Assembly: GCA_026709085.1 (NCBI GenBank)
Contig: JAPOTR010000022.1
Span: 1 to 64,000 of the forward strand
Reading direction: 5' to 3'
DNA from: Cyanobacteria bacterium MAG CAR3_bin_5
Lineage (GTDB): Bacteria; Cyanobacteriota; Cyanobacteriia; PCC-6307; Cyanobiaceae
DNA length: 64,000 nt
Part shown: positions 1 to 64,000 of the stretch, piece by piece
Layout: each line of letters begins with the position of its first letter
How positions within the stretch are numbered: position 1 is the first letter of the stretch
Made by a program: the position numbers and the translations under genes
The notes under the pieces: generated by a model
The model's database searches: none
Seen by the model: only the letters and a program-made list of their open reading frames with translations
What the model was told of the DNA's origin: nothing

Positions 1-47
1 AGACTGACTCATTACAAGCCTGTCTATGACTGGATTCCGGCACCTGG

Positions 48-737
48 ATGGCTTTTGCCAGGGTTGTTTTCCTGACCTCGGGCCATCAACGAGTCGCACA
101 ACAGAATACCAAGCAACTGACGCCGGTGTTTGACCAGGAACACCCCATCGGCGCCACGGGTCAGATGCGCACCTGGTACACAACCAAGCCATGCTTCCCT
201 GCAATCAAATCACACATCAGCCATCTTGTGGGGGATTCAAGCTGGGAAGGGTATGCTGCAAATATTTTTGACACATCAAATCACGTTGTTGCCTATGCAA
301 AGAACGATCACCTGGGTTTTATCATCTACTACATGTGGCAGGGTTCCCGGCGGCGCTATGTTCCCGATTTCATAGTGAAGTTATCAAACGGGACCCTTCT
401 GGTCCTGGAGATCAAGGGGAGCGATAGCCCGCAAAATCAGGCCAAGCGGGATGTTCTGGATAAATGGGTCATGGCCGTCAATGAACATGGCGGTTTTGGT
501 CGTTGGGCCTGGGACGTGGTGTTTGAGCCCGGTGGTCTTCAAGATTGCATGATCAGGCATTCATCAAGGGCTCACTGCTGTGGGCGTGGTAGCTGCTGCG
601 CACCAGGGGGCCACTGCGCACCTGACGGAAGCCCATGGCGCGGGCGGCCCGGCCCAGGCGCTGGAAATCCTCTGGTGTCCAGTAGCGCTCCACGGGGAGT
701 TGATCCAGGGACGGGCGCATATACTGCCCCATGGTGA
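48..737 (+). pseudogene. C-terminal remnant of a type III-like restriction helicase (Res subunit family)
   Basis: The translated stretch from about nucleotide 110 to 555 resembles the conserved C-terminal end of large DEAD/DEAH restriction proteins (BPTD_3080/Res-like). Recognisable pieces are an RTWYTTKPCF segment, VAYAKNDHLGF, a PDFIVKLSNG-x-LLVLEIKG nuclease-like core and AVNEHGGFGRW. The helicase part is absent, and an in-frame stop lies just upstream at 27-29. The original stop also seems lost: the frame runs past the homology into the antisense of the lipA 3' end and closes at 737. I read it as a broken, non-functional fragment of a defence gene. The family call rests on remembered motif similarity. 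Confidence 0.6.
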
Positions 738-1476
738 CGCGATCACAATCCACACGGCGCAGATCCCGGAGGGTGGCCAGCACCTCCGCTTCCTTCTCCC
801 CCAGCCCCAGCATCAGGCCGGACTTGGTGGGGATCGCCGGGGCCAGTTGCTTGCTCAGGGCCAGCAGCCCCAGGGAGCGGTTGTATTGGGCGCCGCGCCG
901 CACCTGCCGCTGGAGCCGTTCCACGGTTTCCAGGTTGTGGTTGAAGCACGCCGGGCGGGCGGCCAGCACCATGGCCAACCGTTGACGCTGGGCATTGTGG
1001 GCGGCGCCGGGTTCCCGGTGGCCACCCCAGAAATCAGGGGTCAGCACCTCAATGGCCACAGTGGGGTCATGACGGCGGATGGCCGCCATGGTCGCCACGA
1101 ACAGGCCCGCTCCATGATCCGGCTGATCGTCCCGCGCCACTGCCGTGAGCACGACGTAGCGCAGGCCCAGATTGGCCACCGCCGCCGCCACCCGGTCTGC
1201 TTCCCTCGCATCCAGCGGCTGGGGCGCCTGGCCCTTATGCACCTGGCAGAACGCACAACTACGGGTGCAGACAGAGCCACCGAGAAGGAACGTGGCGGTT
1301 CCTGCGGCATAGCACTCCCCCCGGTTGGGACAGCGCCCCTGCTCACAGATGGTGTTGAGCCGCAGGCTGCGGACCTGCTCCTGCACCTGGGCCAGTTGGG
1401 AAGCACTGCCCAGGGGGCGCTGTAGCCAACGGGGCAGGCGTTGCTGGGGACCTATGGCCCGGTAGGGGCTGCCCAT
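553..1476 (-). CDS. lipA: Lipoyl synthase LipA
   Basis: Radical-SAM enzyme that inserts two sulfurs into protein-bound octanoyl groups to make lipoyl cofactors for 2-oxoacid dehydrogenases and the glycine cleavage system. The 307-aa product has both iron-sulfur motifs: the auxiliary cluster C44-x4-C49-x5-C55 ([12 protein letters not shown]) and the radical-SAM C70-x3-C74-x2-C77 (CTRSCAFC). The C-terminal RSSYHA carries the serine that ligates the auxiliary cluster in this family. Length is normal. Cyanobacteria often carry two lipA paralogues and this could be either. Its 3' end overlaps the open frame of the decayed restriction gene on the other strand. Confidence 0.95.
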
Positions 1477-1675
1477 GGGACCTCAGGTGGGCAGGAGCAG
1501 GGCGCGGCGGGCCGACTGGCTGGGCAGGCGAGGCCCACAGCATTCGGGTTTCCGGGTTGGGCAGTGGTGAAGATGCTGCAACGGTGGGATTGGCGCGCTT
1601 GGCCCATGGTAGCCGCAGGCTTGCTGGCGCCCGCTAGGGGCTCCCATGGGAACTCGGCGGCAGGAAGGGGCATCA

Positions 1676-1988
1676 CCAGGTAGCGCGATAGGCGACGAAG
1701 GCCAGCCATTCCGCCGGTGCATGGCGCTGGTGCTGCGGCTGGGCGCTCCTGACCACCGCCAGGGGGGCGGAGAACCACCGCCCGTCACCACTCCCTCCGG
1801 TGTGCGCCCCGTGGGCAGGGAGAACTCCACCGCGCCGTCCTCCACCCGCAGGGGCTGCGCCACAGACAACCGCGCCGGTTGCCGTTGTCAAACTCCCTGC
1901 CGGCCGACAGGTGGAAGCTGCTGGTGGTCAGGGGCGTGATCTCCTCCACCGGACTGCCGCCCCTATAGACGGAAATCGGGTCTGTCAG
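1676..1988 (-). pseudogene. Decayed C-terminal barrel fragment, autotransporter-like
   Basis: The 557-base gap between lipA and hslO has no intact gene. On the minus strand, pieces in different frames join into one protein-like string: ISVYRGGSP, SSFHLSAGREFDNGNR, then after a shift LSVAQPLRVEDGAVEFSLPT-GRTPEGVV, then after a second shift FSAPLAVVRSAQ and a terminal WLAFVAYRATW just before a stop. These phrases resemble the last strands of S8-protease-type autotransporter barrels (QPLRVE, LPTGRT). At least two frameshifts separate the pieces, so this is a degraded relic. The family assignment is from memory. I see nothing else in the gap. Confidence 0.4.
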
Positions 1989-2033
1989 GGGAACCAGCCC
2001 CTACCATCAAGCTTGTGTGGATCCACTGCTGCC

Positions 2034-2954
2034 GTGGCCGATCAGATTCTTCGCGCCGTGGCTGCTGGTGGCGGCATCCGGATGGTGGCGGTGGAAACCA
2101 CGGTCTCCACCCGCTACGCCTGCCGTCGCCATGGCTTGTCCTACCTCACCACCACGTTGCTGGGACGGGCCATGGCCGGGGGCCTGCTGCTGGCCAGCAG
2201 CATGAAGACACCCCGGGCCCGGGTGGGCTTGAGGATTCGGTGTCAGGGTCCCCTGCAGGGCCTCACCGTGGATGCCGGTCGCGACGGCGCTGTGCGGGGC
2301 TACGTGGAGGCGCCGGATCTGGAACTGGCGTTGGCGCCTGGGGACCGGTTCGATCTGGCCCGCGCCGTGGGCAGGGGGCATCTTCAGGTTACCCGGGACG
2401 AGGGCAGCGGGGATCCGCTGCAGAGCACCGTGGAACTGGTGAGCGGGGGCATTGGGGACGACCTGGCCGCCTACCTGTTTCATTCGGAACAGACCCCTTC
2501 TGCAGTGTTTGTGGGGGAACGCATCACCCGCAAAGGCATCCGCTGCAGCGGTGGCGTACTGGTGCAGGTGTTGCCCAGGGCGGCCAGTGAGCCCGCCCTG
2601 GTGGACCTTCTGGAGCGGGAATGTGCCGCCGTGGAGGGTTTCAGTGGGCAGTTGGAGGCCCATCGGGGCAACATGGCCGCCCTGCTCCAATCCCTCTTTG
2701 GCGCCCTGGATCCCCAACCCCTGGCGGCGCCCCAGCCTGTGGGGTTTCACTGCCGTTGCACGATCTCTCGCTGCCGTGCAGCCCTGCAACTTCTGGGTAC
2801 CCAGGAACTGGAGGAGATGATTGTGCAGGATGGCGGCGCGGAAATGACCTGCCACTTCTGTGGAGAGGTCTACCGCTTCAGTGGGGCCGATCTCCGGGAG
2901 GTGATTCGCAGCCTGTCGGCGAGGGCCGTCAAGCCACCCGTCAAGCCACAGTGA
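2034..2954 (+). CDS. hslO: Hsp33 redox-regulated molecular chaperone HslO
   Basis: Cytosolic holdase chaperone activated by oxidation of a C-terminal zinc centre. I chose the GTG at 2034, giving VADQILRAVAAGGGIR; this matches the family's typical beginning and gives 306 aa, the usual length. An open frame extends further upstream without homology. The zinc ligands are visible as C-x-C (FHCRC, about residue 239) and C-x2-C (MTCHFC, about residue 272), the canonical Hsp33 redox switch. The 3' end overlaps the end of the convergent CPP1-like gene by 14 bases. Confidence 0.92.
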   Translation: MADQILRAVAAGGGIRMVAVETTVSTRYACRRHGLSYLTTTLLGRAMAGGLLLASSMKTPRARVGLRIRCQGPLQGLTVDAGRDGAVRGYVEAPDLELALAPGDRFDLARAVGRGHLQVTRDEGSGDPLQSTVELVSGGIGDDLAAYLFHSEQTPSAVFVGERITRKGIRCSGGVLVQVLPRAASEPALVDLLERECAAVEGFSGQLEAHRGNMAALLQSLFGALDPQPLAAPQPVGFHCRCTISRCRAALQLLGTQELEEMIVQDGGAEMTCHFCGEVYRFSGADLREVIRSLSARAVKPPVKPQ

Positions 2955-3615
2955 TGGCCAGCAGGAGTTGGACCAGCAGGGCCAGGGTGCTGCTGGTCTG
3001 CAACTCCTGCAACGGTGACGTCATCGCCAGGGGCTGGGTCAACATGGCCCCCATGCCCAACCCCACGGCCAAACCGGCGAATCCCCAGAAGGCCGCCTTG
3101 AAAAAACGACCATGGCGCCACAGCAGATTGAGGATGGTGATCCCTGTCCCTATGGCCAGAATCAAGGAGAGGGCATTGGCGCGGGGGCTGAGCAACGTAA
3201 TCCAGGCCAACAGCCCGCCATGGATCAACAGCGGCAGCCAGAGCCGCTGCCCTTCCGCCAAGCCGAACCGGGGCCACTCCATGGAGAACCCGGGGCGTGA
3301 CCGGGGGCTGACGGAACGACCCATGGGCAGTTGGGGCAGGGCCGGCAGCTTGAGCTGCTTCAAGGGGGAGGCCGCCCTGGCTTCCTGTTGGGAAGCGGAG
3401 ACGGCCCCCTGGCTGATCTTCCCCGCCTGCCGCTGTTTCAGTCGATCCAGAAGGACAGCGTCATAGTCCGCCTCGATGCGCGCCTTGGCCTGGGGGTCGT
3501 CCCCACAGGCCGCCAATTTCTCGGCTTTGGCTTCCTGTACGGCATCAAAACTGGCGTCGTCGGCGACACCGAGCCGCACATAGGGTGAGTCTGTCCCGGA
3601 GTGGCCTGGTTCCAT
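2941..3615 (-). CDS. CPP1-like (DUF3353) membrane protein
   Basis: Conserved cyanobacterial/plastid family related to CPP1, the J-like chaperone of protochlorophyllide oxidoreductase. The start at 3615 gives MEPGHSGTDSPYVRLGV, and the family's J-like N-terminal region follows (ASFDAVQEAK, ARIEADYDAVLLDRLKQRQ). The C-terminal half has several hydrophobic helices (LWLPLLIHGGLLAWITLL, ALSLILAIGTGITILNLL, and one near the C-terminus). About 224 aa, normal size. The frame is open for 40 more codons upstream, but they look non-coding. Function in this organism is inferred from the family only. Confidence 0.85.
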   Translation of the reverse strand: MEPGHSGTDSPYVRLGVADDASFDAVQEAKAEKLAACGDDPQAKARIEADYDAVLLDRLKQRQAGKISQGAVSASQQEARAASPLKQLKLPALPQLPMGRSVSPRSRPGFSMEWPRFGLAEGQRLWLPLLIHGGLLAWITLLSPRANALSLILAIGTGITILNLLWRHGRFFKAAFWGFAGLAVGLGMGAMLTQPLAMTSPLQELQTSSTLALLVQLLLAITVA

Positions 3616-3760
3616 CAAGCCCGTATGCTGTGCTTTACGCCAAAGCCTACCTGCTTCCTGAAGGGATGGGGCGCCGGAACCACCATGGCTGCCAACCCCC
3701 CGAGATTGGGAAATAAAACCACACATTGCCCCCAAGTGGGTCTCCGGCGTCCATAATCAA

Positions 3761-3838
3761 GAGTGAGGTGACTCGGCACTCCTCACACGAGGCACAAGAG
3801 GACACAACAAGCTCCCACCGAGTCTCTGGGAGCTTTTT
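3761..3838 (+). ncRNA. yfr1: Probable Yfr1 small regulatory RNA
   Basis: The exact 11-base motif ACTCCTCACAC, the signature of the cyanobacterial sRNA Yfr1, lies at 3778-3788. It is preceded by a short potential stem (GAGT at 3761-3764 with ACTC at 3771-3774) and followed by a strong terminator hairpin ending in five Ts at 3838. A CATAAT box at 3752-3757 is correctly placed for initiation near 3761-3764. In known Yfr1 the unpaired motif base-pairs with target mRNAs such as outer-membrane protein messages. The linker between motif and terminator (about 21 bases) is longer than usual, and GTGAGG at 3763-3768 could pair with part of the motif. The 3616-4088 gap otherwise shows no gene. Confidence 0.6.
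3810..3838 (+). terminator. Rho-independent terminator of the Yfr1-like RNA
   Basis: An 8-bp perfect inverted repeat, AGCTCCCA (3810-3817) and TGGGAGCT (3827-3834), encloses a 9-base loop, and the 3' arm runs into a T5 tract (3834-3838). No plus-strand protein gene ends nearby (hslO stops 850 bases upstream under an opposing gene), which supports a short independent transcript here. Confidence 0.75.
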
Positions 3839-4088
3839 CCAAGGATCGTCCTCTTGACCATGCCTTCATTCCCCCTCACCATCTCACCGGCCAGAGGCAG
3901 CGGTGACGCACAAGAATCGCAGGGGTTGGATTAGGGACTTGCAGGCTGATCCGGGAATCTGGAAGCTCCCAAGGCATTGCCGGGGCATCACCTCCGAGGC
4001 CGGCCATGGCCGAATGCATGACTGAATAACGGGATAAGGGGCGGGAAGCTTTGCCAGAATCGGCGCGGTTGTACCGTTTCCCCCTTCC

Positions 4089-7000
4089 ATGCCCCTTGGC
4101 TCCCTGGTGCATCAGTTGCAACGCGCTGCGCTGACCACTGAATTGGCGCAGCGCACCCGGCGGGGGCAGGAGCAGGGGCAACGGCTCTGTCTCTGTGGCG
4201 GCGTGCGGATGGCGCGGGCGCTGGTCACCAGCGCCTTGGCCCGGCAGCAGGGGCGTTCTCTGCTGGTGATCACCCCCACCATGGAGGAGGCCGGGCGCTG
4301 GACCGCACTGCTGGACACCATGGACTGGCCCACGGTGTTGTTGTATCCCACCAGCGAAGGCACACCCTACGAGGACCTGGATTCCACCAGCGAGATCATC
4401 TACGGCCAGCTTCAGGTGCTGGCGGAACTCCTGGGGGGCCAGGAGCCCCTGGTGGTGGTGGCCAGTGAGCGGGCCCTGCAGCCCCATCTGCCCCCCAAGG
4501 CGGTTCTGCAGGCCAGTTGCCTTACCCTGGGGCGCGGCCACGCCATGGATCTGACCACCCTGGCCCATCGCCTGGGTCGGTTGGGCTACGAACGGGTCAA
4601 CACCGTGGAACAGGAGGGCTCCTGGAGTCGGCGGGGGGACATTGTGGACGTGTATCCCGTCAGCGCCGAACTGCCTGTGCGACTGGAGTTCTTTGGCGAT
4701 GAACTGGACAAATTGCGGGAGTTCGACCCGGCCAGCCAACGGTCCCTGGACACCATTGAGCAACTCTGGCTCACCCCCAGGGGCTATGGTCCCCTCATTG
4801 CCCAGCCATTGCGGACCGCCATGCCTCCGGGGTTACAGGCCCTGCTGGGGGATCAGGGGCTGGCGGCCCTGAGAGAAGGCCGGACACCCAAGGGGTTGGG
4901 GCGGCTGTTGGGGTCCGCTTTTCCCCAGCCCGCCACCCTGTTGGACTACATGCCCCGCCATGGGCTGGTGGTGGTGGACGAACGGCCCCGTTGCCTGGCC
5001 CATGGCCGGCAGTGGGTGGACCATGCCGCCAGCCACCTTGAGGACCTGCAGGCCGGGATGGACCCGGCGGCAGCAGCCCTGGTGCGGGGCGTCCTGCATC
5101 TGCCCATGGCCACGTGTCTGGAGCAGGTGGCCCCCTGGGGGGGATTTGATCTGGCGGAACTGGATACGGCCGGAGTCCATCCCCACCACGTCTCCCTCGG
5201 GGCGCGGCCGGCGCCCTGTCTCCCCAACCAGTTCGGCAAGCTGGGCAAGCTGGTGCGAGACCAGCAACGGCAGCGCACCCACCTCTGGCTGCTCTCCGCT
5301 CAGCCCTCCCGGACCGTGGCCCTGCTGGAGGAGCACGACGCCATCAGCCGCTTTGTGCCCAATGCCCAGGATCGGCCAGCCGTGGACCGGCTGCTGGATC
5401 AGGGTACGCCCGTGGTGCTGAAGGCCAAAGGGGTAGCCGAACTGGAAGGGGTGGCCCTGCCGGCCTGGAAGGTGATGCTGCTTACCGACCGGGAGATGTT
5501 CGGCCAGCAGTCCCTGGCCAGCAGCGTCACCGTGCGCCGCCGCAGGCGGGCCGCCAGCCACACGGTGGATCCCTGCAAACTTCAGCCGGGGGACTACGTG
5601 GTGCATCGCCTCCACGGCATTGGCCGCTTCCTGAAGCTGGAAAAACTCAGCCTCGGCGGTGAGCCCCGGGATTACCTGGTGGTGCAGTACACCGACGGTC
5701 TGCTGCGGGTGGCGGCGGATCAACTGGGCAGCCTGGGCCGCTACCGGGCCAACCGTGAGCAACCTCCCAAGTTGAACCGCATGGGGGGCAGCGCCTGGAA
5801 CAAGGCCAAGGAACGGGCCCGCAAGGCGGTGGCCAAGGTGGCCATGGACCTGGTGAAGCTCTATGCCGAGCGCCAGGAGGCCCGGGGCCATGCCTTCGCC
5901 GCTGACGGGCCATGGCAGGCGGATCTGGAGGGGTCGTTTCCCTATGACCCCACCCCGGACCAGATCAAGGCCATTGCCGAGGTGAAGCAGGACATGGAAG
6001 CGCCACACCCTATGGACCGTCTCATCTGCGGGGATGTGGGGTTTGGCAAAACCGAGGTGGCGGTGCGGGGCATCTTCAAGTGCGTCACCGACGGGAAGCA
6101 ATGCGCCCTGATGGCCCCCACCACGGTGCTGGCCCAGCAGCACTGGCGCACCATCCGGGACCGCTTTGCCCCCTACCCGGTCAAGGTGGGGTTGCTGAAT
6201 CGGTTCCGCACGGCCACGGAACGCCGTGAACTGCTCCGGCAGTTGTCCGACGGCGCCCTGGACGTAGTGGTGGGCACCCAGTTGCTGCTGAGTAAAGGCA
6301 CGGTGTTCAAGGATCTGGGCCTGGTGGTGGTGGATGAGGAGCAACGGTTCGGCGTCAGGCAGAAGGAAACCCTCAAAACCCTGCGCAAGGCCGTGGACGT
6401 GCTCACCCTCAGCGCCACCCCCATCCCCCGCACCCTGTACATGGGCCTGTCCTCCATACGGGAGATGAGTATCATCGCCACCCCGCCCCCGTCCCGCCGG
6501 CCCATCAAGACCCACCTGTTGCCCATGGATGACGAAGTGGTGCGCAGCGCCATCCGCCAGGAACTGGACCGGGGCGGGCAGATTTTCTACGTGCTGTCCC
6601 GCATCGAGGGCATGGGCGACGTGGCGGCCAAGTTGCAGCGCATGGCCCCTGGCCTGAGGCTGCTGGTGGCCCATGGGCAGATGGATGAAGGCCGGTTGGA
6701 GGCCACCATGCTGGCGTTCAACGACGGGGAGGCGGACCTGTTGATCTGCACCACCATCGTGGAATCCGGCCTGGATATTCCCCGGGTGAACACCATCCTG
6801 GTGGAAGACGCCCACTGTTTCGGGCTGGCCCAGCTTTATCAACTGCGGGGGCGGGTGGGCCGCAGCGGTGTGCAGGCCCACGCCTGGCTCTTCTACCCCC
6901 ATGAGGAGAAGCTCACCCCCGCGGCCCGGTCCCGGCTGCGGGCCATTCAGGAGTTTGCCCAGTTGGGCAGTGGGTATCAGCTTGCCATGCGGGATATGGA

Positions 7001-7628
7001 AATCCGGGGCGCGGGGAACGTGCTGGGGATGGAGCAATCGGGTCAGATGGAGGCTGTTGGCTTTGACCTCTACCTGGAGATGCTCCAGGAGTGCCTGGCG
7101 GAAATTCGCGGCCAGGACATTCCCCAGGTGGAGGACACCCAGGTGGATCTGCGGGTGCCGGCCTTCCTCCCCGGGGTGTGGATTGTGGACGGCAACGAGA
7201 AGATGGCCGCCTACCGCGCTGCGGCCAACTGCCGGAGCCCGGAGGAGTTGCTGGCGTTGGCGGCGGCATGGAGTGATCGCTACGGTCCGTTGCCGCCGCC
7301 GGTGCAGACCCTGCTGCAACTCATGGAACTCAAGCTGTTGGCCAAACGCTGCGGTGTGTCCCGCATCCGCCCGGAGAAGACCAACATCATTCTGGACACC
7401 CCCTTGCAGGAACCGGCCTTCCGTCGTCTGCGCCAGGGCCTGCCCCAGCATCTGCACGGTCGCCTGATGTACCAGGCCGGAGACGGGCCGGCCAGGATCA
7501 TCGCCCGGGGCCTGGGCGCCCTGCCCGCCCCCCGGCAACTCACCACCGTCATGGAGTGGTTCCAGGCCATGGCCAGCCAGCTTCCGGGGCTGGAGCAGAA
7601 GAAGGCGCCGGCGGCCTTAAGCCGCTGA
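4089..7628 (+). CDS. mfd: Transcription-repair coupling factor Mfd
   Basis: ATP-dependent translocase that displaces RNA polymerase stalled at DNA lesions and recruits UvrA. At 1179 aa it is full length. The N-terminal third is UvrB-like (TPTMEEAGRW, YPTSEGTPYEDLD). The middle carries the RNAP-interacting segment (LQPGDYVVHRLHGIGRF, YLVVQYTDGLLRV). The RecG-like motor has Walker A GDVGFGKTE (about residue 648), DEEQ (VVDEEQRFGV, about 749) and LSATPIPRTLYM. A C-terminal TRCF domain follows. Since this genome's polymerase has unusual inserts, the Mfd-RNAP contact (made through RpoB, which is normal here) is probably unaffected; that is inference. Confidence 0.97.
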   Translation: MPLGSLVHQLQRAALTTELAQRTRRGQEQGQRLCLCGGVRMARALVTSALARQQGRSLLVITPTMEEAGRWTALLDTMDWPTVLLYPTSEGTPYEDLDSTSEIIYGQLQVLAELLGGQEPLVVVASERALQPHLPPKAVLQASCLTLGRGHAMDLTTLAHRLGRLGYERVNTVEQEGSWSRRGDIVDVYPVSAELPVRLEFFGDELDKLREFDPASQRSLDTIEQLWLTPRGYGPLIAQPLRTAMPPGLQALLGDQGLAALREGRTPKGLGRLLGSAFPQPATLLDYMPRHGLVVVDERPRCLAHGRQWVDHAASHLEDLQAGMDPAAAALVRGVLHLPMATCLEQVAPWGGFDLAELDTAGVHPHHVSLGARPAPCLPNQFGKLGKLVRDQQRQRTHLWLLSAQPSRTVALLEEHDAISRFVPNAQDRPAVDRLLDQGTPVVLKAKGVAELEGVALPAWKVMLLTDREMFGQQSLASSVTVRRRRRAASHTVDPCKLQPGDYVVHRLHGIGRFLKLEKLSLGGEPRDYLVVQYTDGLLRVAADQLGSLGRYRANREQPPKLNRMGGSAWNKAKERARKAVAKVAMDLVKLYAERQEARGHAFAADGPWQADLEGSFPYDPTPDQIKAIAEVKQDMEAPHPMDRLICGDVGFGKTEVAVRGIFKCVTDGKQCALMAPTTVLAQQHWRTIRDRFAPYPVKVGLLNRFRTATERRELLRQLSDGALDVVVGTQLLLSKGTVFKDLGLVVVDEEQRFGVRQKETLKTLRKAVDVLTLSATPIPRTLYMGLSSIREMSIIATPPPSRRPIKTHLLPMDDEVVRSAIRQELDRGGQIFYVLSRIEGMGDVAAKLQRMAPGLRLLVAHGQMDEGRLEATMLAFNDGEADLLICTTIVESGLDIPRVNTILVEDAHCFGLAQLYQLRGRVGRSGVQAHAWLFYPHEEKLTPAARSRLRAIQEFAQLGSGYQLAMRDMEIRGAGNVLGMEQSGQMEAVGFDLYLEMLQECLAEIRGQDIPQVEDTQVDLRVPAFLPGVWIVDGNEKMAAYRAAANCRSPEELLALAAAWSDRYGPLPPPVQTLLQLMELKLLAKRCGVSRIRPEKTNIILDTPLQEPAFRRLRQGLPQHLHGRLMYQAGDGPARIIARGLGALPAPRQLTTVMEWFQAMASQLPGLEQKKAPAALSR

Positions 7629-7727
7629 GGGTCGGGGCAGGGCAGCGGACCAGGGCATGGATGCCGTGGACCTCCCCAGGATCGCCAGTTTGTGCCATCC
7701 TGAAACCATCCCTCCTCCTTCCAGTCC

Positions 7728-8159
7728 TTGAACGGAAGCACACCGCAAGATTCCCGTCAGGAGGTGTTTGATCTCGGTGAGGATCAGGAGGATCTTGACG
7801 ATCTTCAACAACCGCTTCACCCTCTTCCCAAGGGGCTGGTGGAGTTTTATGCCCTGCTGGCGGTGGTGCTGGTGCTGGTGCCGGAATGGCTGGCCAACAC
7901 CGCCCTGGAAAACCTGGACATCACCAAGGGGGAACGCCTGAGGGTCCGCTCCAGGCAGTGGCAGTGGGATCCGGAACTGATGCTGGGGGCCATGACCATG
8001 GCGCAATTGCGCCGGTTGGCCCGTCAGCAAGGGCTGTCGGGCTACAGCAGGGAACCCCGGGATCGCCTGGTGCGCCGCCTCCTGCGCAATTTCCGCAGAA
8101 AAGCCGAGGCCCGCCGCATGCTCCAGGACAATGACCCGCCCCTTGATCCTGATCTCTGA
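7728..8159 (+). CDS. Small membrane-anchored protein with SAP/Rho-N-like C-terminal domain
   Basis: Conserved-looking cyanobacterial hypothetical of 143 aa. It has an acidic N-terminus, one hydrophobic stretch (FYALLAVVLVLVPEWLA, about residues 40-57), then a basic helix-extended-helix segment (MTMAQLRRLARQQGLSGYS followed by RDRLVRRLL) of the SAP/Rho-N type that often binds nucleic acid. The start taken is TTG at 7728; a GTG near 7761, next to a CAGGAG sequence, is an alternative. It follows mfd by 100 bases. The SAP-like motif resembles in style those inserted in RpoC1/RpoC2 of this window. Function unknown. Confidence 0.7.
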   Translation: MNGSTPQDSRQEVFDLGEDQEDLDDLQQPLHPLPKGLVEFYALLAVVLVLVPEWLANTALENLDITKGERLRVRSRQWQWDPELMLGAMTMAQLRRLARQQGLSGYSREPRDRLVRRLLRNFRRKAEARRMLQDNDPPLDPDL

Positions 8160-8172
8160 TATGATCTGGCGC

Positions 8173-8249
<77 letters not shown>

Positions 8250-8440
8250 TTCCGTTACTACTGCTGGGGGATGGAACGAGGCCCACAGCAGTGGGGCCGC
8301 GGGTTGGGGATGCTGCAGTAAATTGCAGTCTCCCTTGTCCAGAGCCATGGCCGTCCCGGGCTCTGATCAGCAGATGAAGGAGGAGGCAGAGCAAGACGTG
8401 TGGACACGGCAGGTCTCACACCCCTCTCCGTCAGGCTCCC

Positions 8441-8980
8441 ATGGTTAAGATCGGCACGACAAAAACCGCCAAGGCATTGCAGCAGCTACGTTCCTTTCTC
8501 CTCGCCATCGCAATGTCGTTGACTGCGACAGTGGGGGCCCAGGAAGCCATGCCCGCTTCATTGGACGACCAGGCTGCGTTGTTCACCCGGTGTTCCGGCA
8601 TGAGAACCGCCATTGGTGTGCAGAAAAAACACATTGCCTTTGGCCAAAGCGTTCCTACGGAGGATGCGGTGCGTCGTGCGGTCACCAGTCGCCTCAGGTC
8701 AGCGCGTCTGTTTAACGACCAAGAAGCAGACCTCCTTCTGCATGTACAGGTTCATGTTGTAGGTTCAGCATTTTCCATCGACGTTGAACTTAAGAAAAGG
8801 GTGACAGATGAATTGTATTCCGATGAATTGTATTCCGACCTCTACTTCCTGGCGACATCATGGGAAACAAGTTCCACAGGCGCACACGGGAACAGTTCCA
8901 GTTACATTATTTCATCTTTAGGAGGGGCGTTGGATCACTTCATCGATGAGTACTTGCGCGTGAACGAGAAAGACTGCTGA
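8441..8980 (+). CDS. Secreted hypothetical protein with a 15-bp internal tandem duplication
   Basis: A 179-aa protein I do not recognise. Basic residues followed by FLLAIAMSLTATVGA form a typical signal peptide, with cleavage expected after VGA near residue 33, so it is probably periplasmic. The mature part alternates polar and hydrophobic residues (ADLLLHVQVHVVGSAFSIDVEL), suggesting beta structure. A perfect 15-bp tandem duplication at 8807-8836 repeats DELYS in frame. It lies between tRNA-Pro and the MmeI-type gene in an accessory-looking stretch with less GC-biased codons than its neighbours. Function unknown. Confidence 0.6.
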   Translation: MVKIGTTKTAKALQQLRSFLLAIAMSLTATVGAQEAMPASLDDQAALFTRCSGMRTAIGVQKKHIAFGQSVPTEDAVRRAVTSRLRSARLFNDQEADLLLHVQVHVVGSAFSIDVELKKRVTDELYSDELYSDLYFLATSWETSSTGAHGNSSSYIISSLGGALDHFIDEYLRVNEKDC

Positions 8981-9047
8981 AGCGCTTCCCCCACTCCCTG
9001 ATCATTTCATGTCGCACTGCCATCTCGGTTGCTACATGTTAGAAGAA

Positions 9048-9794
9048 CTATCTTATGGACTCTTCCCTGGCGGATCCCCCAATGAACCTCTCCATGTATT
9101 CTCTGGGTTGGCCATCTGAGATAAGATAGCCAAGCGCCAAGGATAAACCGCTGGCCAAGGTCAACTTTAAGATGGCATATTTAGTTCCGTGCATAACTCT
9201 CTTGACTTCATGTTCGATCATGCTCTCCAATGGTTTATCATCAATAGAATTGTCAATGCAAATCCCTCTAACGATATTTTCGGATGTCTGTTCTCTTGTT
9301 TTCGTTATTTTAGTGTATTTATGATTAGAAAAATAATAAAATAGATTGATATTTTCATTGTTTGGCAACTCACTAAGCGAGAAGCGTCTTTCATCCTTCC
9401 AGTAATTCTTTCCGTCTTTTGTTGATTTTCTGAAAGAAGAGATTCGGAAATTATGAAAATCATTTACAAGAATATATTGAGGTCTAAGATAATCTTCAAG
9501 CTCTTCATAATAGCTTCTAGCTTGTTCAAATGCCTCACGAAGATTTTTACCGAGACTTTTGTTCTCAATAAGGAGAACGCCGGGCCAAAAGACATCGATT
9601 CGCCTCCCGGAAGGTAATTGATATTCAAAGATGATGTTACTGATGTAACAGTCAATATCAAAAATGCTAAAGAATTCATCGATAAAGATCTCAGAATGTT
9701 CCCTTTCGCCAAGGCCCTGCCTGCCCTTCCACTTTTCTGCAAACCGTCCAGCCCGTTGGCGAATTATCCGCCTTTGAGGAGAACCGAATACCAT
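9048..9794 (-). CDS. MmeI-type N-terminal nuclease domain protein, methylase parts absent
   Basis: The 248-aa product begins MVFGSPQRRIIRQRAGRF and matches the N-terminal endonuclease region of MmeI-like type IIL restriction-modification enzymes. It has a FAEKW entry motif, the PD-(D/E)xK core D67-x9-E77-N-K79 (IDVFWPGVLLIENKS) and then LVNDFHNFRI. D-x9-ExK is the same spacing as in MmeI itself. Those enzymes are normally 900-1100 aa, with methylase and specificity domains that are missing here. The C-terminal 120 residues look unrelated and include a hydrophobic segment (LKLTLASGLSLALGYLI). The gene is much more AT-rich than its neighbours, implying acquisition. It follows pgl by 23 bases on the same strand. 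Either a truncated remnant or a solitary nuclease. Confidence 0.6.
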   Translation of the reverse strand: MVFGSPQRRIIRQRAGRFAEKWKGRQGLGEREHSEIFIDEFFSIFDIDCYISNIIFEYQLPSGRRIDVFWPGVLLIENKSLGKNLREAFEQARSYYEELEDYLRPQYILVNDFHNFRISSFRKSTKDGKNYWKDERRFSLSELPNNENINLFYYFSNHKYTKITKTREQTSENIVRGICIDNSIDDKPLESMIEHEVKRVMHGTKYAILKLTLASGLSLALGYLISDGQPREYMERFIGGSAREESIR

Positions 9795-9817
9795 GACGTT
9801 GCAGAGCGGACAGATTC

Positions 9818-10534
9818 TCAGCCTACTGGGGGCAAGGCCGCGGCCTCGTCGCAAAGAACCAGCACCTCCCCCTCGGGAGCCACCAGCTTGGCAGGGGTGC
9901 GCGCCGGGTCTTCCTGGGGATCCAGCAGCCGCCGCAGGGCTTGGCGCTTGGCGGCGCCGGCCACCAGGATGATCACCTGCCGGGCGGCGCTGAGCAGGGG
10001 AGCCGTCATGGATACCCGGGGCAGGCCCTTCCCCCAACCCACCGTGACCCATTGATCCTCGACCTTTACGGCGGCCGTGCCGGGGAAGAGGGATGCCGTG
10101 TGGCCATCGTCGCCGAGGCCGAGAAGCGCCAGGTCAAGCCGGGGTGGTTGGCCGGGGCAGAGGGTTTGCAGGAGATTCCCATAGGCCCTGGCGCCGGCCT
10201 CCGGGCTGGGCATGTGGGTAGGCACGGGGTGGAGGCGAGCACGGTGGGCGCGGCTGCCGCTGAGCAAACGGCGGCGCACCATGCGGGCGTTGCTGGCCGG
10301 GTCCTGGACATCCACCCAGCGCTCATCCCCCAGCACCAGGTCCACTCTCTCCCAGGGCAGATCCTCCTGCCCCAGGTGGCCGTAGGCGGCCTCCGGCGTA
10401 CTGCCCCCCGCCAGGGCCATGACGCAGCGGGGCTGCCGGGTGGCGGCGGCACGGATCATTTCCGCCATGGCGACGGCGGCGGCTTGGGCCAGGGCTGCCT
10501 TGTCGGGGCTGGTTTGCAGGCGGTAGCGGGTCAT
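9818..10534 (-). CDS. pgl: 6-phosphogluconolactonase
   Basis: Second step of the oxidative pentose phosphate pathway, hydrolysing 6-phosphogluconolactone to 6-phosphogluconate. The family phrases ALAGGSTPEAAY, VLGDERWVDVQDPASNARM and LLGLGDDGHTASLFPG are all present. I take the ATG at 10532-10534 because it overlaps the gnd stop as ATGA, implying translational coupling; an ATG three codons earlier (10543) is also possible. About 238 aa, normal. It sits directly downstream of gnd, whose product performs the next reaction. Confidence 0.94.
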   Translation of the reverse strand: MTRYRLQTSPDKAALAQAAAVAMAEMIRAAATRQPRCVMALAGGSTPEAAYGHLGQEDLPWERVDLVLGDERWVDVQDPASNARMVRRRLLSGSRAHRARLHPVPTHMPSPEAGARAYGNLLQTLCPGQPPRLDLALLGLGDDGHTASLFPGTAAVKVEDQWVTVGWGKGLPRVSMTAPLLSAARQVIILVAGAAKRQALRRLLDPQEDPARTPAKLVAPEGEVLVLCDEAAALPPVG

Positions 10535-11949
10535 GCCAACCATTCCGTGTGGAAGCTCCCCTCCCGGTCCACCCGTTCATAGGTGTGGGACCCGAAGCAA
10601 TCCCGCATGGCCTGCACGGCGTTCTGGGGCAGTCGGGGTGAGCGGTAGCTGTCGATGTAATGGAGAGCCGCCGAGAGGCAGGGGAGGGGGATGCCCGCCC
10701 GGGCGCCCGCCTGCACAGTGGTGCGCAGGTTGTCCAGCCGTGCATTGATCTGCTGGGCAAACCAGGGATCCACCATCAGGTTGGGAAGCTGGGGATTCTC
10801 CCGGAAGGCGTTCTGAATGCGGCCCAGCAGCTTGGCGCGGATGATGCAACCCCCTTTCCAGATTCTCGCGATGGTGGTGAGGTTCAGGTCGTAGTTGTGC
10901 CGCTCCGAACCGCGCTGCAGCAGGGCAAGCCCCTGGGCATAGCTGGTGATGATGCTGAGGATGACGGCATCCCGCAGCGGCGCCATCCCGTCCGCCACGC
11001 TGCCCAGTTCCACAGGGGTGGTGGGGGGGCCAGCCAGAACGGCGCCGGCCTTGACCCGCTCCGCCTTCAGGGAGCTCAGCACCCGTGCATTGACGGATTC
11101 ATAGATGGTGGGCGCCGCCACCCCCATTTCCAGAGCGCTGATTACCGTCCAGATGCCTGTGCCCTTCTGGCCGGCCACGTCCAGAATCTTTTCCACCAGA
11201 TGAGCGCCACCCTCCGGATCCTTTGTGCGCAGACACACCTCCGTGATCTCTACCAGGTAGGAACTCAATTCCTCCAGTTGGTTCCAGGCGCCCACCACGT
11301 CTGCCATGGCCTGACCATCAAGGCCGGCGCCCCGCTTCATCAGGTCATAGGCTTCCGCCAGAATTTGCTCCACCCCGTATTCAATGCCGTTGTGAACGGT
11401 CTTGACGAAGTGGCCAGCCCCACCGGGACCCATGTAGGCCACACAGGGACCGTCCTCCACCTGGGCGGCCATGGTTTCCACCAGGCTGGCGATGGCCTGG
11501 TAGGCCTGTCTGGTGCCGCCGGGCATCATGCTGGGTCCCTCCAGGGCCCCCTTGGCCCCTCCGGAGATGCCCATGCCGATGTACCCGAAACTACGACTTT
11601 CCAGAGCCGTCACCCGTTGCTCCGTGTCCATGTAGAGGGAGTTGCCGCCGTCAATGAGCAGGTCTCCCTCCTCCAGCAGGGGCGCCAGGGTGTCAATGGT
11701 GGCGTCAATGGGGGCGCCCGCCTTGATCATCACCAGGATACGGCGGGGGCGTTCCAGCTGCTGGACGAATTCCGGCAGGGTGTAGGCCGCCCGAATGGCC
11801 TTGCCCGAGCCGCGACCCGCCATGAAGGCGTCCGTCTTCTCGCGGGTGCGGTTGTAGACCACGCTACTGAAGCCGCTGCGCTCGGCGTTGAGGATCAGGT
11901 TCTCCCCCATGACGCCGAGGCCGATCAAGCCAAAGTGCGCCTTGCTCAT
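10531..11949 (-). CDS. gnd: 6-phosphogluconate dehydrogenase, decarboxylating
   Basis: Oxidative decarboxylation of 6-phosphogluconate to ribulose-5-phosphate with NADP. The 472-aa protein has the nucleotide-binding GLGVMGENL at the N-terminus, the signature ISGGAKGALEGPSMMPGG, the catalytic Lys segment FVKTVHNGIEYG and the C-terminal RIWKGGCIIRAK. Length is standard. The start ATG at 11947-11949 gives MSKAHFGLIGLG. It is coupled by a 4-base overlap to pgl downstream and lies 84 bases after glgC, all on the same strand. Confidence 0.97.
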   Translation of the reverse strand: MSKAHFGLIGLGVMGENLILNAERSGFSSVVYNRTREKTDAFMAGRGSGKAIRAAYTLPEFVQQLERPRRILVMIKAGAPIDATIDTLAPLLEEGDLLIDGGNSLYMDTEQRVTALESRSFGYIGMGISGGAKGALEGPSMMPGGTRQAYQAIASLVETMAAQVEDGPCVAYMGPGGAGHFVKTVHNGIEYGVEQILAEAYDLMKRGAGLDGQAMADVVGAWNQLEELSSYLVEITEVCLRTKDPEGGAHLVEKILDVAGQKGTGIWTVISALEMGVAAPTIYESVNARVLSSLKAERVKAGAVLAGPPTTPVELGSVADGMAPLRDAVILSIITSYAQGLALLQRGSERHNYDLNLTTIARIWKGGCIIRAKLLGRIQNAFRENPQLPNLMVDPWFAQQINARLDNLRTTVQAGARAGIPLPCLSAALHYIDSYRSPRLPQNAVQAMRDCFGSHTYERVDREGSFHTEWLA

Positions 11950-12033
11950 GACGTGTTGTTGGACTAGGAACAGTTTGGCCGGATTGGCCTTAAGGGACTG
12001 GGAAGAGTCCCGGCGCCGAGGGGCTGGATTCCG

Positions 12034-13326
12034 TCAGATCACCATGTTGTTGGGGATGGTGGCGTTTTTAACCACCACCACCAGATTGCTGCGGATGTAG
12101 AAGCCCAGTTCAGGGTGATCCCCTTCCTCAACATGGTCCTTGTTGATGATCTGGACATTGCTGCCAATACGCACGTTCTTGTCCAGAATGGCCCCCTTCA
12201 CCGTGGAGCCGGCCCCCACCCCCAGGGGAATGCCCCCCTTGGCCCGCATCGCCTCCCGCTGGCTGTTGGACTCGTAGTAGTCACTGCCCATGGTCAGGGT
12301 GTCTTGCAGCACGGCGCCGCTGCCGATGCGGCTGCGCACCCCCAGCACGCACTTGTGAATGCTGCAACGTTTCAGGATGGAGCCATCCCCCAGGATGGAC
12401 TCGGTCACATGGCTGTCCAGCAGCTTGGTGGGGGGTAGATAACGGGGACGGGTGTAAATGGGGAACGCCTCGTCGTAGAAGGAAAACGCCGGCAACGGCT
12501 GTTCGGTCAGGGCCAGGTTGGCTTCATAAAACGCCCGGATCGTGCCGATGTCCTCCCAGTAGTCGTTGAACAGGTAGGCCCGCAGGTCGTGATCCTGCAA
12601 GGCTGTGGGGATGATCTCCTTGCCGAAGTCCGTTGCCGAGGGATTCCGATCCAGCAGATCGAACAGGGCCTTGCGGCTGAAGACGTAGATACCCATGGAG
12701 GCCAGATGGGGCTTCTCCCGGGACTCCTCCTCCGCCAGGCCGTAGGCGGCGGTATCCACCCGCATTTCCGCCAGGGCTTCACCCCGGGGTTTCTCCCGGA
12801 ACTCCAGGATCCGCCTTGAGGAGTCCGTGCGCATGAGGCCGAAGCCCTGACCCTGCTCCGGGGTTACCGGCAGGGCCGCCACGCTGATGTCCGCCCCCAT
12901 GGCCCGGTGGGAGGCCACAAAGGCGCCGTAGTCCATGCGGTAAAGCTGGTCGCCGCTGAGGATCAGGTACTCGTCCACGTCCCATTCCTGGAAGAGCCAC
13001 TTGTACTTGCGCACCGCATCGGCGGTGCCTTCAAACCAACTGGGGCTTTCCGGGGTCTGCTGGGCTGCGAGAACCTCAACAAATCCCTGACCAAACCCTG
13101 CCGAGAGGTTGTAGGTGCGGGTAAGGTGGCGGTTCAGGGAGGCGCTGTTGAACTGGGTCAGGGCATAAATCTTGTTGATGCCCGAGTTGATGCAGTTGCT
13201 GACCGGAATGTCGATCAGGCGGTACTTGGCGGCCAGGGGAACAGCCGGCTTGGCCCGCATCTTGGTGAGGGGAAAGAGACGGGTTCCGGCGCCGCCGCCG
13301 AGGATGATTCCCAAGACCCGCTTCAT
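12034..13326 (-). CDS. glgC: Glucose-1-phosphate adenylyltransferase
   Basis: Makes ADP-glucose, the committed step of glycogen synthesis. The start at 13326 yields [20 protein letters not shown] and a 430-aa protein, the usual cyanobacterial size; the frame continues 17 codons upstream without similarity. The glycine-rich nucleotide loop, [19 protein letters not shown], the [12 protein letters not shown] catalytic aspartate region and the C-terminal left-handed beta-helix ([15 protein letters not shown]) are all present. In cyanobacteria the enzyme is activated by 3-phosphoglycerate. It lies between hemA and gnd in a same-strand run. Confidence 0.97.
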
Positions 13327-13392
13327 GGACACGCTGCTAACACCGTCACTTTCGTTGATGGAGGGTGCAAAGGGCAAGACCCGGTGGACGAA

Positions 13393-14700
13393 TCAAGACG
13401 TCTCGGACTGATCCAGATCAAACAATTCGCACACCACCTGCAGTTGTTCCAGTCGCTTCTGCCGCTCCATGGGTCCCCGCAGTCGCGTCACAGGGCCGTG
13501 GAGCACCTTGTTGATGATGCCTTTGCTGAGGGCTTCCACCACGTTCTTCTCCCGGGCCGAGAGGTCCGGTCCCATGCGGCTGAGGGCCTTGAGCAACTCC
13601 TGTTCACGCAACTCGTCCATGGTGCGCCGCAACCGGTTCAGCACAGGAACGGCTTCCAGACCGTCCCACCAGACGAGAAAGTCCTCCGCATCCTGCCGCA
13701 GTAGCGCCTCGGCCACCCTGGCCGTAGCCTGTCGGGCCTCCCTGTTGCGGGCCACCACTTCCTCCAGGTCATCCACGTCGTAGGCCGCCACCCCGTCCAC
13801 AGCCGCCACGTCGGCGGTGATGTTGCGGGGCACGCCAATGTCGAAAAGCTTGAGGCGGCGGATGGGCGCCAATCGCTCCAGCCGGGCCCGGGTGAGCATG
13901 GGCCTGTCGGCCGCTGTGCTGGTGAACACCATGGACGCCCTTTGCAGTTCTTCATCCAACTTCTGCAGGCCAATGCAGCGGATGGCGAGTTGGGGAAAGT
14001 CCCTGGCCAGGGCTTCTGCCCGGGCCGTGGTTCTGTTCACCAGGGTGAGGGCTGTGCAGCCCTTCGCTACCAGGTGCTGCACCAGCAACCGCCCCATCCG
14101 ACCACAGCCCACCACGGCAACGGCCTCCTCCCCAAGGCCAACAGGGTGTCTTGTACCCCGCTCCTGGGCGCATTTGAGTTGGGCCAGTTCCACCGCGGCG
14201 CTGCTGATGGATACGGCCCCTGTGCCCAGCTTGGTTTCACTGCGCACCCGCTTGCCGGTGCTGACGGCTTGGTTGAGCAGTCGCCCCAGAATGGGGCCGG
14301 TGGACTTGTGCTCCTGGCCCAGGCGCGCCATTTTCTTCACCTGCGCCAGGATTTGCCCTTCCCCCAGCACCAGGCTGTCGAGACCGGCGGCAACCCGCAG
14401 CAGGTGGTCAATGGCCTCGGCGTGATGAAGATCAAACAGATGGGGCTTCAACTCCGTGGCGGGCAGGCCGCTGTGGTCGCTGAGGAAGCGCACCATGCCA
14501 GCAATGCCCGCATCGGCCTGGCGCAGGAGGGTATAGATCTCCAGCCTGTTGCAGGTGCTGAGAATGGACGCCTCCTGCACCTCCTGCACTGCCATCAAGC
14601 TCCTCAGGGAATCGGGCAATGTCTCGTCCGTGATGCTGAGCCGCTCCCGCACCTCCACCGGTGCGGTGCGATGGCTGAGGCCAATGACGGCAATGTGCAT
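13393..14700 (-). CDS. hemA: Glutamyl-tRNA reductase
   Basis: First committed enzyme of tetrapyrrole (chlorophyll, heme, bilin) synthesis, reducing glutamyl-tRNA to glutamate-1-semialdehyde with NADPH. The 435-aa product starts MHIAVIGLSHRTAPVEVRE, has the catalytic-cysteine motif STCNRLEIY near residue 50, the NADPH-binding VVGCGRMGRLLVQHL and a C-terminal dimerisation helix region. Length is normal. It lies 66 bases upstream of glgC and 31 bases downstream of glpX, all minus strand. Confidence 0.97.
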   Translation of the reverse strand: MHIAVIGLSHRTAPVEVRERLSITDETLPDSLRSLMAVQEVQEASILSTCNRLEIYTLLRQADAGIAGMVRFLSDHSGLPATELKPHLFDLHHAEAIDHLLRVAAGLDSLVLGEGQILAQVKKMARLGQEHKSTGPILGRLLNQAVSTGKRVRSETKLGTGAVSISSAAVELAQLKCAQERGTRHPVGLGEEAVAVVGCGRMGRLLVQHLVAKGCTALTLVNRTTARAEALARDFPQLAIRCIGLQKLDEELQRASMVFTSTAADRPMLTRARLERLAPIRRLKLFDIGVPRNITADVAAVDGVAAYDVDDLEEVVARNREARQATARVAEALLRQDAEDFLVWWDGLEAVPVLNRLRRTMDELREQELLKALSRMGPDLSAREKNVVEALSKGIINKVLHGPVTRLRGPMERQKRLEQLQVVCELFDLDQSETS

Positions 14701-14731
14701 GGGAGGCGGATGGGCGGAGGGCGCTGGCGTC

Positions 14732-15736
14732 TCAGCGCAACGACACCTTGGTGGCGCCCGCTTTGATGTGAACCGTATTGGTGAAACGGGCTGTGTGATC
14801 CAGGGAGGAAATCACCAGGCTGCTGGTGCGGGTGCAGTCCGGCTCGAACTTCACCCCATGGAACAGGAGACCATCGGTAATGCCGCTGGCAGCAAAGACT
14901 ACATTCCGGCCACTGGCCAATTCCTCCGCCCCGTAGATCCGGTCGGGATCCGTAATGCCCATCTCCGCCAGTCGCGCCAGGTTGCCTTCCCTGGTGAGAT
15001 TGGCCCATTCCTTGGTCATGGCGATGGCCGGGTCATAGACCAGTTGCCCCTGGAAGTGTCCCCCCAGACAGCGCAACGCCGCTGCAGAAATCACGCCCTC
15101 GGGCGCCGCGCCGATGCCCATGAGGCAGTGGGCGCCGGTGCCCTCGAAGCCGCAGGCAATGGCGGCGCTCACGTCCCCATCGCTGATGGGTTTCACCCGG
15201 GCGCCGGCACTCCGGATCTCGGCGATCAGGTTCTTGTGGCGGGCGCGATCCATCACCACCACCACCAGTTCGTCAATGGCCAGCCCCAGGCAGTCCGCCA
15301 GAATCCCGAGGTTGTCCGTGGGGGACTTGCGGATATCCACCTTGCCCCTGGCGGCCGGCGGCGCCGCCAGCTTGTTCATGTAGAAGTCCGGCGCATTGAA
15401 CAGCCCGCCACGATCACTGGCGGCCAGCACCGCCATGGAGCCGGGCTGGGCGTTGGCGCAAAGATTGGTGCCTTCACAGGGATCAACGGCGAAGTCCACA
15501 CCGGGACCGTGGCCACTGCCCACCTCCTCGCCTATATACAGCATGGGAGCTTCATCCCGCTCCCCCTCGCCGATCACGATGCGGCCCTCCATGGGAATGG
15601 TGCCCATGCGCAAGCGCATGGCTTCCACGGCAGCGGCATCCGCGTCATTCTTGCGTCCCTGACCGGTGAGCTGGGCTGACGCAATGGCCGCCTGTTCGAC
15701 AACTTCCAGCAGTTCCTGGATCAGGTTGCGGTCCAC
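14732..15736 (-). CDS. glpX: Class II fructose-1,6-/sedoheptulose-1,7-bisphosphatase
   Basis: Calvin-cycle bisphosphatase; cyanobacterial GlpX acts on both FBP and SBP. I chose the GTG at 15736 ([17 protein letters not shown]), which reproduces the family's standard N-terminus and 334-aa length; the frame stays open 35 codons upstream without similarity. Signature phrases are [35 protein letters not shown] and the [20 protein letters not shown] region. It is divergent from rpe, another Calvin/pentose gene; the 154 bases between the two starts should hold both promoters. Confidence 0.95.
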
Positions 15737-15890
15737 GGATTTTTTAAGCAAAGGTCTGATGCACGCCTCCCTGACGGAGGTCGAAGCGCAGGCAAGTCTA
15801 TCAGTACCCCAGACTGTCCCGGGATCGAGGTCAAATGCCACAATCGACGGTTAGGCTGAAAGCATCAGCCCAACCCACTTCGGCAGCACC

Positions 15891-16574
15891 ATGTCTCCCA
15901 AGCCCCTTGTGATTGCCCCGTCGATCCTTTCGGCTGACTTTGCCCGGCTGGGGGATGAAGTGAGGGCTGTGGACCAGGCCGGTGCGGATTGGATCCACGT
16001 GGACGTGATGGATGGGCGCTTTGTGCCCAATATCACCATTGGCCCGCTGGTGGTGGCCGCTCTGCGCCCGGTCACGGAAAAGCCCCTGGACGTTCATCTG
16101 ATGATCGTGGAGCCGGAGCGGTACGTGGCGGACTTCGCCAGAGCAGGCGCTGACCACATCTACGTGCAAGTGGAAGCCTGCCCCCACCTTCATCGCAACC
16201 TGGCGCAAATCAAGGATCTGGGCAAGAAAGCGGGTGCTGTGCTCAACCCCGGCACCTCCCTCAGCAGTCTGGAATACTGCCTTGAACTCTGCGACATGGT
16301 GCTGATCATGTCGGTGAACCCCGGTTTTGGCGGGCAGAGCTTTATCCCCTCGGCCCTGGAGAAGATCCGCAAACTGCGCCAACTGTGTGACGAGCGGGGC
16401 CTGAATCCCTGGATCGAGGTGGATGGCGGCGTCAAGGCCAGCAATGCCTGGAGCGTCATTGATGCCGGCGCCAACGCACTGGTTGCGGGCTCGGCGGTTT
16501 TTGGAGCGGCGGACTACGCCACCGCCATTGACGGTATCCGCAACAGCCGCAACCCCGCTGTAGCTGCAGTCTGA
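15891..16574 (+). CDS. rpe: Ribulose-phosphate 3-epimerase
   Basis: Interconverts xylulose-5-phosphate and ribulose-5-phosphate in the Calvin and pentose phosphate pathways. The 227-aa TIM-barrel protein begins [21 protein letters not shown], has the metal/catalytic [17 protein letters not shown], the HLMIVEPE motif, [14 protein letters not shown] and the C-terminal [10 protein letters not shown] and [10 protein letters not shown]. Length is normal. It is transcribed away from glpX. Confidence 0.97.
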
Positions 16575-16601
16575 TCCAGGCCCCCGACCCAGGCAGGGTG
16601 C

Positions 16602-16919
16602 TCAGAGTTCGAGAATGGCCTGGAATACGCAGGCCAACTGGTTCTTTTCGGTGAATGCCCGCAGTTCCTCCAGGGTACGGGGTGGCTGGTCAAGGGTGTT
16701 CAGTCGTTGCTGAAGACACCGGCACGATCCATGAGCCACCGCAGCCGGGGCCCCCTGGTGGCGGGCCTCGGCCTGGCAGATCTGCTGGTAGGCCTTCGTG
16801 GGATTGTCCTCTGCGGGTTTCAATACCTGTACCTGGGCAGGATTTGCCGTGGCAATCACTGCGGAAAGTCCCGTAATCGCACCCAGTGCTGCGGTGGGGG
16901 TCAGGAGCCAAGAAACCAT
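16602..16919 (-). CDS. Small secreted cysteine-containing hypothetical protein
   Basis: A 105-aa product with a hydrophobic leader ([24 protein letters not shown], cleavage likely near residue 28) and a short mature part with four cysteines ([20 protein letters not shown]). I do not recognise a domain. The start overlaps the last 19 bases of ccsB on the same strand, so the two are probably co-transcribed and translationally coupled. That suggests, but does not show, an extracytoplasmic or thylakoid-lumen role linked to cytochrome c maturation. Confidence 0.65.
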
Positions 16920-17836
16920 CCGTAGCTATGAAGGCCAACGCCAAGAAGATTGACGCCGATGTAACAGATCACCACCACCACGAATCCGGAGGCGGCCAGC
17001 ACGGCTGAGCGACGACCATGCCAGCCCCGGTTCAGCCGGGTGTGCAGATAGGCAGCATACACCAGCCAGCAGATGAGCGCCCAGGTTTCCTTGGGATCCC
17101 AACTCCACCAACTGCCCCAAGCCTCATTGGCCCATACCGCACCACTGATGATGCCAATGGAGAGCAGCAGGAAGCCAACGGTGATGGTGCGGTAGCTCAG
17201 GTTGTCCAGTCGCTCGGCCTGGCTGAAGGTTTCGCTGGTGAGACCGGTGGAATTGTCCCCCATGGCCATGGTGGGCGTACGCAAGCCGCCGCTGCCGATG
17301 GAACTCCCCCGAATGGCCACGGCTTGATCCCGGTTCACCAGCAGCACGCCCACCGCCAGGGCAGACCCCACCAGCAGTGCCCCGTAGCTGGCCATAATCA
17401 CGCTCACATGCATCACCAGCCAACTGGAGCGCAGGGCCGGCACCAGGGAGTTGGCCGTCTGCAGGGACGAGGGCAAGGCAAAGGAAGCAAAGGCCAAGGT
17501 CCCCAGGGCCAGGGGTGTGGTCAATGCGGGAATCCAGGCATGGTGGGAGATGCGCATCAGCAGCAACTGGGTAAAGCTGGCGCACCAACTGAGAAAGCAC
17601 AGCGACTCGTAAAGGTTGCTCACCGGAAAATGACCTGTGTCCATCCAGCGGCGCAGCAGCAACGCCGCCAGGAACAGGTTGGCGCCCGCCACAAGGGTGG
17701 TGCTCAACGGCCGGGAACGATTGCCTGCCATGAGGCCCCAGAACGCTGCGGGCAAGGCCGCCAGCAGCAATACCAGGGCTCCCAACCCCAGAATTGCGGT
17801 GAGGTTGGTCGGTGTCAATAGAGAGATGGGCATCAC
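16901..17836 (-). CDS. ccsB: System II cytochrome c biogenesis protein CcsB (CcsA/ResC family)
   Basis: Integral membrane component that carries heme to apocytochromes c in the lumen; partner of Ccs1. The 311-aa protein has about eight hydrophobic helices and the hallmark tryptophan-rich heme-handling motif [16 protein letters not shown] near residue 240, plus conserved histidines, for example in [18 protein letters not shown] and [16 protein letters not shown]. Naming varies: cyanobacterial and plastid annotations often call this protein CcsA. The start ATG at 17836 gives [12 protein letters not shown]. Confidence 0.93.
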
Positions 17837-18069
17837 CGATGCCTTATGGGAGCCTTCAGGTTAAATTGACTTCCTCCCCATCCTGAGGGGCCGGGCTTCC
17901 TTCTCGGATTCGGTGATTGCCTCCTCTTTCAGGTGGTTTCCTGCTTCACAGCCAAGTGCGGGCAAAGCCCGCCTTGACCCGAGTTCTGGAAAGCGAAGTA
18001 GGGAAATAAAGCAGGGAAATAACGCCTTCCCGCCGAACCGTTGCGTCCCACCTGCATCCATGGCCCTCA

Positions 18070-20175
18070 TCAGAACAGGAGGGAGAAGCGGAGGCCGAGG
18101 GAATGATCCACAGGGGATGTTGCGGAGTTGCGTTCTTCCCGCTCCCCCGCCAGGGCGATTTCCCAGGGTTCCATCTGGCCCTGCCGGGCATAGGGCGCCA
18201 GGGACCAGAGGATGCCGTAGCTCCTGCGATCCGGGGAGAGGGCCACTGCCACCCCTGGCGTCAAGGTGAGGCGGTCGTTGGCGGCGGGGAAGCCGTAGGC
18301 CACCTCCGCCTTGAAGCGCTGCCCGTTGCTGGCGGCTCCACCAACCCCCTGGATGACGGTGGGATTGAGGAGGGCATCCATGCCACCCGCTGCCCCGGCG
18401 CCCATGGTGTGGCCCAGGGAGAGGGAGGGACCGCGGTTGGATGCGTTGGGTTGCCATGCGAAGGATAGGGCCAAGCCCTGCTGGCGGAACTCCTGATCCG
18501 CATGGGTGAGGAGGGAGCGACCCTTCACCTCAGCGGTGATGCCCTGCTGGGGAGCGCTCCAGGCGATGCCGGCTCCCACTTCCAGCCCGAAGCCGCTTTC
18601 TGCATCACCGCCATCGTGACGGATACCGATCTCCAGCGAGGGGAGGAGGGCAGCGTCATTGGCCAGGGGGAAGGGGCGTGTGGCCTCCAACCCCAGGCGG
18701 AGGCGGGAGACGCTGCCCTCGGTGGAGGAGAGATCGTCCACCTGCTCGGTAGTGGTCTTGACGGTGAGCAGGTCAGTGGTGGTGGAGAGGCTGAAGCCGT
18801 CGGCGGCGCCATCGATGAGTAGGCCGTCCATGCCCACGGCGCCCATCACCATGCTGGTGGCGAGCTTGTACTCCCTCTTGCTCCCGTCGTCCGGTTTGAC
18901 CGAGAGGGAACCCCAGCCGTACCCGGCTACGGCCCAGACGCCCAGCCGTGGGGTGAGGGCATAGCGGCCATAGGGAAACAGGCCGAGCAGGGTGCTGCTG
19001 ATGTCTCCAGCACCATCGTTGTCGCCCTCCCCCTCGTAGCCGCCGTTGCCCCAGGAGTGGGAGAGGGCGGCACCGGCGTGCCAGCGCTCCGTGCGCCAGT
19101 CCGCCCCCAACAGGGCGGTGCTCACGTCCCCATGAAGGGAGAAAGCCTCCTGTCCACGGAAGGAGGAGAGCGCCCCTTGACCCCACAGCGAGAACCGGGC
19201 TGTTCCTTCCCCGTGCTCCGGCCCTTGCTCTACTGCTATCTCGGGGGAGAAGGAGAAGGAAGAACCCTGCGCCAGTTGCTGGCCGCTGACAGTCTCGAAG
19301 CCCAACAGTTTGGATAAGGCCCCTTCGTTCTCCGCCAACGCTGTGGCGCCGGTCAGGTCTTCCCCCGCCACGGTGATGTTCAGGCCCGCTTGGGGATTGG
19401 CGCTGAAGCGGTCCTGCACGGCATCCACCACCTGCTGCGCCACGGTGCGGCCAAAGCGCACCTGCCAGGCCTGCACGGCCTCGGTGACGCCGCCCGCGGG
19501 TTCTTCGATGATCCGGCCATGGACCTCGAACGTGGGGATGATGCTATTAACCCGCCAAGCCCCAACAACAAAGGCCCTGACAGTATCGGCAATGCTCCAG
19601 CCAGTGACTCCGGGTTGGCCTGTTGAGGAAGTATATTGGTATTCCATTCCATCACTGCGAGTGGTTACCCCGTCGTTCAACGAGAGGAAGTAGGTCGTAT
19701 TGGCCGCCAGGGTGATATCGGCCGGGGCGGTGAAGCTGTTCTGTGCGTTGAGGGTGAAAGTGGATGGATTGTTGAGCGTCGCTATGATGGCGCCGGTCGG
19801 GTCCGTGGTGCTACCGTCCCGGATCCTGACCACCGGGGGGGCAGCAGGGGCTGCCTGAACAATCAGGCGCACCTCCGTCAAGGTGACGGCTGAACTTCCC
19901 GTGGTGAACTTTACTCCAATGCGCAGATTGGTTGAGTCATCGTCGACCTCCGCCGTACCGCTATTGCCGACAAGGGTCTGCACCGTCTGGGCCTGAGCGG
20001 CGGGGGCCAGCGCCAGCAGCAGCGGCAGGGCCACCGGCGCAGCGGCAAGGAACGACGGTGGCCCAAGGCTCAGCAGCGCCGAGGCCAGAGCAGAAGCCAA
20101 CCCCCGCCCCAGGCGTTGGTCGGTGGAATCAAGAGAGGCAGGCCGTAGCGCCCCACTTGGAGGAGGCCCTACCAT
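18070..20175 (-). CDS. Choice-of-anchor R domain plus autotransporter-type outer-membrane beta-barrel protein
   Basis: Outer-membrane protein of 701 aa from ATG 20175 (a GTG six codons earlier is possible). A long basic leader precedes a hydrophobic signal ending APAAQAQ (about residue 62). Residues about 65-215 form a beta-rich passenger resembling the choice-of-anchor R domain (VGNSGTAEVDDDS, NLRIGVKFTTGSS, NTTYFLSLNDGV). After a linker helix (VQAWQVRFGRTVAQQVVDAVQDRFS) comes an autotransporter barrel of roughly 400 residues with amphipathic strands, ending in the outer-membrane signal LGLRFSLLF. It is GC-rich like the genome. An octamer repeat and a consensus -10 box lie just upstream, hinting at switchable expression. 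Confidence 0.82.
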   Translation of the reverse strand: MVGPPPSGALRPASLDSTDQRLGRGLASALASALLSLGPPSFLAAAPVALPLLLALAPAAQAQTVQTLVGNSGTAEVDDDSTNLRIGVKFTTGSSAVTLTEVRLIVQAAPAAPPVVRIRDGSTTDPTGAIIATLNNPSTFTLNAQNSFTAPADITLAANTTYFLSLNDGVTTRSDGMEYQYTSSTGQPGVTGWSIADTVRAFVVGAWRVNSIIPTFEVHGRIIEEPAGGVTEAVQAWQVRFGRTVAQQVVDAVQDRFSANPQAGLNITVAGEDLTGATALAENEGALSKLLGFETVSGQQLAQGSSFSFSPEIAVEQGPEHGEGTARFSLWGQGALSSFRGQEAFSLHGDVSTALLGADWRTERWHAGAALSHSWGNGGYEGEGDNDGAGDISSTLLGLFPYGRYALTPRLGVWAVAGYGWGSLSVKPDDGSKREYKLATSMVMGAVGMDGLLIDGAADGFSLSTTTDLLTVKTTTEQVDDLSSTEGSVSRLRLGLEATRPFPLANDAALLPSLEIGIRHDGGDAESGFGLEVGAGIAWSAPQQGITAEVKGRSLLTHADQEFRQQGLALSFAWQPNASNRGPSLSLGHTMGAGAAGGMDALLNPTVIQGVGGAASNGQRFKAEVAYGFPAANDRLTLTPGVAVALSPDRRSYGILWSLAPYARQGQMEPWEIALAGEREERNSATSPVDHSLGLRFSLLF

Positions 20176-20200
20176 GACCCCACCCCCGTCCACAGGTCGG

Positions 20201-20243
20201 GCGCTCCTGCGCTCCTGCGCTCCTGCGCTCCTGCGCTCCTGCG
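20201..20243 (-). repeat. Tandem octamer repeat in the autotransporter leader
   Basis: Five perfect copies of the 8-bp unit GCGCTCCT, plus a partial copy, lie between a TATAAT box and the autotransporter start codon. On the coding strand each unit reads AGGAGCGC and so contains an AGGAG Shine-Dalgarno-like core. Because eight is not a multiple of three and the array sits in the leader, copy-number change would alter promoter-to-start spacing rather than the protein. Confidence 0.9.
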
Positions 20244-20278
20244 ATTATAGCACCAATCGGCCGGTTCCCCCTTGTCAA
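20244..20278 (-). promoter_or_regulatory. Candidate promoter of the autotransporter gene
   Basis: On the minus strand a perfect TATAAT (complement of 20244-20249) lies immediately upstream of the octamer array, with a perfect TTGACA (complement of 20273-20278) further upstream. Their spacing is 23 bases, longer than the usual 16-18, so the TTGACA may not be the true -35. Transcription would begin inside the repeat array. Confidence 0.45.
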
Positions 20279-20468
20279 GTCCCCAGGGTCACTTTTCTCT
20301 TTGGCACAGCCCAACGGCCCCACATCACGAGCGGCAGCGGTTCCTTTCCCGCGGCCGGGTGGATGTTCGCTTCTCAACCGGGTCATTGCCTTGCTCCAGC
20401 AGCTTTTACGCAGACGGGGCTGGCCGCCGCTTTCAGCAGCAGCCCCACAGCAGCCAGCTTCTCCCTGC

Positions 20469-20482
20469 GGGGGGGGGGGGGG
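20469..20482. repeat. 14-base poly-G tract
   Basis: An uninterrupted run of 14 G lies in the 540-base gap between the autotransporter promoter and the murF end. It is not in an evident real gene: open frames cross it on both strands but have low-complexity, unconvincing sequence. Runs this long are slippage-prone. Apart from this tract, the octamer array and the promoter, I see no gene in 20194-20734. Confidence 0.85.
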
Positions 20483-20734
20483 CAGTAGTACCTTTGTTCC
20501 AGGCCATCGAGGAGGTTGCCAGCAGGCAGAGGATGACGTCATCCTACCCGGATCCGCGGCCAATAGCAAGCAGCCAGGAGGCGCGCCGGGATCCCAACCA
20601 CACTCCCACCTTATCCGGAATCGGGGTCCGTCTTGCCTTCGGCTCCACAGGCGTTTAACGACGTGGCGAGCCCCGCCGCGGCGGCTGGCGCTGAGGCTCG
20701 ATTTTCAGACCGGCCCTCTGGGTGTAGCCCATTT

Positions 20735-22144
20735 TCAGGGGATGGGTTCCTGGGCCTGGGCCTGGGCAGAGTTCAGTTGGGCTTGCAGAAGGGGAATGAG
20801 CCGCTCCAGGGCGATACCGCGGCTGGCTTTCAGCAGCAGGTGATCACCGGGCTTCAGCCATGCCAGCAGGTGGTTCAGGGCGGCCCGGGGTTCACCCACC
20901 TGCACCACGGGCAGCATCCGGCCTGCGCCAGCCGCCAAAGCATCCCCCAGCGGACCGTCATCCACCACCACCAGCCCGTCAAAGCCTCGCCGGCCCACAT
21001 GCCGGCCAATGCGCTGATGCCAGGCCTGGCCAAAGGATCCCAACTCCAGCATGGGGCCCAACACGGCAAAGTGTCGCCCCTGCTGTTCCGCCACCATATC
21101 CGTGGTGGCCAGCACAGCCTCCGGAGAGGCGTTGTAGGTCTCGTCCCAGAGGGTGACGGAGCCCAGCAGCAGTTGACGGGCCCGGCCCCCTGGAAGTCGC
21201 ACCTGGTTCAGGTGACGGTTCTCGGGCATGGCGCCCAGATGCTCTGCGCACGCCAGGGCCAGCATCAGGTTGCGGGCCTGGTGGGCCCCCGGCAGGGGCA
21301 GACGCCAACAGCGCCCCCCCAGGCGCAGTTCATTCCCCTGCAGTTGGCCGTATTGGTCCGCCGGGGGTAGATCGGAGGGGAAGGCGTCACCCCTCAGGGC
21401 CACGCGATGGACCGGGCCCTGCCAACTGGCCGCCAGGCTGGTTTCCAGGAGGCGATCCCCGGCCGGGACCACCACCAGCCCTGTACCGGCCAGAGCCGTG
21501 GTGACCTCGCATTTGGCGGCGGCGATGGCCTCGCGGCTGCCAAGACGGCCGATGTGGGCTGAACCGATGTTGGTAATCACCGCCAGATCCGGTTCTGCAC
21601 AACGGCTCAGTTCAGCGATTTCTCCCGGCCCCCGCATGGCCATCTCCACCACCATGGCGGCCACGGTTTCATCCGCCGTCAGGATGGTGCGGGGGACGCC
21701 AATCCCGTTGTTTTCATTCTCCTGGCTGGCATGGATGACGCCCAGGTGCGCCAACAGGGCTTTGATCAGTTCTCGCGTCGTGGTTTTGCCCGCGGATCCC
21801 GTCACCGCCACCAGGGGCAAGCCCAACTGCCGGCGCCAAGCCCGGGCAAGATTCTGGTGGGCCTGGTGGGTGTCCGCCACCGGCAGCAGGGGCAAGGGGG
21901 GATGCCGGGGCGCCGCCGCGGCGTCCACAATGGCGGCGCACGCCCCTCGCGCCGCCGCTGCCGTCAGGTAGTCATGCCCATCAAAGCTCTCACCCCGGAG
22001 CGCCAGGAACAACTCCCCGGGCCGTAGCCGTCGGCTATCGGTGCTGATGCCCCGGCCGGGGCTCCGGAGGGAGGAGACCGGGGAGATGGGGCAGCCCAGA
22101 ATCCGGGCACAGTCTGCTGGGGAGAATGAGCAGGGCACGACCAA
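20735..22144 (-). CDS. murF: UDP-N-acetylmuramoyl-tripeptide--D-alanyl-D-alanine ligase MurF
   Basis: Last cytoplasmic step of the peptidoglycan precursor, adding D-Ala-D-Ala to UDP-MurNAc-tripeptide. The 469-aa product has the Mur ligase N-domain (ISTDSRRLRPGELFLALRGESFDGHDYL), the ATP loop VTGSAGKTTTRELI, the central ENNGIGVPRTIL and the C-terminal DETYNASPEAVLATTDM. The first codon is uncertain: TTG at 22144, or GTG at 22138. It lies 17 bases downstream of ispD on the same strand. Confidence 0.95.
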   Translation of the reverse strand: MVVPCSFSPADCARILGCPISPVSSLRSPGRGISTDSRRLRPGELFLALRGESFDGHDYLTAAAARGACAAIVDAAAAPRHPPLPLLPVADTHQAHQNLARAWRRQLGLPLVAVTGSAGKTTTRELIKALLAHLGVIHASQENENNGIGVPRTILTADETVAAMVVEMAMRGPGEIAELSRCAEPDLAVITNIGSAHIGRLGSREAIAAAKCEVTTALAGTGLVVVPAGDRLLETSLAASWQGPVHRVALRGDAFPSDLPPADQYGQLQGNELRLGGRCWRLPLPGAHQARNLMLALACAEHLGAMPENRHLNQVRLPGGRARQLLLGSVTLWDETYNASPEAVLATTDMVAEQQGRHFAVLGPMLELGSFGQAWHQRIGRHVGRRGFDGLVVVDDGPLGDALAAGAGRMLPVVQVGEPRAALNHLLAWLKPGDHLLLKASRGIALERLIPLLQAQLNSAQAQAQEPIP

Positions 22145-22161
22145 TCAACACCACGGCTACG

Positions 22162-22878
22162 CTAACGAGCCGGGGTGCGGGTGGCCAGACCCCGGCTTCC
22201 GCCGGGTGACTGCAAAAGCAATGCCGCCAGTTCCAGATCAAAGCGGGTGGTGATTTTGAAATTCCGGGGGCTGCCCGGCTCCACCGCCACGGGCCAGCCT
22301 AAAGCTTCAAACAGGGCCGCATCATCCGTCACCGTCAGTTGGCGCTCACGGGCCAGTCGGTGGGCTTGGCGCAACTGGTCCACGGGAAAGCCCTGGGGTG
22401 TCTGGGCGGCCCAGAGCCGGGAGCGATCAATGGTGGTTTGCACCTGCTGATTCGAGGACACCCGTTTGATGGTGTCTGTAACGGGGATCGCGGCAATCAC
22501 GGCGCCACGGTGCTCAACCGCGTCGCCACAGCGATCAAAAAGCTGGGGCGCAACGAGGCAACGGGCCCCGTCATGGATCAGCACATGGCGAGCATCGGCA
22601 GGGAGGCCGGCCAGCCCCCGCGCCACGGAATCCTGGCGGCTCTGCCCCCCGTCAATCCAGTGAATCGGGCGGTGGGGCTTCAGGGCGTGGAGGATGGTCA
22701 GGACGGCCTGCCGGTCGTGGGGCTGACCGATGATCCCGATCCAGTGAACCCGCCGGCTCTGCAGGGCGGCGGCCACGGTCCAGGCCAGAACCGGCTGTCC
22801 GGCCACCGGCAGCAGCAACTTGTTGCGATCAGCGCCCACACGGCGGCCACTGCCCGCTGCAGCAACCAGTAAATGCAT
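22162..22878 (-). CDS. ispD: 2-C-methyl-D-erythritol 4-phosphate cytidylyltransferase
   Basis: Third step of the MEP isoprenoid pathway, which supplies carotenoids and the phytyl and quinone tails. The 238-aa protein begins [22 protein letters not shown], the canonical nucleotidyl-transfer loop, and has [14 protein letters not shown] and [26 protein letters not shown]. Length is normal. Divergent from the GT9-like gene, with 61 bases between the starts, and probably co-transcribed with murF. Confidence 0.95.
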
Positions 22879-22939
22879 TCCCCTCCTTGATGGTCATCTC
22901 AGCCCCGGCCATCCATAAACTTGCCGGGTATGCAGGATC

Positions 22940-23803
22940 ATGATGCAGGTGCTGGCCCTCCTGCCCGGAGGAGAAGAGAACCAGTTGCAGGCCCTACCCG
23001 CCATGGCCGCGCTGGCAGAGCAACGATCAGCCCAGCTTCACGTGGTCTGTCCGGCCCAGGCAGCACACGTCTGGACCCTCCTGCCAGCGGTGGAGCGCTG
23101 CATTCCCTTTGCCTTTGGTCAGCGCTGGTCCCTGGCGGACTGGACCAACCTGCTGGGAAACGTGCGGGAGCCGGATTTTCAAGTCAGCCTCAATCTGTCC
23201 ACGGACTGGTCCATTGACCTGTTGCTGAGTCTGAGCCGCATCCCCATACGGGTGGCCGGTGGCGGGTTTTCCGCCACGGAGCCGGTGGGACAACCCACGG
23301 GATGGCGTGGTCAGGCATTGGGGGCTTGGCTCCAGCCCCTGGAGGTTCATTACGATGGCGACGCCTATCGCCTTCCCCTCCCCCGGAATGCTCTGGCAGA
23401 GGCCAGAGCGGCCCTGCCACCGGGAAACGGTCCCGCTTTGCTGTTGGCGCCCGGTATGACGGCCGGCTGGTCGCCGGAGGATTGGCAAGGGTTTGTGGCG
23501 GCCGTGGGTCAGGCTGTTCCTTCGGTGCGTCTGCTGTGGCTGGCGCCGGAGGAGGAAGCCCCTGCCGGCATCCGGCGCTGCCCAGCGGCCACGGTCATGG
23601 CCGAGGCCGCCACCGTAGCCAGCGTGGACGTGGTGCTCACCGATGAACCCCGTCTGGCCCAGTTGGCCGTCCTCACGGGAACTGCCCTGGTGGCGGCAGG
23701 GATGGAGGATCCCGGCCGGCTGCCCCGGCGGGATGCCGTCAAACCCCTGCCTGCCCTGAACCGGGTGCGTCCCCAGGAGGTTCTGCAGGCGCTGGGAACC
23801 TGA
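22940..23803 (+). CDS. Glycosyltransferase family 9 (heptosyltransferase-like) protein
   Basis: A 287-aa protein resembling ADP-heptose:LPS heptosyltransferases in layout: an N-terminal Rossmann half (VLALLPGGEENQLQALPAMAAL), a middle ADWTNLLGNVREPDFQVSLNLS segment and a C-terminal half with LLLAPGMTAGWSPEDWQGFV and VDVVLTDEPRLAQLAVLTGTA. Several motif residues of true heptosyltransferases are poorly kept, so substrate and even activity are uncertain. It starts divergently from ispD and ends 4 bases before the end of the convergent tkt. I infer an envelope role only from the fold and the murF/ispD neighbours. Confidence 0.7.
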   Translation: MMQVLALLPGGEENQLQALPAMAALAEQRSAQLHVVCPAQAAHVWTLLPAVERCIPFAFGQRWSLADWTNLLGNVREPDFQVSLNLSTDWSIDLLLSLSRIPIRVAGGGFSATEPVGQPTGWRGQALGAWLQPLEVHYDGDAYRLPLPRNALAEARAALPPGNGPALLLAPGMTAGWSPEDWQGFVAAVGQAVPSVRLLWLAPEEEAPAGIRRCPAATVMAEAATVASVDVVLTDEPRLAQLAVLTGTALVAAGMEDPGRLPRRDAVKPLPALNRVRPQEVLQALGT

Positions 23804-23807
23804 GGGC

Positions 23808-25820
23808 TCAAGCCGCCAGCAGGGTCTGGGCCTTGGCCACCACGTTGGCGGTGGTGAAACCGAATTTCTCCATGCACGTGCCACCAGGAGCGGAGGCCCC
23901 AAAGCGGCCCATGGTCACACTGTCTCCATCCAGGCCGATGTACTTGTGCCACCCGAACGGCGCTGCAGCTTCTACCACAAGGCGTTTGCGCACCGCTGCG
24001 GGGAGAACGGAGTCCCGGTAGGCGGGACTTTGCTCCTCGAACAGTTCCATGGAGGGCATGGACACCACCCGAATCCGACGCCCCAGGGCGGTGAGTTCCC
24101 TGGCCGCCTGGACGCAGAGGTTCAACTCAGTGCCGGTGCCGATAAGAATCAGTTCAGGCGTCCCGGCACAGTCCTCCAGGACATAGGCCCCCTGGGCCAC
24201 CTTTGCCGCGGAAGAGTTGGCCTGGTTGGCCATGCCCTGGCGACTGAGGGCCAGCACCGTGGGGCGTTTCCGGTTGCTGATGGCCACCTTGTAGGCCCCG
24301 CTGGTTTCGTTGCCGTCCCCCGGACGGATCACCACCATGTTGGGCATGGCCCGCAGGGAGGCCATGGTTTCCACAGGCTGATGGGTGGGTCCGTCTTCCC
24401 CAACCCCGATGGAGTCATGGGTGAGCACATAGAGGACTCCCAGCCCTGAAAGCGCTGAAAGGCGCATGGAGCCACGCATGTAGTCCGCAAACACCAGGAA
24501 GGTGCCTCCATAGGGGATCAAGCCGCTATCGTGATAGGCGATGCCGTTGATGACGGCCGCCATGGCATGTTCCCGCACACCGAAGTGGAGATACCGTTTT
24601 TCCGGTGTTTCCGGTTGGAACGACCCCTTTTCCCCTTGGATGTCCGTGTAGTTGGAGTGGGTCAGATCGGCGGAGCCCCCGATGAGTTCGGGCAGCCGCG
24701 GGCCCAGGGCCGCCAGGCACAACTGGGAGTGTTTGCGGGTGGCCAGCCCTTTGTCTTCCGGGGTGTATATGGGCAGGTCCTGATCCCAGCCCTGGGGCAA
24801 CTCACCCCGCAGCATGCGCTCGAACTCGGCCGCAGCATCGGGATAACTCTTGCGGTAGTCGCTCAGGGTCTGGTTCCACTGGACTTCTGCGGCCGCGCCC
24901 CGCTCCACCGCCTGGCGGAACTGGTCGTAGGCCTCCTGGGGCACCTCGAACAGGCCGTAGTCCCATCCCAGGCTTTCCCGGGTGAGCTGGGCCTCGTCCA
25001 AGCCCAGGGGAGTGCCGTGGACGCCGCCGGTGTTGCTCTTGTTGGGGGAGCCGTAGCCAATGGTGGTGGTCACCTTGATGAGGCTGGGGCGATCCGTGAC
25101 CGCCTTGGCCGCTTCAATGGCTCTGGTGATGCCGTCCACGTCGGTGTTGCCGTCGGGGACGTGTTGCACGTGCCAGCCGTAGGCCTCGTAGCGTTTCAGC
25201 ACGTCCTCGGTGAAGGACACGCCGGTATCTCCGTCAATGGTGATGTGGTTGTCGTCGTAGAGGGCAATCAGCTTGCCCAGCTTCAGGTGACCCGCCAGGG
25301 AACAGGCTTCCGAAGCCACCCCCTCCTGGTTGCAGCCGTCCCCCATGATCACGTAGGTGTAGTGATCCACAACCGTGCAGTCCGGTCGGTTGAACCGGGC
25401 GGCCAGGTGGGCTTCCGCAATGGCCAGACCAACGGCATTGGCCACGCCGGATCCCAGGGGACCCGTGGTCACCTCGACACCGGCGGTTTCAAAGGTTTCC
25501 GGATGCCCCGGCGTCTTGGAGCCCCACTGACGGAACTGCTTGATGTCCTCCAGGGACACACTGTCATAGCCCGTCAGGTGCAGCAGGGCATAGAGCAACA
25601 TGCAGCCATGGCCGGCGGACAGGACAAAGCGATCCCGGTTGAACCACTTGGGGTTCTTGGGGTTGTGGCGCATCACCTTGTCCCACAGGGCATAGCCCAT
25701 GGGGGCGGCGCCCATGGGGAGGCCGGGGTGGCCGCTTTTGGCCTGGTTGACCGCATCGATGGCCAGAAAACGGATGCTGTTGACGCAGAGGGTGTCAATG
25801 GAAACAGGCGCGGCAACCAT
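23808..25820 (-). CDS. tkt: Transketolase
   Basis: Thiamine-diphosphate enzyme moving two-carbon units in the Calvin and pentose phosphate pathways. The start at 25820 gives [20 protein letters not shown], the usual cyanobacterial beginning, and 670 aa; a further 32 in-frame codons upstream show no similarity and would overlap fabF. Diagnostic segments are the [13 protein letters not shown] substrate loop, the TPP motif [19 protein letters not shown]...[17 protein letters not shown] and the C-terminal [15 protein letters not shown]. Convergent with the GT9-like gene. Confidence 0.97.
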
Positions 25821-25888
25821 GGGGCAGGAAGGGGTGAATGGTGTGGGAGGTGATGATGGGGAGGCAAGACTTGATGCTTCCGGCGCCG

Positions 25889-27145
25889 CTAATTCCAGCG
25901 CCGGAAGGCCAGGCACACATTGTGCCCGCCAAAGCCGAAGGAATTGGACAGGGCAACGTTGACCGCCAGCTCCCGGGCTTCGTTGGGGACGTAATCCAGA
26001 TCGCAGTCCGGGTCGGGGACCGCATGGTTGATGGTGGGGGGCACAAAGCCGTGGGTGAGGGCCAGCACCGTAGCCACGGCTTCAATCCCTCCGGATCCAC
26101 CCAGCAGGTGCCCGGTCATGGACTTGGTGGAACTCACCGGAATGGCGTGGGCCGCCTCTTCCCCGAGAGCCATTTTAATGGCGGCCGTTTCCGTCTTGTC
26201 GTTGGCCTCCGTGCTGGTGCCGTGGGCATTGATATAGCCCACTTGGCTGGATTCCAGGCGCCCGTCCGCCAGGCAGCGGGCCATGGCCTTGGCGGCAGGA
26301 CCACCGCCAGCAGGGGGAGCGGTGACGTGGTGGGCATCACAGGTGCTGCCGTAGCCAATGATTTCCGCCAGGATCCGGGCGTCCCTGGCCTGGGCATGGC
26401 CCAATTCTTCCAGGAGCAGCATTCCCGAGCCCTCCCCGATCACAAAGCCGTCCCGCTCCGCATCAAAGGGCCGGCTGGCATGGGCCGGATTCTCGTTGCG
26501 GGAGGAGAGGGCCCGGGCCCTGGCAAAGCCCGCCACGCTCAGGGGGGAGATGGGGGACTCGGTGCCGCCGCAGACCATGGCGTCCGCATCGCCGTACTGG
26601 ATGATGCGAAAGGCGTCGCCGATGGCATTGGATCCCGCTGCGCAGGCAGTGCATACCGCATTGCTCGGGCCTTGCGCCCCCACGGCAATGGCGGTGAGGC
26701 CGGTGGCCATGTTGGGGATCATCATGGGCACCGTGAAGGGACTGACTCGATCAGGACCTTTCTTATCCATCACCAGCGCCTGGGTCTCCATCAGCAGCAC
26801 GCCGCCGATCCCCGACCCGATCAGCACGCCGACCCGCTCGGCATTCTCCCCGTCGATCCTGAGCCCGGACTGGGCCAGGGCCTGCTTGGCGGTGACCACG
26901 CCGAATTGGCAAAAACGATCCCAACGCTTGACCTCTTTGCGGTCCAGATGGCCACTGGGGTCAAAGTCCTTCACCTCCGCCGCAAAACGGCAGCCATGGT
27001 GACTGGCGTCAAAATGGGTAATGGGTCCAACCCCGTTGACGCCGGCGCACAAGGCTTGCCGATAGCTCTCGACATCGTTGCCAATGGGGGTTACGGCGCC
27101 AAGGCCGGTTACCACAACACGGCGTGGTCCTGCGGAAGTGGGCAT
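25889..27145 (-). CDS. fabF: 3-oxoacyl-ACP synthase II FabF
   Basis: Condensing enzyme of fatty-acid elongation. The 418-aa protein carries the Cys-His-His triad: the nucleophile in [15 protein letters not shown], the first His in [14 protein letters not shown] and the second in [15 protein letters not shown]. The N-terminus [14 protein letters not shown] and C-terminus [12 protein letters not shown] are standard. It follows acpP by 39 bases on the same strand, the classical acpP-fabF pair, with tkt next downstream. Confidence 0.97.
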
Positions 27146-27184
27146 GATGTCAGAGCGTGGGGGCGGTGCGTCGGGAGGCTGCCA

Positions 27185-27451
27185 TCAACCCTCCCCTGAT
27201 GCGGAGGAGCGCTGCTTACGGATGTACTCCACCGCTTCGCCTACGGTGGTGATCCCTTCCGCAGCCTCGTCAGGAATGTCGATCTCGAACTTTTCTTCAA
27301 GGGCCATCACCAGCTCAACCGTGTCGAGAGAATCGGCCCCCAGGTCATTCTGGAAGTGACTCTCCCGAGCGACCGGCTTGTCGCTGACACTGAGTACTTC
27401 GGAAACAATGCCGATGACGTCCTGTTCAAGGGTGGCGAGGGGGTCGCTCAT
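27185..27451 (-). CDS. acpP: Acyl carrier protein
   Basis: Small acidic carrier of fatty-acyl intermediates. The ATG at 27451 gives [20 protein letters not shown] and an 88-aa protein; nine extra in-frame codons upstream look spurious. The phosphopantetheine serine is in [16 protein letters not shown], followed by the [17 protein letters not shown] helix region typical of ACPs. Located directly upstream of fabF in the same direction. Confidence 0.96.
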
Positions 27452-27676
27452 GGGGCTTGGGGCTGCAAGGTGCAGCAAAGCACTTTAGAGGATGATGGCC
27501 TTACCGTCTCGGGATTTTGGGCGCCTCCGGCCCGGAAGCGTTCCGACGCCATGCACGTCCTGTCCGTTTCCCCCTGTCTCGCGGGAAACCGTCTGGTAAA
27601 CAACCGTGACGTGATCGTTGCATCTTGCCGATGATCGGAAAGTTACTGCGTAAGCTCTAAGGGCAATTGTTCGTAA

Positions 27677-27931
<255 letters not shown>

Positions 27932-27949
27932 GGTCCGCCAAGCGGTCAG

Positions 27950-27976
27950 GATCGCGGTTTCATGACCGAAACGATC
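27950..27976 (+). other. Short hairpin downstream of psaC
   Basis: GATCG-CGGT-loop-ACCG-(AAA)-CGATC can fold into a nine-pair stem with a three-base bulge, 19 bases after the psaC stop. It lacks a T tract, so it may be an mRNA-stabilising or processing hairpin rather than an intrinsic terminator, or chance. Confidence 0.3.
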
Positions 27977-28039
27977 ATGGCCACTGGCGTTGCCCTGCCA
28001 CTCTTGTCAAACTGAGCCCAATCTCAGCACTGGTGTGCT

Positions 28040-29893
28040 ATGTGTGGCATCGTGGCAACGATTGGCTCCCGTGAGGTGGCCCCTCTCTTGCTGCAAGGTC
28101 TGCAACGCCTTGAGTATCGGGGCTACGATTCCGCCGGTTTGGCCACGGTGACGCCCGGTCAACTCCACTGCTGCAAGGCGGAGGGAAAGTTGGTCCATCT
28201 GCGGGAGAAGCTGGAAAGGAGCCCTGTTGCCGGTTGCTGCGGCATTGGCCACACCCGTTGGGCCACCCACGGCAAGCCGAATGTTCGCAATGCGCATCCC
28301 CAGGTGGATGAGGCTCACCAAGTGGCGGTGGTCCAGAACGGCATCATCGAAAACCATCGTCTTCTGCGCCAGAGCCTGGAGCAGCAGGGCATTCGCTTCA
28401 GATCCGACACGGATACGGAGGTCATCCCTCACCTGGTGGCCCAGGCCCTGGCGGACCTGGAGGGAACGGCGCCCCCAACAGACCTGCTGCGGCAGGCGGT
28501 GGCCCGGGCGGTTCAACAGTTGGAAGGCGCCTATGCTCTGGCGGTCATCTGGCTGGGTCAGCCTGGGGAGCTGGTGGCGGCGCGCTACAACGCCCCTCTT
28601 CTGATCGGTCTGGGGGAAGGGCAGTTTTTCTGTGCCTCCGATACCCCTGCTCTGGCGGGTTTTGCCAGCACCATCGTCAGTCTGGAGGATGGGGAAATGG
28701 CCCGTCTCACCCCCTTGGGGGTGGAGTTGTTTGATGGATCCGGTCAGCGCACCCAGCGCACCCCTCAACCTCTGCGCGGTGGCGACTACACTGCCGATAA
28801 GCGGCACTTTCGTCACTTCATGCTCAAGGAAATCCATGAGCAGGCGGATGTGGCGGCTGCCTGGGTGGAGCGTTGCCTGGCGGCGCCGGCTGACGAGAGC
28901 CTGGCAACAGTTCTCCAGAATGTGCAGCGGGTACAGCTTCTAGCCTGTGGCACCAGCCGCCATGCCGCCCTGGTGGGGGCCCATCTCCTTGAGCAGTTGG
29001 CTGGCGTTCCCGCCAGTGTGCATTACGCCAGCGAGTTTCGCTATGCGCCGCCGCCGCTGCTGCCCCAAACCCTCACCATTGGGGTGACCCAATCGGGAGA
29101 AACCGCTGATACTCTGGCGGCCCTGACCATTGAAATGGAACGGCGCCATGCACTGGAGCCCAATGCCCCGCCGCTGATGCTGGGCATCACCAACCGCCCT
29201 GACAGCTCCCTCAGCCGCTTGGTGCCCCATGTCCTGGACCTCAAGGCCGGGGTGGAAGTCGGTGTGGCGGCCACCAAAACCTTCCTGGGCCAGATGCTGG
29301 CCTTCTACGCCATTGCCCTGCTCCTGGCCAGTCAGCGCCATGGCGCCTCGGCCCAGGTGAGAGCCTGCCAACAGGCCCTGGCACAACTGCCGGAGCAGCT
29401 CTCCCAGGCGCTGCACACCATGGATCAGTGCTGTGCAGAACTGGCCCATGGCTTTGCAGAAACCAAGGACGTGATTTACCTGGGGCGGGGCATCAACTAT
29501 CCCATTGCCCTGGAAGGTGCCCTGAAGCTGAAGGAAATCAGCTATATCCATGCGGAAGGCTATCCCGCTGGCGAGATGAAGCACGGTCCCATTGCCCTGC
29601 TGGATCAGCATGTGCCGGTGGTGTCCATCGCCACGCCCGGACCGGTGTTCGACAAGGTGCTCTCCAATGCCCAGGAGGCCAAGGCCCGTGACGCCCGCCT
29701 CATTGGCATTGGCCCCGTCTGTGGGGACACGGAGATCTTTGACGTGCTGCTGCCCATTCCCCCCGTCCATGAACTCGTCTCGCCCCTGTTGACCATCGTG
29801 CCCATGCAACTGTTGGCCTACCACGTTGCGGCCCACCGGGGCTTGGACGTGGATCAGCCGCGCAACCTGGCCAAGAGCGTCACCGTGGAATAG
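28040..29893 (+). CDS. glmS: Glutamine--fructose-6-phosphate aminotransferase (isomerizing)
   Basis: Makes glucosamine-6-phosphate for peptidoglycan and LPS. The 617-aa protein starts MCGIVATIGSREVAP with the Ntn catalytic cysteine right after Met1. The glutaminase domain shows IGHTRWATHGKPNVRNAHP and VVQNGIIENH. Two SIS domains follow (LACGTSRHAALVG, GVTQSGETADTLAAL, YLGRGINYPIALEGALKLKE, YPAGEMKHGPIALLD), with the C-terminal RNLAKSVTVE. Full length and intact. Convergent with rlmN. Confidence 0.98.
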   Translation: MCGIVATIGSREVAPLLLQGLQRLEYRGYDSAGLATVTPGQLHCCKAEGKLVHLREKLERSPVAGCCGIGHTRWATHGKPNVRNAHPQVDEAHQVAVVQNGIIENHRLLRQSLEQQGIRFRSDTDTEVIPHLVAQALADLEGTAPPTDLLRQAVARAVQQLEGAYALAVIWLGQPGELVAARYNAPLLIGLGEGQFFCASDTPALAGFASTIVSLEDGEMARLTPLGVELFDGSGQRTQRTPQPLRGGDYTADKRHFRHFMLKEIHEQADVAAAWVERCLAAPADESLATVLQNVQRVQLLACGTSRHAALVGAHLLEQLAGVPASVHYASEFRYAPPPLLPQTLTIGVTQSGETADTLAALTIEMERRHALEPNAPPLMLGITNRPDSSLSRLVPHVLDLKAGVEVGVAATKTFLGQMLAFYAIALLLASQRHGASAQVRACQQALAQLPEQLSQALHTMDQCCAELAHGFAETKDVIYLGRGINYPIALEGALKLKEISYIHAEGYPAGEMKHGPIALLDQHVPVVSIATPGPVFDKVLSNAQEAKARDARLIGIGPVCGDTEIFDVLLPIPPVHELVSPLLTIVPMQLLAYHVAAHRGLDVDQPRNLAKSVTVE

Positions 29894-29914
29894 GGGCGGC
29901 AGCGTGCAGGGCGC

Positions 29915-30994
29915 TCAACCACCAGGGGGTCCACCATGGGCCGTGGTGGTTGCCAAACGGCGGCGCAGTTGGCCACAGGCGGCATTACGATCCAGGCCCC
30001 GACTGGACCGCACACTCACCGCCACACCCTGCCGGGCCAGGATCCGCCGAAAACGCTCCACGTGCTGAGGACGAGGACGTTGAAAGTCTTCCTCCGGGAT
30101 CGGGTTGTAGGCCATGAGGTTGACATGGCTTTGAAAGCCTCGGATTCGTTCCGCCAACTCCGCGGCATGATGGGGCTGATCGTTGACGCCCGCCAGGAGA
30201 ACGTACTCGAAACTCACCCGCCGTCCTGTTTGGGCCACGTAGGAACGACAGTCCTCCAGCAAGTCCTCCAGGGGATAGGCCCTGGCAGTGGGAATCAGGT
30301 GTTCCCGCAGAGACTGGTTGGAAGCATGGAGGCTCACAGCCAGGGTGAACTGGCTGCGCCCCAAATCCCGACGAGCCTTTTGGGCAAGGGCGTTGATGTG
30401 GTGGGGAATGCCCACGGTGCTGATGGTGATGCGCCGCTGGCCAATGCCCAGGTCACGGCAGAAACATTGAACACTGTTCAACACCGCGGCAAGATTGAGC
30501 AGGGGTTCTCCCATGCCCATGAACACCACGTGGGTGGGTTGACGTCCCATCGTCTCCCCCATGCTGAGCACTTGATCAATGATCTCGTGGCTGGCCAGGG
30601 AGCGCTGGTATCCTCCTTTGCCCGTGGCGCAGAAGCGACAGGCCATGGGACATCCCACTTGGCTGGACACACAGACGGTCAACCGCTCCGCCGTGGGAAT
30701 CCCCACAGTCTCAACGGTGTTCCCGTCCCCAAGCCCCAACAACAGCTTGGTGGCGCCGTCTCCAGCCTGAACCTGCTGCACCAGCCGAGAGCGTCCAATG
30801 CCCACATGCCGATGGGCCTCCCGCCAATCCCTGGGTAGCACGGTAATGGCGCCCAGATGCCGCGCTCCTCGACGGTAGATCCACTGTTGCAGTTGACGGA
30901 CACGGTAGGGAGGCTGGCCAGTGGAGGCCAGCCAGGCCTGCAGGTCATCAGGACTCATCCCCAGCAGCACGAAGGCTTCCGGGGCAGGATTCAC
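29915..30994 (-). CDS. rlmN: 23S rRNA (adenine-2503-C2)-methyltransferase RlmN
   Basis: Radical-SAM methylase of 23S rRNA A2503, and of some tRNAs. The cluster motif C-x3-C-x2-C is in [18 protein letters not shown]. The methyl-carrying cysteine lies in the C-terminal [20 protein letters not shown] and [20 protein letters not shown] are typical. I chose the GTG at 30994 ([12 protein letters not shown]), giving 359 aa and avoiding overlap with the hli gene just upstream; an open frame continues to 31129 through hli. It lies 20 bases downstream of hli and is probably co-transcribed with it. Confidence 0.93.
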
Positions 30995-31014
30995 GGGAGG
31001 AGGGTTCAGTTGGC

Positions 31015-31170
31015 TTACTTCCACACCAGCAGTCCGTGGCCCAGAAGGATTTCCACCAGCAGTAGAGTCATAAAGCCCACCATGGCAACGCGCCCATTGA
31101 GTCGCTCGACATGGCTGTGAAAACCACAAGCAGGCCGGCGGCGTTGTGGAACAATGCGAGGCTCAAGCAT
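31015..31170 (-). CDS. hli: High-light-inducible protein (single-helix Lhc-like)
   Basis: A 51-aa one-helix protein of the HLIP/SCP family, which protects photosystem assembly by binding chlorophyll and carotenoid in the thylakoid membrane. It starts [18 protein letters not shown] and contains the diagnostic [12 protein letters not shown] motif (residues about 23-34), followed by one hydrophobic helix ([17 protein letters not shown]). The stop TAA is the complement of 31015-31017. It sits between rpoC2 (40 bases) and rlmN. The gene is very short and easily missed. Confidence 0.92.
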
Positions 31171-31209
31171 GGCAAGTTGACGAAGAAGAAAGTAACAGAG
31201 GAACCAAGG

Positions 31210-34200
31210 CTAAAGTTCAAATCTCTCATCCATGGGCAGAGGCTCTGTTTCCAGGGCTTCCGCCTGTGCGCTATCATGGATGATGAGGTTCTCTTCCGGG
31301 TTCTTCCGGTCTTGCTCAGGCTCGTCTTCTGTGCTGTTCTGCTCCTGGGGAAGAGCCTCTGAAGGGAGCACTGTGTCCACCAGATCGTTGGAGTCACCCG
31401 GGCGTGTCAAGACAGCGGGACTGATGCCGGTGTCGTCAATCCGGCGGCGAGCTTTACGAAGCTGCTCATCTGATGGGTCGTCCAGAACAGGGGCAGCGTG
31501 GCTGGACACAGGAATCTCAACCGTGTAGTCTGGCCGTAAACTAGATAAGCGACGGTAGCCGGTTTGATCATCATCGAGAATATCAGGATGGGGGCCAGCC
31601 TCATCCTGCAATTGATCATCAAAGCCATCAAAGCCTGTGCCAGCAGGAATCAGACGACCAATGATCACGTTCTCCTTCAGGCCACGGAGTAAGTCGCTTT
31701 TGCCCTCGATTGCCGCTTCCGTCAACACCCGCGTGGTTTCCTGGAAACTGGCGGCAGAGATAAAGCTATCGGTATTGAGAGAGGCCTTGGTAATCCCCAG
31801 GAGCAGGGGAGAGAACTGGGCTTGCATTCCACCAGTGACAGCGATGGCTGCATTGGTTTTGGCCACCTGGGACAGCTCAACCAGCTCCCCAGGAAGGAGA
31901 GTGGTATCTCCAGCATCTTCAATCCGCACCTTACTGGTCATTTGGCGCACGATTACTTCAATATGCTTGTTGTCAATGGTGACCCCCTGGGACCGATAGA
32001 CCGACTGCACCGCGTCCACTAGACGCTGCTGCACAGTGGCAATGGCTCCTTGGGCAGCTTCCATCATGGATTGACGACGGCGCAGCAAGTCCTTGAAGTG
32101 AATCTCCAGGAGTTCATGGGAATTGATCGGTCCATCGGTTAACGCACTTCCCGCCTGAACCTGATGACCATCCGAAACCATGACATTGCGCCCCAAGGGA
32201 ATGTCGTAAACATGAACACGGTCGTCTTCCATCATCATAGGCTCAGCTACAACAGGCATCTCTGTAGAGGCGGGAACCTTCATCTGTCGAACCAATTCAA
32301 TGAGTTCGCTTTTCTTGAGGATGCTCAGGGGTGGAGATGGAGGAAGAATCCCTACCTGGCTCAGCTTTTGACAAAGTTCTACCTTCCTGGCAGCCTGACT
32401 CTGCTGTGACAATGGCTTCAAGCCATGTTCCTTGCAAAGTTTCTGTAGTGTCTTGATGGATTGTCGCTCAAGACTTGGCCTAAAGAAGGTTGAAGCCTTC
32501 TTCCCTTTCGGGTCAAGCTGGTGCGCAAGCTGTACAAGCTGGTGCTTGTCTAAATCCTCCAGAGGTTGTGGCGGAGCTTGCACACCAGCATCCTTCAGAG
32601 CTGCACAAAGCGCCAACTTGTCGAGCTTAGAATAAGCTCTTAACCCATTGTCCTTACAATACTTTTTGAGTTGCCGAGATGATTGACCATCAAAACTACC
32701 TTCCAGAAAGACTGCTCGTTTCTCCTGAGAGGAATCAATCTCATTGATAAAAGCGGTGATATTCTTTTCCTTTTGTGTTTCAATCGAGGGAGCTTGCATG
32801 GAAACACCCGCGTCCTTCAGGTATCGAATCAAGATGGCTTTTTTCCCTTTTTCCTTAGGAGAAGTGATGTGAATATTATGTTTTTTACTCAGTTTTTCCA
32901 GATCAGCAAGTGTTTGTCGATTCAAGTCGCCCTTCAGCAAGTCCCTGCGCTGCTCACCAGCAGGATCCAGTTTCTCCACAAGGTCAATCAGTTGGTCAGC
33001 CTTGAGATCCTGTAATGCTGGGGGCGGAGCCGTGACGCCAGCACGCTCCAGCCTGTGGCAGATCTCTGGTTTTTTCCATGAGGTGTAGCCCTTCAGGCCG
33101 TGCTGGCGGCAAAGGTCTTGCAGGTTCTTCACCATCATCGCGTTCAATTCGCCCACACCCAGTAGTGCTGTCTTATGCTGATCCTCGCTCCATGGCGCCG
33201 GCCTGCTGACTTTGGCTGTTCCCCCAAACATGCTGTAATCTGACGAGATGTCATAGGAGCCATCCCCTTGCTGCTCTTCAATGATCTTGACCGAAACCTC
33301 TTCGTCTTCACTGACTTCCAGCTTCACACGTCCTGAACTCTGACACAGGACGGAAGCATCGCGAGGCCGACGGGCTTCAAGCAATTCTTCGATGCGAGGC
33401 AGACCTTGCACAATATCACCCGTTTTGGCGCGTTCAAACACCAGCAGAGCGAGGGCATCACCGCGCTGCACCAAGCCACCATCCCGAACGTGAAGAATGG
33501 ATTCCGGAGAGACCATATAGGGGCGGCCGACTCGGAGACGCAGCCAGCCTGGACGGATGGCTTCCACCACACCACTGGTGGGGGAAGTGGTATGAACTTC
33601 TCCAAGCATCACAATGCCGGATCGTCTCGTCTTCACTCCCCGAGCCAGCATGTCGCCACTCTGGACATATTGCCCTTGCTGGACTTCAAGAGGGCCTTGG
33701 TTGCGGTCAACTTGATAAATCTCTTGAGACAAAGAATTAATCAAAAGAGCAGAACCCTGAGGAGTATCTACAGACTGAACATAAGTCAATACATCTGTAA
33801 TGAGATTGTCTGCCAGAATCATGCCCGGATTAACCAACATACCTTTGCGGAAATGCCTTAGAATATTCTGATTGTCGCAAAGATGCTGCTCTCCAGAAAG
33901 AATGGTAATGCTGTTATCTGTAAGAACTGCTACACCGTCTATTTGGCTTGTGATGGGGGCTTTGGTCAGCTGTGTTCCAGGATCTATCCATTGCCCATTA
34001 GTAATAGTCAAGATATCCTTGCTACTGAAAGCATAGATTTCTTCCGGCACAGCAAACTTCTCAGCCTGAACCGGGCTGAGAAGCAGGGCAGATCCGTCTG
34101 GAGTATCCACAGCCTGGACATAGATCGCTGGAGAGGGCTTCAGTTCCCTGATGAGCTGAGCCAGTTCATCTTTGTCCAATGTGTCCAGTGTCCGCGGCTC

Positions 34201-37200
34201 CGGCTGAATCCCAGCCTGGGCAAGCAGAAAACAGTACTCCTCTGCTTCACCAGGAAGTCTTAGATCATTTTCTCTGCAAAGACGCTCTAGCTCTTCCTCA
34301 CTCTGCTGATCAAAGTCCTGCTTCGAATAACCATTTTCTTTTTCGGTAGAGGAGATGAGTCTCTGATTTTGTAAAGGTATAATCTTTTCTGATATATTAG
34401 AACTTTCTAAGCATTGAATTAGTACTTGCTTGCGCAAGTGATTTGACTTAGTTAAGTTATGTTTCTCACAGAGTTCTTTTAGACGACTTACAGACTCTCT
34501 TGTAAAGTTACCTCTGAGTAACTGAGCTTGTGAACATTGCTCACCAGACGGATCCACGAACCTCTCAATAAGTATCCTCAGCTTTTCTTTGCCTGACGCT
34601 GACGTCACACCCTGGATAAGCATTTCGTTACCTGTATCAGAAAGCAAACCTTCCTGGAAGAACTCCAAAACCTGGTCGTCCTGGCACGGATGCAGTTCAC
34701 CGTTGCAAATTGTCAAGCTATGCTTATCCTGATTGACCATAACAACACCTGATAAGCCACTAGCCACATCCGGCATGATCTCTGTATTGGCCTCAATCCA
34801 CTGCCCATCAACGACCAAAGAAGGCTTTGCTTTGCTGAGATGATAGGTCTCTTGCGGGAGGGTAAACTCCTGAACAGGGCTTAGCAGCAACGCTGCACCC
34901 TCTGGTCCATCCACAGACTGGACAAAGGTGAGGGCATCAACCGTCAGATCCTGGCTCAACACATGTCCTTCCCGAACCAATTGGCCTGACTGAAAATGCT
35001 TCAAAGCCTTCTCATCGGCACAGGCATGGAGATCACCACCACGAATGGCAACCATCTGCCCAGCAGAATTGACAAGAACTTTAGCAATACCACTGATCCG
35101 GCTTGTGCTGGTCACCAACTCCGTTCCTTGGTCCGTCCACTGGCCATCGCTCACCAGCAAAGTACTTGGATGCATGGGGTAGGTTGTTTGCTGGGGAAAG
35201 GGGCTGACCAGCAAGCCAGAGCCTTCCGGGGTCTCCACAGCCTCAACGCATGTCAAGGCGTCGGCAAGCAGCTCTTCAGTGATGGGCTGCCATGGGTAGA
35301 CCAACTGTCCCTTACGAAAAGACTCACAGACATATTTATCATGGCAAAGATGTATATCACCGCTACGGATTGTCAATTGACAGTCAGGTAAGTTCTCCTG
35401 ATGCTTCACCAAGGGATCTCCTTGAACAAGACGTTCTCCTAGTTTTACATCCATAGAGATGTTTTCTGGAACTACAACGTTGAAAGTATCTGATTCCCGC
35501 TCCACAATTAATCTCCGAACAGGCTCAGCTTCGAATTCGGCTGGCTTCTTGCCTGCACCTCTTACTTCGTTATTAATCTTTTCCACTGTGGAAAGCTCAA
35601 CAACGGTATCTTTCTCCAACGGAGTATCCCAAGATCTTGTAATACGTGCCTCAATAGGAGGAATTTGCACCACACCATCTTCCTTGCAGAGAATCTGTGT
35701 TGTGGCGATAATCTGACCCGGCTTTACACGCTTTCCATCTTCTACTTTCAATTCCGTATGAGTAGAGCCATGGGTTGCATCAGATAGGGTATCGCGGCGT
35801 ACCAAAAGACTTTCCAAGATCACCATGCTGAGACGCTGGCTCTTCTTGGTGCGACCAGGCACCACTTCCACGTCGACAGTCATCTGCGGTGTTGTATCAG
35901 CAGTTTCCAGAATAACCTGGGTGCGTAGAAGCTCCACTGGCTCCACGGACTTCACCAGTTCGCCATCCTTGAACATCAAACGCTGTTGAGCTTTCAAGGT
36001 CATGGAAGGGCCTCTAGCTTTCTTAATTGACGTGGTAGCAGGAACATAAGCATTATCTGGAATGGCAAACTCTTCGACAGGGCGAAGGAGAAGAAAGGGA
36101 CTACCCTCGGATGGATTCAAAACAGACTCCACATAATGAATATCCTCAGCAACCAACTCACCTTCAATCAGCACATCTCCAGGATTAACAAGTATGCCTT
36201 CTTCGGAGAAACGCTCAAGAGCTTCTTTATGATTTGTTTTATTAACATCACAATAATATATTTTACCATTTCTTATGGTTATTTCTCTCAAGATATCATT
36301 TTTCTGAATAACTGTTACAATACCTGAAGTTTGACTGAATATATCTTTAACAACTTCAGTTCCAGTTTCAATTTCCTGATAATTCTTGATCATTAGCAAA
36401 GAAAGGTCTTTATTGATTTCATGAGTTTCTTGAGGAATCCATAGCAAGGTTCCTCCATGAGATAACTCAAAACCATGTTTATTTGAACGAGATTTTTTAA
36501 TACTTAAACCTGGACTAAATTTTACTAGACCACCGCTCTGGGTCTTGAAGCGCTCATCGCTCAGCTCAGCAATGACATCACCATGACTAACTTTATTGCC
36601 TGGATTGGTATTTAGACGATAGATCAAACCATCATCACTTTCTAAATGCCAGAGCTCACCAACATGGCTGCTCTCCTCAACTAGCTTTAAATCTTTAATT
36701 GTAAGTCTAGCCGTAACAATCTGCACTTCGCGTGAGTCACCTGTAGCATCTCGTAGACGCACATCACCACCATGTTCACTTTTTAAGCAACTTTCTGCAA
36801 GCACATCATCTTTTTGAACTGCAGAATCAGCTTCAACAACTGGCTTGGCATTCGGAGGCAAGTTATAAACGTCTCCACTGAGAACCCAGATCTTTCCTAA
36901 TCGTTGTGCTTTAACAGTAACGTTACCTTGGCGATCTGTAGCTTCCCGAGGTTGAATCTCCTTGTCATACTTGACTTGACCAGCCAAGTCACAGATAACA
37001 TCCTTGGTAGCTTTTTCAACGCTTTTCTTCACGTTGCCACCTGCAATCTGTCCTAGCACATCATCGCGATTGACAGTACTGCCGTTCTTGACAAATAGAA
37101 CAGAGCTAGAGGTGATAGAGACGCTTTGTTTCTGACCAGAAATAGATTCAACACTCAACTGGAAATCCGTTTCGGCTATATAAGCATTAATACCATGGGA

Positions 37201-39069
37201 TGTGCGGTAAGGCCGTACCCGTGCCTGATCACCAAGGCTAACAATACCAGCAATTGTCGAGCGTACAGTTCCCGTTTCTGCTGTGCTCACACCGCCGGTA
37301 TGGAAGGTGCGCATGGTAAGCTGGGTACCGGGCTCACCAATGGACTGGGCAGCCACAATGCCCACAGCTTCTCCCAGATCAACCAGCTTGTTGTGGGCCA
37401 AAGCCCAGCCATAGCAGCGGCGGCAGACGGATTTTGGTGTCTCGCAGGTGAGCGGCGAACGGACCTTCACGGCTTTAACCTGATGGGCTTCAAGCTGGGC
37501 ACTGATCTCAGCGCTAATCTCCGTATTGCGGGGCAGCAAAAGTTGTTCTTTTTTAGTGGGATAAGTATTAATTAATCCTGCAATTGGACTCAACGCACCA
37601 TTGGAAATTTCAGCATCGCGCTCAATCCATTGATTTTCCTGGACAAGAAGAGGAAAAGCATTCGTGTTAATAACATAATCAGCTTGAAGACGAAATTCAC
37701 TAAGAAATAAAGCACTATCCTGATCAGATATGATAGACCGTACATATGTGTACTGGGTTACTTTCAGACTCTTAGTTATGATATCACCTGGCTTAGCTAA
37801 TGAGCCTTTCTCAAATCGTTTTAAGATCTTTTTCTCTTTGCAAACATGCAAAGATCCCTGAAGAAGACTAACATGTAAGGTTTCATTGTTCTCACTCACA
37901 GTGACAAGTCCACGGTTGGTACTGATGATTTCCTCACTTAACTTGGTTTCTGCCTCAACCCAACTGCCGTCAGCCACTGTAAGGGAATCATCAGGTTTAA
38001 CTTTCCAGATCTTTTGAGGAAGTTCGCTGACCAGCAATGCGGACCCTTGCTGAACTTTTATGGCTTGGACAAGAGCTAGTGATGAGCTCCTCAGTTCTTC
38101 TTGTAACTCGTCTCCTGGCTGAACTAAAGTGGCCTTGCTAAAGCGTTTCAAGATTGCTTTATCATGACAGGTATATAGTTCACCACCAAGAATTGTGACA
38201 TGGGTAACTTTGAGTACTTTTGTAATATTTTCAGCCGTCAAACGCCCTACTAACTTACTTTGATAGTGTCCTTTATCATCAGCATTGATGATAATTCCTC
38301 TTTGAGTCCCACAATCTTCATCACGTACAATCATATCTTGAGCTACATCTACTAGGCGACGGGTAAGATAACCGGAGTCAGCTGTACGTAGAGCTGTGTC
38401 CACCAGACCCTTGCGAGCCCCGTAGGAGGAGATCACGTATTCTGTAACTGTCAGCCCTTCGCGAAAATTTGTCCGAATGGGCAGATCAATAATCTCTCCT
38501 TGGGGATTGGCCATGAGTCCACGCATCCCAACCAACTGTCGCACCTGGGACATGTTTCCCCTGGCGCCGGAGTTGGCCATCATCCAGACCGAATTCAGTG
38601 GATCGTTTTCTGTGAACGTCCTCTTGACAGCCTCAACAAGACGCTCATTAGTTTCTGTCCATGTATCAATCACCTTTGTATGTCGCTCTACCTCGGTAAT
38701 TTCTCCCAGCCGGTAACGCTCTTCGGTGCGGGTAATCTCTTCCTCAGCTTCATTGAGAAGCTCTTTCTTATCTTCAGGAATTCTCAGGTCATCCACAGAG
38801 ATGGAAACAGCCGCCTGAGTCGCATAGTGAAACCCCAGATCTTTCAGTTCATCAGCAATGGCTGTTGTGACTGAAGTGCCAAATTCCTTGTAGGCCCAAT
38901 CAATGAGACTACGCAGGCCTTTCTTGTCAATGACGTGATTGCGAAAGACAAGGGGAGGTTTTTCCTTTCGCTCTCCCCCGCGGATCAGGGGAGTCTCTAC
39001 ACTCAACGCAGCAATCGCCGAGCTGGCAGCAGAGGTGACGGACTTGATGGAGGCGTTGCTAGGGGTCAT
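31210..39069 (-). CDS. rpoC2: RNA polymerase beta-prime subunit RpoC2, greatly enlarged
   Basis: C-terminal half of split beta-prime. It is 2619 aa; cyanobacterial RpoC2 is usually about 1300-1370. The conserved frame is intact: N-terminal VFRNHVIDKKGLRSLIDWAY, the zinc-ribbon cysteines in CETPKSVCRRC (from about residue 542), bridge/trigger elements AAQSIGEPGTQLTMRTF-HTGGV (to about 592), GLPRIEELLEARRP after SI3 (about 1888), and DKHIEVIVRQMTSKV to the C-terminus. The extra length lies in three blocks: about residues 280-505 before the zinc ribbon, an SI3 of about 1290 aa (usually about 640), and a SAP-like array at about 1974-2262. The inserts are partly AT-rich, yet the whole frame is open, so this is probably functional. 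Last gene of rpoB-rpoC1-rpoC2. Confidence 0.95.
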   Translation of the reverse strand: MTPSNASIKSVTSAASSAIAALSVETPLIRGGERKEKPPLVFRNHVIDKKGLRSLIDWAYKEFGTSVTTAIADELKDLGFHYATQAAVSISVDDLRIPEDKKELLNEAEEEITRTEERYRLGEITEVERHTKVIDTWTETNERLVEAVKRTFTENDPLNSVWMMANSGARGNMSQVRQLVGMRGLMANPQGEIIDLPIRTNFREGLTVTEYVISSYGARKGLVDTALRTADSGYLTRRLVDVAQDMIVRDEDCGTQRGIIINADDKGHYQSKLVGRLTAENITKVLKVTHVTILGGELYTCHDKAILKRFSKATLVQPGDELQEELRSSSLALVQAIKVQQGSALLVSELPQKIWKVKPDDSLTVADGSWVEAETKLSEEIISTNRGLVTVSENNETLHVSLLQGSLHVCKEKKILKRFEKGSLAKPGDIITKSLKVTQYTYVRSIISDQDSALFLSEFRLQADYVINTNAFPLLVQENQWIERDAEISNGALSPIAGLINTYPTKKEQLLLPRNTEISAEISAQLEAHQVKAVKVRSPLTCETPKSVCRRCYGWALAHNKLVDLGEAVGIVAAQSIGEPGTQLTMRTFHTGGVSTAETGTVRSTIAGIVSLGDQARVRPYRTSHGINAYIAETDFQLSVESISGQKQSVSITSSSVLFVKNGSTVNRDDVLGQIAGGNVKKSVEKATKDVICDLAGQVKYDKEIQPREATDRQGNVTVKAQRLGKIWVLSGDVYNLPPNAKPVVEADSAVQKDDVLAESCLKSEHGGDVRLRDATGDSREVQIVTARLTIKDLKLVEESSHVGELWHLESDDGLIYRLNTNPGNKVSHGDVIAELSDERFKTQSGGLVKFSPGLSIKKSRSNKHGFELSHGGTLLWIPQETHEINKDLSLLMIKNYQEIETGTEVVKDIFSQTSGIVTVIQKNDILREITIRNGKIYYCDVNKTNHKEALERFSEEGILVNPGDVLIEGELVAEDIHYVESVLNPSEGSPFLLLRPVEEFAIPDNAYVPATTSIKKARGPSMTLKAQQRLMFKDGELVKSVEPVELLRTQVILETADTTPQMTVDVEVVPGRTKKSQRLSMVILESLLVRRDTLSDATHGSTHTELKVEDGKRVKPGQIIATTQILCKEDGVVQIPPIEARITRSWDTPLEKDTVVELSTVEKINNEVRGAGKKPAEFEAEPVRRLIVERESDTFNVVVPENISMDVKLGERLVQGDPLVKHQENLPDCQLTIRSGDIHLCHDKYVCESFRKGQLVYPWQPITEELLADALTCVEAVETPEGSGLLVSPFPQQTTYPMHPSTLLVSDGQWTDQGTELVTSTSRISGIAKVLVNSAGQMVAIRGGDLHACADEKALKHFQSGQLVREGHVLSQDLTVDALTFVQSVDGPEGAALLLSPVQEFTLPQETYHLSKAKPSLVVDGQWIEANTEIMPDVASGLSGVVMVNQDKHSLTICNGELHPCQDDQVLEFFQEGLLSDTGNEMLIQGVTSASGKEKLRILIERFVDPSGEQCSQAQLLRGNFTRESVSRLKELCEKHNLTKSNHLRKQVLIQCLESSNISEKIIPLQNQRLISSTEKENGYSKQDFDQQSEEELERLCRENDLRLPGEAEEYCFLLAQAGIQPEPRTLDTLDKDELAQLIRELKPSPAIYVQAVDTPDGSALLLSPVQAEKFAVPEEIYAFSSKDILTITNGQWIDPGTQLTKAPITSQIDGVAVLTDNSITILSGEQHLCDNQNILRHFRKGMLVNPGMILADNLITDVLTYVQSVDTPQGSALLINSLSQEIYQVDRNQGPLEVQQGQYVQSGDMLARGVKTRRSGIVMLGEVHTTSPTSGVVEAIRPGWLRLRVGRPYMVSPESILHVRDGGLVQRGDALALLVFERAKTGDIVQGLPRIEELLEARRPRDASVLCQSSGRVKLEVSEDEEVSVKIIEEQQGDGSYDISSDYSMFGGTAKVSRPAPWSEDQHKTALLGVGELNAMMVKNLQDLCRQHGLKGYTSWKKPEICHRLERAGVTAPPPALQDLKADQLIDLVEKLDPAGEQRRDLLKGDLNRQTLADLEKLSKKHNIHITSPKEKGKKAILIRYLKDAGVSMQAPSIETQKEKNITAFINEIDSSQEKRAVFLEGSFDGQSSRQLKKYCKDNGLRAYSKLDKLALCAALKDAGVQAPPQPLEDLDKHQLVQLAHQLDPKGKKASTFFRPSLERQSIKTLQKLCKEHGLKPLSQQSQAARKVELCQKLSQVGILPPSPPLSILKKSELIELVRQMKVPASTEMPVVAEPMMMEDDRVHVYDIPLGRNVMVSDGHQVQAGSALTDGPINSHELLEIHFKDLLRRRQSMMEAAQGAIATVQQRLVDAVQSVYRSQGVTIDNKHIEVIVRQMTSKVRIEDAGDTTLLPGELVELSQVAKTNAAIAVTGGMQAQFSPLLLGITKASLNTDSFISAASFQETTRVLTEAAIEGKSDLLRGLKENVIIGRLIPAGTGFDGFDDQLQDEAGPHPDILDDDQTGYRRLSSLRPDYTVEIPVSSHAAPVLDDPSDEQLRKARRRIDDTGISPAVLTRPGDSNDLVDTVLPSEALPQEQNSTEDEPEQDRKNPEENLIIHDSAQAEALETEPLPMDERFEL
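32283..33146 (-). repeat. Four-copy SAP-like repeat array inserted in RpoC2
   Basis: About 290 aa of four tandem units of roughly 75 residues. Consensus features are L-x2-LC-K/R-x-HGL, a K-x2-LC-x2-L-x2-AGV helix, a PPP-x-L turn, and then L-x-K-x2-L-I/V-x-L-V-x2-LDP-x-G. Examples are LQDLCRQHGLKGY, LEKLSKKHNIHITS, LKKYCKDNGLRAYS and LQKLCKEHGLKPLS. The first helix-turn-helix of each unit looks like a SAP/HeH nucleic-acid-binding motif. The array splits the region between GLPRIEELLEARRP and NVMVSDGHQVQAG, where other bacteria have a short loop. Confidence 0.85.
33406..37290 (-). other. Expanded SI3 trigger-loop insertion of RpoC2
   Basis: SI3 runs from after the trigger-loop FHTGGV to before GLPRIEELL, about 1290 aa against roughly 640 in other cyanobacteria. 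At least five copies of a module can be read in its second half. Each has a core of PEG-x-ALLLSPV-x-EF, a VVDGQWIE-x2-TE turn, an SG-I/V-V strand and a G-E/D-L/I-H-x-C segment followed by F-x2-G-x-L-V. Two SAP-like motifs (LKELCEKHNLTK, LERLCRENDLRL) interrupt the series near 34,200-34,510. The module resembles the sandwich-barrel hybrid motifs of ordinary SI3, so the growth probably came from internal duplication. Confidence 0.85.
37555..38230 (-). other. SI3-like insertion ahead of the RpoC2 zinc ribbon
   Basis: Between GRLTAENIT and LLLPRNTEISAEI, which are close neighbours in normal RpoC2, lie about 215 extra residues. They contain two copies of the same module found in SI3: GGELYTCHDKAILKRFSK with QQGSALLVSEL and VADGSWVEAETKL, then GSLHVCKEKKILKRFEKG with DSALFLSEF and ENQWIERDAEI. 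The stretch is AT-rich. It indicates an SI3 module copied to a second site in the same subunit. Confidence 0.82.
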
Positions 39070-39120
39070 GGTTGGGAGAGGGGCGGGGGAACAGGTTGCT
39101 GGAGAAGGAGCGGCCGGGAG

Positions 39121-41961
39121 TTAAGCGGCAATGAAACTGGAATCGGGTGGCTGATGTTTAACTTTGTGGGCAGTGATCACTGTATTAATCGTGTGATTTA
39201 TCACAGCACGCCCTACCGTAGTCAAGATCATGCGGCTGAACAGATGGCCACCACTGTCGAAACGGTCACAGCGAAACTTCCAGTGCTCAAGTCGGGTTCC
39301 ATCCTTAAAACGCTCGACGCGGTGAGGGCGAGCCGCTTCATCGGGATTGTCCACCTCTCCATGAAAGCGGACCCATACCCAGTCGTGCAGATTGAGGAGT
39401 TCTTGGTCATAGGCGCCGCTCACATCTGCCAGGGAGGCATAGCTATGGCGATGGCTACCGTAGGGTGGCTTTCTGGTGGAGTGGGGAGACTCGGCGGTGA
39501 GGTAGTACGCTCCCAGAACCATGTCTTGTGACGGGGTGATGATGGGCGTGCCTGTGGCAGGGGAGAGCACGTTGTTACTGGCCAGCATCAAAAGTCTGGC
39601 TTCAGCCTGAGCCTCCAGAGCCAAGGGCACATGGACGGCCATCTGGTCTCCGTCGAAGTCCGCATTGTACGCTGGACAGACCAGGGGGTGCAGTTGAATT
39701 GCACGACCGTCCACCAGCTTGGGCTCAAAGGCCTGGATGCCCAAGCGGTGCAAGGTAGGGGCACGGTTCAATAGAATAGGATGTCCATCAATCACTTCCT
39801 GAAGAACAAGCATCACCTCATCATCGTTTCGTTGAATCATTTTCTTGGCTGACTTAATGTTATTGACAATATTCTGACGGATCAGCCGATGAATCACAAA
39901 GGGTTGGAACAGCTCAATCGCCATCTCCTTAGGCAAACCACACTGGTGAATCTTGAGACTTGGACCCACCACAATCACGGAACGACCTGAGTAGTCTACC
40001 CGCTTCCCCAAGAGGTTTTGACGGAAGCGCCCTTGCTTGCCCTCAATAATGTCACTTAAGGATTTGAAGGCACGATTGTTGGCGCCGACAACCACACGTC
40101 CTCGTCGCCCATTGTCGATCAAGGCATCCACAGCTTCCTGGAGCATGCGCTTTTCATTGCGGATAATGATCTCAGGAGCAAGGATTTCCTGTAATCTGGC
40201 CAGGCGATTGTTACGATTAATGACGCGGCGATAGAGATCATTCAGATCACTGGTAGCAAAACGCCCCCCATCCAGTTGCACCATAGGACGTAAATCTGGT
40301 GGAATCACGGGAAGATTCTCCAGCACCATCCACTCTGGCCGGGACTTTGTGGCGATAAAATTGTCGATCACCCGCAACCGCTTAATGAGCCTGGCCCTCT
40401 TCTGTCCTTTACTCTTGATAACTTCCTCTCGTATCTCTGCGGCAATGTTTGGTAAATCCAGATCTTTCAAAAGCTGTTTTAATGCCTCAGCTCCAATGCT
40501 CACTTCTGGCTCTTGTTCTATATCAAAATCCACTGTATAAATGAAATCTTCAATTTCAAGCCATTCATCTTCAGTCAAGAGTTGCTTGTATATTAATTTG
40601 TACTTTTCTGTATTCATAAGTGTAACGGAAGTGATGTCGCTTTCTGGTGAAATTTTTATTGTTTTCATGTCGCTATCTTCGTCAATTTTTACTCTTGCTT
40701 TGTTGTTATATTTGACATCATCACTGAAAAGGGAACAAGCAATTTCTATTGCAGCTTGAAGATTGTCTTTATCAGTATTCTGAATGGTAATTTTTTGTGG
40801 CTCATCCCAATTATCAGATGTAAAAACAAGTATCTGTGGACTTACTGCCAGATTAGAATTTTCCCGTGACGAAAACTGACCTTTTGCAATTGGATCCGCT
40901 GTGCCAGCCTGTGCCAGTCGTTGACAAAGATCTGCTTTCGTCCCAGACCCTTTCAGACCATACTGCTTACAAAGCTCCTTGAGCTCTTTATTTGTTTTTG
41001 TGCTGAGATTCTCGTTTGTCAGATTTAGATTTTTCTTGCCAACGGGATAACATGGTTCTCCGTTGATAATAGGACTGGCGGTGACTTGAACATCAGCATC
41101 AGGGGCTGTGCTCAGCTTGATGCTGTAGGTTCCTGGCTCAAGGGGAGTCACACCGGGTGTAATCACAACATTTTTGACGTCTTCATCAGTTGCATGAACA
41201 TTGATTTCATTAACTGAGACATATTCACTTTTGTATCTACTGTCTTGACTGGAGATCAAATAATTTATACGCAGATTGCGCTGTTTATCTTTGTTATTAG
41301 TGCCAATGATTTTTACTTTTTGTGGCACATTCCAATTTGCTGCATTGAAAGTTAATTTTTCTGGACTCACTTTTGCAGCAGCAGAATTCTTGCCTTTGAT
41401 GTTAAGGCTGACAACCACATCAGAGCTGGGAACTTCCCCTAGCGTGATCGAATAAGTAGCAGCATTAAAGAGCTCATCAACCATTGAATTATATTCTTCA
41501 TTCTTAGTTAGCACAACATAACAATTAAAATAAACAATTTGCTCCACGTCTCGCAAGGCCATATCCAGGATAATCGCCACATAACTGGGAATTCCTTTCA
41601 AGTACCACACATGGGAAACAGGTGCCGCCAGCTTGATATAGCCCATGCGGTGGCGTCGCACACGACTTTCGGTCACCTCAACACCACAACGCTCGCACAC
41701 GATTCCCCGATGACGTACCCGCTTGTACTTACCACAATGGCATTCCCAGTCTTTTGCAGGGCCAAAGATTCTTTCGCAGAAGAGGCCATCCATCTCCGGC
41801 TTCAATGTGCGATAGTTGATGGTTTCCGGTTTTGTGACTTCACCAACCACCTGACCATTGGGCAGGGTGCGTTGCCCCCAGGAACGGATCCGTTCTGGAG
41901 AAGCCAGGGTAATCCTGACGTAGTCAAAGTGGTTTTCGGAGCGGATGTTGCTGGTGGACAT
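39121..41961 (-). CDS. rpoC1: RNA polymerase RpoC1 (gamma, N-terminal half of beta-prime) with a large clamp insertion
   Basis: Starts [20 protein letters not shown] at 41961 (28 open codons upstream are not homologous). It is 946 aa; the family is about 630. The zinc-finger cysteines ([20 protein letters not shown]), the lid/rudder region, [16 protein letters not shown] and the catalytic [12 protein letters not shown] (about residue 765) are intact. The added length is one block at residues about 152-452, between YFNCYVVL and [15 protein letters not shown]. rpoB lies 80 bases upstream and rpoC2 51 bases downstream, same strand. The open frame and intact active site argue that the gene is expressed. 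Confidence 0.96.
40605..41508 (-). other. Calx-beta/SAP-like insertion in the RpoC1 clamp
   Basis: About 300 aa, visibly AT-rich. Two adhesin-like half-modules are readable: [19 protein letters not shown] with [21 protein letters not shown], and [18 protein letters not shown] with [21 protein letters not shown]. This phrase pattern (Y-x-I-x-L-x2-P-S-x-D-V-x-V ... V-S-P-x-x-L-x-F-T-x2-N-W-x2-P-Q-x-V) is familiar from Calx-beta-like repeats of secreted adhesins. A SAP-like motif ([20 protein letters not shown]) lies between them. The insertion point is the clamp site that carries the large non-conserved domain in Thermus beta-prime. Confidence 0.8.
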
Positions 41962-42041
41962 GGCCTTCAAGGATCGGGTCAGTGGGAGAGAAAGAGGAAC
42001 GGTGGGTTCAGGAAAAACAATGCCGATGCATGGTTGTGGCG

Positions 42042-45000
42042 TCAATCGTCGTAGTCGGGAATGCCCAAAGACTCGTAGGTGGGTCGGCTGGGGGTGCTGC
42101 GGCGAGGATTCACGTCCTGCATGAGGTCCACTTCCGTCTCGCTTTCCTTGTAGGCGGCAATGTCCAGGCCCAGAGACTGGAGCTCTCGCATTAACACCTT
42201 GAATGACTCCGGTGTTCCTGGTCGCGGGATGGGCTTGCCTTTGACAATAGCGTTCAGGGCTTCGTTGCGGCCCTGCATATCGTCAGACTTGACCGTGAGC
42301 AATTCCTGGAGCGTGTAGGCGGCGCCATAGGCCTCCAGAGCCCATACCTCCATCTCCCCAAGCCGCTGACCCCCTTGCTGTGCCTTGCCGCCAAGCGGCT
42401 GCTGTGTCACCAGGGAGTAGGGACCCGTGGATCGGGCGTGGATTTTATCGTCAGCCATATGCACCAACTTGAGGATGTGGGCCTTGCCGACGGTGACGGG
42501 TTGATCGAAAGGTTCGCCAGTACGTCCGTCCGTCAACTGGATTTTGCCTGGATGCTCGGGATTATAGACCCATGCCTTGCCCTCCTGGGCTGCGGCTTGT
42601 TCAAGGAAACTCGTGACAGTTTTCTTGGACATTTCCGGCTCATGCATTTCGTCAAAGGGGACCACCTTGACCCTGATCTCCAGATGCTCGGCAGCCCACC
42701 CCATCAGGCATTCAAATACCTGACCCACGTTCATGCGGCTGGGAACACCCAGGGGGTTGAGAACAATGTCCACAGGAGATCCATCCGGCAGGTAGGGCAT
42801 GTCCTGCCGAGGCAGGATGCGGCTAATGATTCCCTTGTTGCCATGGCGTCCTGCTATTTTGTCTCCCACCTGGATTCTGCGCCGTACAGCCACATAGACC
42901 CGGACCACCATATTGGCGCCCGGAGGCAGCTCATCTCCTTGCTCTCGGGTGTAGATGCGCACATCCACCACCCGCCCTTTCTCCTTGAACGGCACCCGCA
43001 GGGAGTTGTCCCGCACATCCCTGGCCTTCTCCCCAAAGATGGCCCGCAGCAGCTTTTCTTCAGGCGGCTGGTCCGATTCACCCTTGGGGGTCACTTTCCC
43101 CACCAGGACGTCTCCTGCGGTGACAAAGGCTCCAATGCGAACAATTCCGTTTTCATCCAGATTGGCAAGGGCCTCTTCGGCAATGTTGGGAATCTCCCGG
43201 GTGATCTCTTCAGGTCCCAGTTTTGTCTGGCGGGACTCAATCTCATACTTCTCAATGTGGATGGATGTGTAGAGGTCATCCAGAACCAGTCGCTCGCTGA
43301 TCAAAATGGCGTCTTCGTAGTTGTAGCCTTCCCAAGGCATGTAAGCCACGGTCAGGTTTTGCCCCAGAGCCAGTTCTCCCCCCTGGCAGGCGGAGCCGTC
43401 CGCCAACACCTGGCCAGGGATCACATGATCTCCCACTTGGACAATGGGCCGGTGATTGAGGCAGGTGTCCTGGTTGGAGCGTTGGTACTTCTGCAGATAA
43501 TGAACGTGTTTTTCACCATCCGCCGTGGTGACCACAATGGTGGCGGAGTCCACAAAACTGACCACTCCGTCCACCTGGGTAATGGGCACCATGCCGGAAT
43601 CGCGGGTCAACTGGGGCTCCAGACCAGTCCCCACCAGTGGCCGGGTGGGACGCAATAACGGTACAGCTTGGCGCTGCATGTTGGAACCCATCAAGGCGCG
43701 GTTGGCGTCGTCATGCTCCAGGAAGGGGATCAAGGACGTGGCGATGGAGATGATTTGCACCGGTGAGAGCTGGACGTAATCCACTTGATCCGGAGGAACT
43801 TTCTCAAAGTCCTGTCGGTAGCGCACGGGCACCAGTTCGGTGCGGATGTACCCCTCCCTGTCGGTGGCCACGTCACCGGGGGCCACACGACATTCGTCTT
43901 CCACGTCAGCTGCCAGATAGATGGGATCTCCTTCTTTGATTACGCGGCCATTTTCGCATTTCCAAAAGGGAGTCTCGATGAAGCCATACTCATTCACCCG
44001 GGCATGGGTCGCCAGAGAGCCAATCAGGCCAGCGTTGGGACCCTCCGGAGTTTCAATGGGGCAGATCCGCCCATAGTGGGACGGGTGAATATCCCGCACG
44101 GCAAAGCCGGCCCGCTCCCGGGTGAGGCCACCGGGACCCAGGGCTGAAATGCGCCGCTTGTGGGTGAGCTCTGCCAGAGGATTGGTCTGGTCCATGAACT
44201 GGCTCAACTGGCTGGAGCCGAAAAACTCTTTGACTGCGGCCACCAGAGGCTTGGGGTTGACCAACTGGGCAGGGGTCAGCGTATCGGCTTCGCCAACGGT
44301 CATGCGCTCACGGATGATGCGCTCCAGTCGGCTGAGGCCAACGCGCATCTGGTTCTGCAGTAGCTCCCCCACCGAGCGGATGCGGCGATTTCCCAGGTGA
44401 TCAATATCATCCAGGCTGGTCCCCCCCACATCCAGCTCCAGGTTGATCAGGTAATCCAGGGTGGAGAGCAAGTCCTCAGAGGTGAGAGTGCGCTTATCCT
44501 CAGGAACTGTGAGCCGCAGCTTCTTGTTGACCTTGTAGCGGCCAACGCGGCCGAGATCATAGCGCTTGGGATCGAAGAATCGGCTTTGCAGCAACTGCTG
44601 ACCACCGCTGACCGAGGGAGGCTCCCCTGGCCGCAGCTTCTTGTAGAGTGCCACCAGGGCTTGGTCTTCTGAAGAGATTCCCTCTTCCACGCTGGCCTCA
44701 ATGGTTTTCTTGTAGTACTCAGGGTGGCGAAGCTTATCCAGCATGTCTGTGTCGGATAGGCCAATGGCGCGCATCATCACGTGGCTGTTGATCTTGCGAG
44801 TCTTATCGACTCGCACATGGAGAAGACCGTTTTTATCGGTTTCAAACTTGAGCCAGGCCCCACGGTTGGGGATCATGCTGGCATTGTAGGTGCGGCGACC
44901 GTTCTTGTCCTGCTCATCCTTGAAATAGACGCCGGGGCTACGTACAATCTGGTTGATAATGACCCGCTCCGCCCCATTGATAATAAACGTCCCCCGCTCG

Positions 45001-45329
45001 GTCATCAGCGGCAGTTCGCCGATAAACACGTCCTGCTCCTTGATCTCCCCACTCTCCCGGTTGATCAGGCGGCAGGTAACGTACATCTGCGAGGCGTAGG
45101 TGGCATCACAGCGCTTGGCTTCCTCCACGTCATGACGAGGTTGCTTCAACCGGTACTGATCACCGATGAAGTGCAACTCAAGCTTCCCTGTGTAGTCAGT
45201 GATGGGTGAGAAGCTGTTCAACTCCTCAATCAGCCCCTTCTCCAGAAACCACTTGAAGCTGCTCCGCTGAACCTCCACGAGGTCAGGAAGATGGGTGGCG
45301 GCTCTGGCAACCTGAATGGCGCTGCTCAT
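42042..45329 (-). CDS. rpoB: RNA polymerase beta subunit RpoB
   Basis: 1095 aa from ATG 45329 ([17 protein letters not shown]), the normal cyanobacterial length, without added domains. Conserved signatures include [62 protein letters not shown] and the C-terminal [24 protein letters not shown]. The rifampicin-region sequence [26 protein letters not shown] is ordinary. It is the first gene of the rpoB-rpoC1-rpoC2 run. The 242 bases between it and tatD hold no other gene and should contain the operon promoter. Confidence 0.98.
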
Positions 45330-45571
45330 GGGGGTGTGTCCCTGTTGAAGAACTGACAAAGACGTTGGGTTGGGGGTTGTTGGAGAAAGACAGGCTCATG
45401 GACAGCAACGGCGAAGGGCGATCCTTCAAAGGAGAGGATGGCGCCTCGACCCTGCTCAGCCGCTCAAGACCTGTGGTGGTGAAGCTCTTCGACCTTGGAC
45501 AAGTGCCTTGTGGGGTGATTCTTGCTCAGCTTGCCATGGGGCACGCCAAGCGATGCTGGAAGCTCACTGTA

Positions 45572-48253
<2,682 letters not shown>

Positions 48254-48955
48254 CAAACAGGCCGTTTTCCACCACGCCAGGAACGGCATTGAGTTGACGC
48301 TCCAGTTCCGCGCCATCACCAATGCCCCCCGGGAAACGCACATCCAGAACCAGATTTCCCTGATCGGTCACCACCGGACCGGCCTTCCGTTGGGCAATCC
48401 GCAGTTCACATTCGGCCCCCATGGACCGAAGACGGCGACTCACAAGGGCCCAGGCGCCAGGAAGCACCTCCACCGGCAGGAGGAAGTCCAGATTCAGCCG
48501 GTCCACCAGCTTGCTGGCATCCACCACCACCAGGAAGCGGCGCGCCGCCGAGGCCACCAGCTTTTCCTGAACATGGCAGGCGCCACCGCCTTTGATCAAC
48601 TGGAAGCGAGGGTCCACTTCATCAGCGCCGTCAATGGCCAGATCAACAGCCTCCACGTGGTTGAGATCCACCAGGGGAATGGCCAGCCTGCTGGCCAGAA
48701 CCTGACTTTGAAAGGAGGTCGGCACCGCTGTGATGTTCTCCAGTTGGCCTTGGCGCAGTTTCTCCCCCAGAGCTTCAATCATGAGGGCGGCTGTGGATCC
48801 CGATCCCAGGCCCAGCACCATGCCGCTCCGGATCTGCTCCACTGCTGCCTCTGCCACGGCCTGTTTGATGCGGGTCTGCAGGTCGCCCATGCCCCATATA
48901 CAGAGGGGAAGATTTTAGCAGGACACTGATATTTCCCCAGGGCCGTCGGCCATGC

Positions 48956-50209
<1,254 letters not shown>

Positions 50210-50221
50210 TTACGCCACAAC

Positions 50222-51046
50222 CTAGCCAACCGAATCGGGGCACAGGGACTTGTCCGGTGTGGCCTGTCCATTGACGATCCGCATCACCTGGGTGTGCAAC
50301 CGACCGTTGGCCTCCAGCCGCAGAAGGCGCCAGCCCGGCGCATCGGGATAGGCGCTGGGCTGGGCCGGTGAAATCTGCAGTGCCGTGGATGGACAGGCCA
50401 TGAGGGGCAGCGGGGTCTGCTGCTGCCAGGCTTGATGCACATGGCCAAACACCACCCCCTTCACCTGGGGGAAGCTCCGGAGAAGGCTCAGCAACCGCCC
50501 CGGCGCCTCCAGGGCGATGGGATCCATGCGCGGGGAGCCGATGATGGTGGGCGGGTGGTGCAGGGCCACCAGGCAGGGACCGGGATGGGTGGGGAGGATG
50601 CCGGCCAGCCAGTCCAGTTGCGCCGTGGAGATATGGCCTCCCTTGCAGCCGGCCACGTGGGAGTTCAGACCCACCACCAGCCAGTTGCCCACAGCCACGC
50701 CACAGGGAGCAACCCAGGCCTGTGGCCCCAGGCAGCTTCTCAGCAAATGGGGGTGATCATGGTTACCCGCCATCACCAGAGCAGGACTGCCACAGGTGGC
50801 CAGTTGATCCCGAAGTAATCCATAGGCGGACCAGGTTTCATCCTGGCCCAGGTCACCCGTCAGCAGGATGAGGTCAGGATCGACGCTGCATACGGAGCGA
50901 AGACAGCTCCGGAACCGGGCAAAGCTGTTGACGCCGCGATACCGCCCACCAGGGTCGGCCAACAGGTGAGGGTCTGTCAGTTGAGCCACTGTCCATGCTT
51001 CGGGATGTGCCAATGGCCGGAAAGGGTTGCTAGCTTTGCCCCACAT
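50222..51046 (-). CDS. Calcineurin-like metallophosphoesterase (CpdA-like)
   Basis: Probable cyclic-nucleotide or related phosphodiesterase. The five metal-binding blocks are present: QLTDPHLL, LTGDLGQDE, MAGNHDHPHLL, LVALHHPP and FGHVHQAW. The ATG at 51046 (MWGKASNPFRPL) gives 274 aa with the first motif near residue 24; in-frame starts at 51109 and 51178 are alternatives. The substrate cannot be read from the sequence. CpdA-type cAMP phosphodiesterases have this length and motif order. Confidence 0.85.
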   Translation of the reverse strand: MWGKASNPFRPLAHPEAWTVAQLTDPHLLADPGGRYRGVNSFARFRSCLRSVCSVDPDLILLTGDLGQDETWSAYGLLRDQLATCGSPALVMAGNHDHPHLLRSCLGPQAWVAPCGVAVGNWLVVGLNSHVAGCKGGHISTAQLDWLAGILPTHPGPCLVALHHPPTIIGSPRMDPIALEAPGRLLSLLRSFPQVKGVVFGHVHQAWQQQTPLPLMACPSTALQISPAQPSAYPDAPGWRLLRLEANGRLHTQVMRIVNGQATPDKSLCPDSVG

Positions 51047-51169
51047 TGCCACTGGGTCCGTTCGATTTTCATGGCATTCGTGCTCAGTGCCCCGGCACTT
51101 TGACGCCATGGAGATTGGGCGGGGAGTGTCTCCCTCAGTTGGTCCTGAGAGTCTGTCCAGACCGGTGCC

Positions 51170-51637
51170 TTGGCTCACGCCCTAGTCCCCACAATCCGCA
51201 GTCATGCCGAGGCCGCCGCCGGATCCCTGGGTCTGGTTGTGTGTGATGTGGCCATTCAGGCCCACCGCCAACCGCTGGCGGTGGTTGTCGCAATCCGCCG
51301 CCTGGATGGTGGTGACGTGTCTATTGTTCACTGTGAAAAGCTCAGCCGTCGTCTGGGGGTTCTCCTTGACGAAGCTGAACTGTTTGCAACGGCCTTTGTC
51401 CTGGAGGTGTCCAGCCCTGGCCTCAGCGAGGATCTGGTCAGTGATCGTGATTTTCAGAGCTTTCGTGGGTTCCCCGTGGAACTCCACCGCCAGCGGCAGG
51501 GGCATCATGACGTTATCCACGGCACCTTGATGGGCCGGGATGAGACCGTGGTCTGGCTGAACCGCAAGGGCCGCATCACCCGTGTTCCCCGTGGCGACGT
51601 GCTGCAGATCCGGCTCACCACCGGCCCGTCCGGCTAG
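51170..51637 (+). CDS. rimP: Ribosome maturation factor RimP
   Basis: Assists 30S assembly. 155 aa starting from TTG at 51170. Family phrases are LGLVVCDVAIQAHRQPLAVVVAIRR, CEKLSRRLGVLLDEAE, LEVSSPGLSEDLVSDRDFQSFRG and the C-terminal SH3-like segment ETVVWLNRKGRITRVPR. First gene of rimP-nusA-ylxR-infB, a conserved bacterial operon; nusA begins 36 bases downstream. Confidence 0.93.
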   Translation: MAHALVPTIRSHAEAAAGSLGLVVCDVAIQAHRQPLAVVVAIRRLDGGDVSIVHCEKLSRRLGVLLDEAELFATAFVLEVSSPGLSEDLVSDRDFQSFRGFPVELHRQRQGHHDVIHGTLMGRDETVVWLNRKGRITRVPRGDVLQIRLTTGPSG

Positions 51638-51673
51638 CCAGCCGCCCTTTCGTTATCCACAACCTGACCATCC

Positions 51674-53002
51674 ATGTCGCTCGTAATGCTTCCGGGCTTG
51701 GCGGCCCTGATCGAGAACATCAGCGAAGAGAAGAAGCTGCCCCCCAGTACGGTTGAGCAAGCTCTGCGGGAATCCCTCCTCAAGGGGTATGAAAAGTACC
51801 GGCGCACACAGATGCTGGGAAGCGGTGAAGATCCGTTCGAGGGGGATTATTTCGCGAACTTCGACGTCTCCCTCAGCCTTGACGAGGAAGGCTTCCAGGT
51901 TCTGGCCAGCAAGATCATCGTAGACCAGGTGGATAGCGAAGATCACCAGATCGCTCTGGTGGATGTGCAGCAGGTGGCGGAAGACGCCCAGATTGGCGAC
52001 ACGGTGGTGCTGGATGTCACGCCGGATCGGGACGACTTCGGCCGCATGGCCGCCACCCAGACAAAGCAGACCCTGGCCCAGCGGTTGCGGGACCACCAGC
52101 GTCACATGATCCAGGAGGAGTTTGCGGACCTGGAGGATCCTGTGCTCAGTGCCCGTGTCCTGCGCTTTGAACGCCAGAGCGTGATTATGGCTGTCAGTTC
52201 CGGTCTGGGACGGCCGGAAGTGGAGGCGGAGCTTCCACGGCGAGATCAGCTGATCAACGACAACTATCGCGCCAATGCCACCTTCCGGGTGTTTCTCAAG
52301 GAGGTGTCGGAGGTGCCGCGGCGAGGCCCTCAATTGTTTGTCTCACGGGCCAATGCGGGACTGGTGGTCTACCTGTTCGAGAACGAGGTCCCGGAAATCC
52401 AGGAGGGGTCCGTACGCATTGTGGCCGTGGCTCGGGAAGCCAATCCACCCTCCCGTTCCGTGGGGACACGAACCAAGGTGTCTGTAGACAGCACGGAGCG
52501 GGAAGTGGACCCTGTGGGCGCCTGCATCGGGGCTCGTGGTTCCCGGATCCAGCAGGTGGTCAATGAACTCCGGGGCGAGAAGATTGACGTGATCCGCTGG
52601 TCGGCGGATCCGGCCCAGTACATTGCCCATTCCCTGAGCCCCGCCAAGGTGGGTCAGGTGCGGCTGGTGGATCCTGAAGCCCGGCATGCCCATGTGCTTG
52701 TTCCCCCGGACCAGTTGAGCCTGGCCATTGGCCGTCAGGGGCAAAACGTCCGCTTGGCCGCACGACTCACGGGGTGGAAGATCGACATTAAAAACTCCAT
52801 GGAGTACGACCAGGGAAAAGAGGACGCCATCGTGGCCAAGCTCATCGCGCAGCGGCAGAAGGAGGAAAAGGCCCAAGTGGAAGCAGAGGCGCGCATCAAG
52901 GCGGAACAGGCCATGCGCGCCGAGGAGGATGCTCGCCTGCGGGAGCTCTATCCCCAGCGGGATGATCTTGACGGTCAGGCGCTCTGGCAACAACAGCAAT
53001 GA
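51674..53002 (+). CDS. nusA: Transcription termination/antitermination factor NusA
   Basis: RNA-polymerase-bound elongation factor. The 442-aa protein has the N-terminal RNAP-binding domain (LAALIENISEEKKLPPSTVEQALRESLLKGYE), an S1 domain (IGDTVVLDVTPDRDDFGRMAA), and KH1/KH2 (GACIGARGSRIQQVVNELRGEKIDVIRW, LSLAIGRQGQNVRLAARLTGWKIDI). The tail is short, charged and Glu/Lys-rich, without the C-terminal acidic repeats of E. coli NusA, as in other cyanobacteria. Its stop overlaps the ylxR start (ATGA). It works on the same polymerase whose beta-prime subunits carry the large insertions here. Confidence 0.97.
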   Translation: MSLVMLPGLAALIENISEEKKLPPSTVEQALRESLLKGYEKYRRTQMLGSGEDPFEGDYFANFDVSLSLDEEGFQVLASKIIVDQVDSEDHQIALVDVQQVAEDAQIGDTVVLDVTPDRDDFGRMAATQTKQTLAQRLRDHQRHMIQEEFADLEDPVLSARVLRFERQSVIMAVSSGLGRPEVEAELPRRDQLINDNYRANATFRVFLKEVSEVPRRGPQLFVSRANAGLVVYLFENEVPEIQEGSVRIVAVAREANPPSRSVGTRTKVSVDSTEREVDPVGACIGARGSRIQQVVNELRGEKIDVIRWSADPAQYIAHSLSPAKVGQVRLVDPEARHAHVLVPPDQLSLAIGRQGQNVRLAARLTGWKIDIKNSMEYDQGKEDAIVAKLIAQRQKEEKAQVEAEARIKAEQAMRAEEDARLRELYPQRDDLDGQALWQQQQ

Positions 53003-53313
53003 GCACCACCCGCAAGCCGGTTGTGAGACGTTGTGTGAGTTGCGCCTGCCTGAAGGACCGCACCCGGATGCTGCGGCTGGTGCGGCTGGCGTCCGGGGGC
53101 CTGGGCCTGGGCAAGGGGTTCGGCCGCTCCGCCTATGTGTGCCGGTCCAGGCGTTGCCTGCAAGACGCCCGGCGACGAAAACGCATCCAGAAAAGTCTGC
53201 GGATTCCCGATCATTCCGCCATTGACGCCACATTGGCAGCCGAACTGGACACGGTTGAGCCGCACAATTGCCGCACAACTAAGGAGACCGGTCAGGATTT
53301 TCCTGTAGGATGA
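52999..53313 (+). CDS. ylxR: YlxR family (DUF448) RNA-binding protein
   Basis: A 104-aa basic protein with the YlxR signature: RRCVSCACLKDRTRMLRLVR, a GRSAYVCRSRRCLQDARRRKRI middle and an RNA-binding surface of arginines. It overlaps nusA by ATGA, which implies coupling, and precedes infB by 249 bases. Family members bind RNA and have been reported to influence RNase P or transcription; the role here is undetermined. I see no gene in the gap before infB. Confidence 0.93.
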   Translation: MSTTRKPVVRRCVSCACLKDRTRMLRLVRLASGGLGLGKGFGRSAYVCRSRRCLQDARRRKRIQKSLRIPDHSAIDATLAAELDTVEPHNCRTTKETGQDFPVG

Positions 53314-53562
53314 CAGGGCTTTCCCGTGCCGCAGCCTTTGATCTTACCTCCACTCTCCAGTCCGGCGCCACAAGCCCCACGGCTTTTGTCCTATAGACTC
53401 AAGTGGTTCTCGTCTGCAAGCTTTTCCGAAGGGAGGTCTTGCAGAGCCAAGGTTTTGGCGAGACTCTCCAGCAGTGCTCGCCTGCCCTGGGGCAGGATGT
53501 CAACAGCCCTTGCATAAAGGAGGGCTTGATGGGGCAGCCCTCATCGCTCGTCTGGAGTACGC

Positions 53563-56500
53563 ATGACCAAAAGCGGCAAAGTCCGTATCAATCAGCTTTC
53601 GCGCGCCTTTGACATTCACTGGCACGTTATTTTTGATGCTGCAAAGAAGCTTTCCATTCCCGTTAAGAGCCACAGCGGCTCAATCACTGAGGGGCAGGCC
53701 GAAATCGTCATTGGCCACCTTGTGGACAAAGGTCACCTGACGGAAGATCTGGCGTCCGCCTACAAAAACAAGGCCGTCCGGAAGGAGAAGGCCGTTGCAT
53801 CAGACAAGCCCGCTCAGGTTCAACCAGCCTCCCGGGTGAAAGCCAAGGCGGCGGCGACCGCACGACCAGCACCGGCACAAGCCTCCGCCCCACGCAAGCC
53901 TGCCCCCAAGCCTTCTCCTGCTGATCAGAAACTCCATAGAAAGCCATCCCGACCAGCCAAGGAGCCTGCCCCCGTCCCTGTCAGGCGGGCCACCGCCCCT
54001 GGGAGCAAGAAGGATCCGCAGCGCCCCAGTGTGGTCAAGGTCAAGGCCAAACCAGCGGGTCAGTCCGCCAAAGGGAAGACCGTTGGCAAGGGGGCAGGGG
54101 CAAAGTCGGGTCTTACATTGCTGAAACCGCCGTCTGCGGAACCCAAGCCGTTTCAGAAGCCCAGGCTGGTGCGGCCCACTGCGGTGCGACCCACTGTGCC
54201 CACGAGGCCTCCAGAGGCTACGACAACTGCCGGGGCAGGAAAGGCCCCCAAGGCACAGGCAGGCTCCCCAGGGGGCAAATCACCATCTGTGATCAGCAAG
54301 CCGTTAAAGGTGTCTGCTGTGGTCACAAAAGCAGCCACAAAGCCGGCCAAGAGGACTCCACAAGCGTCATCGACCGGTGATCATCGCCCCAAGGGGATCA
54401 CTCCACCGGACAAGGTGGCAAAACTGGCCGTGGCCAAGCAGCCGCCTCCGCTCATGGAGCCTCCCAAGCCTGCGGCCGCCAAATCCCCTGTTGACGAGAA
54501 GCCGGTTCGCAAGTCCACTGGTCGCACCAGCCCCCCATCATCCCCAACCTCCCCACCGACTCCCAGACCGGCAAAAGATCAGCGCTTGCGTTCAGGAGGC
54601 AGGTCGGCAACAGTTTCCCCCACCAGGAAGCCCTCCCTGTCTGCTGCCCCCAAGGTTTCCAGTGGCCCCGGTCGTCCCCCACAAGCCGCCAAGGCGATGG
54701 ATCAACCACTCCGTCGTCCCGGTGCAAAAGCTCCACGCTCTGTGGTGGCATCCGGGATGCCCCGTTCCCGGTCGTCAGCATTGGGGGGGCGTTCTGATGG
54801 CGCCCGGTCAACCCAATCTACCCCCCAGGCACGGCCGCCTGTAAGGCAACCTCAAATCGTGGCGCGCCGTCCCAACACCAGGACGGAAAAGCCCGTCACC
54901 CCGCAGCGCTCCGGATCCGGGGGTGTGGATGCGCCGCCACAACAGAACCGTCCGGAATTTGTGGGACGTCTCCAGCGCGGCGGCGCCAGCGGCAACCCAA
55001 TTGTACGGGACAGTCCCGCAACCGGTGAGCGGCGCCCCAAACCCCCTGGACTCTCCCGCACGTCGGAACTGGTGGGCCGCCCCCTGCATCGCACCGCAGG
55101 CGGTGGCCCTCCGGGCGTCAGCCGTCCTGGAGGGCCTGGATCCGAGCGGCCCCAGGGGGGACTTCCCCCGGGGGTGCGACGGCCTGCGGCCCCCAGTGAA
55201 GTTCTCGGTAAGGAGGGGACTTCCGGGTCCGCGCCGACCGCAGTGCGACCCAAGCACGATCCCAAAACATCGACGGAATCCCCCACCCCGCCGCGCCGCC
55301 CCGGACCGCCCCGGACCGGCGTTCCCGGTGGTCGCGCCCGCACCGCTGCCGGTGGGCGATCCAGGCGTCAGGATTGGGACGATTCGGCCCGCCTGGAGCA
55401 GTTGCGACGTGGTGGCGCTGCCAGCAGCAAACAGCGTACCAAGGTTCACATCATCGGCATCCATGACGAAGACGTCAACGCTGGTGAGGGCTTTGCCAGC
55501 GAAGGGGCTGCTGCGGTGCTTTCCGCGTCATTGGCCCGCCCTTCCGGCAAGCCCCAGGGCGGGACAGGGCAACCCGCCATCAAGACAAAGCGGCGTAAGA
55601 AGCCCAAGGAGACAGCCCGGCAACGGCAACGGCGGCGAGCCATGGAACTGCGGCAAGCCCGGGAGGCCAAGCAGCAGCGTCCTGAAATGCTTGTGGTTCC
55701 GGAAGGGAATCTGACGGTCCAGGAGCTGGCCGAGGCCCTTGGCGTGGACAGTTCGGACATCATCAAATCCTTGTTCTTCAAAGGCATCTCGGCAACGGTG
55801 ACCCAATCCCTGGATCTGCCGGCCATCGAGAAGGTGGCCGAGGAGTTCGGGGTGCCCGTTGTGGAGGACGATGTTGAAGCGGCCGCCAAGAAGACGGTTG
55901 CCATGATTGAGGACGAGGACTTTGGGAACCTCAGCCGGCGTCCGCCCGTGGTGACGGTGATGGGCCATGTGGACCATGGCAAGACCAGCCTGCTGGATGC
56001 TATTCGCAGCACCCGTGTGGCGGCAGGAGAGGCTGGCGGCATTACCCAGCACATTGGCGCCTACCAGGTGGAGGTGGTCCATGAGGAGAAGCCTTCCCTC
56101 ATCACCTTCCTGGATACCCCCGGTCACGAGGCTTTCACAGCCATGCGGGCGCGGGGCGCCAAGGTGACCGATATTGCCGTCCTGGTGGTTGCCGCTGATG
56201 ATGGCGTGCGCCCGCAAACCCTTGAGGCCATCAGCCATGCCCGGGCTGCGGAGGTGCCCATCGTGGTGGCCATCAACAAGATGGACAAGGAGGGCGCCAA
56301 CTCGGACCGGGTGCGGCAGGAGTTGGCCGACCACGGTTTGATGAGTGAGGAGTGGGGGGGCGACACGGTCATGGTCCCTGTCAGCGCACTCAAGGGTCAG
56401 AACATTGACAAGCTGCTGGAGATGATCCTTCTGGTGAGCGATGTGGAAGATCTGCAGGCCAATCCCGAGCGGCTGGCTAGAGGAACCGTGGTGGAGGCCC

Positions 56501-57465
56501 ACCTGGACAAGGCCAAGGGTCCGGTGGCCACCCTGCTGGTTCAGAACGGCACCCTGCGACCTGGTGACGTGATTGCCGCCGGGCCGGTTCTGGGCAAGAT
56601 TCGGGCCATGGTCAATGACCGGGGTGAACGGCTCATGGAAGCTCTCCCCTCTGCTGCCGTGGAAGCCCTTGGCTTCAGTGAAGTGCCCACGGCGGGGGAT
56701 GCCTTCGAGGTGTTTGCGGATGAGAAGGCTGCCCGCGCTGTGGTGAGTGACAGGGTCAGCGATGCCCGCACAGCCCGGTTGGCCCAGCAGATGGCCAGTC
56801 GTCGCGTCAGCCTCACAGCCCTGTCGGATCAAGCAGCCGAGGGTGAACTCAAGGAACTCAACCTCATTCTCAAGACCGATGTTCAGGGGTCTCTGGAGGC
56901 CATTCTGGGGTCCCTCGAACAGCTCTCTCAAGAAGAGGTGCAGATTCGTGTCCTGTTGTCGTCCCCCGGAGAGATCACGGAAACCGACATTGATCTGGCC
57001 ACCGCCTCGGGCGCCGTGGTCATCGGCTTTAACACCTCCATGGCCAGTGGTGCGCGACGAGCTGCGGAAGCTGCTTCCGTAGACGTGCGCAACTATGACG
57101 TCATCTATAAACTTCTGGAGGACATCCAGGGAGCCATGGAGGGCCTGCTGGAACCGGAGTTGGTGGAAGAGCCCCTGGGCTGGGCAGAGGTGCGTGCTGT
57201 CTTCTCCGTCGGCAACGGGGCCGTTGCCGGGTGTTACGTCACGGAAGGCAAGCTGCAGCGCAACTGCCGGCTACGGGTGCGTCGGGGCAGTCAGGTGGTC
57301 CATGAAGGGGATCTGGACTCTCTCCGCCGCATCAAGGACGGGGTGAAGGAGGTCAATGCCGGCTACGAATGTGGCGTGGGCGTGAGTCGCTTCACGGGTT
57401 GGCAGGAGGGGGACCGGCTGGAAGCCTTCTCGATGGTCATGGTGCGGCGCACCTTGAACGTTTGA
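53563..57465 (+). CDS. infB: Translation initiation factor IF-2
   Basis: GTPase delivering initiator tRNA to the 30S subunit. 1300 aa. The first 55 residues form an IF2_N domain ([24 protein letters not shown]), followed by a long Pro/Ala/Lys/Arg-rich low-complexity linker to about residue 620, a second IF2_N ([27 protein letters not shown]) and the G domain. The G motifs are [12 protein letters not shown] (about residue 801), [15 protein letters not shown] and SALKGQNI. Domains II, III and IV are complete to the end. The linker is variable and long, as in other cyanobacteria. Last gene of the nusA operon. Confidence 0.98.
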
Positions 57466-57495
57466 GGTGGGCCGTTCCGCGGCGTCTCTGCAGCG

Positions 57496-57798
57496 TCAGC
57501 GCCCCTTCTGCGGCGTGCGTTCTCCGCTCTGGCCTGGGTTCGTCTCGGGCCTGGGGGAGCGGTCCTTCCAAAGCAGGTAGCCAAACAACACCACCGCCCC
57601 CACCTGGATGAGCACATCGTTCAGGTCCACGGTTTCTTGACCCACCAGCCGCAACACCATGATCGCCAGCCCCAGGGCTGCCGAGGCCTCCAGCGCAATC
57701 CACAGGGACCGCCGCAGGCTCTGCCATGGGGTCCTTAACTCTTCTTGAAGTTTGGCTTTGAGTTGGGGATCCAGAGGATCGGGGGATGGGGGAGCCAT
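57496..57798 (-). CDS. DUF3493 (LPA3-like) membrane protein
   Basis: 100 aa, recognised from the conserved cyanobacterial/plastid pattern LDPQLKAKLQEELRTPWQSLRRSLW followed by two hydrophobic segments (IALEASAALGLAIMVLRLV and VLIQVGAVVLFGYLLW) and a charged tail. Plant relatives (LPA3) take part in photosystem II assembly; a similar role here is inference. It converges on infB (30 bases between ends) and diverges from tRNA-Thr. Confidence 0.83.
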   Translation of the reverse strand: MAPPSPDPLDPQLKAKLQEELRTPWQSLRRSLWIALEASAALGLAIMVLRLVGQETVDLNDVLIQVGAVVLFGYLLWKDRSPRPETNPGQSGERTPQKGR

Positions 57799-57837
57799 GG
57801 TGGTTTGAACTGTCGCTAACTTAGGATTCCATGGTTA

Positions 57838-57910
57838 GCCGCTGTAGCTCAGTTGGTAGAGCAACGCTTTCGTAAAGCGTGGGTCGTCGGTTCAAGTCCG
57901 GTCAGCGGCT
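57838..57910 (+). tRNA. tRNA-Thr (anticodon CGT)
   Basis: A 73-base cloverleaf with perfect acceptor stem GCCGCTG/CAGCGGC and discriminator T. The D-arm is GCTCAGTTGGTAGAGC. The anticodon stem ACGCT/AGCGT encloses loop TTCGTAA with anticodon CGT. The T-loop reads GGTTCAAGTCC. CCA is not encoded. Confidence 0.92.
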
Positions 57911-58231
57911 TGATGGTGAAGTGACCGGAAACTGTGTCCTTGGTCACTGTTTTAAGATACGAACGCTGTTGTTTCCGCTCGGAGGCGCAATGGTTCGGAT
58001 CAGTTGGTCTCTCTCTGGTGATCGCAACCACGAAACTGTGGCGTTCCACGAGGCGCGGCACCGCCGCCGCCAGTTGGAGGCCCAGGGTGCAGTTGTCTAC
58101 TGGAGTGAAAGGGTCTGCCACCCCCACCCCTGCTGACGATCATGGGCGCCATGTGAGGAACAGCCCCTGGGCCTTGAGAACAGTGTCCAGGCTCAGGGCT
58201 CAATCATGACTTCCGGTCCAAAAGAAGAGGA

Positions 58232-58453
58232 CTAGAACAGCAGGGAGAAGGTGAGCGTGAGGAAATGCCCCGGTTCGGTGTTCCTGCCGGGAGTAGGCTG
58301 CCAGCGCCCACAACGGGCCGTAGCTCCTGCTGGTGGGGGAGAGAGGCGTCATTTTTCATATTGGCGCCTGGCTCACAGACTCCACAGCAGCACCCTCGGG
58401 TTGGAGGGAGAGTGTGCCCCAACCGTAGCCGGCCACGACCCTCGTTCACAGTG
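58232..58453 (-). pseudogene. Decayed autotransporter barrel end
   Basis: Three short minus-strand pieces, each in a different frame, line up with the end of the intact autotransporter at 18-20 kb: VAGYGWGTLSLQPEG (there VAGYGWGSLSVKPDDG), then SRSYGPLWALAAYSRQ (there RRSYGILWSLAPYARQ), then LTLTFSLLF-stop (there LGLRFSLLF-stop). The frameshifts and the missing middle (about 100 residues) make it a relic. The 320 bases upstream, 57911-58231, carry no gene I can support on either strand. Confidence 0.7.
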
Positions 58454-58571
58454 CTGATTTCAATTGTTCCCTCATCAACGGGCTTGTGTACCCTGGCCTC
58501 ACCGCAATCGGTGACCACCAGCACCGGCCACGGCGTTGCCGCGCCGGAAAAGTTGTCCAAGCTTAAGGTTC

Positions 58572-59087
58572 TCAGGCGGAGGCCACGGTGGGGTCAAGTT
58601 GGTCCCGTTCCGCATGAAGCTCGTCAGCGAGGCGTTGATCCCCCAGGGTCAGGCTTGTTGTGACGCCTGTTGTCGTGCTGTGGCCAGTCACGAGACCACG
58701 ACCTGTCAATGGGTTCAGCCTGTTTTCCTTGAGCCAGCTTTGCCATGAGGCCACCAGGGACCGGGCCTCCTGATGCACAGCCTCCGCCAGATGCATCATG
58801 CGCCGCGGGCGCCCCCGCTTGGGGCAGCGCTTGGAATAGCTGGTGACGGCCCCTTGGCGATCCAGGAACTCAATGGCCTGTTGCAGCATGGTTTCCGAGA
58901 TGCGCAGGTGGGGGTAGGACTTGGCCAGCTTGTTGGTCATGGCTGTGGGGTAGTCGTCCTTCTCAAGCAAGCACTCCAGAATCCAGCAGACCGCCAACTC
59001 CAGACCCAGGTATTGAACCGGCGGTTCGGCAAAGAAGCGCTGAATGTCAGGGAGGCCCATGGTGGCCAGTTGACGTCGAGAAGCCAT
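58572..59087 (-). CDS. Conserved cyanobacterial protein, possible winged-helix (PadR-like) regulator
   Basis: 171 aa, starting MASRRQLATMGLPDIQRFFAE. The central part (LGLELAVCWILECLLEKDDYPTAM, ISETMLQQAIEFLDRQGAVTSYS, KRGRPRRMMHL) reads like a winged helix: helices, a recognition helix followed by a wing-like turn, and a basic patch. I recall similar proteins throughout marine picocyanobacteria, but no characterised member. DNA binding is inference. Divergent from the RNase D-like gene, 98 bases between starts. Confidence 0.65.
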   Translation of the reverse strand: MASRRQLATMGLPDIQRFFAEPPVQYLGLELAVCWILECLLEKDDYPTAMTNKLAKSYPHLRISETMLQQAIEFLDRQGAVTSYSKRCPKRGRPRRMMHLAEAVHQEARSLVASWQSWLKENRLNPLTGRGLVTGHSTTTGVTTSLTLGDQRLADELHAERDQLDPTVASA

Positions 59088-59185
59088 CGCGGTCCTGTGG
59101 AGCTATCCACGGGTTAGGTCCGATCATTTTGATTTTCAAGGTGGATTTGTGAAGGAATAGGCAAGCTTGGAAGTGTTCCTGCCCC

Positions 59186-59848
59186 ATGCCCGTCTGTTCC
59201 ATGCCCAGTCAAGCGTCCAGTCAAGCCGCCCGGTTCGCTGTTTTTGATGGTGACCTCAGTCAGGAGTGGGCCTCCTTCTACAGCAGCAGTGACGCCCTCG
59301 CCGTGGATACGGAAGCCATGGGACTTTGCCATGGTCGTGACCGCCTCTGCCTGGTGCAGATTGCCGACCGGGAGGATCGGGTCTGCTGCGTGCGCATTGC
59401 CCGTGGCCAGACCCGGTCCCCGCGCCTGCAGCAGTTGATGGAATCGGACCATACCGTGAAGGTGTTCCACTACGCCCGTTTCGATGTGGCTGCCCTCCGT
59501 CAGGGCCTTGACATTGCGGTGCAGCCGGTTTTCTGCACCAAGATCGGCAGCCGTCTGGCCCGCACCTATTCCCCCCGCCACGGCCTCAAGGACATGGTCC
59601 AGGAGTTGTGCGGAGTGGAACTGGACAAGGGGGCCCAGAGCAGCGACTGGGGACGGGTGGACCAACTCACGGAACGGCAGTTGGCCTATGCCGCCAACGA
59701 CGTGCGCTTCCTCCTGGGCGCCATGGACCGCTTGCGGGACATGCTGGCCCGTGAAGAGCGTCTGGAGTTGGCCCGGCGTTGCTTCGCCTGTGTGCCCACA
59801 CTGGCGGAACTGGATCGCCAGCACTTTGGCAGCATCTTTGAGCACTGA
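59186..59848 (+). CDS. Ribonuclease D-like 3'-5' exonuclease
   Basis: A 220-aa single-domain DEDDy exonuclease, without the HRDC domains of E. coli RNase D; this short form is usual in cyanobacteria. The active-site blocks are readable: AVDTEAMGL (D, E), KVFHYARFDVAALRQ (D) and QLAYAANDVRFLL (Y, D). Substrate unknown; probably tRNA or other structured RNA 3' ends. The start may be the first ATG or the one five codons later. cbiX follows 25 bases downstream on the same strand. Confidence 0.85.
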   Translation: MPVCSMPSQASSQAARFAVFDGDLSQEWASFYSSSDALAVDTEAMGLCHGRDRLCLVQIADREDRVCCVRIARGQTRSPRLQQLMESDHTVKVFHYARFDVAALRQGLDIAVQPVFCTKIGSRLARTYSPRHGLKDMVQELCGVELDKGAQSSDWGRVDQLTERQLAYAANDVRFLLGAMDRLRDMLAREERLELARRCFACVPTLAELDRQHFGSIFEH

Positions 59849-59873
59849 ACAACCCATGGGGCAAGGAGAATCG

Positions 59874-60869
59874 ATGGAGTTGCGCTGGGAGGGGGGCCCT
59901 CACCCCGCCAATTTGGGAGTCATGGTGTGCGGTCACGGCAGCCGGAATCCCAAGGCGGTGGCGGAGTTTGCTCAACTCACCACGGGCCTGGCCCGTCTCC
60001 TGCCCCACCATCCCCTGGCCTACGGCTACCTGGAGTTTGCCCATCCCGTCATCCCCGCCGGCCTGGACAGGCTGCGCTCAGTCGGTGTGAAACAGGTGGT
60101 GGCGGTGCCGGGCATGCTCTTCGCGGCAGGCCATGTGAAAAACGACATTCCCGCCCTGCTGAACCGCTATAGCGCCGCCACCGGCCTGCCCATCAGCTAC
60201 GGCCGCGAATTGGGCATGGATGCCCGCATGGTGCGGGCCGCCGCGGCCCGCATCACCGCCGCCCTGCCGCCGGAGGAGGCCAGGGGGGAGGGCAACCTGG
60301 TCCGGGACACCCTGCTGGTGGTGGTGGGCCGGGGCTCACGGGATCCGGACGCCAACGGCAACGTGGCCAAGATCACCCGCATGTTGGTGGAGGGGCTGGG
60401 GCTGGGCTGGGGAGAAACCTGCTATGCCGGCGTCACCTTCCCCCAGGTGGAGGACTGTCTGCGGCGGGCGGTGGGTCTGGGTTACCGTCGCATTGTGGTC
60501 TTCCCCTACTTCCTGTTTTCCGGGGTGCTGGTGAGCCGCATTCACCGGGCGGTGGATCGGGTGGCGGCCGACCATCCCCAACTGGACATCCGCAAGGCCT
60601 CCTACCTCAGCGATCATCCCCTGGTGCTGGACACCTTCCGCGCCCGCGCCCAGGAGGCTCTGGAGGGGAACAACGCCATGAATTGCGCCCTGTGCAAGTA
60701 CCGCACCCAGGTGCTGGGCTTTGAAAACGACCATGGCGCCCCCCAGCAAAGCCACCATCACCACCATGAAGGCTTGGGGGAACCCTGCACCCTTTGCCCT
60801 GGAGATTGCACCGGCGCCTGCGAAGAAGACGTGAAGGCGAAGGCCTATCGCCACAGCCACCACCATTGA
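59874..60869 (+). CDS. Sirohydrochlorin chelatase (CbiX/SirB family) with His/Cys-rich tail
   Basis: Inserts Fe2+ or Co2+ into sirohydrochlorin for siroheme or cobalamin. 331 aa from ATG 59874, chosen because AAGGAG lies 5 bases upstream; another ATG is at 59856. Two CbiX half-domains are visible: VMVCGHGSRNPKAVAEF with EFAHPVIPAGLDRL, and VVVGRGSRDPDANGNVAKI with FPQVEDCLRRAV. The C-terminal 60 residues form a metal-binding tail with CALCKYRTQ, a run of five His, CTLCPGDCTGACEED and a final HSHHH. Long CbiX forms with such tails are known; iron or cobalt preference cannot be told here. Confidence 0.9.
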   Translation: MELRWEGGPHPANLGVMVCGHGSRNPKAVAEFAQLTTGLARLLPHHPLAYGYLEFAHPVIPAGLDRLRSVGVKQVVAVPGMLFAAGHVKNDIPALLNRYSAATGLPISYGRELGMDARMVRAAAARITAALPPEEARGEGNLVRDTLLVVVGRGSRDPDANGNVAKITRMLVEGLGLGWGETCYAGVTFPQVEDCLRRAVGLGYRRIVVFPYFLFSGVLVSRIHRAVDRVAADHPQLDIRKASYLSDHPLVLDTFRARAQEALEGNNAMNCALCKYRTQVLGFENDHGAPQQSHHHHHEGLGEPCTLCPGDCTGACEEDVKAKAYRHSHHH

Positions 60870-60898
60870 GGGTGGGTCCTGTGGCGATAGGGGCCGCT

Positions 60899-61165
60899 TC
60901 ACTCCTCCTCCGGCAGGGGGCTGGGGTTGGCGACGGTCTCGTCCAGAAGCCGGGCCATGGGTGGACGCTCCCCATGGCCGCCATACCGCTCTTGCAGGGT
61001 GGCCAACTGGGCCTGGGCAAACTCCAGCTGCTGCGCCACACCCCGCACCCCCTCCTGGGCAGCCCGTCGATCCAGCCACTGGCGGGCAGCGCCAAGGGAG
61101 ATGTGCAGAAGTGAGGCGATGCGGGCGCAGGTCACCGCATATGCGCCTTGCCGGGAGAGGGCCAT
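60899..61165 (-). CDS. Small conserved hypothetical protein of picocyanobacteria
   Basis: 88 aa starting MALSRQGAYAVTCARIASLLHI. The N-terminal half looks like a helix-turn-helix (ARIASLLHISLGAARQWLDRRAAQEG), and the C-terminal half is a Gln/Glu-rich helix. I recall similar short proteins in marine Synechococcus but know no function. It overlaps the end of the LpxB-like gene by 34 bases in a different frame, same strand, so it is likely co-transcribed with it. Confidence 0.65.
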   Translation of the reverse strand: MALSRQGAYAVTCARIASLLHISLGAARQWLDRRAAQEGVRGVAQQLEFAQAQLATLQERYGGHGERPPMARLLDETVANPSPLPEEE

Positions 61166-62430
61166 GACGACGGGGCAGCAGGGTTGATGGTCCCATGGGG
61201 CAGGAGCAAACGCTGCCGCACCAGCCGGGCAATGGCTTCGCTACCACCCGGTGGCCCCATGCGCCGCTGGCCGCGGCGCCCCAGCACCCGGCCGTATTGG
61301 GGATCCGCCAGCAGACGCCCCAACTCCTGCCGGAACTGTCGAGTGGACAGGCAGGGAACCACGGCGCCCCCCAGCAGACGGCTCTGGCGGCGGGCAAACG
61401 CCGGCGTGAACTGGGGACCCGGACCCGGCAAGGACAGGGCCGGCACCCCACGACCCACCAGTTGCTCCGTGGCGGTCCCCGCCGTGGCCAGGCCCAGTTC
61501 CGCCCAGGGCAACCATGCCTCGAAGCAGCCCGGTCCCCAGAGCAGCAGCAGATTGTCCCGCCGCCATGTCAGGCGGCATCCCACGTCCGCAGGGGACGAA
61601 CAGGGGGCAAAGCCTTGTCCCGTCACCACGGTGGCGAGGGTCCGGGGATCAAGCTGGGGTCCGGTGGCCAGCAGCACCACTGCCGCCAGTGGACGGGGCA
61701 GGGCCGCCAACAGGCGTTCGAGATTGATCAGGCATTCGGGCAACCGGCTGCCCGGCAACACCAGCAACCGCCGCTGCCGGCGCAAGCTGGCCGGCAGGGG
61801 TGGCTCCACCCCAGAGCCATCCACCATGGGGTTCCCCGGCGCCAGGGCATTGACGCCCTGGCGCCGCAATCCCCGGGCCGTCAGACCGTCACGCACCACC
61901 ACAAGGCGGCAGCGCCCACGTCCCATCAGCCACCATTCCCAAGGGTCCCACTCGCTGCCCTTGCAGCGGTGATAGGCATCGGCCACGGGTGTGGTTCCCC
62001 AGTTGGTGAACCAGGTCCAGTCGCTCTTGGGGGTGCCGATAAAGCCATAGGGCCGCCCACTGCCCCAGGCCAACGCCAGTGGGAGCAGATCGCCAACGGC
62101 CAGCACCACGCCATGGGGATGGGCATTCCGCCACTGGCGGATGGAGCGCCACTGGGCCAGGATGAGGTCTCCCAAGCCGGCCCGCAGATCCTGCAACAGC
62201 CCCGTAAAACTCTGATTGCCGAACCCGCCACTGGGGAGTTGTTGCCGTGGCCCAATGGGCCGGAACCCTGGAACCAATGCCAGCCCATCCCCCAGCCCCA
62301 CCAGGGCCATGCCCTCCATCAGGGCGTCATGCTCCTGCTGCCGCAGGGCCGTGAGCACACGGGCGGCAATCAGGTCTTCCCCGTGACCGTTGCTGAGCAC
62401 CAACAGGGGAGGGGTAGAGGATGGCAGCAT
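61132..62430 (-). CDS. Lipid-A-disaccharide synthase-related protein (LpxB-like)
   Basis: 432 aa from ATG 62430 (MLPSSTPPLLVLSNGHGEDLIA); a longer open frame upstream is not homologous. It resembles the cyanobacterial LpxB-related family (TIGR03492 type): glycosyltransferase-B fold, N-terminal SNGHGED, VLAVGDLLPLALAWGSGRPYGFIGTPKSDW and the donor-site region LGLATAGTATEQLVGRGVPALSLPGPGPQFT. It is probably an envelope or glycolipid glycosyltransferase; the true substrate is unknown, since most cyanobacteria also carry a regular LpxB. A decayed copy of its 5' end lies at 63605-63772. Confidence 0.85.
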   Translation of the reverse strand: MLPSSTPPLLVLSNGHGEDLIAARVLTALRQQEHDALMEGMALVGLGDGLALVPGFRPIGPRQQLPSGGFGNQSFTGLLQDLRAGLGDLILAQWRSIRQWRNAHPHGVVLAVGDLLPLALAWGSGRPYGFIGTPKSDWTWFTNWGTTPVADAYHRCKGSEWDPWEWWLMGRGRCRLVVVRDGLTARGLRRQGVNALAPGNPMVDGSGVEPPLPASLRRQRRLLVLPGSRLPECLINLERLLAALPRPLAAVVLLATGPQLDPRTLATVVTGQGFAPCSSPADVGCRLTWRRDNLLLLWGPGCFEAWLPWAELGLATAGTATEQLVGRGVPALSLPGPGPQFTPAFARRQSRLLGGAVVPCLSTRQFRQELGRLLADPQYGRVLGRRGQRRMGPPGGSEAIARLVRQRLLLPHGTINPAAPSSWPSPGKAHMR

Positions 62431-62482
62431 TGTCGTTCTCCCATATAGTGTTGATGATGTTCCATGCCAGGGAGGTGTCCCC

Positions 62483-63028
62483 TTGCCAGTTGATTTTGAC
62501 GAATTTGTGGAGCAGCAGGAGAGGGACATCTCCCCGGTCTCAACCCGGGAGGAGAAACTTGCTGCCTGGAAAAACGAGTTGGCCAAACTCTATGCTTCCA
62601 TGGAGGAATGGCTCAAGCCCTATATTGATTCAGGCAAAGTGAGGATTGAACCGCACACCGTTGAACTCGTTGAGGAATACCTTGGCCGCTACGAAGCCCC
62701 TGCCCTTTCCATCTTCATTGGCAACAATGAGGTAATTGCCGAGCCGGTGGGATCCATTTTGATCGGCGCTAAGGGACGTGTGGACTTGTCCGGTCCCCGG
62801 AGAACGTCACGGTTCGTACTACTTGAGGAGGGTGGTCCTTCCCAGACAACCACCACCAGCGGCGCCAATGGTCTGGAGGAGAAATTCACCTGTTCCCCAC
62901 TGCGCAGCGCCATCCATCAGAGGGGCTGGTACAAGGTCACATCACCGCCCGATGCAACCGCCACCCCTCTGGATGCAGACTCCTTCAAGAGTGCTATCAT
63001 GGACGTCGCCAGTGCCTACGGTGTCTGA
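62483..63028 (+). CDS. Partner protein of a HEPN-domain two-gene module
   Basis: 181 aa from TTG 62483, preceded by a good AGGGAGG (62469-62475); an upstream ATG at 62390 would overlap the LpxB-like start. No named domain is recognised. The N-terminus is a charged coiled helix (EKLAAWKNELAKLYASMEEWLKP), then beta-rich phrases follow (IFIGNNEVIAEPVGSILIGAKGRVDLSGPRRTSRFVLL), a Ser/Thr linker and a W-Y-K-V-T-S-PP segment near the end. Its stop overlaps the next gene's GTG start, so the two are translationally coupled. The arrangement suggests an antitoxin or regulator of the HEPN protein; that is inference. Confidence 0.7.
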   Translation: MPVDFDEFVEQQERDISPVSTREEKLAAWKNELAKLYASMEEWLKPYIDSGKVRIEPHTVELVEEYLGRYEAPALSIFIGNNEVIAEPVGSILIGAKGRVDLSGPRRTSRFVLLEEGGPSQTTTTSGANGLEEKFTCSPLRSAIHQRGWYKVTSPPDATATPLDADSFKSAIMDVASAYGV

Positions 63029-63581
63029 GCCTAAGACAATTCTCCTCGGTGACTCGCCCACCCTTCGCCAGATTGCAGGGCACCACAAGGTTGTCAAGGA
63101 TGCAATTTACCTTTACTACTCACCCGAGAATCCAGATTTCTCTCAACGATGTGCCTCCGATCCTGATAAAGAGCACGAGACGTTACAGGAAGTCAATACT
63201 ACATTCACCATGAGCTTATTTGGTGCCATTGAGGCGTCCTTCCGCGTTGATTATTACCAGCGCACTGGTCGTGAGCAGCCGATGGATGATCCTGTTTCCC
63301 ATGCATTACTCAATCTCAAGAAGAAGAAAGGTGGAAGATTTGTTTCTTTCCAAGAAATCCGGAAAGCGTGGAAAGACCACCATTCCAATGTGCTATCAGA
63401 TCCCGATCTGTGGGACGACATCCACAAGGCTTTTGAATACCGAAACTGGCTCGCCCATGGACGCTGTTTGCCCTTTGAGCAAAATCAGCGCCGACAGGAA
63501 GACAGGAAAAAGTACGACTTCGACACAATCTACTATCTCGGCTGCAGGATAGAAGCGACATGCCCGTTCCTCCGCCCCTAA
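63021..63581 (+). CDS. HEPN-domain protein, putative RNase toxin
   Basis: 186 aa from GTG 63021, overlapping the upstream gene by 8 bases. The helical protein contains FEYRNWLAHGR, where R141-x4-H146 is the catalytic signature of HEPN ribonucleases. Preceding helices (FTMSLFGAIEASFRVDYYQ, HALLNLKKKKGGRFVSFQEIRKAWKDHH) fit the RiboL-PSP-HEPN type. HEPN toxins cleave RNA and are commonly paired with a neighbouring antidote gene. Codon usage is less GC-biased than in the neighbouring LpxB-like gene, and the pair sits between an intact gene and a duplicated fragment of that gene, so it is probably acquired. Confidence 0.72.
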   Translation: MSEPKTILLGDSPTLRQIAGHHKVVKDAIYLYYSPENPDFSQRCASDPDKEHETLQEVNTTFTMSLFGAIEASFRVDYYQRTGREQPMDDPVSHALLNLKKKKGGRFVSFQEIRKAWKDHHSNVLSDPDLWDDIHKAFEYRNWLAHGRCLPFEQNQRRQEDRKKYDFDTIYYLGCRIEATCPFLRP

Positions 63582-63604
63582 CCATTGAGCCCTCAAGGAG
63601 GACG

Positions 63605-63772
63605 GATCACCCACCGCCACCACCACCGGATGCAGTGCCACTGGGCCACAGCCAGCCCCCAAGCCCAAACCCAGGTGCTCTCGTGAGCATGAGAGCTCAG
63701 TAGCAGCGGGCCTTAAATCTTCCCCATCACCACGGCTGAGCACCAGCGGAGGGGGTGTGGGGGTGCTAGGTT
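63605..63772 (-). pseudogene. Duplicated, decayed 5' fragment of the LpxB-like gene
   Basis: The minus-strand translation reads PSTPTPPPLVLSRGDGEDL, near-identical to PSSTPPLLVLSNGHGEDL at the start of the LpxB-like gene 1.3 kb away. A later LHPVVVAVGDP matches HPHGVVLAVGDL there, with an internal deletion between them. The frame has no start codon of its own and is truncated. It lies 32 bases before tRNA-Cys and directly after the HEPN pair. Confidence 0.7.
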
Positions 63773-63804
63773 TAAGCTGTAGGGCAGCAGAACAGCTCCT
63801 TGCT

Positions 63805-63875
63805 GGCGGCATGGCCAAGTGGTAAGGCAGAGGATTGCAAATCCTTTATCCCCAGTTCGAATCTGGGTGCCGCCT
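63805..63875 (+). tRNA. tRNA-Cys (anticodon GCA)
   Basis: A 71-base cloverleaf with acceptor stem GGCGGCA/TGCCGCC and discriminator T. The anticodon stem GAGGA/TCCTT (one G-T pair) encloses loop TTGCAAA with anticodon GCA. The T-arm reads CCAGTTCGAATCTGG. CCA is not encoded. It borders the HEPN-containing accessory segment. Confidence 0.93.
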
Positions 63876-63910
63876 TTGTCAATCCTGAGGGGAGAAGGGC
63901 AGCGTTTCCC

Positions 63911-64000
63911 TTACGTTGGCTGCAAGGTCTCCAATACTTTCGCCACAGCCGCGGCTGCATCGTTCCTGGCCAGACGCTCCATGGCTGCCGCCATGGCCAC
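63911..64000 (-). CDS. C-terminal end of an incomplete gene, possibly murG
   Basis: Only the last 29 codons are in the window: VAMAAAMERLARNDAAAAVAKVLETLQPT-stop. The alanine-rich helix with AAAMERLARNDAA resembles the C-terminal helix of MurG (UDP-GlcNAc transferase) and related GT-B enzymes. Too little is present to be sure. It converges on tRNA-Cys. Confidence 0.4.
   Translation of the reverse strand: MAMAAAMERLARNDAAAAVAKVLETLQPT

Follow-up and report, generated by a model that had tools for sequence, protein, structure and literature searches.

Pathogens are well known to carry contingency repeats. In Haemophilus influenzae hmw1A, a heptamer array overlaps the -10 element of P2, an active promoter, and sits in the 5' UTR, where more repeats give less product (PMC8262952). 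In cyanobacteria, heptamer arrays stand beside start codons, and 7-nt indels have been described between two Cyanothece strains; the TAACTGA repeats of Beggiatoaceae and cyanobacteria are likewise arrays of 7-bp units that lie shortly upstream of start codons, with one unit used genome-wide and no pattern in the genes they head (PMC4679880).

We analyzed a stretch of 64,000 nucleotides of cyanobacterial DNA (contig JAPOTR010000022.1, positions 1 to 64,000; hereafter the window) that carries an octamer array ahead of a predicted surface-protein gene. The locus resembles hmw1A and hmw2A (unit ATCTTTC) in combining a short array touching a -10 element, a position in the 5' UTR and a large surface adhesin, and differs from them in unit, organism and secretion route and in that two promoters are present there; a graded effect and within-population variation are demonstrated for hmw1A/hmw2A, whereas for the cyanobacterial arrays a graded effect is only proposed (PMC8262952). 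The window array is most likely a slippage-driven expression dial resembling the hmw1A heptamer leader. We lean towards reading it as a contingency tract, phase- or rate-variable, within the 5' leader of a gene for a surface protein.

Unlike the TAACTGA repeats, arrays of the window type use several units, keep a fixed place at the -10 element and head one surface-gene family. The earlier note on this DNA had called such an array unusual for a cyanobacterium; that does not hold for heptamer arrays near start codons as such, which are described there (PMC4679880), and holds for the multi-unit, one-family layout fixed at the -10 element. The stronger part of the case, missed by that note, is that the window array belongs to a multi-locus family. 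Our literature search found no report combining "Synechococcus spongiarum" with "phase variation".

The octamer array and its putative promoter context

The array, its surroundings and the gene behind it comprise the following features:

18070-20193, minus strand: open reading frame of 707 aa (GTG at 20193) or 701 aa (ATG at 20175), with C-terminal F
20201-20243, minus strand: octamer array, AGGAGCGC in mRNA sense repeated 5.4 times, a transcribed leader if the -10 element is used
20244-20249, minus strand: -10 hexamer TATAAT, with TGC at 20250-20252 giving an extended -10; the motif is observed, its promoter activity putative
20266-20292, minus strand: conserved upstream box GTGACCCTnnnnnCTTGACAAGGGGGA, containing TTGACA at 20273-20278 and found at 10 places in the genome
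20469-20482, minus strand: poly-C tract of 14 on the sense strand, within a conserved upstream element
17976-20628, minus strand: segment missing from the murF-ccsA gap in the related genome G007

Read along the minus strand, TTGACA is followed by 23 nt, TGC plus TATAAT, CGCAGGAG repeated to 43 nt, CCGACCTGTGGACGGGGGTGGGGTCATGG and the 707-aa frame, and the array begins at the base after the extended -10 element, TGcTATAAT. Tandem Repeats Finder reported the array at 20201-20243 with period 8, 5.4 copies, 100% match and a score of 86, ranking it first among the tandem repeats of the window (the next best of 39 repeats reported scores 64); all 43 nt consist of perfect AGGAGCGC copies in mRNA sense, and AGGAG is present on the mRNA strand in each copy. 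The longest period-8 self-match run is 35, compared with at most 13 at any period from 5 to 12 in 60 dinucleotide-preserving shuffles. The array is a short, perfect, multi-copy tandem array of the kind found in simple-sequence contingency loci and, by sequence position, lies where such arrays are expected, in a promoter, leader or early coding region; the promoter itself is presumably used. Both the placement of an 8-bp array with AGGAG in every copy directly behind TATAAT and its position between that hexamer and the start of the reading frame (GTG 20193 or ATG 20175, both downstream), as the earlier note had described them, were confirmed by this analysis.

TTGACA was considered as a classical -35 element and rejected, the spacer to TATAAT being 23 nt in the window and 37 nt, by count, at the paralogous site C17L. 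A sigma-70 scan of 17800-20800 with spacers of 16-18 nt returned 0 sites, and an Rfam search returned nothing beyond a single sub-threshold chance match.

The downstream protein and its family

The window protein has a signal-peptide-like N-terminus (by eye, a hydrophobic stretch ending in AQAQT), a choice-of-anchor R match at residues 86-226 (7.9e-24) and a helix plus 18-strand barrel at about residues 231-707. A sequence search of the PDB with E up to 1 recovered no relative of it, and the protein itself has no Pfam match. Among 25 aligned relatives, window protein included, OMP_b-brl was found in 14 and Autotransporter (PF03797) in 3, the best at 7.2e-14; the window member matches neither. 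In a structural model of the C-terminal part built from 25 sequences (m1fc401425094, 477 aa, pLDDT 78), a helix at residues 3-34 precedes 18 strands, a count that includes weak stretches; the full-length model is weaker (pLDDT 58). The first 14 matches in the VIA fold comparison were autotransporter domains, led by NalP (Z 18.6, rmsd 5.2, 231 aligned residues). The predicted model thus shows the C-terminal outer-membrane barrel after a helix that characterizes type Va secretion, and in this it resembles the translocator domains of NalP, EspP, Hbp and AIDA-I, its best fold matches. The classical autotransporter domain is a barrel of 12 strands, whereas 18 are predicted for the window protein, which also lacks the Pfam Autotransporter match. 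The product of the window gene is probably secreted and, on the predicted structure, carries an autotransporter-like barrel; the outer-membrane autotransporter proposed earlier behind the leader array is borne out in this form by the model and the VIA matches.

The barrel belongs to a very large, partly decayed surface-protein family, with 83 matches each, fragments included, in the window genome (G000) and G003, and members in 9 of the 10 genus genomes. Many matches in G000 and G003 lie at contig ends or contain stop codons. Frames headed by arrays elsewhere contain fn3 (on C4 and on contig C25 of G007) and Calx-beta (on C4), and the products downstream of arrays look secreted and adhesive. 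Several features of these loci count against an expression dial: no long barrel frame stands behind the arrays on C63 and C64, the array-headed frame on C4 is 417 aa long in a copy that looks degraded, and contig ends cut C17L, C60L, C15R, C53R and C17R before a readable gene.

Array sites and their turnover

The genome that contains the window comprises 67 contigs and 2.37 Mb; searched with 181 bases spanning the array, it yielded 13 matches. The upstream box pattern GTGACCCTnnnGnCTTGACAAGGGnGA occurs at 10 places in this genome, once exactly in G007 and, with three mismatches, twice in G003 (C89 and C122), that is, in 3 of the 10 genus genomes. Altogether we considered 15 array sites, 10 in the window genome, 1 in G007, 3 in G003 and 1 in G009; G000:C43, a decayed module with one unit, and the two 3-mismatch places in G003 are not among them. 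At all 15 sites, in four species, a -10-like hexamer is present and the perfect run starts between -5 and +2 nt relative to its final base; TGN precedes the hexamer at 11 of them.

The sites carry 1.4 to at least 18.8 copies and use six distinct unit spellings, besides the one-base variant AGGAGCCC. In the window genome, AGGAGCGC makes up the arrays on C8 (the window locus), C4, C53R, C16 and C63 and stands as one unit on C64; C17R combines AGGAGCCC with AGGAGCGC, C17L and C60L use CAGAAGAT, and C15R uses CAGAAGGT. Elsewhere we found the heptamer GGAAGCA in G007, (AGGAATGC) with at least 16.4 copies on G003:C67, (AGGATCGC)2 followed by (AGGAGCGC)16 on G003:C68 (18.8 copies in total, running to the contig end), (AGGATCGC)5.1 on G003:C145 and 3.1 copies of AGGAGCGC on G009:C51. 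A scan for AGRA every 8 nt, five times over, matched 5 of 300 family genomes, namely G000, G003 and G001 among the 10 genus members and 2 among the other 290; the G001 match stands in another context, and a reversed-pattern control gives no contrast for such a scan because AGGA reads the same backwards. Arrays in G090 and G314 were left out of the counts because the -10 or barrel context was absent by eye. In G004, G005, G006 and G008 the barrel family is present and arrays were undetected with the patterns used, which counts against the dial. About 12 copies of (AGGAGAGC) on G001:C137, in coding-looking DNA of a genus member with no barrel match, were also left out of the counts.

Copy number differs between closely related copies, these being paralogues within one genome; the comparison set holds one genome per species. 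Between paralogues, both copy number and unit sequence turn over rapidly. C8 and C17R are 96% identical upstream and carry five uniform units versus seven in two blocks (four AGGAGCCC plus three AGGAGCGC); C17R and C63 are also 96% identical upstream, with arrays differing in copy number, unit or both. C17L and C15R share 95% of their upstream sequence and differ in every visible unit (CAGAAGAT versus CAGAAGGT), whereas C16 and C64, 90% identical, carry 3.6 and 1.4 copies. C8 and C4, 77% identical upstream, have equal arrays of 5.4 copies each. Variant units sit in blocks (4+3 on C17R, 2+16 on G003:C68), an arrangement explained by one substitution followed by unit duplication and not by repeated independent substitution; such blocks are what slipped-strand duplication would predict. 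The differences among paralogues could be old, which counts against the dial.

Half of the multi-copy arrays (7 of 14) are no more than 48 nt away from a contig end, which would be expected of arrays longer than the assembler's word. Several stop at 52-57 nt, which looks like the assembler word length, so that the true copy numbers there are at least those given. The arrays thus coincide with assembly breaks, and short-read genomes of the group tend to split these genes.

Passive slippage debris is an unlikely but serious alternative, in which arrays drift in weakly constrained leaders without an effect on expression and their common layout is inherited from a duplicated ancestral promoter. 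Most copies in the window genome are indeed homologous (upstream identity 63-96%) and so not independent, some downstream genes are degraded, and folding predicts no effect. However, differently spelled units recur at one position beside the -10 element, and drift alone fails to explain why the arrays start there every time. Furthermore, the layout is retained at G003:C67, G003:C68 and G009:C51, where the upstream sequence, by eye, bears no obvious relation to the module, which implies that the promoter sequence is less durable than the array layout.

The poly-C tract is part of a conserved element, AGAACAAAGnTACTACTGC(C)nGCAGG, roughly 220 nt upstream of the -10 hexamer; across 10 sites it has 14 residues at the window site, about 11-13 at several others and 4, or an interrupted run, at still others, which makes it a candidate second slippery tract. 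The same element also occurs at the left end of contig C55.

Start codons, ribosome pairing and a proposed dial

GTG 20193, 7 nt past the last full unit, opens the 707-aa frame, and ATG 20175, 25 nt past it, opens the 701-aa frame. The latter is the more likely start; on C16, the frame equivalent to that of GTG 20193 has an ATG start and stops after four codons. The last AGGAG lies about 28 nt from the conserved ATG, which counts against the dial and is too distant for an immediate Shine-Dalgarno sequence of that codon; AGGAG could possibly serve as one if GTG 20193 were used. It is unlikely that the AGGAG copies act as the immediate ribosome site. Against the tail of the organism's own 16S rRNA (...GGATCACCTCCT), AGGAG units pair in the sense strand at -6.6 kcal/mol and the other units at -1.5 to -5.9 kcal/mol, with two controls above 0 kcal/mol; the weak pairing of the CAGAAGAT unit again counts against the dial. 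In the window leader, predicted start-codon accessibility is independent of copy number beyond two, and in three other leaders copy number hardly alters it. Sequestration of the start codon by the array therefore has no support from predicted folding and, since no copy-number switch is predicted, a graded effect is favored.

Under the favored reading of a contingency tract, RNA polymerase would use the extended -10 element and start inside the first unit, and the mRNA would open with repeats. Slipped-strand mispairing would gain or lose 8-nt units and alter both the leader length and the sequence transcribed first, while the position of the -10 element and the spacing between the last unit and the start would stay constant. 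Copy number would also set the count of AGGAG standby sites upstream of the start and, given their pairing with the anti-Shine-Dalgarno sequence, the array may collect ribosomes there. The amount of autotransporter would accordingly change stepwise rather than on or off, and many such genes switching independently could produce mixed sets of surface proteins among the cells of one population.

It is improbable that the repeats form a fixed multi-site leader, serving as ribosome standby or translational-regulator sites with copy number not being the switch. AGGA, GGAAG or AGAAG cores do lie on the sense strand in all arrays and most pair with the 16S tail, and a similar idea has been proposed for the TAACTGA heptamers near start codons (PMC4679880), but copy numbers span the whole range given above, the unit sequence is unconserved and CAGAAGAT pairs weakly.

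The locus itself is variably present. The ccsA protein of G007 is 96% identical; in that genome murF adjoins ccsA and the 2.65-kb segment 17976-20628 is missing, which removed G007 as a source of an orthologous array. A similar 8-nt sequence, CAAG(A/G)CGG, occurs at both junctions (CAAGACGG and CAAGGCGG), and an insertion in the window genome and a deletion in G007 are indistinguishable. No barrel was found in the ccsA flanks of eight other relatives, in which at most 1.5 kb was examined. A flank at the murF-ccsA junction resembles a dispersed sequence also found near the left end of C16. We consider it very improbable that module and array act as a crossover zone through which paralogues swap promoters and signal peptides and new passengers enter expressed sites: some pairs show 90-96% identity over module and upstream DNA, the entire locus is absent in G007 and passengers vary from copy to copy, but the pure arrays with private spellings (CAGAAGAT, CAGAAGGT) favor local expansion over exchange.

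A second octamer class was identified at contig ends of the window genome, of which 67 left ends (those of 10 short contigs reading N) and 54 right ends, excepting the same 10 contigs and C65-C67, were read. Four left ends (C10, C16, C29 and C53) break off within (ACACCAGC)n, an array that a pattern search found nowhere else in the genome. The ends of C16 and C29 look like 5' halves, with the array 31 or 73 nt past an ATG in an open frame, whereas those of C53 and C10 look like 3' halves, with one frame of three open (277 aa and 127 aa, respectively). The 277-aa frame has a weak, below-cut-off alpha/beta hydrolase match, and its product is perhaps a secreted alpha/beta hydrolase. The ACACCAGC arrays apparently lie inside the coding starts of two genes and are candidate translational on/off tracts.

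Returning to the contingency reading, we tentatively suggest, with somewhat less than even confidence, that this cyanobacterial genus has a phasome comprising a large family of autotransporter-like and fibronectin/Calx-beta-type surface genes with hypermutable 7-8-bp arrays at their mRNA starts, plus at least two genes with octamers at the coding start. If so, the former would be graded dials, each locus being free to evolve its own unit, and the latter on/off switches, together forming a contingency-locus system in an oxygenic phototroph; to our knowledge, such phasomes are otherwise known from animal pathogens. The cyanobacterium may live with a host, symbiosis having been proposed in the earlier note. 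If the arrays vary within one host, this would amount to pathogen-style surface bet-hedging by a cyanobacterium, perhaps in dealing with host cells or phages. The many paralogous loci, alike in layout and varied in spelling, would also offer a natural experiment on the birth and replacement of contingency tracts.

Two side observations concern other sequences. The upstream module had 0 matches among viral contigs, and a long array of the window octamer stands in unrelated context on the IMG/VR viral contig IMGVR_UViG_3300025030_000105, perhaps by coincidence. Within the window, the minus strand at 31210-39069 carries a 2619-aa open reading frame with RNA polymerase Rpb1 domains, which is probably the ordinary large second beta-prime subunit of cyanobacteria.
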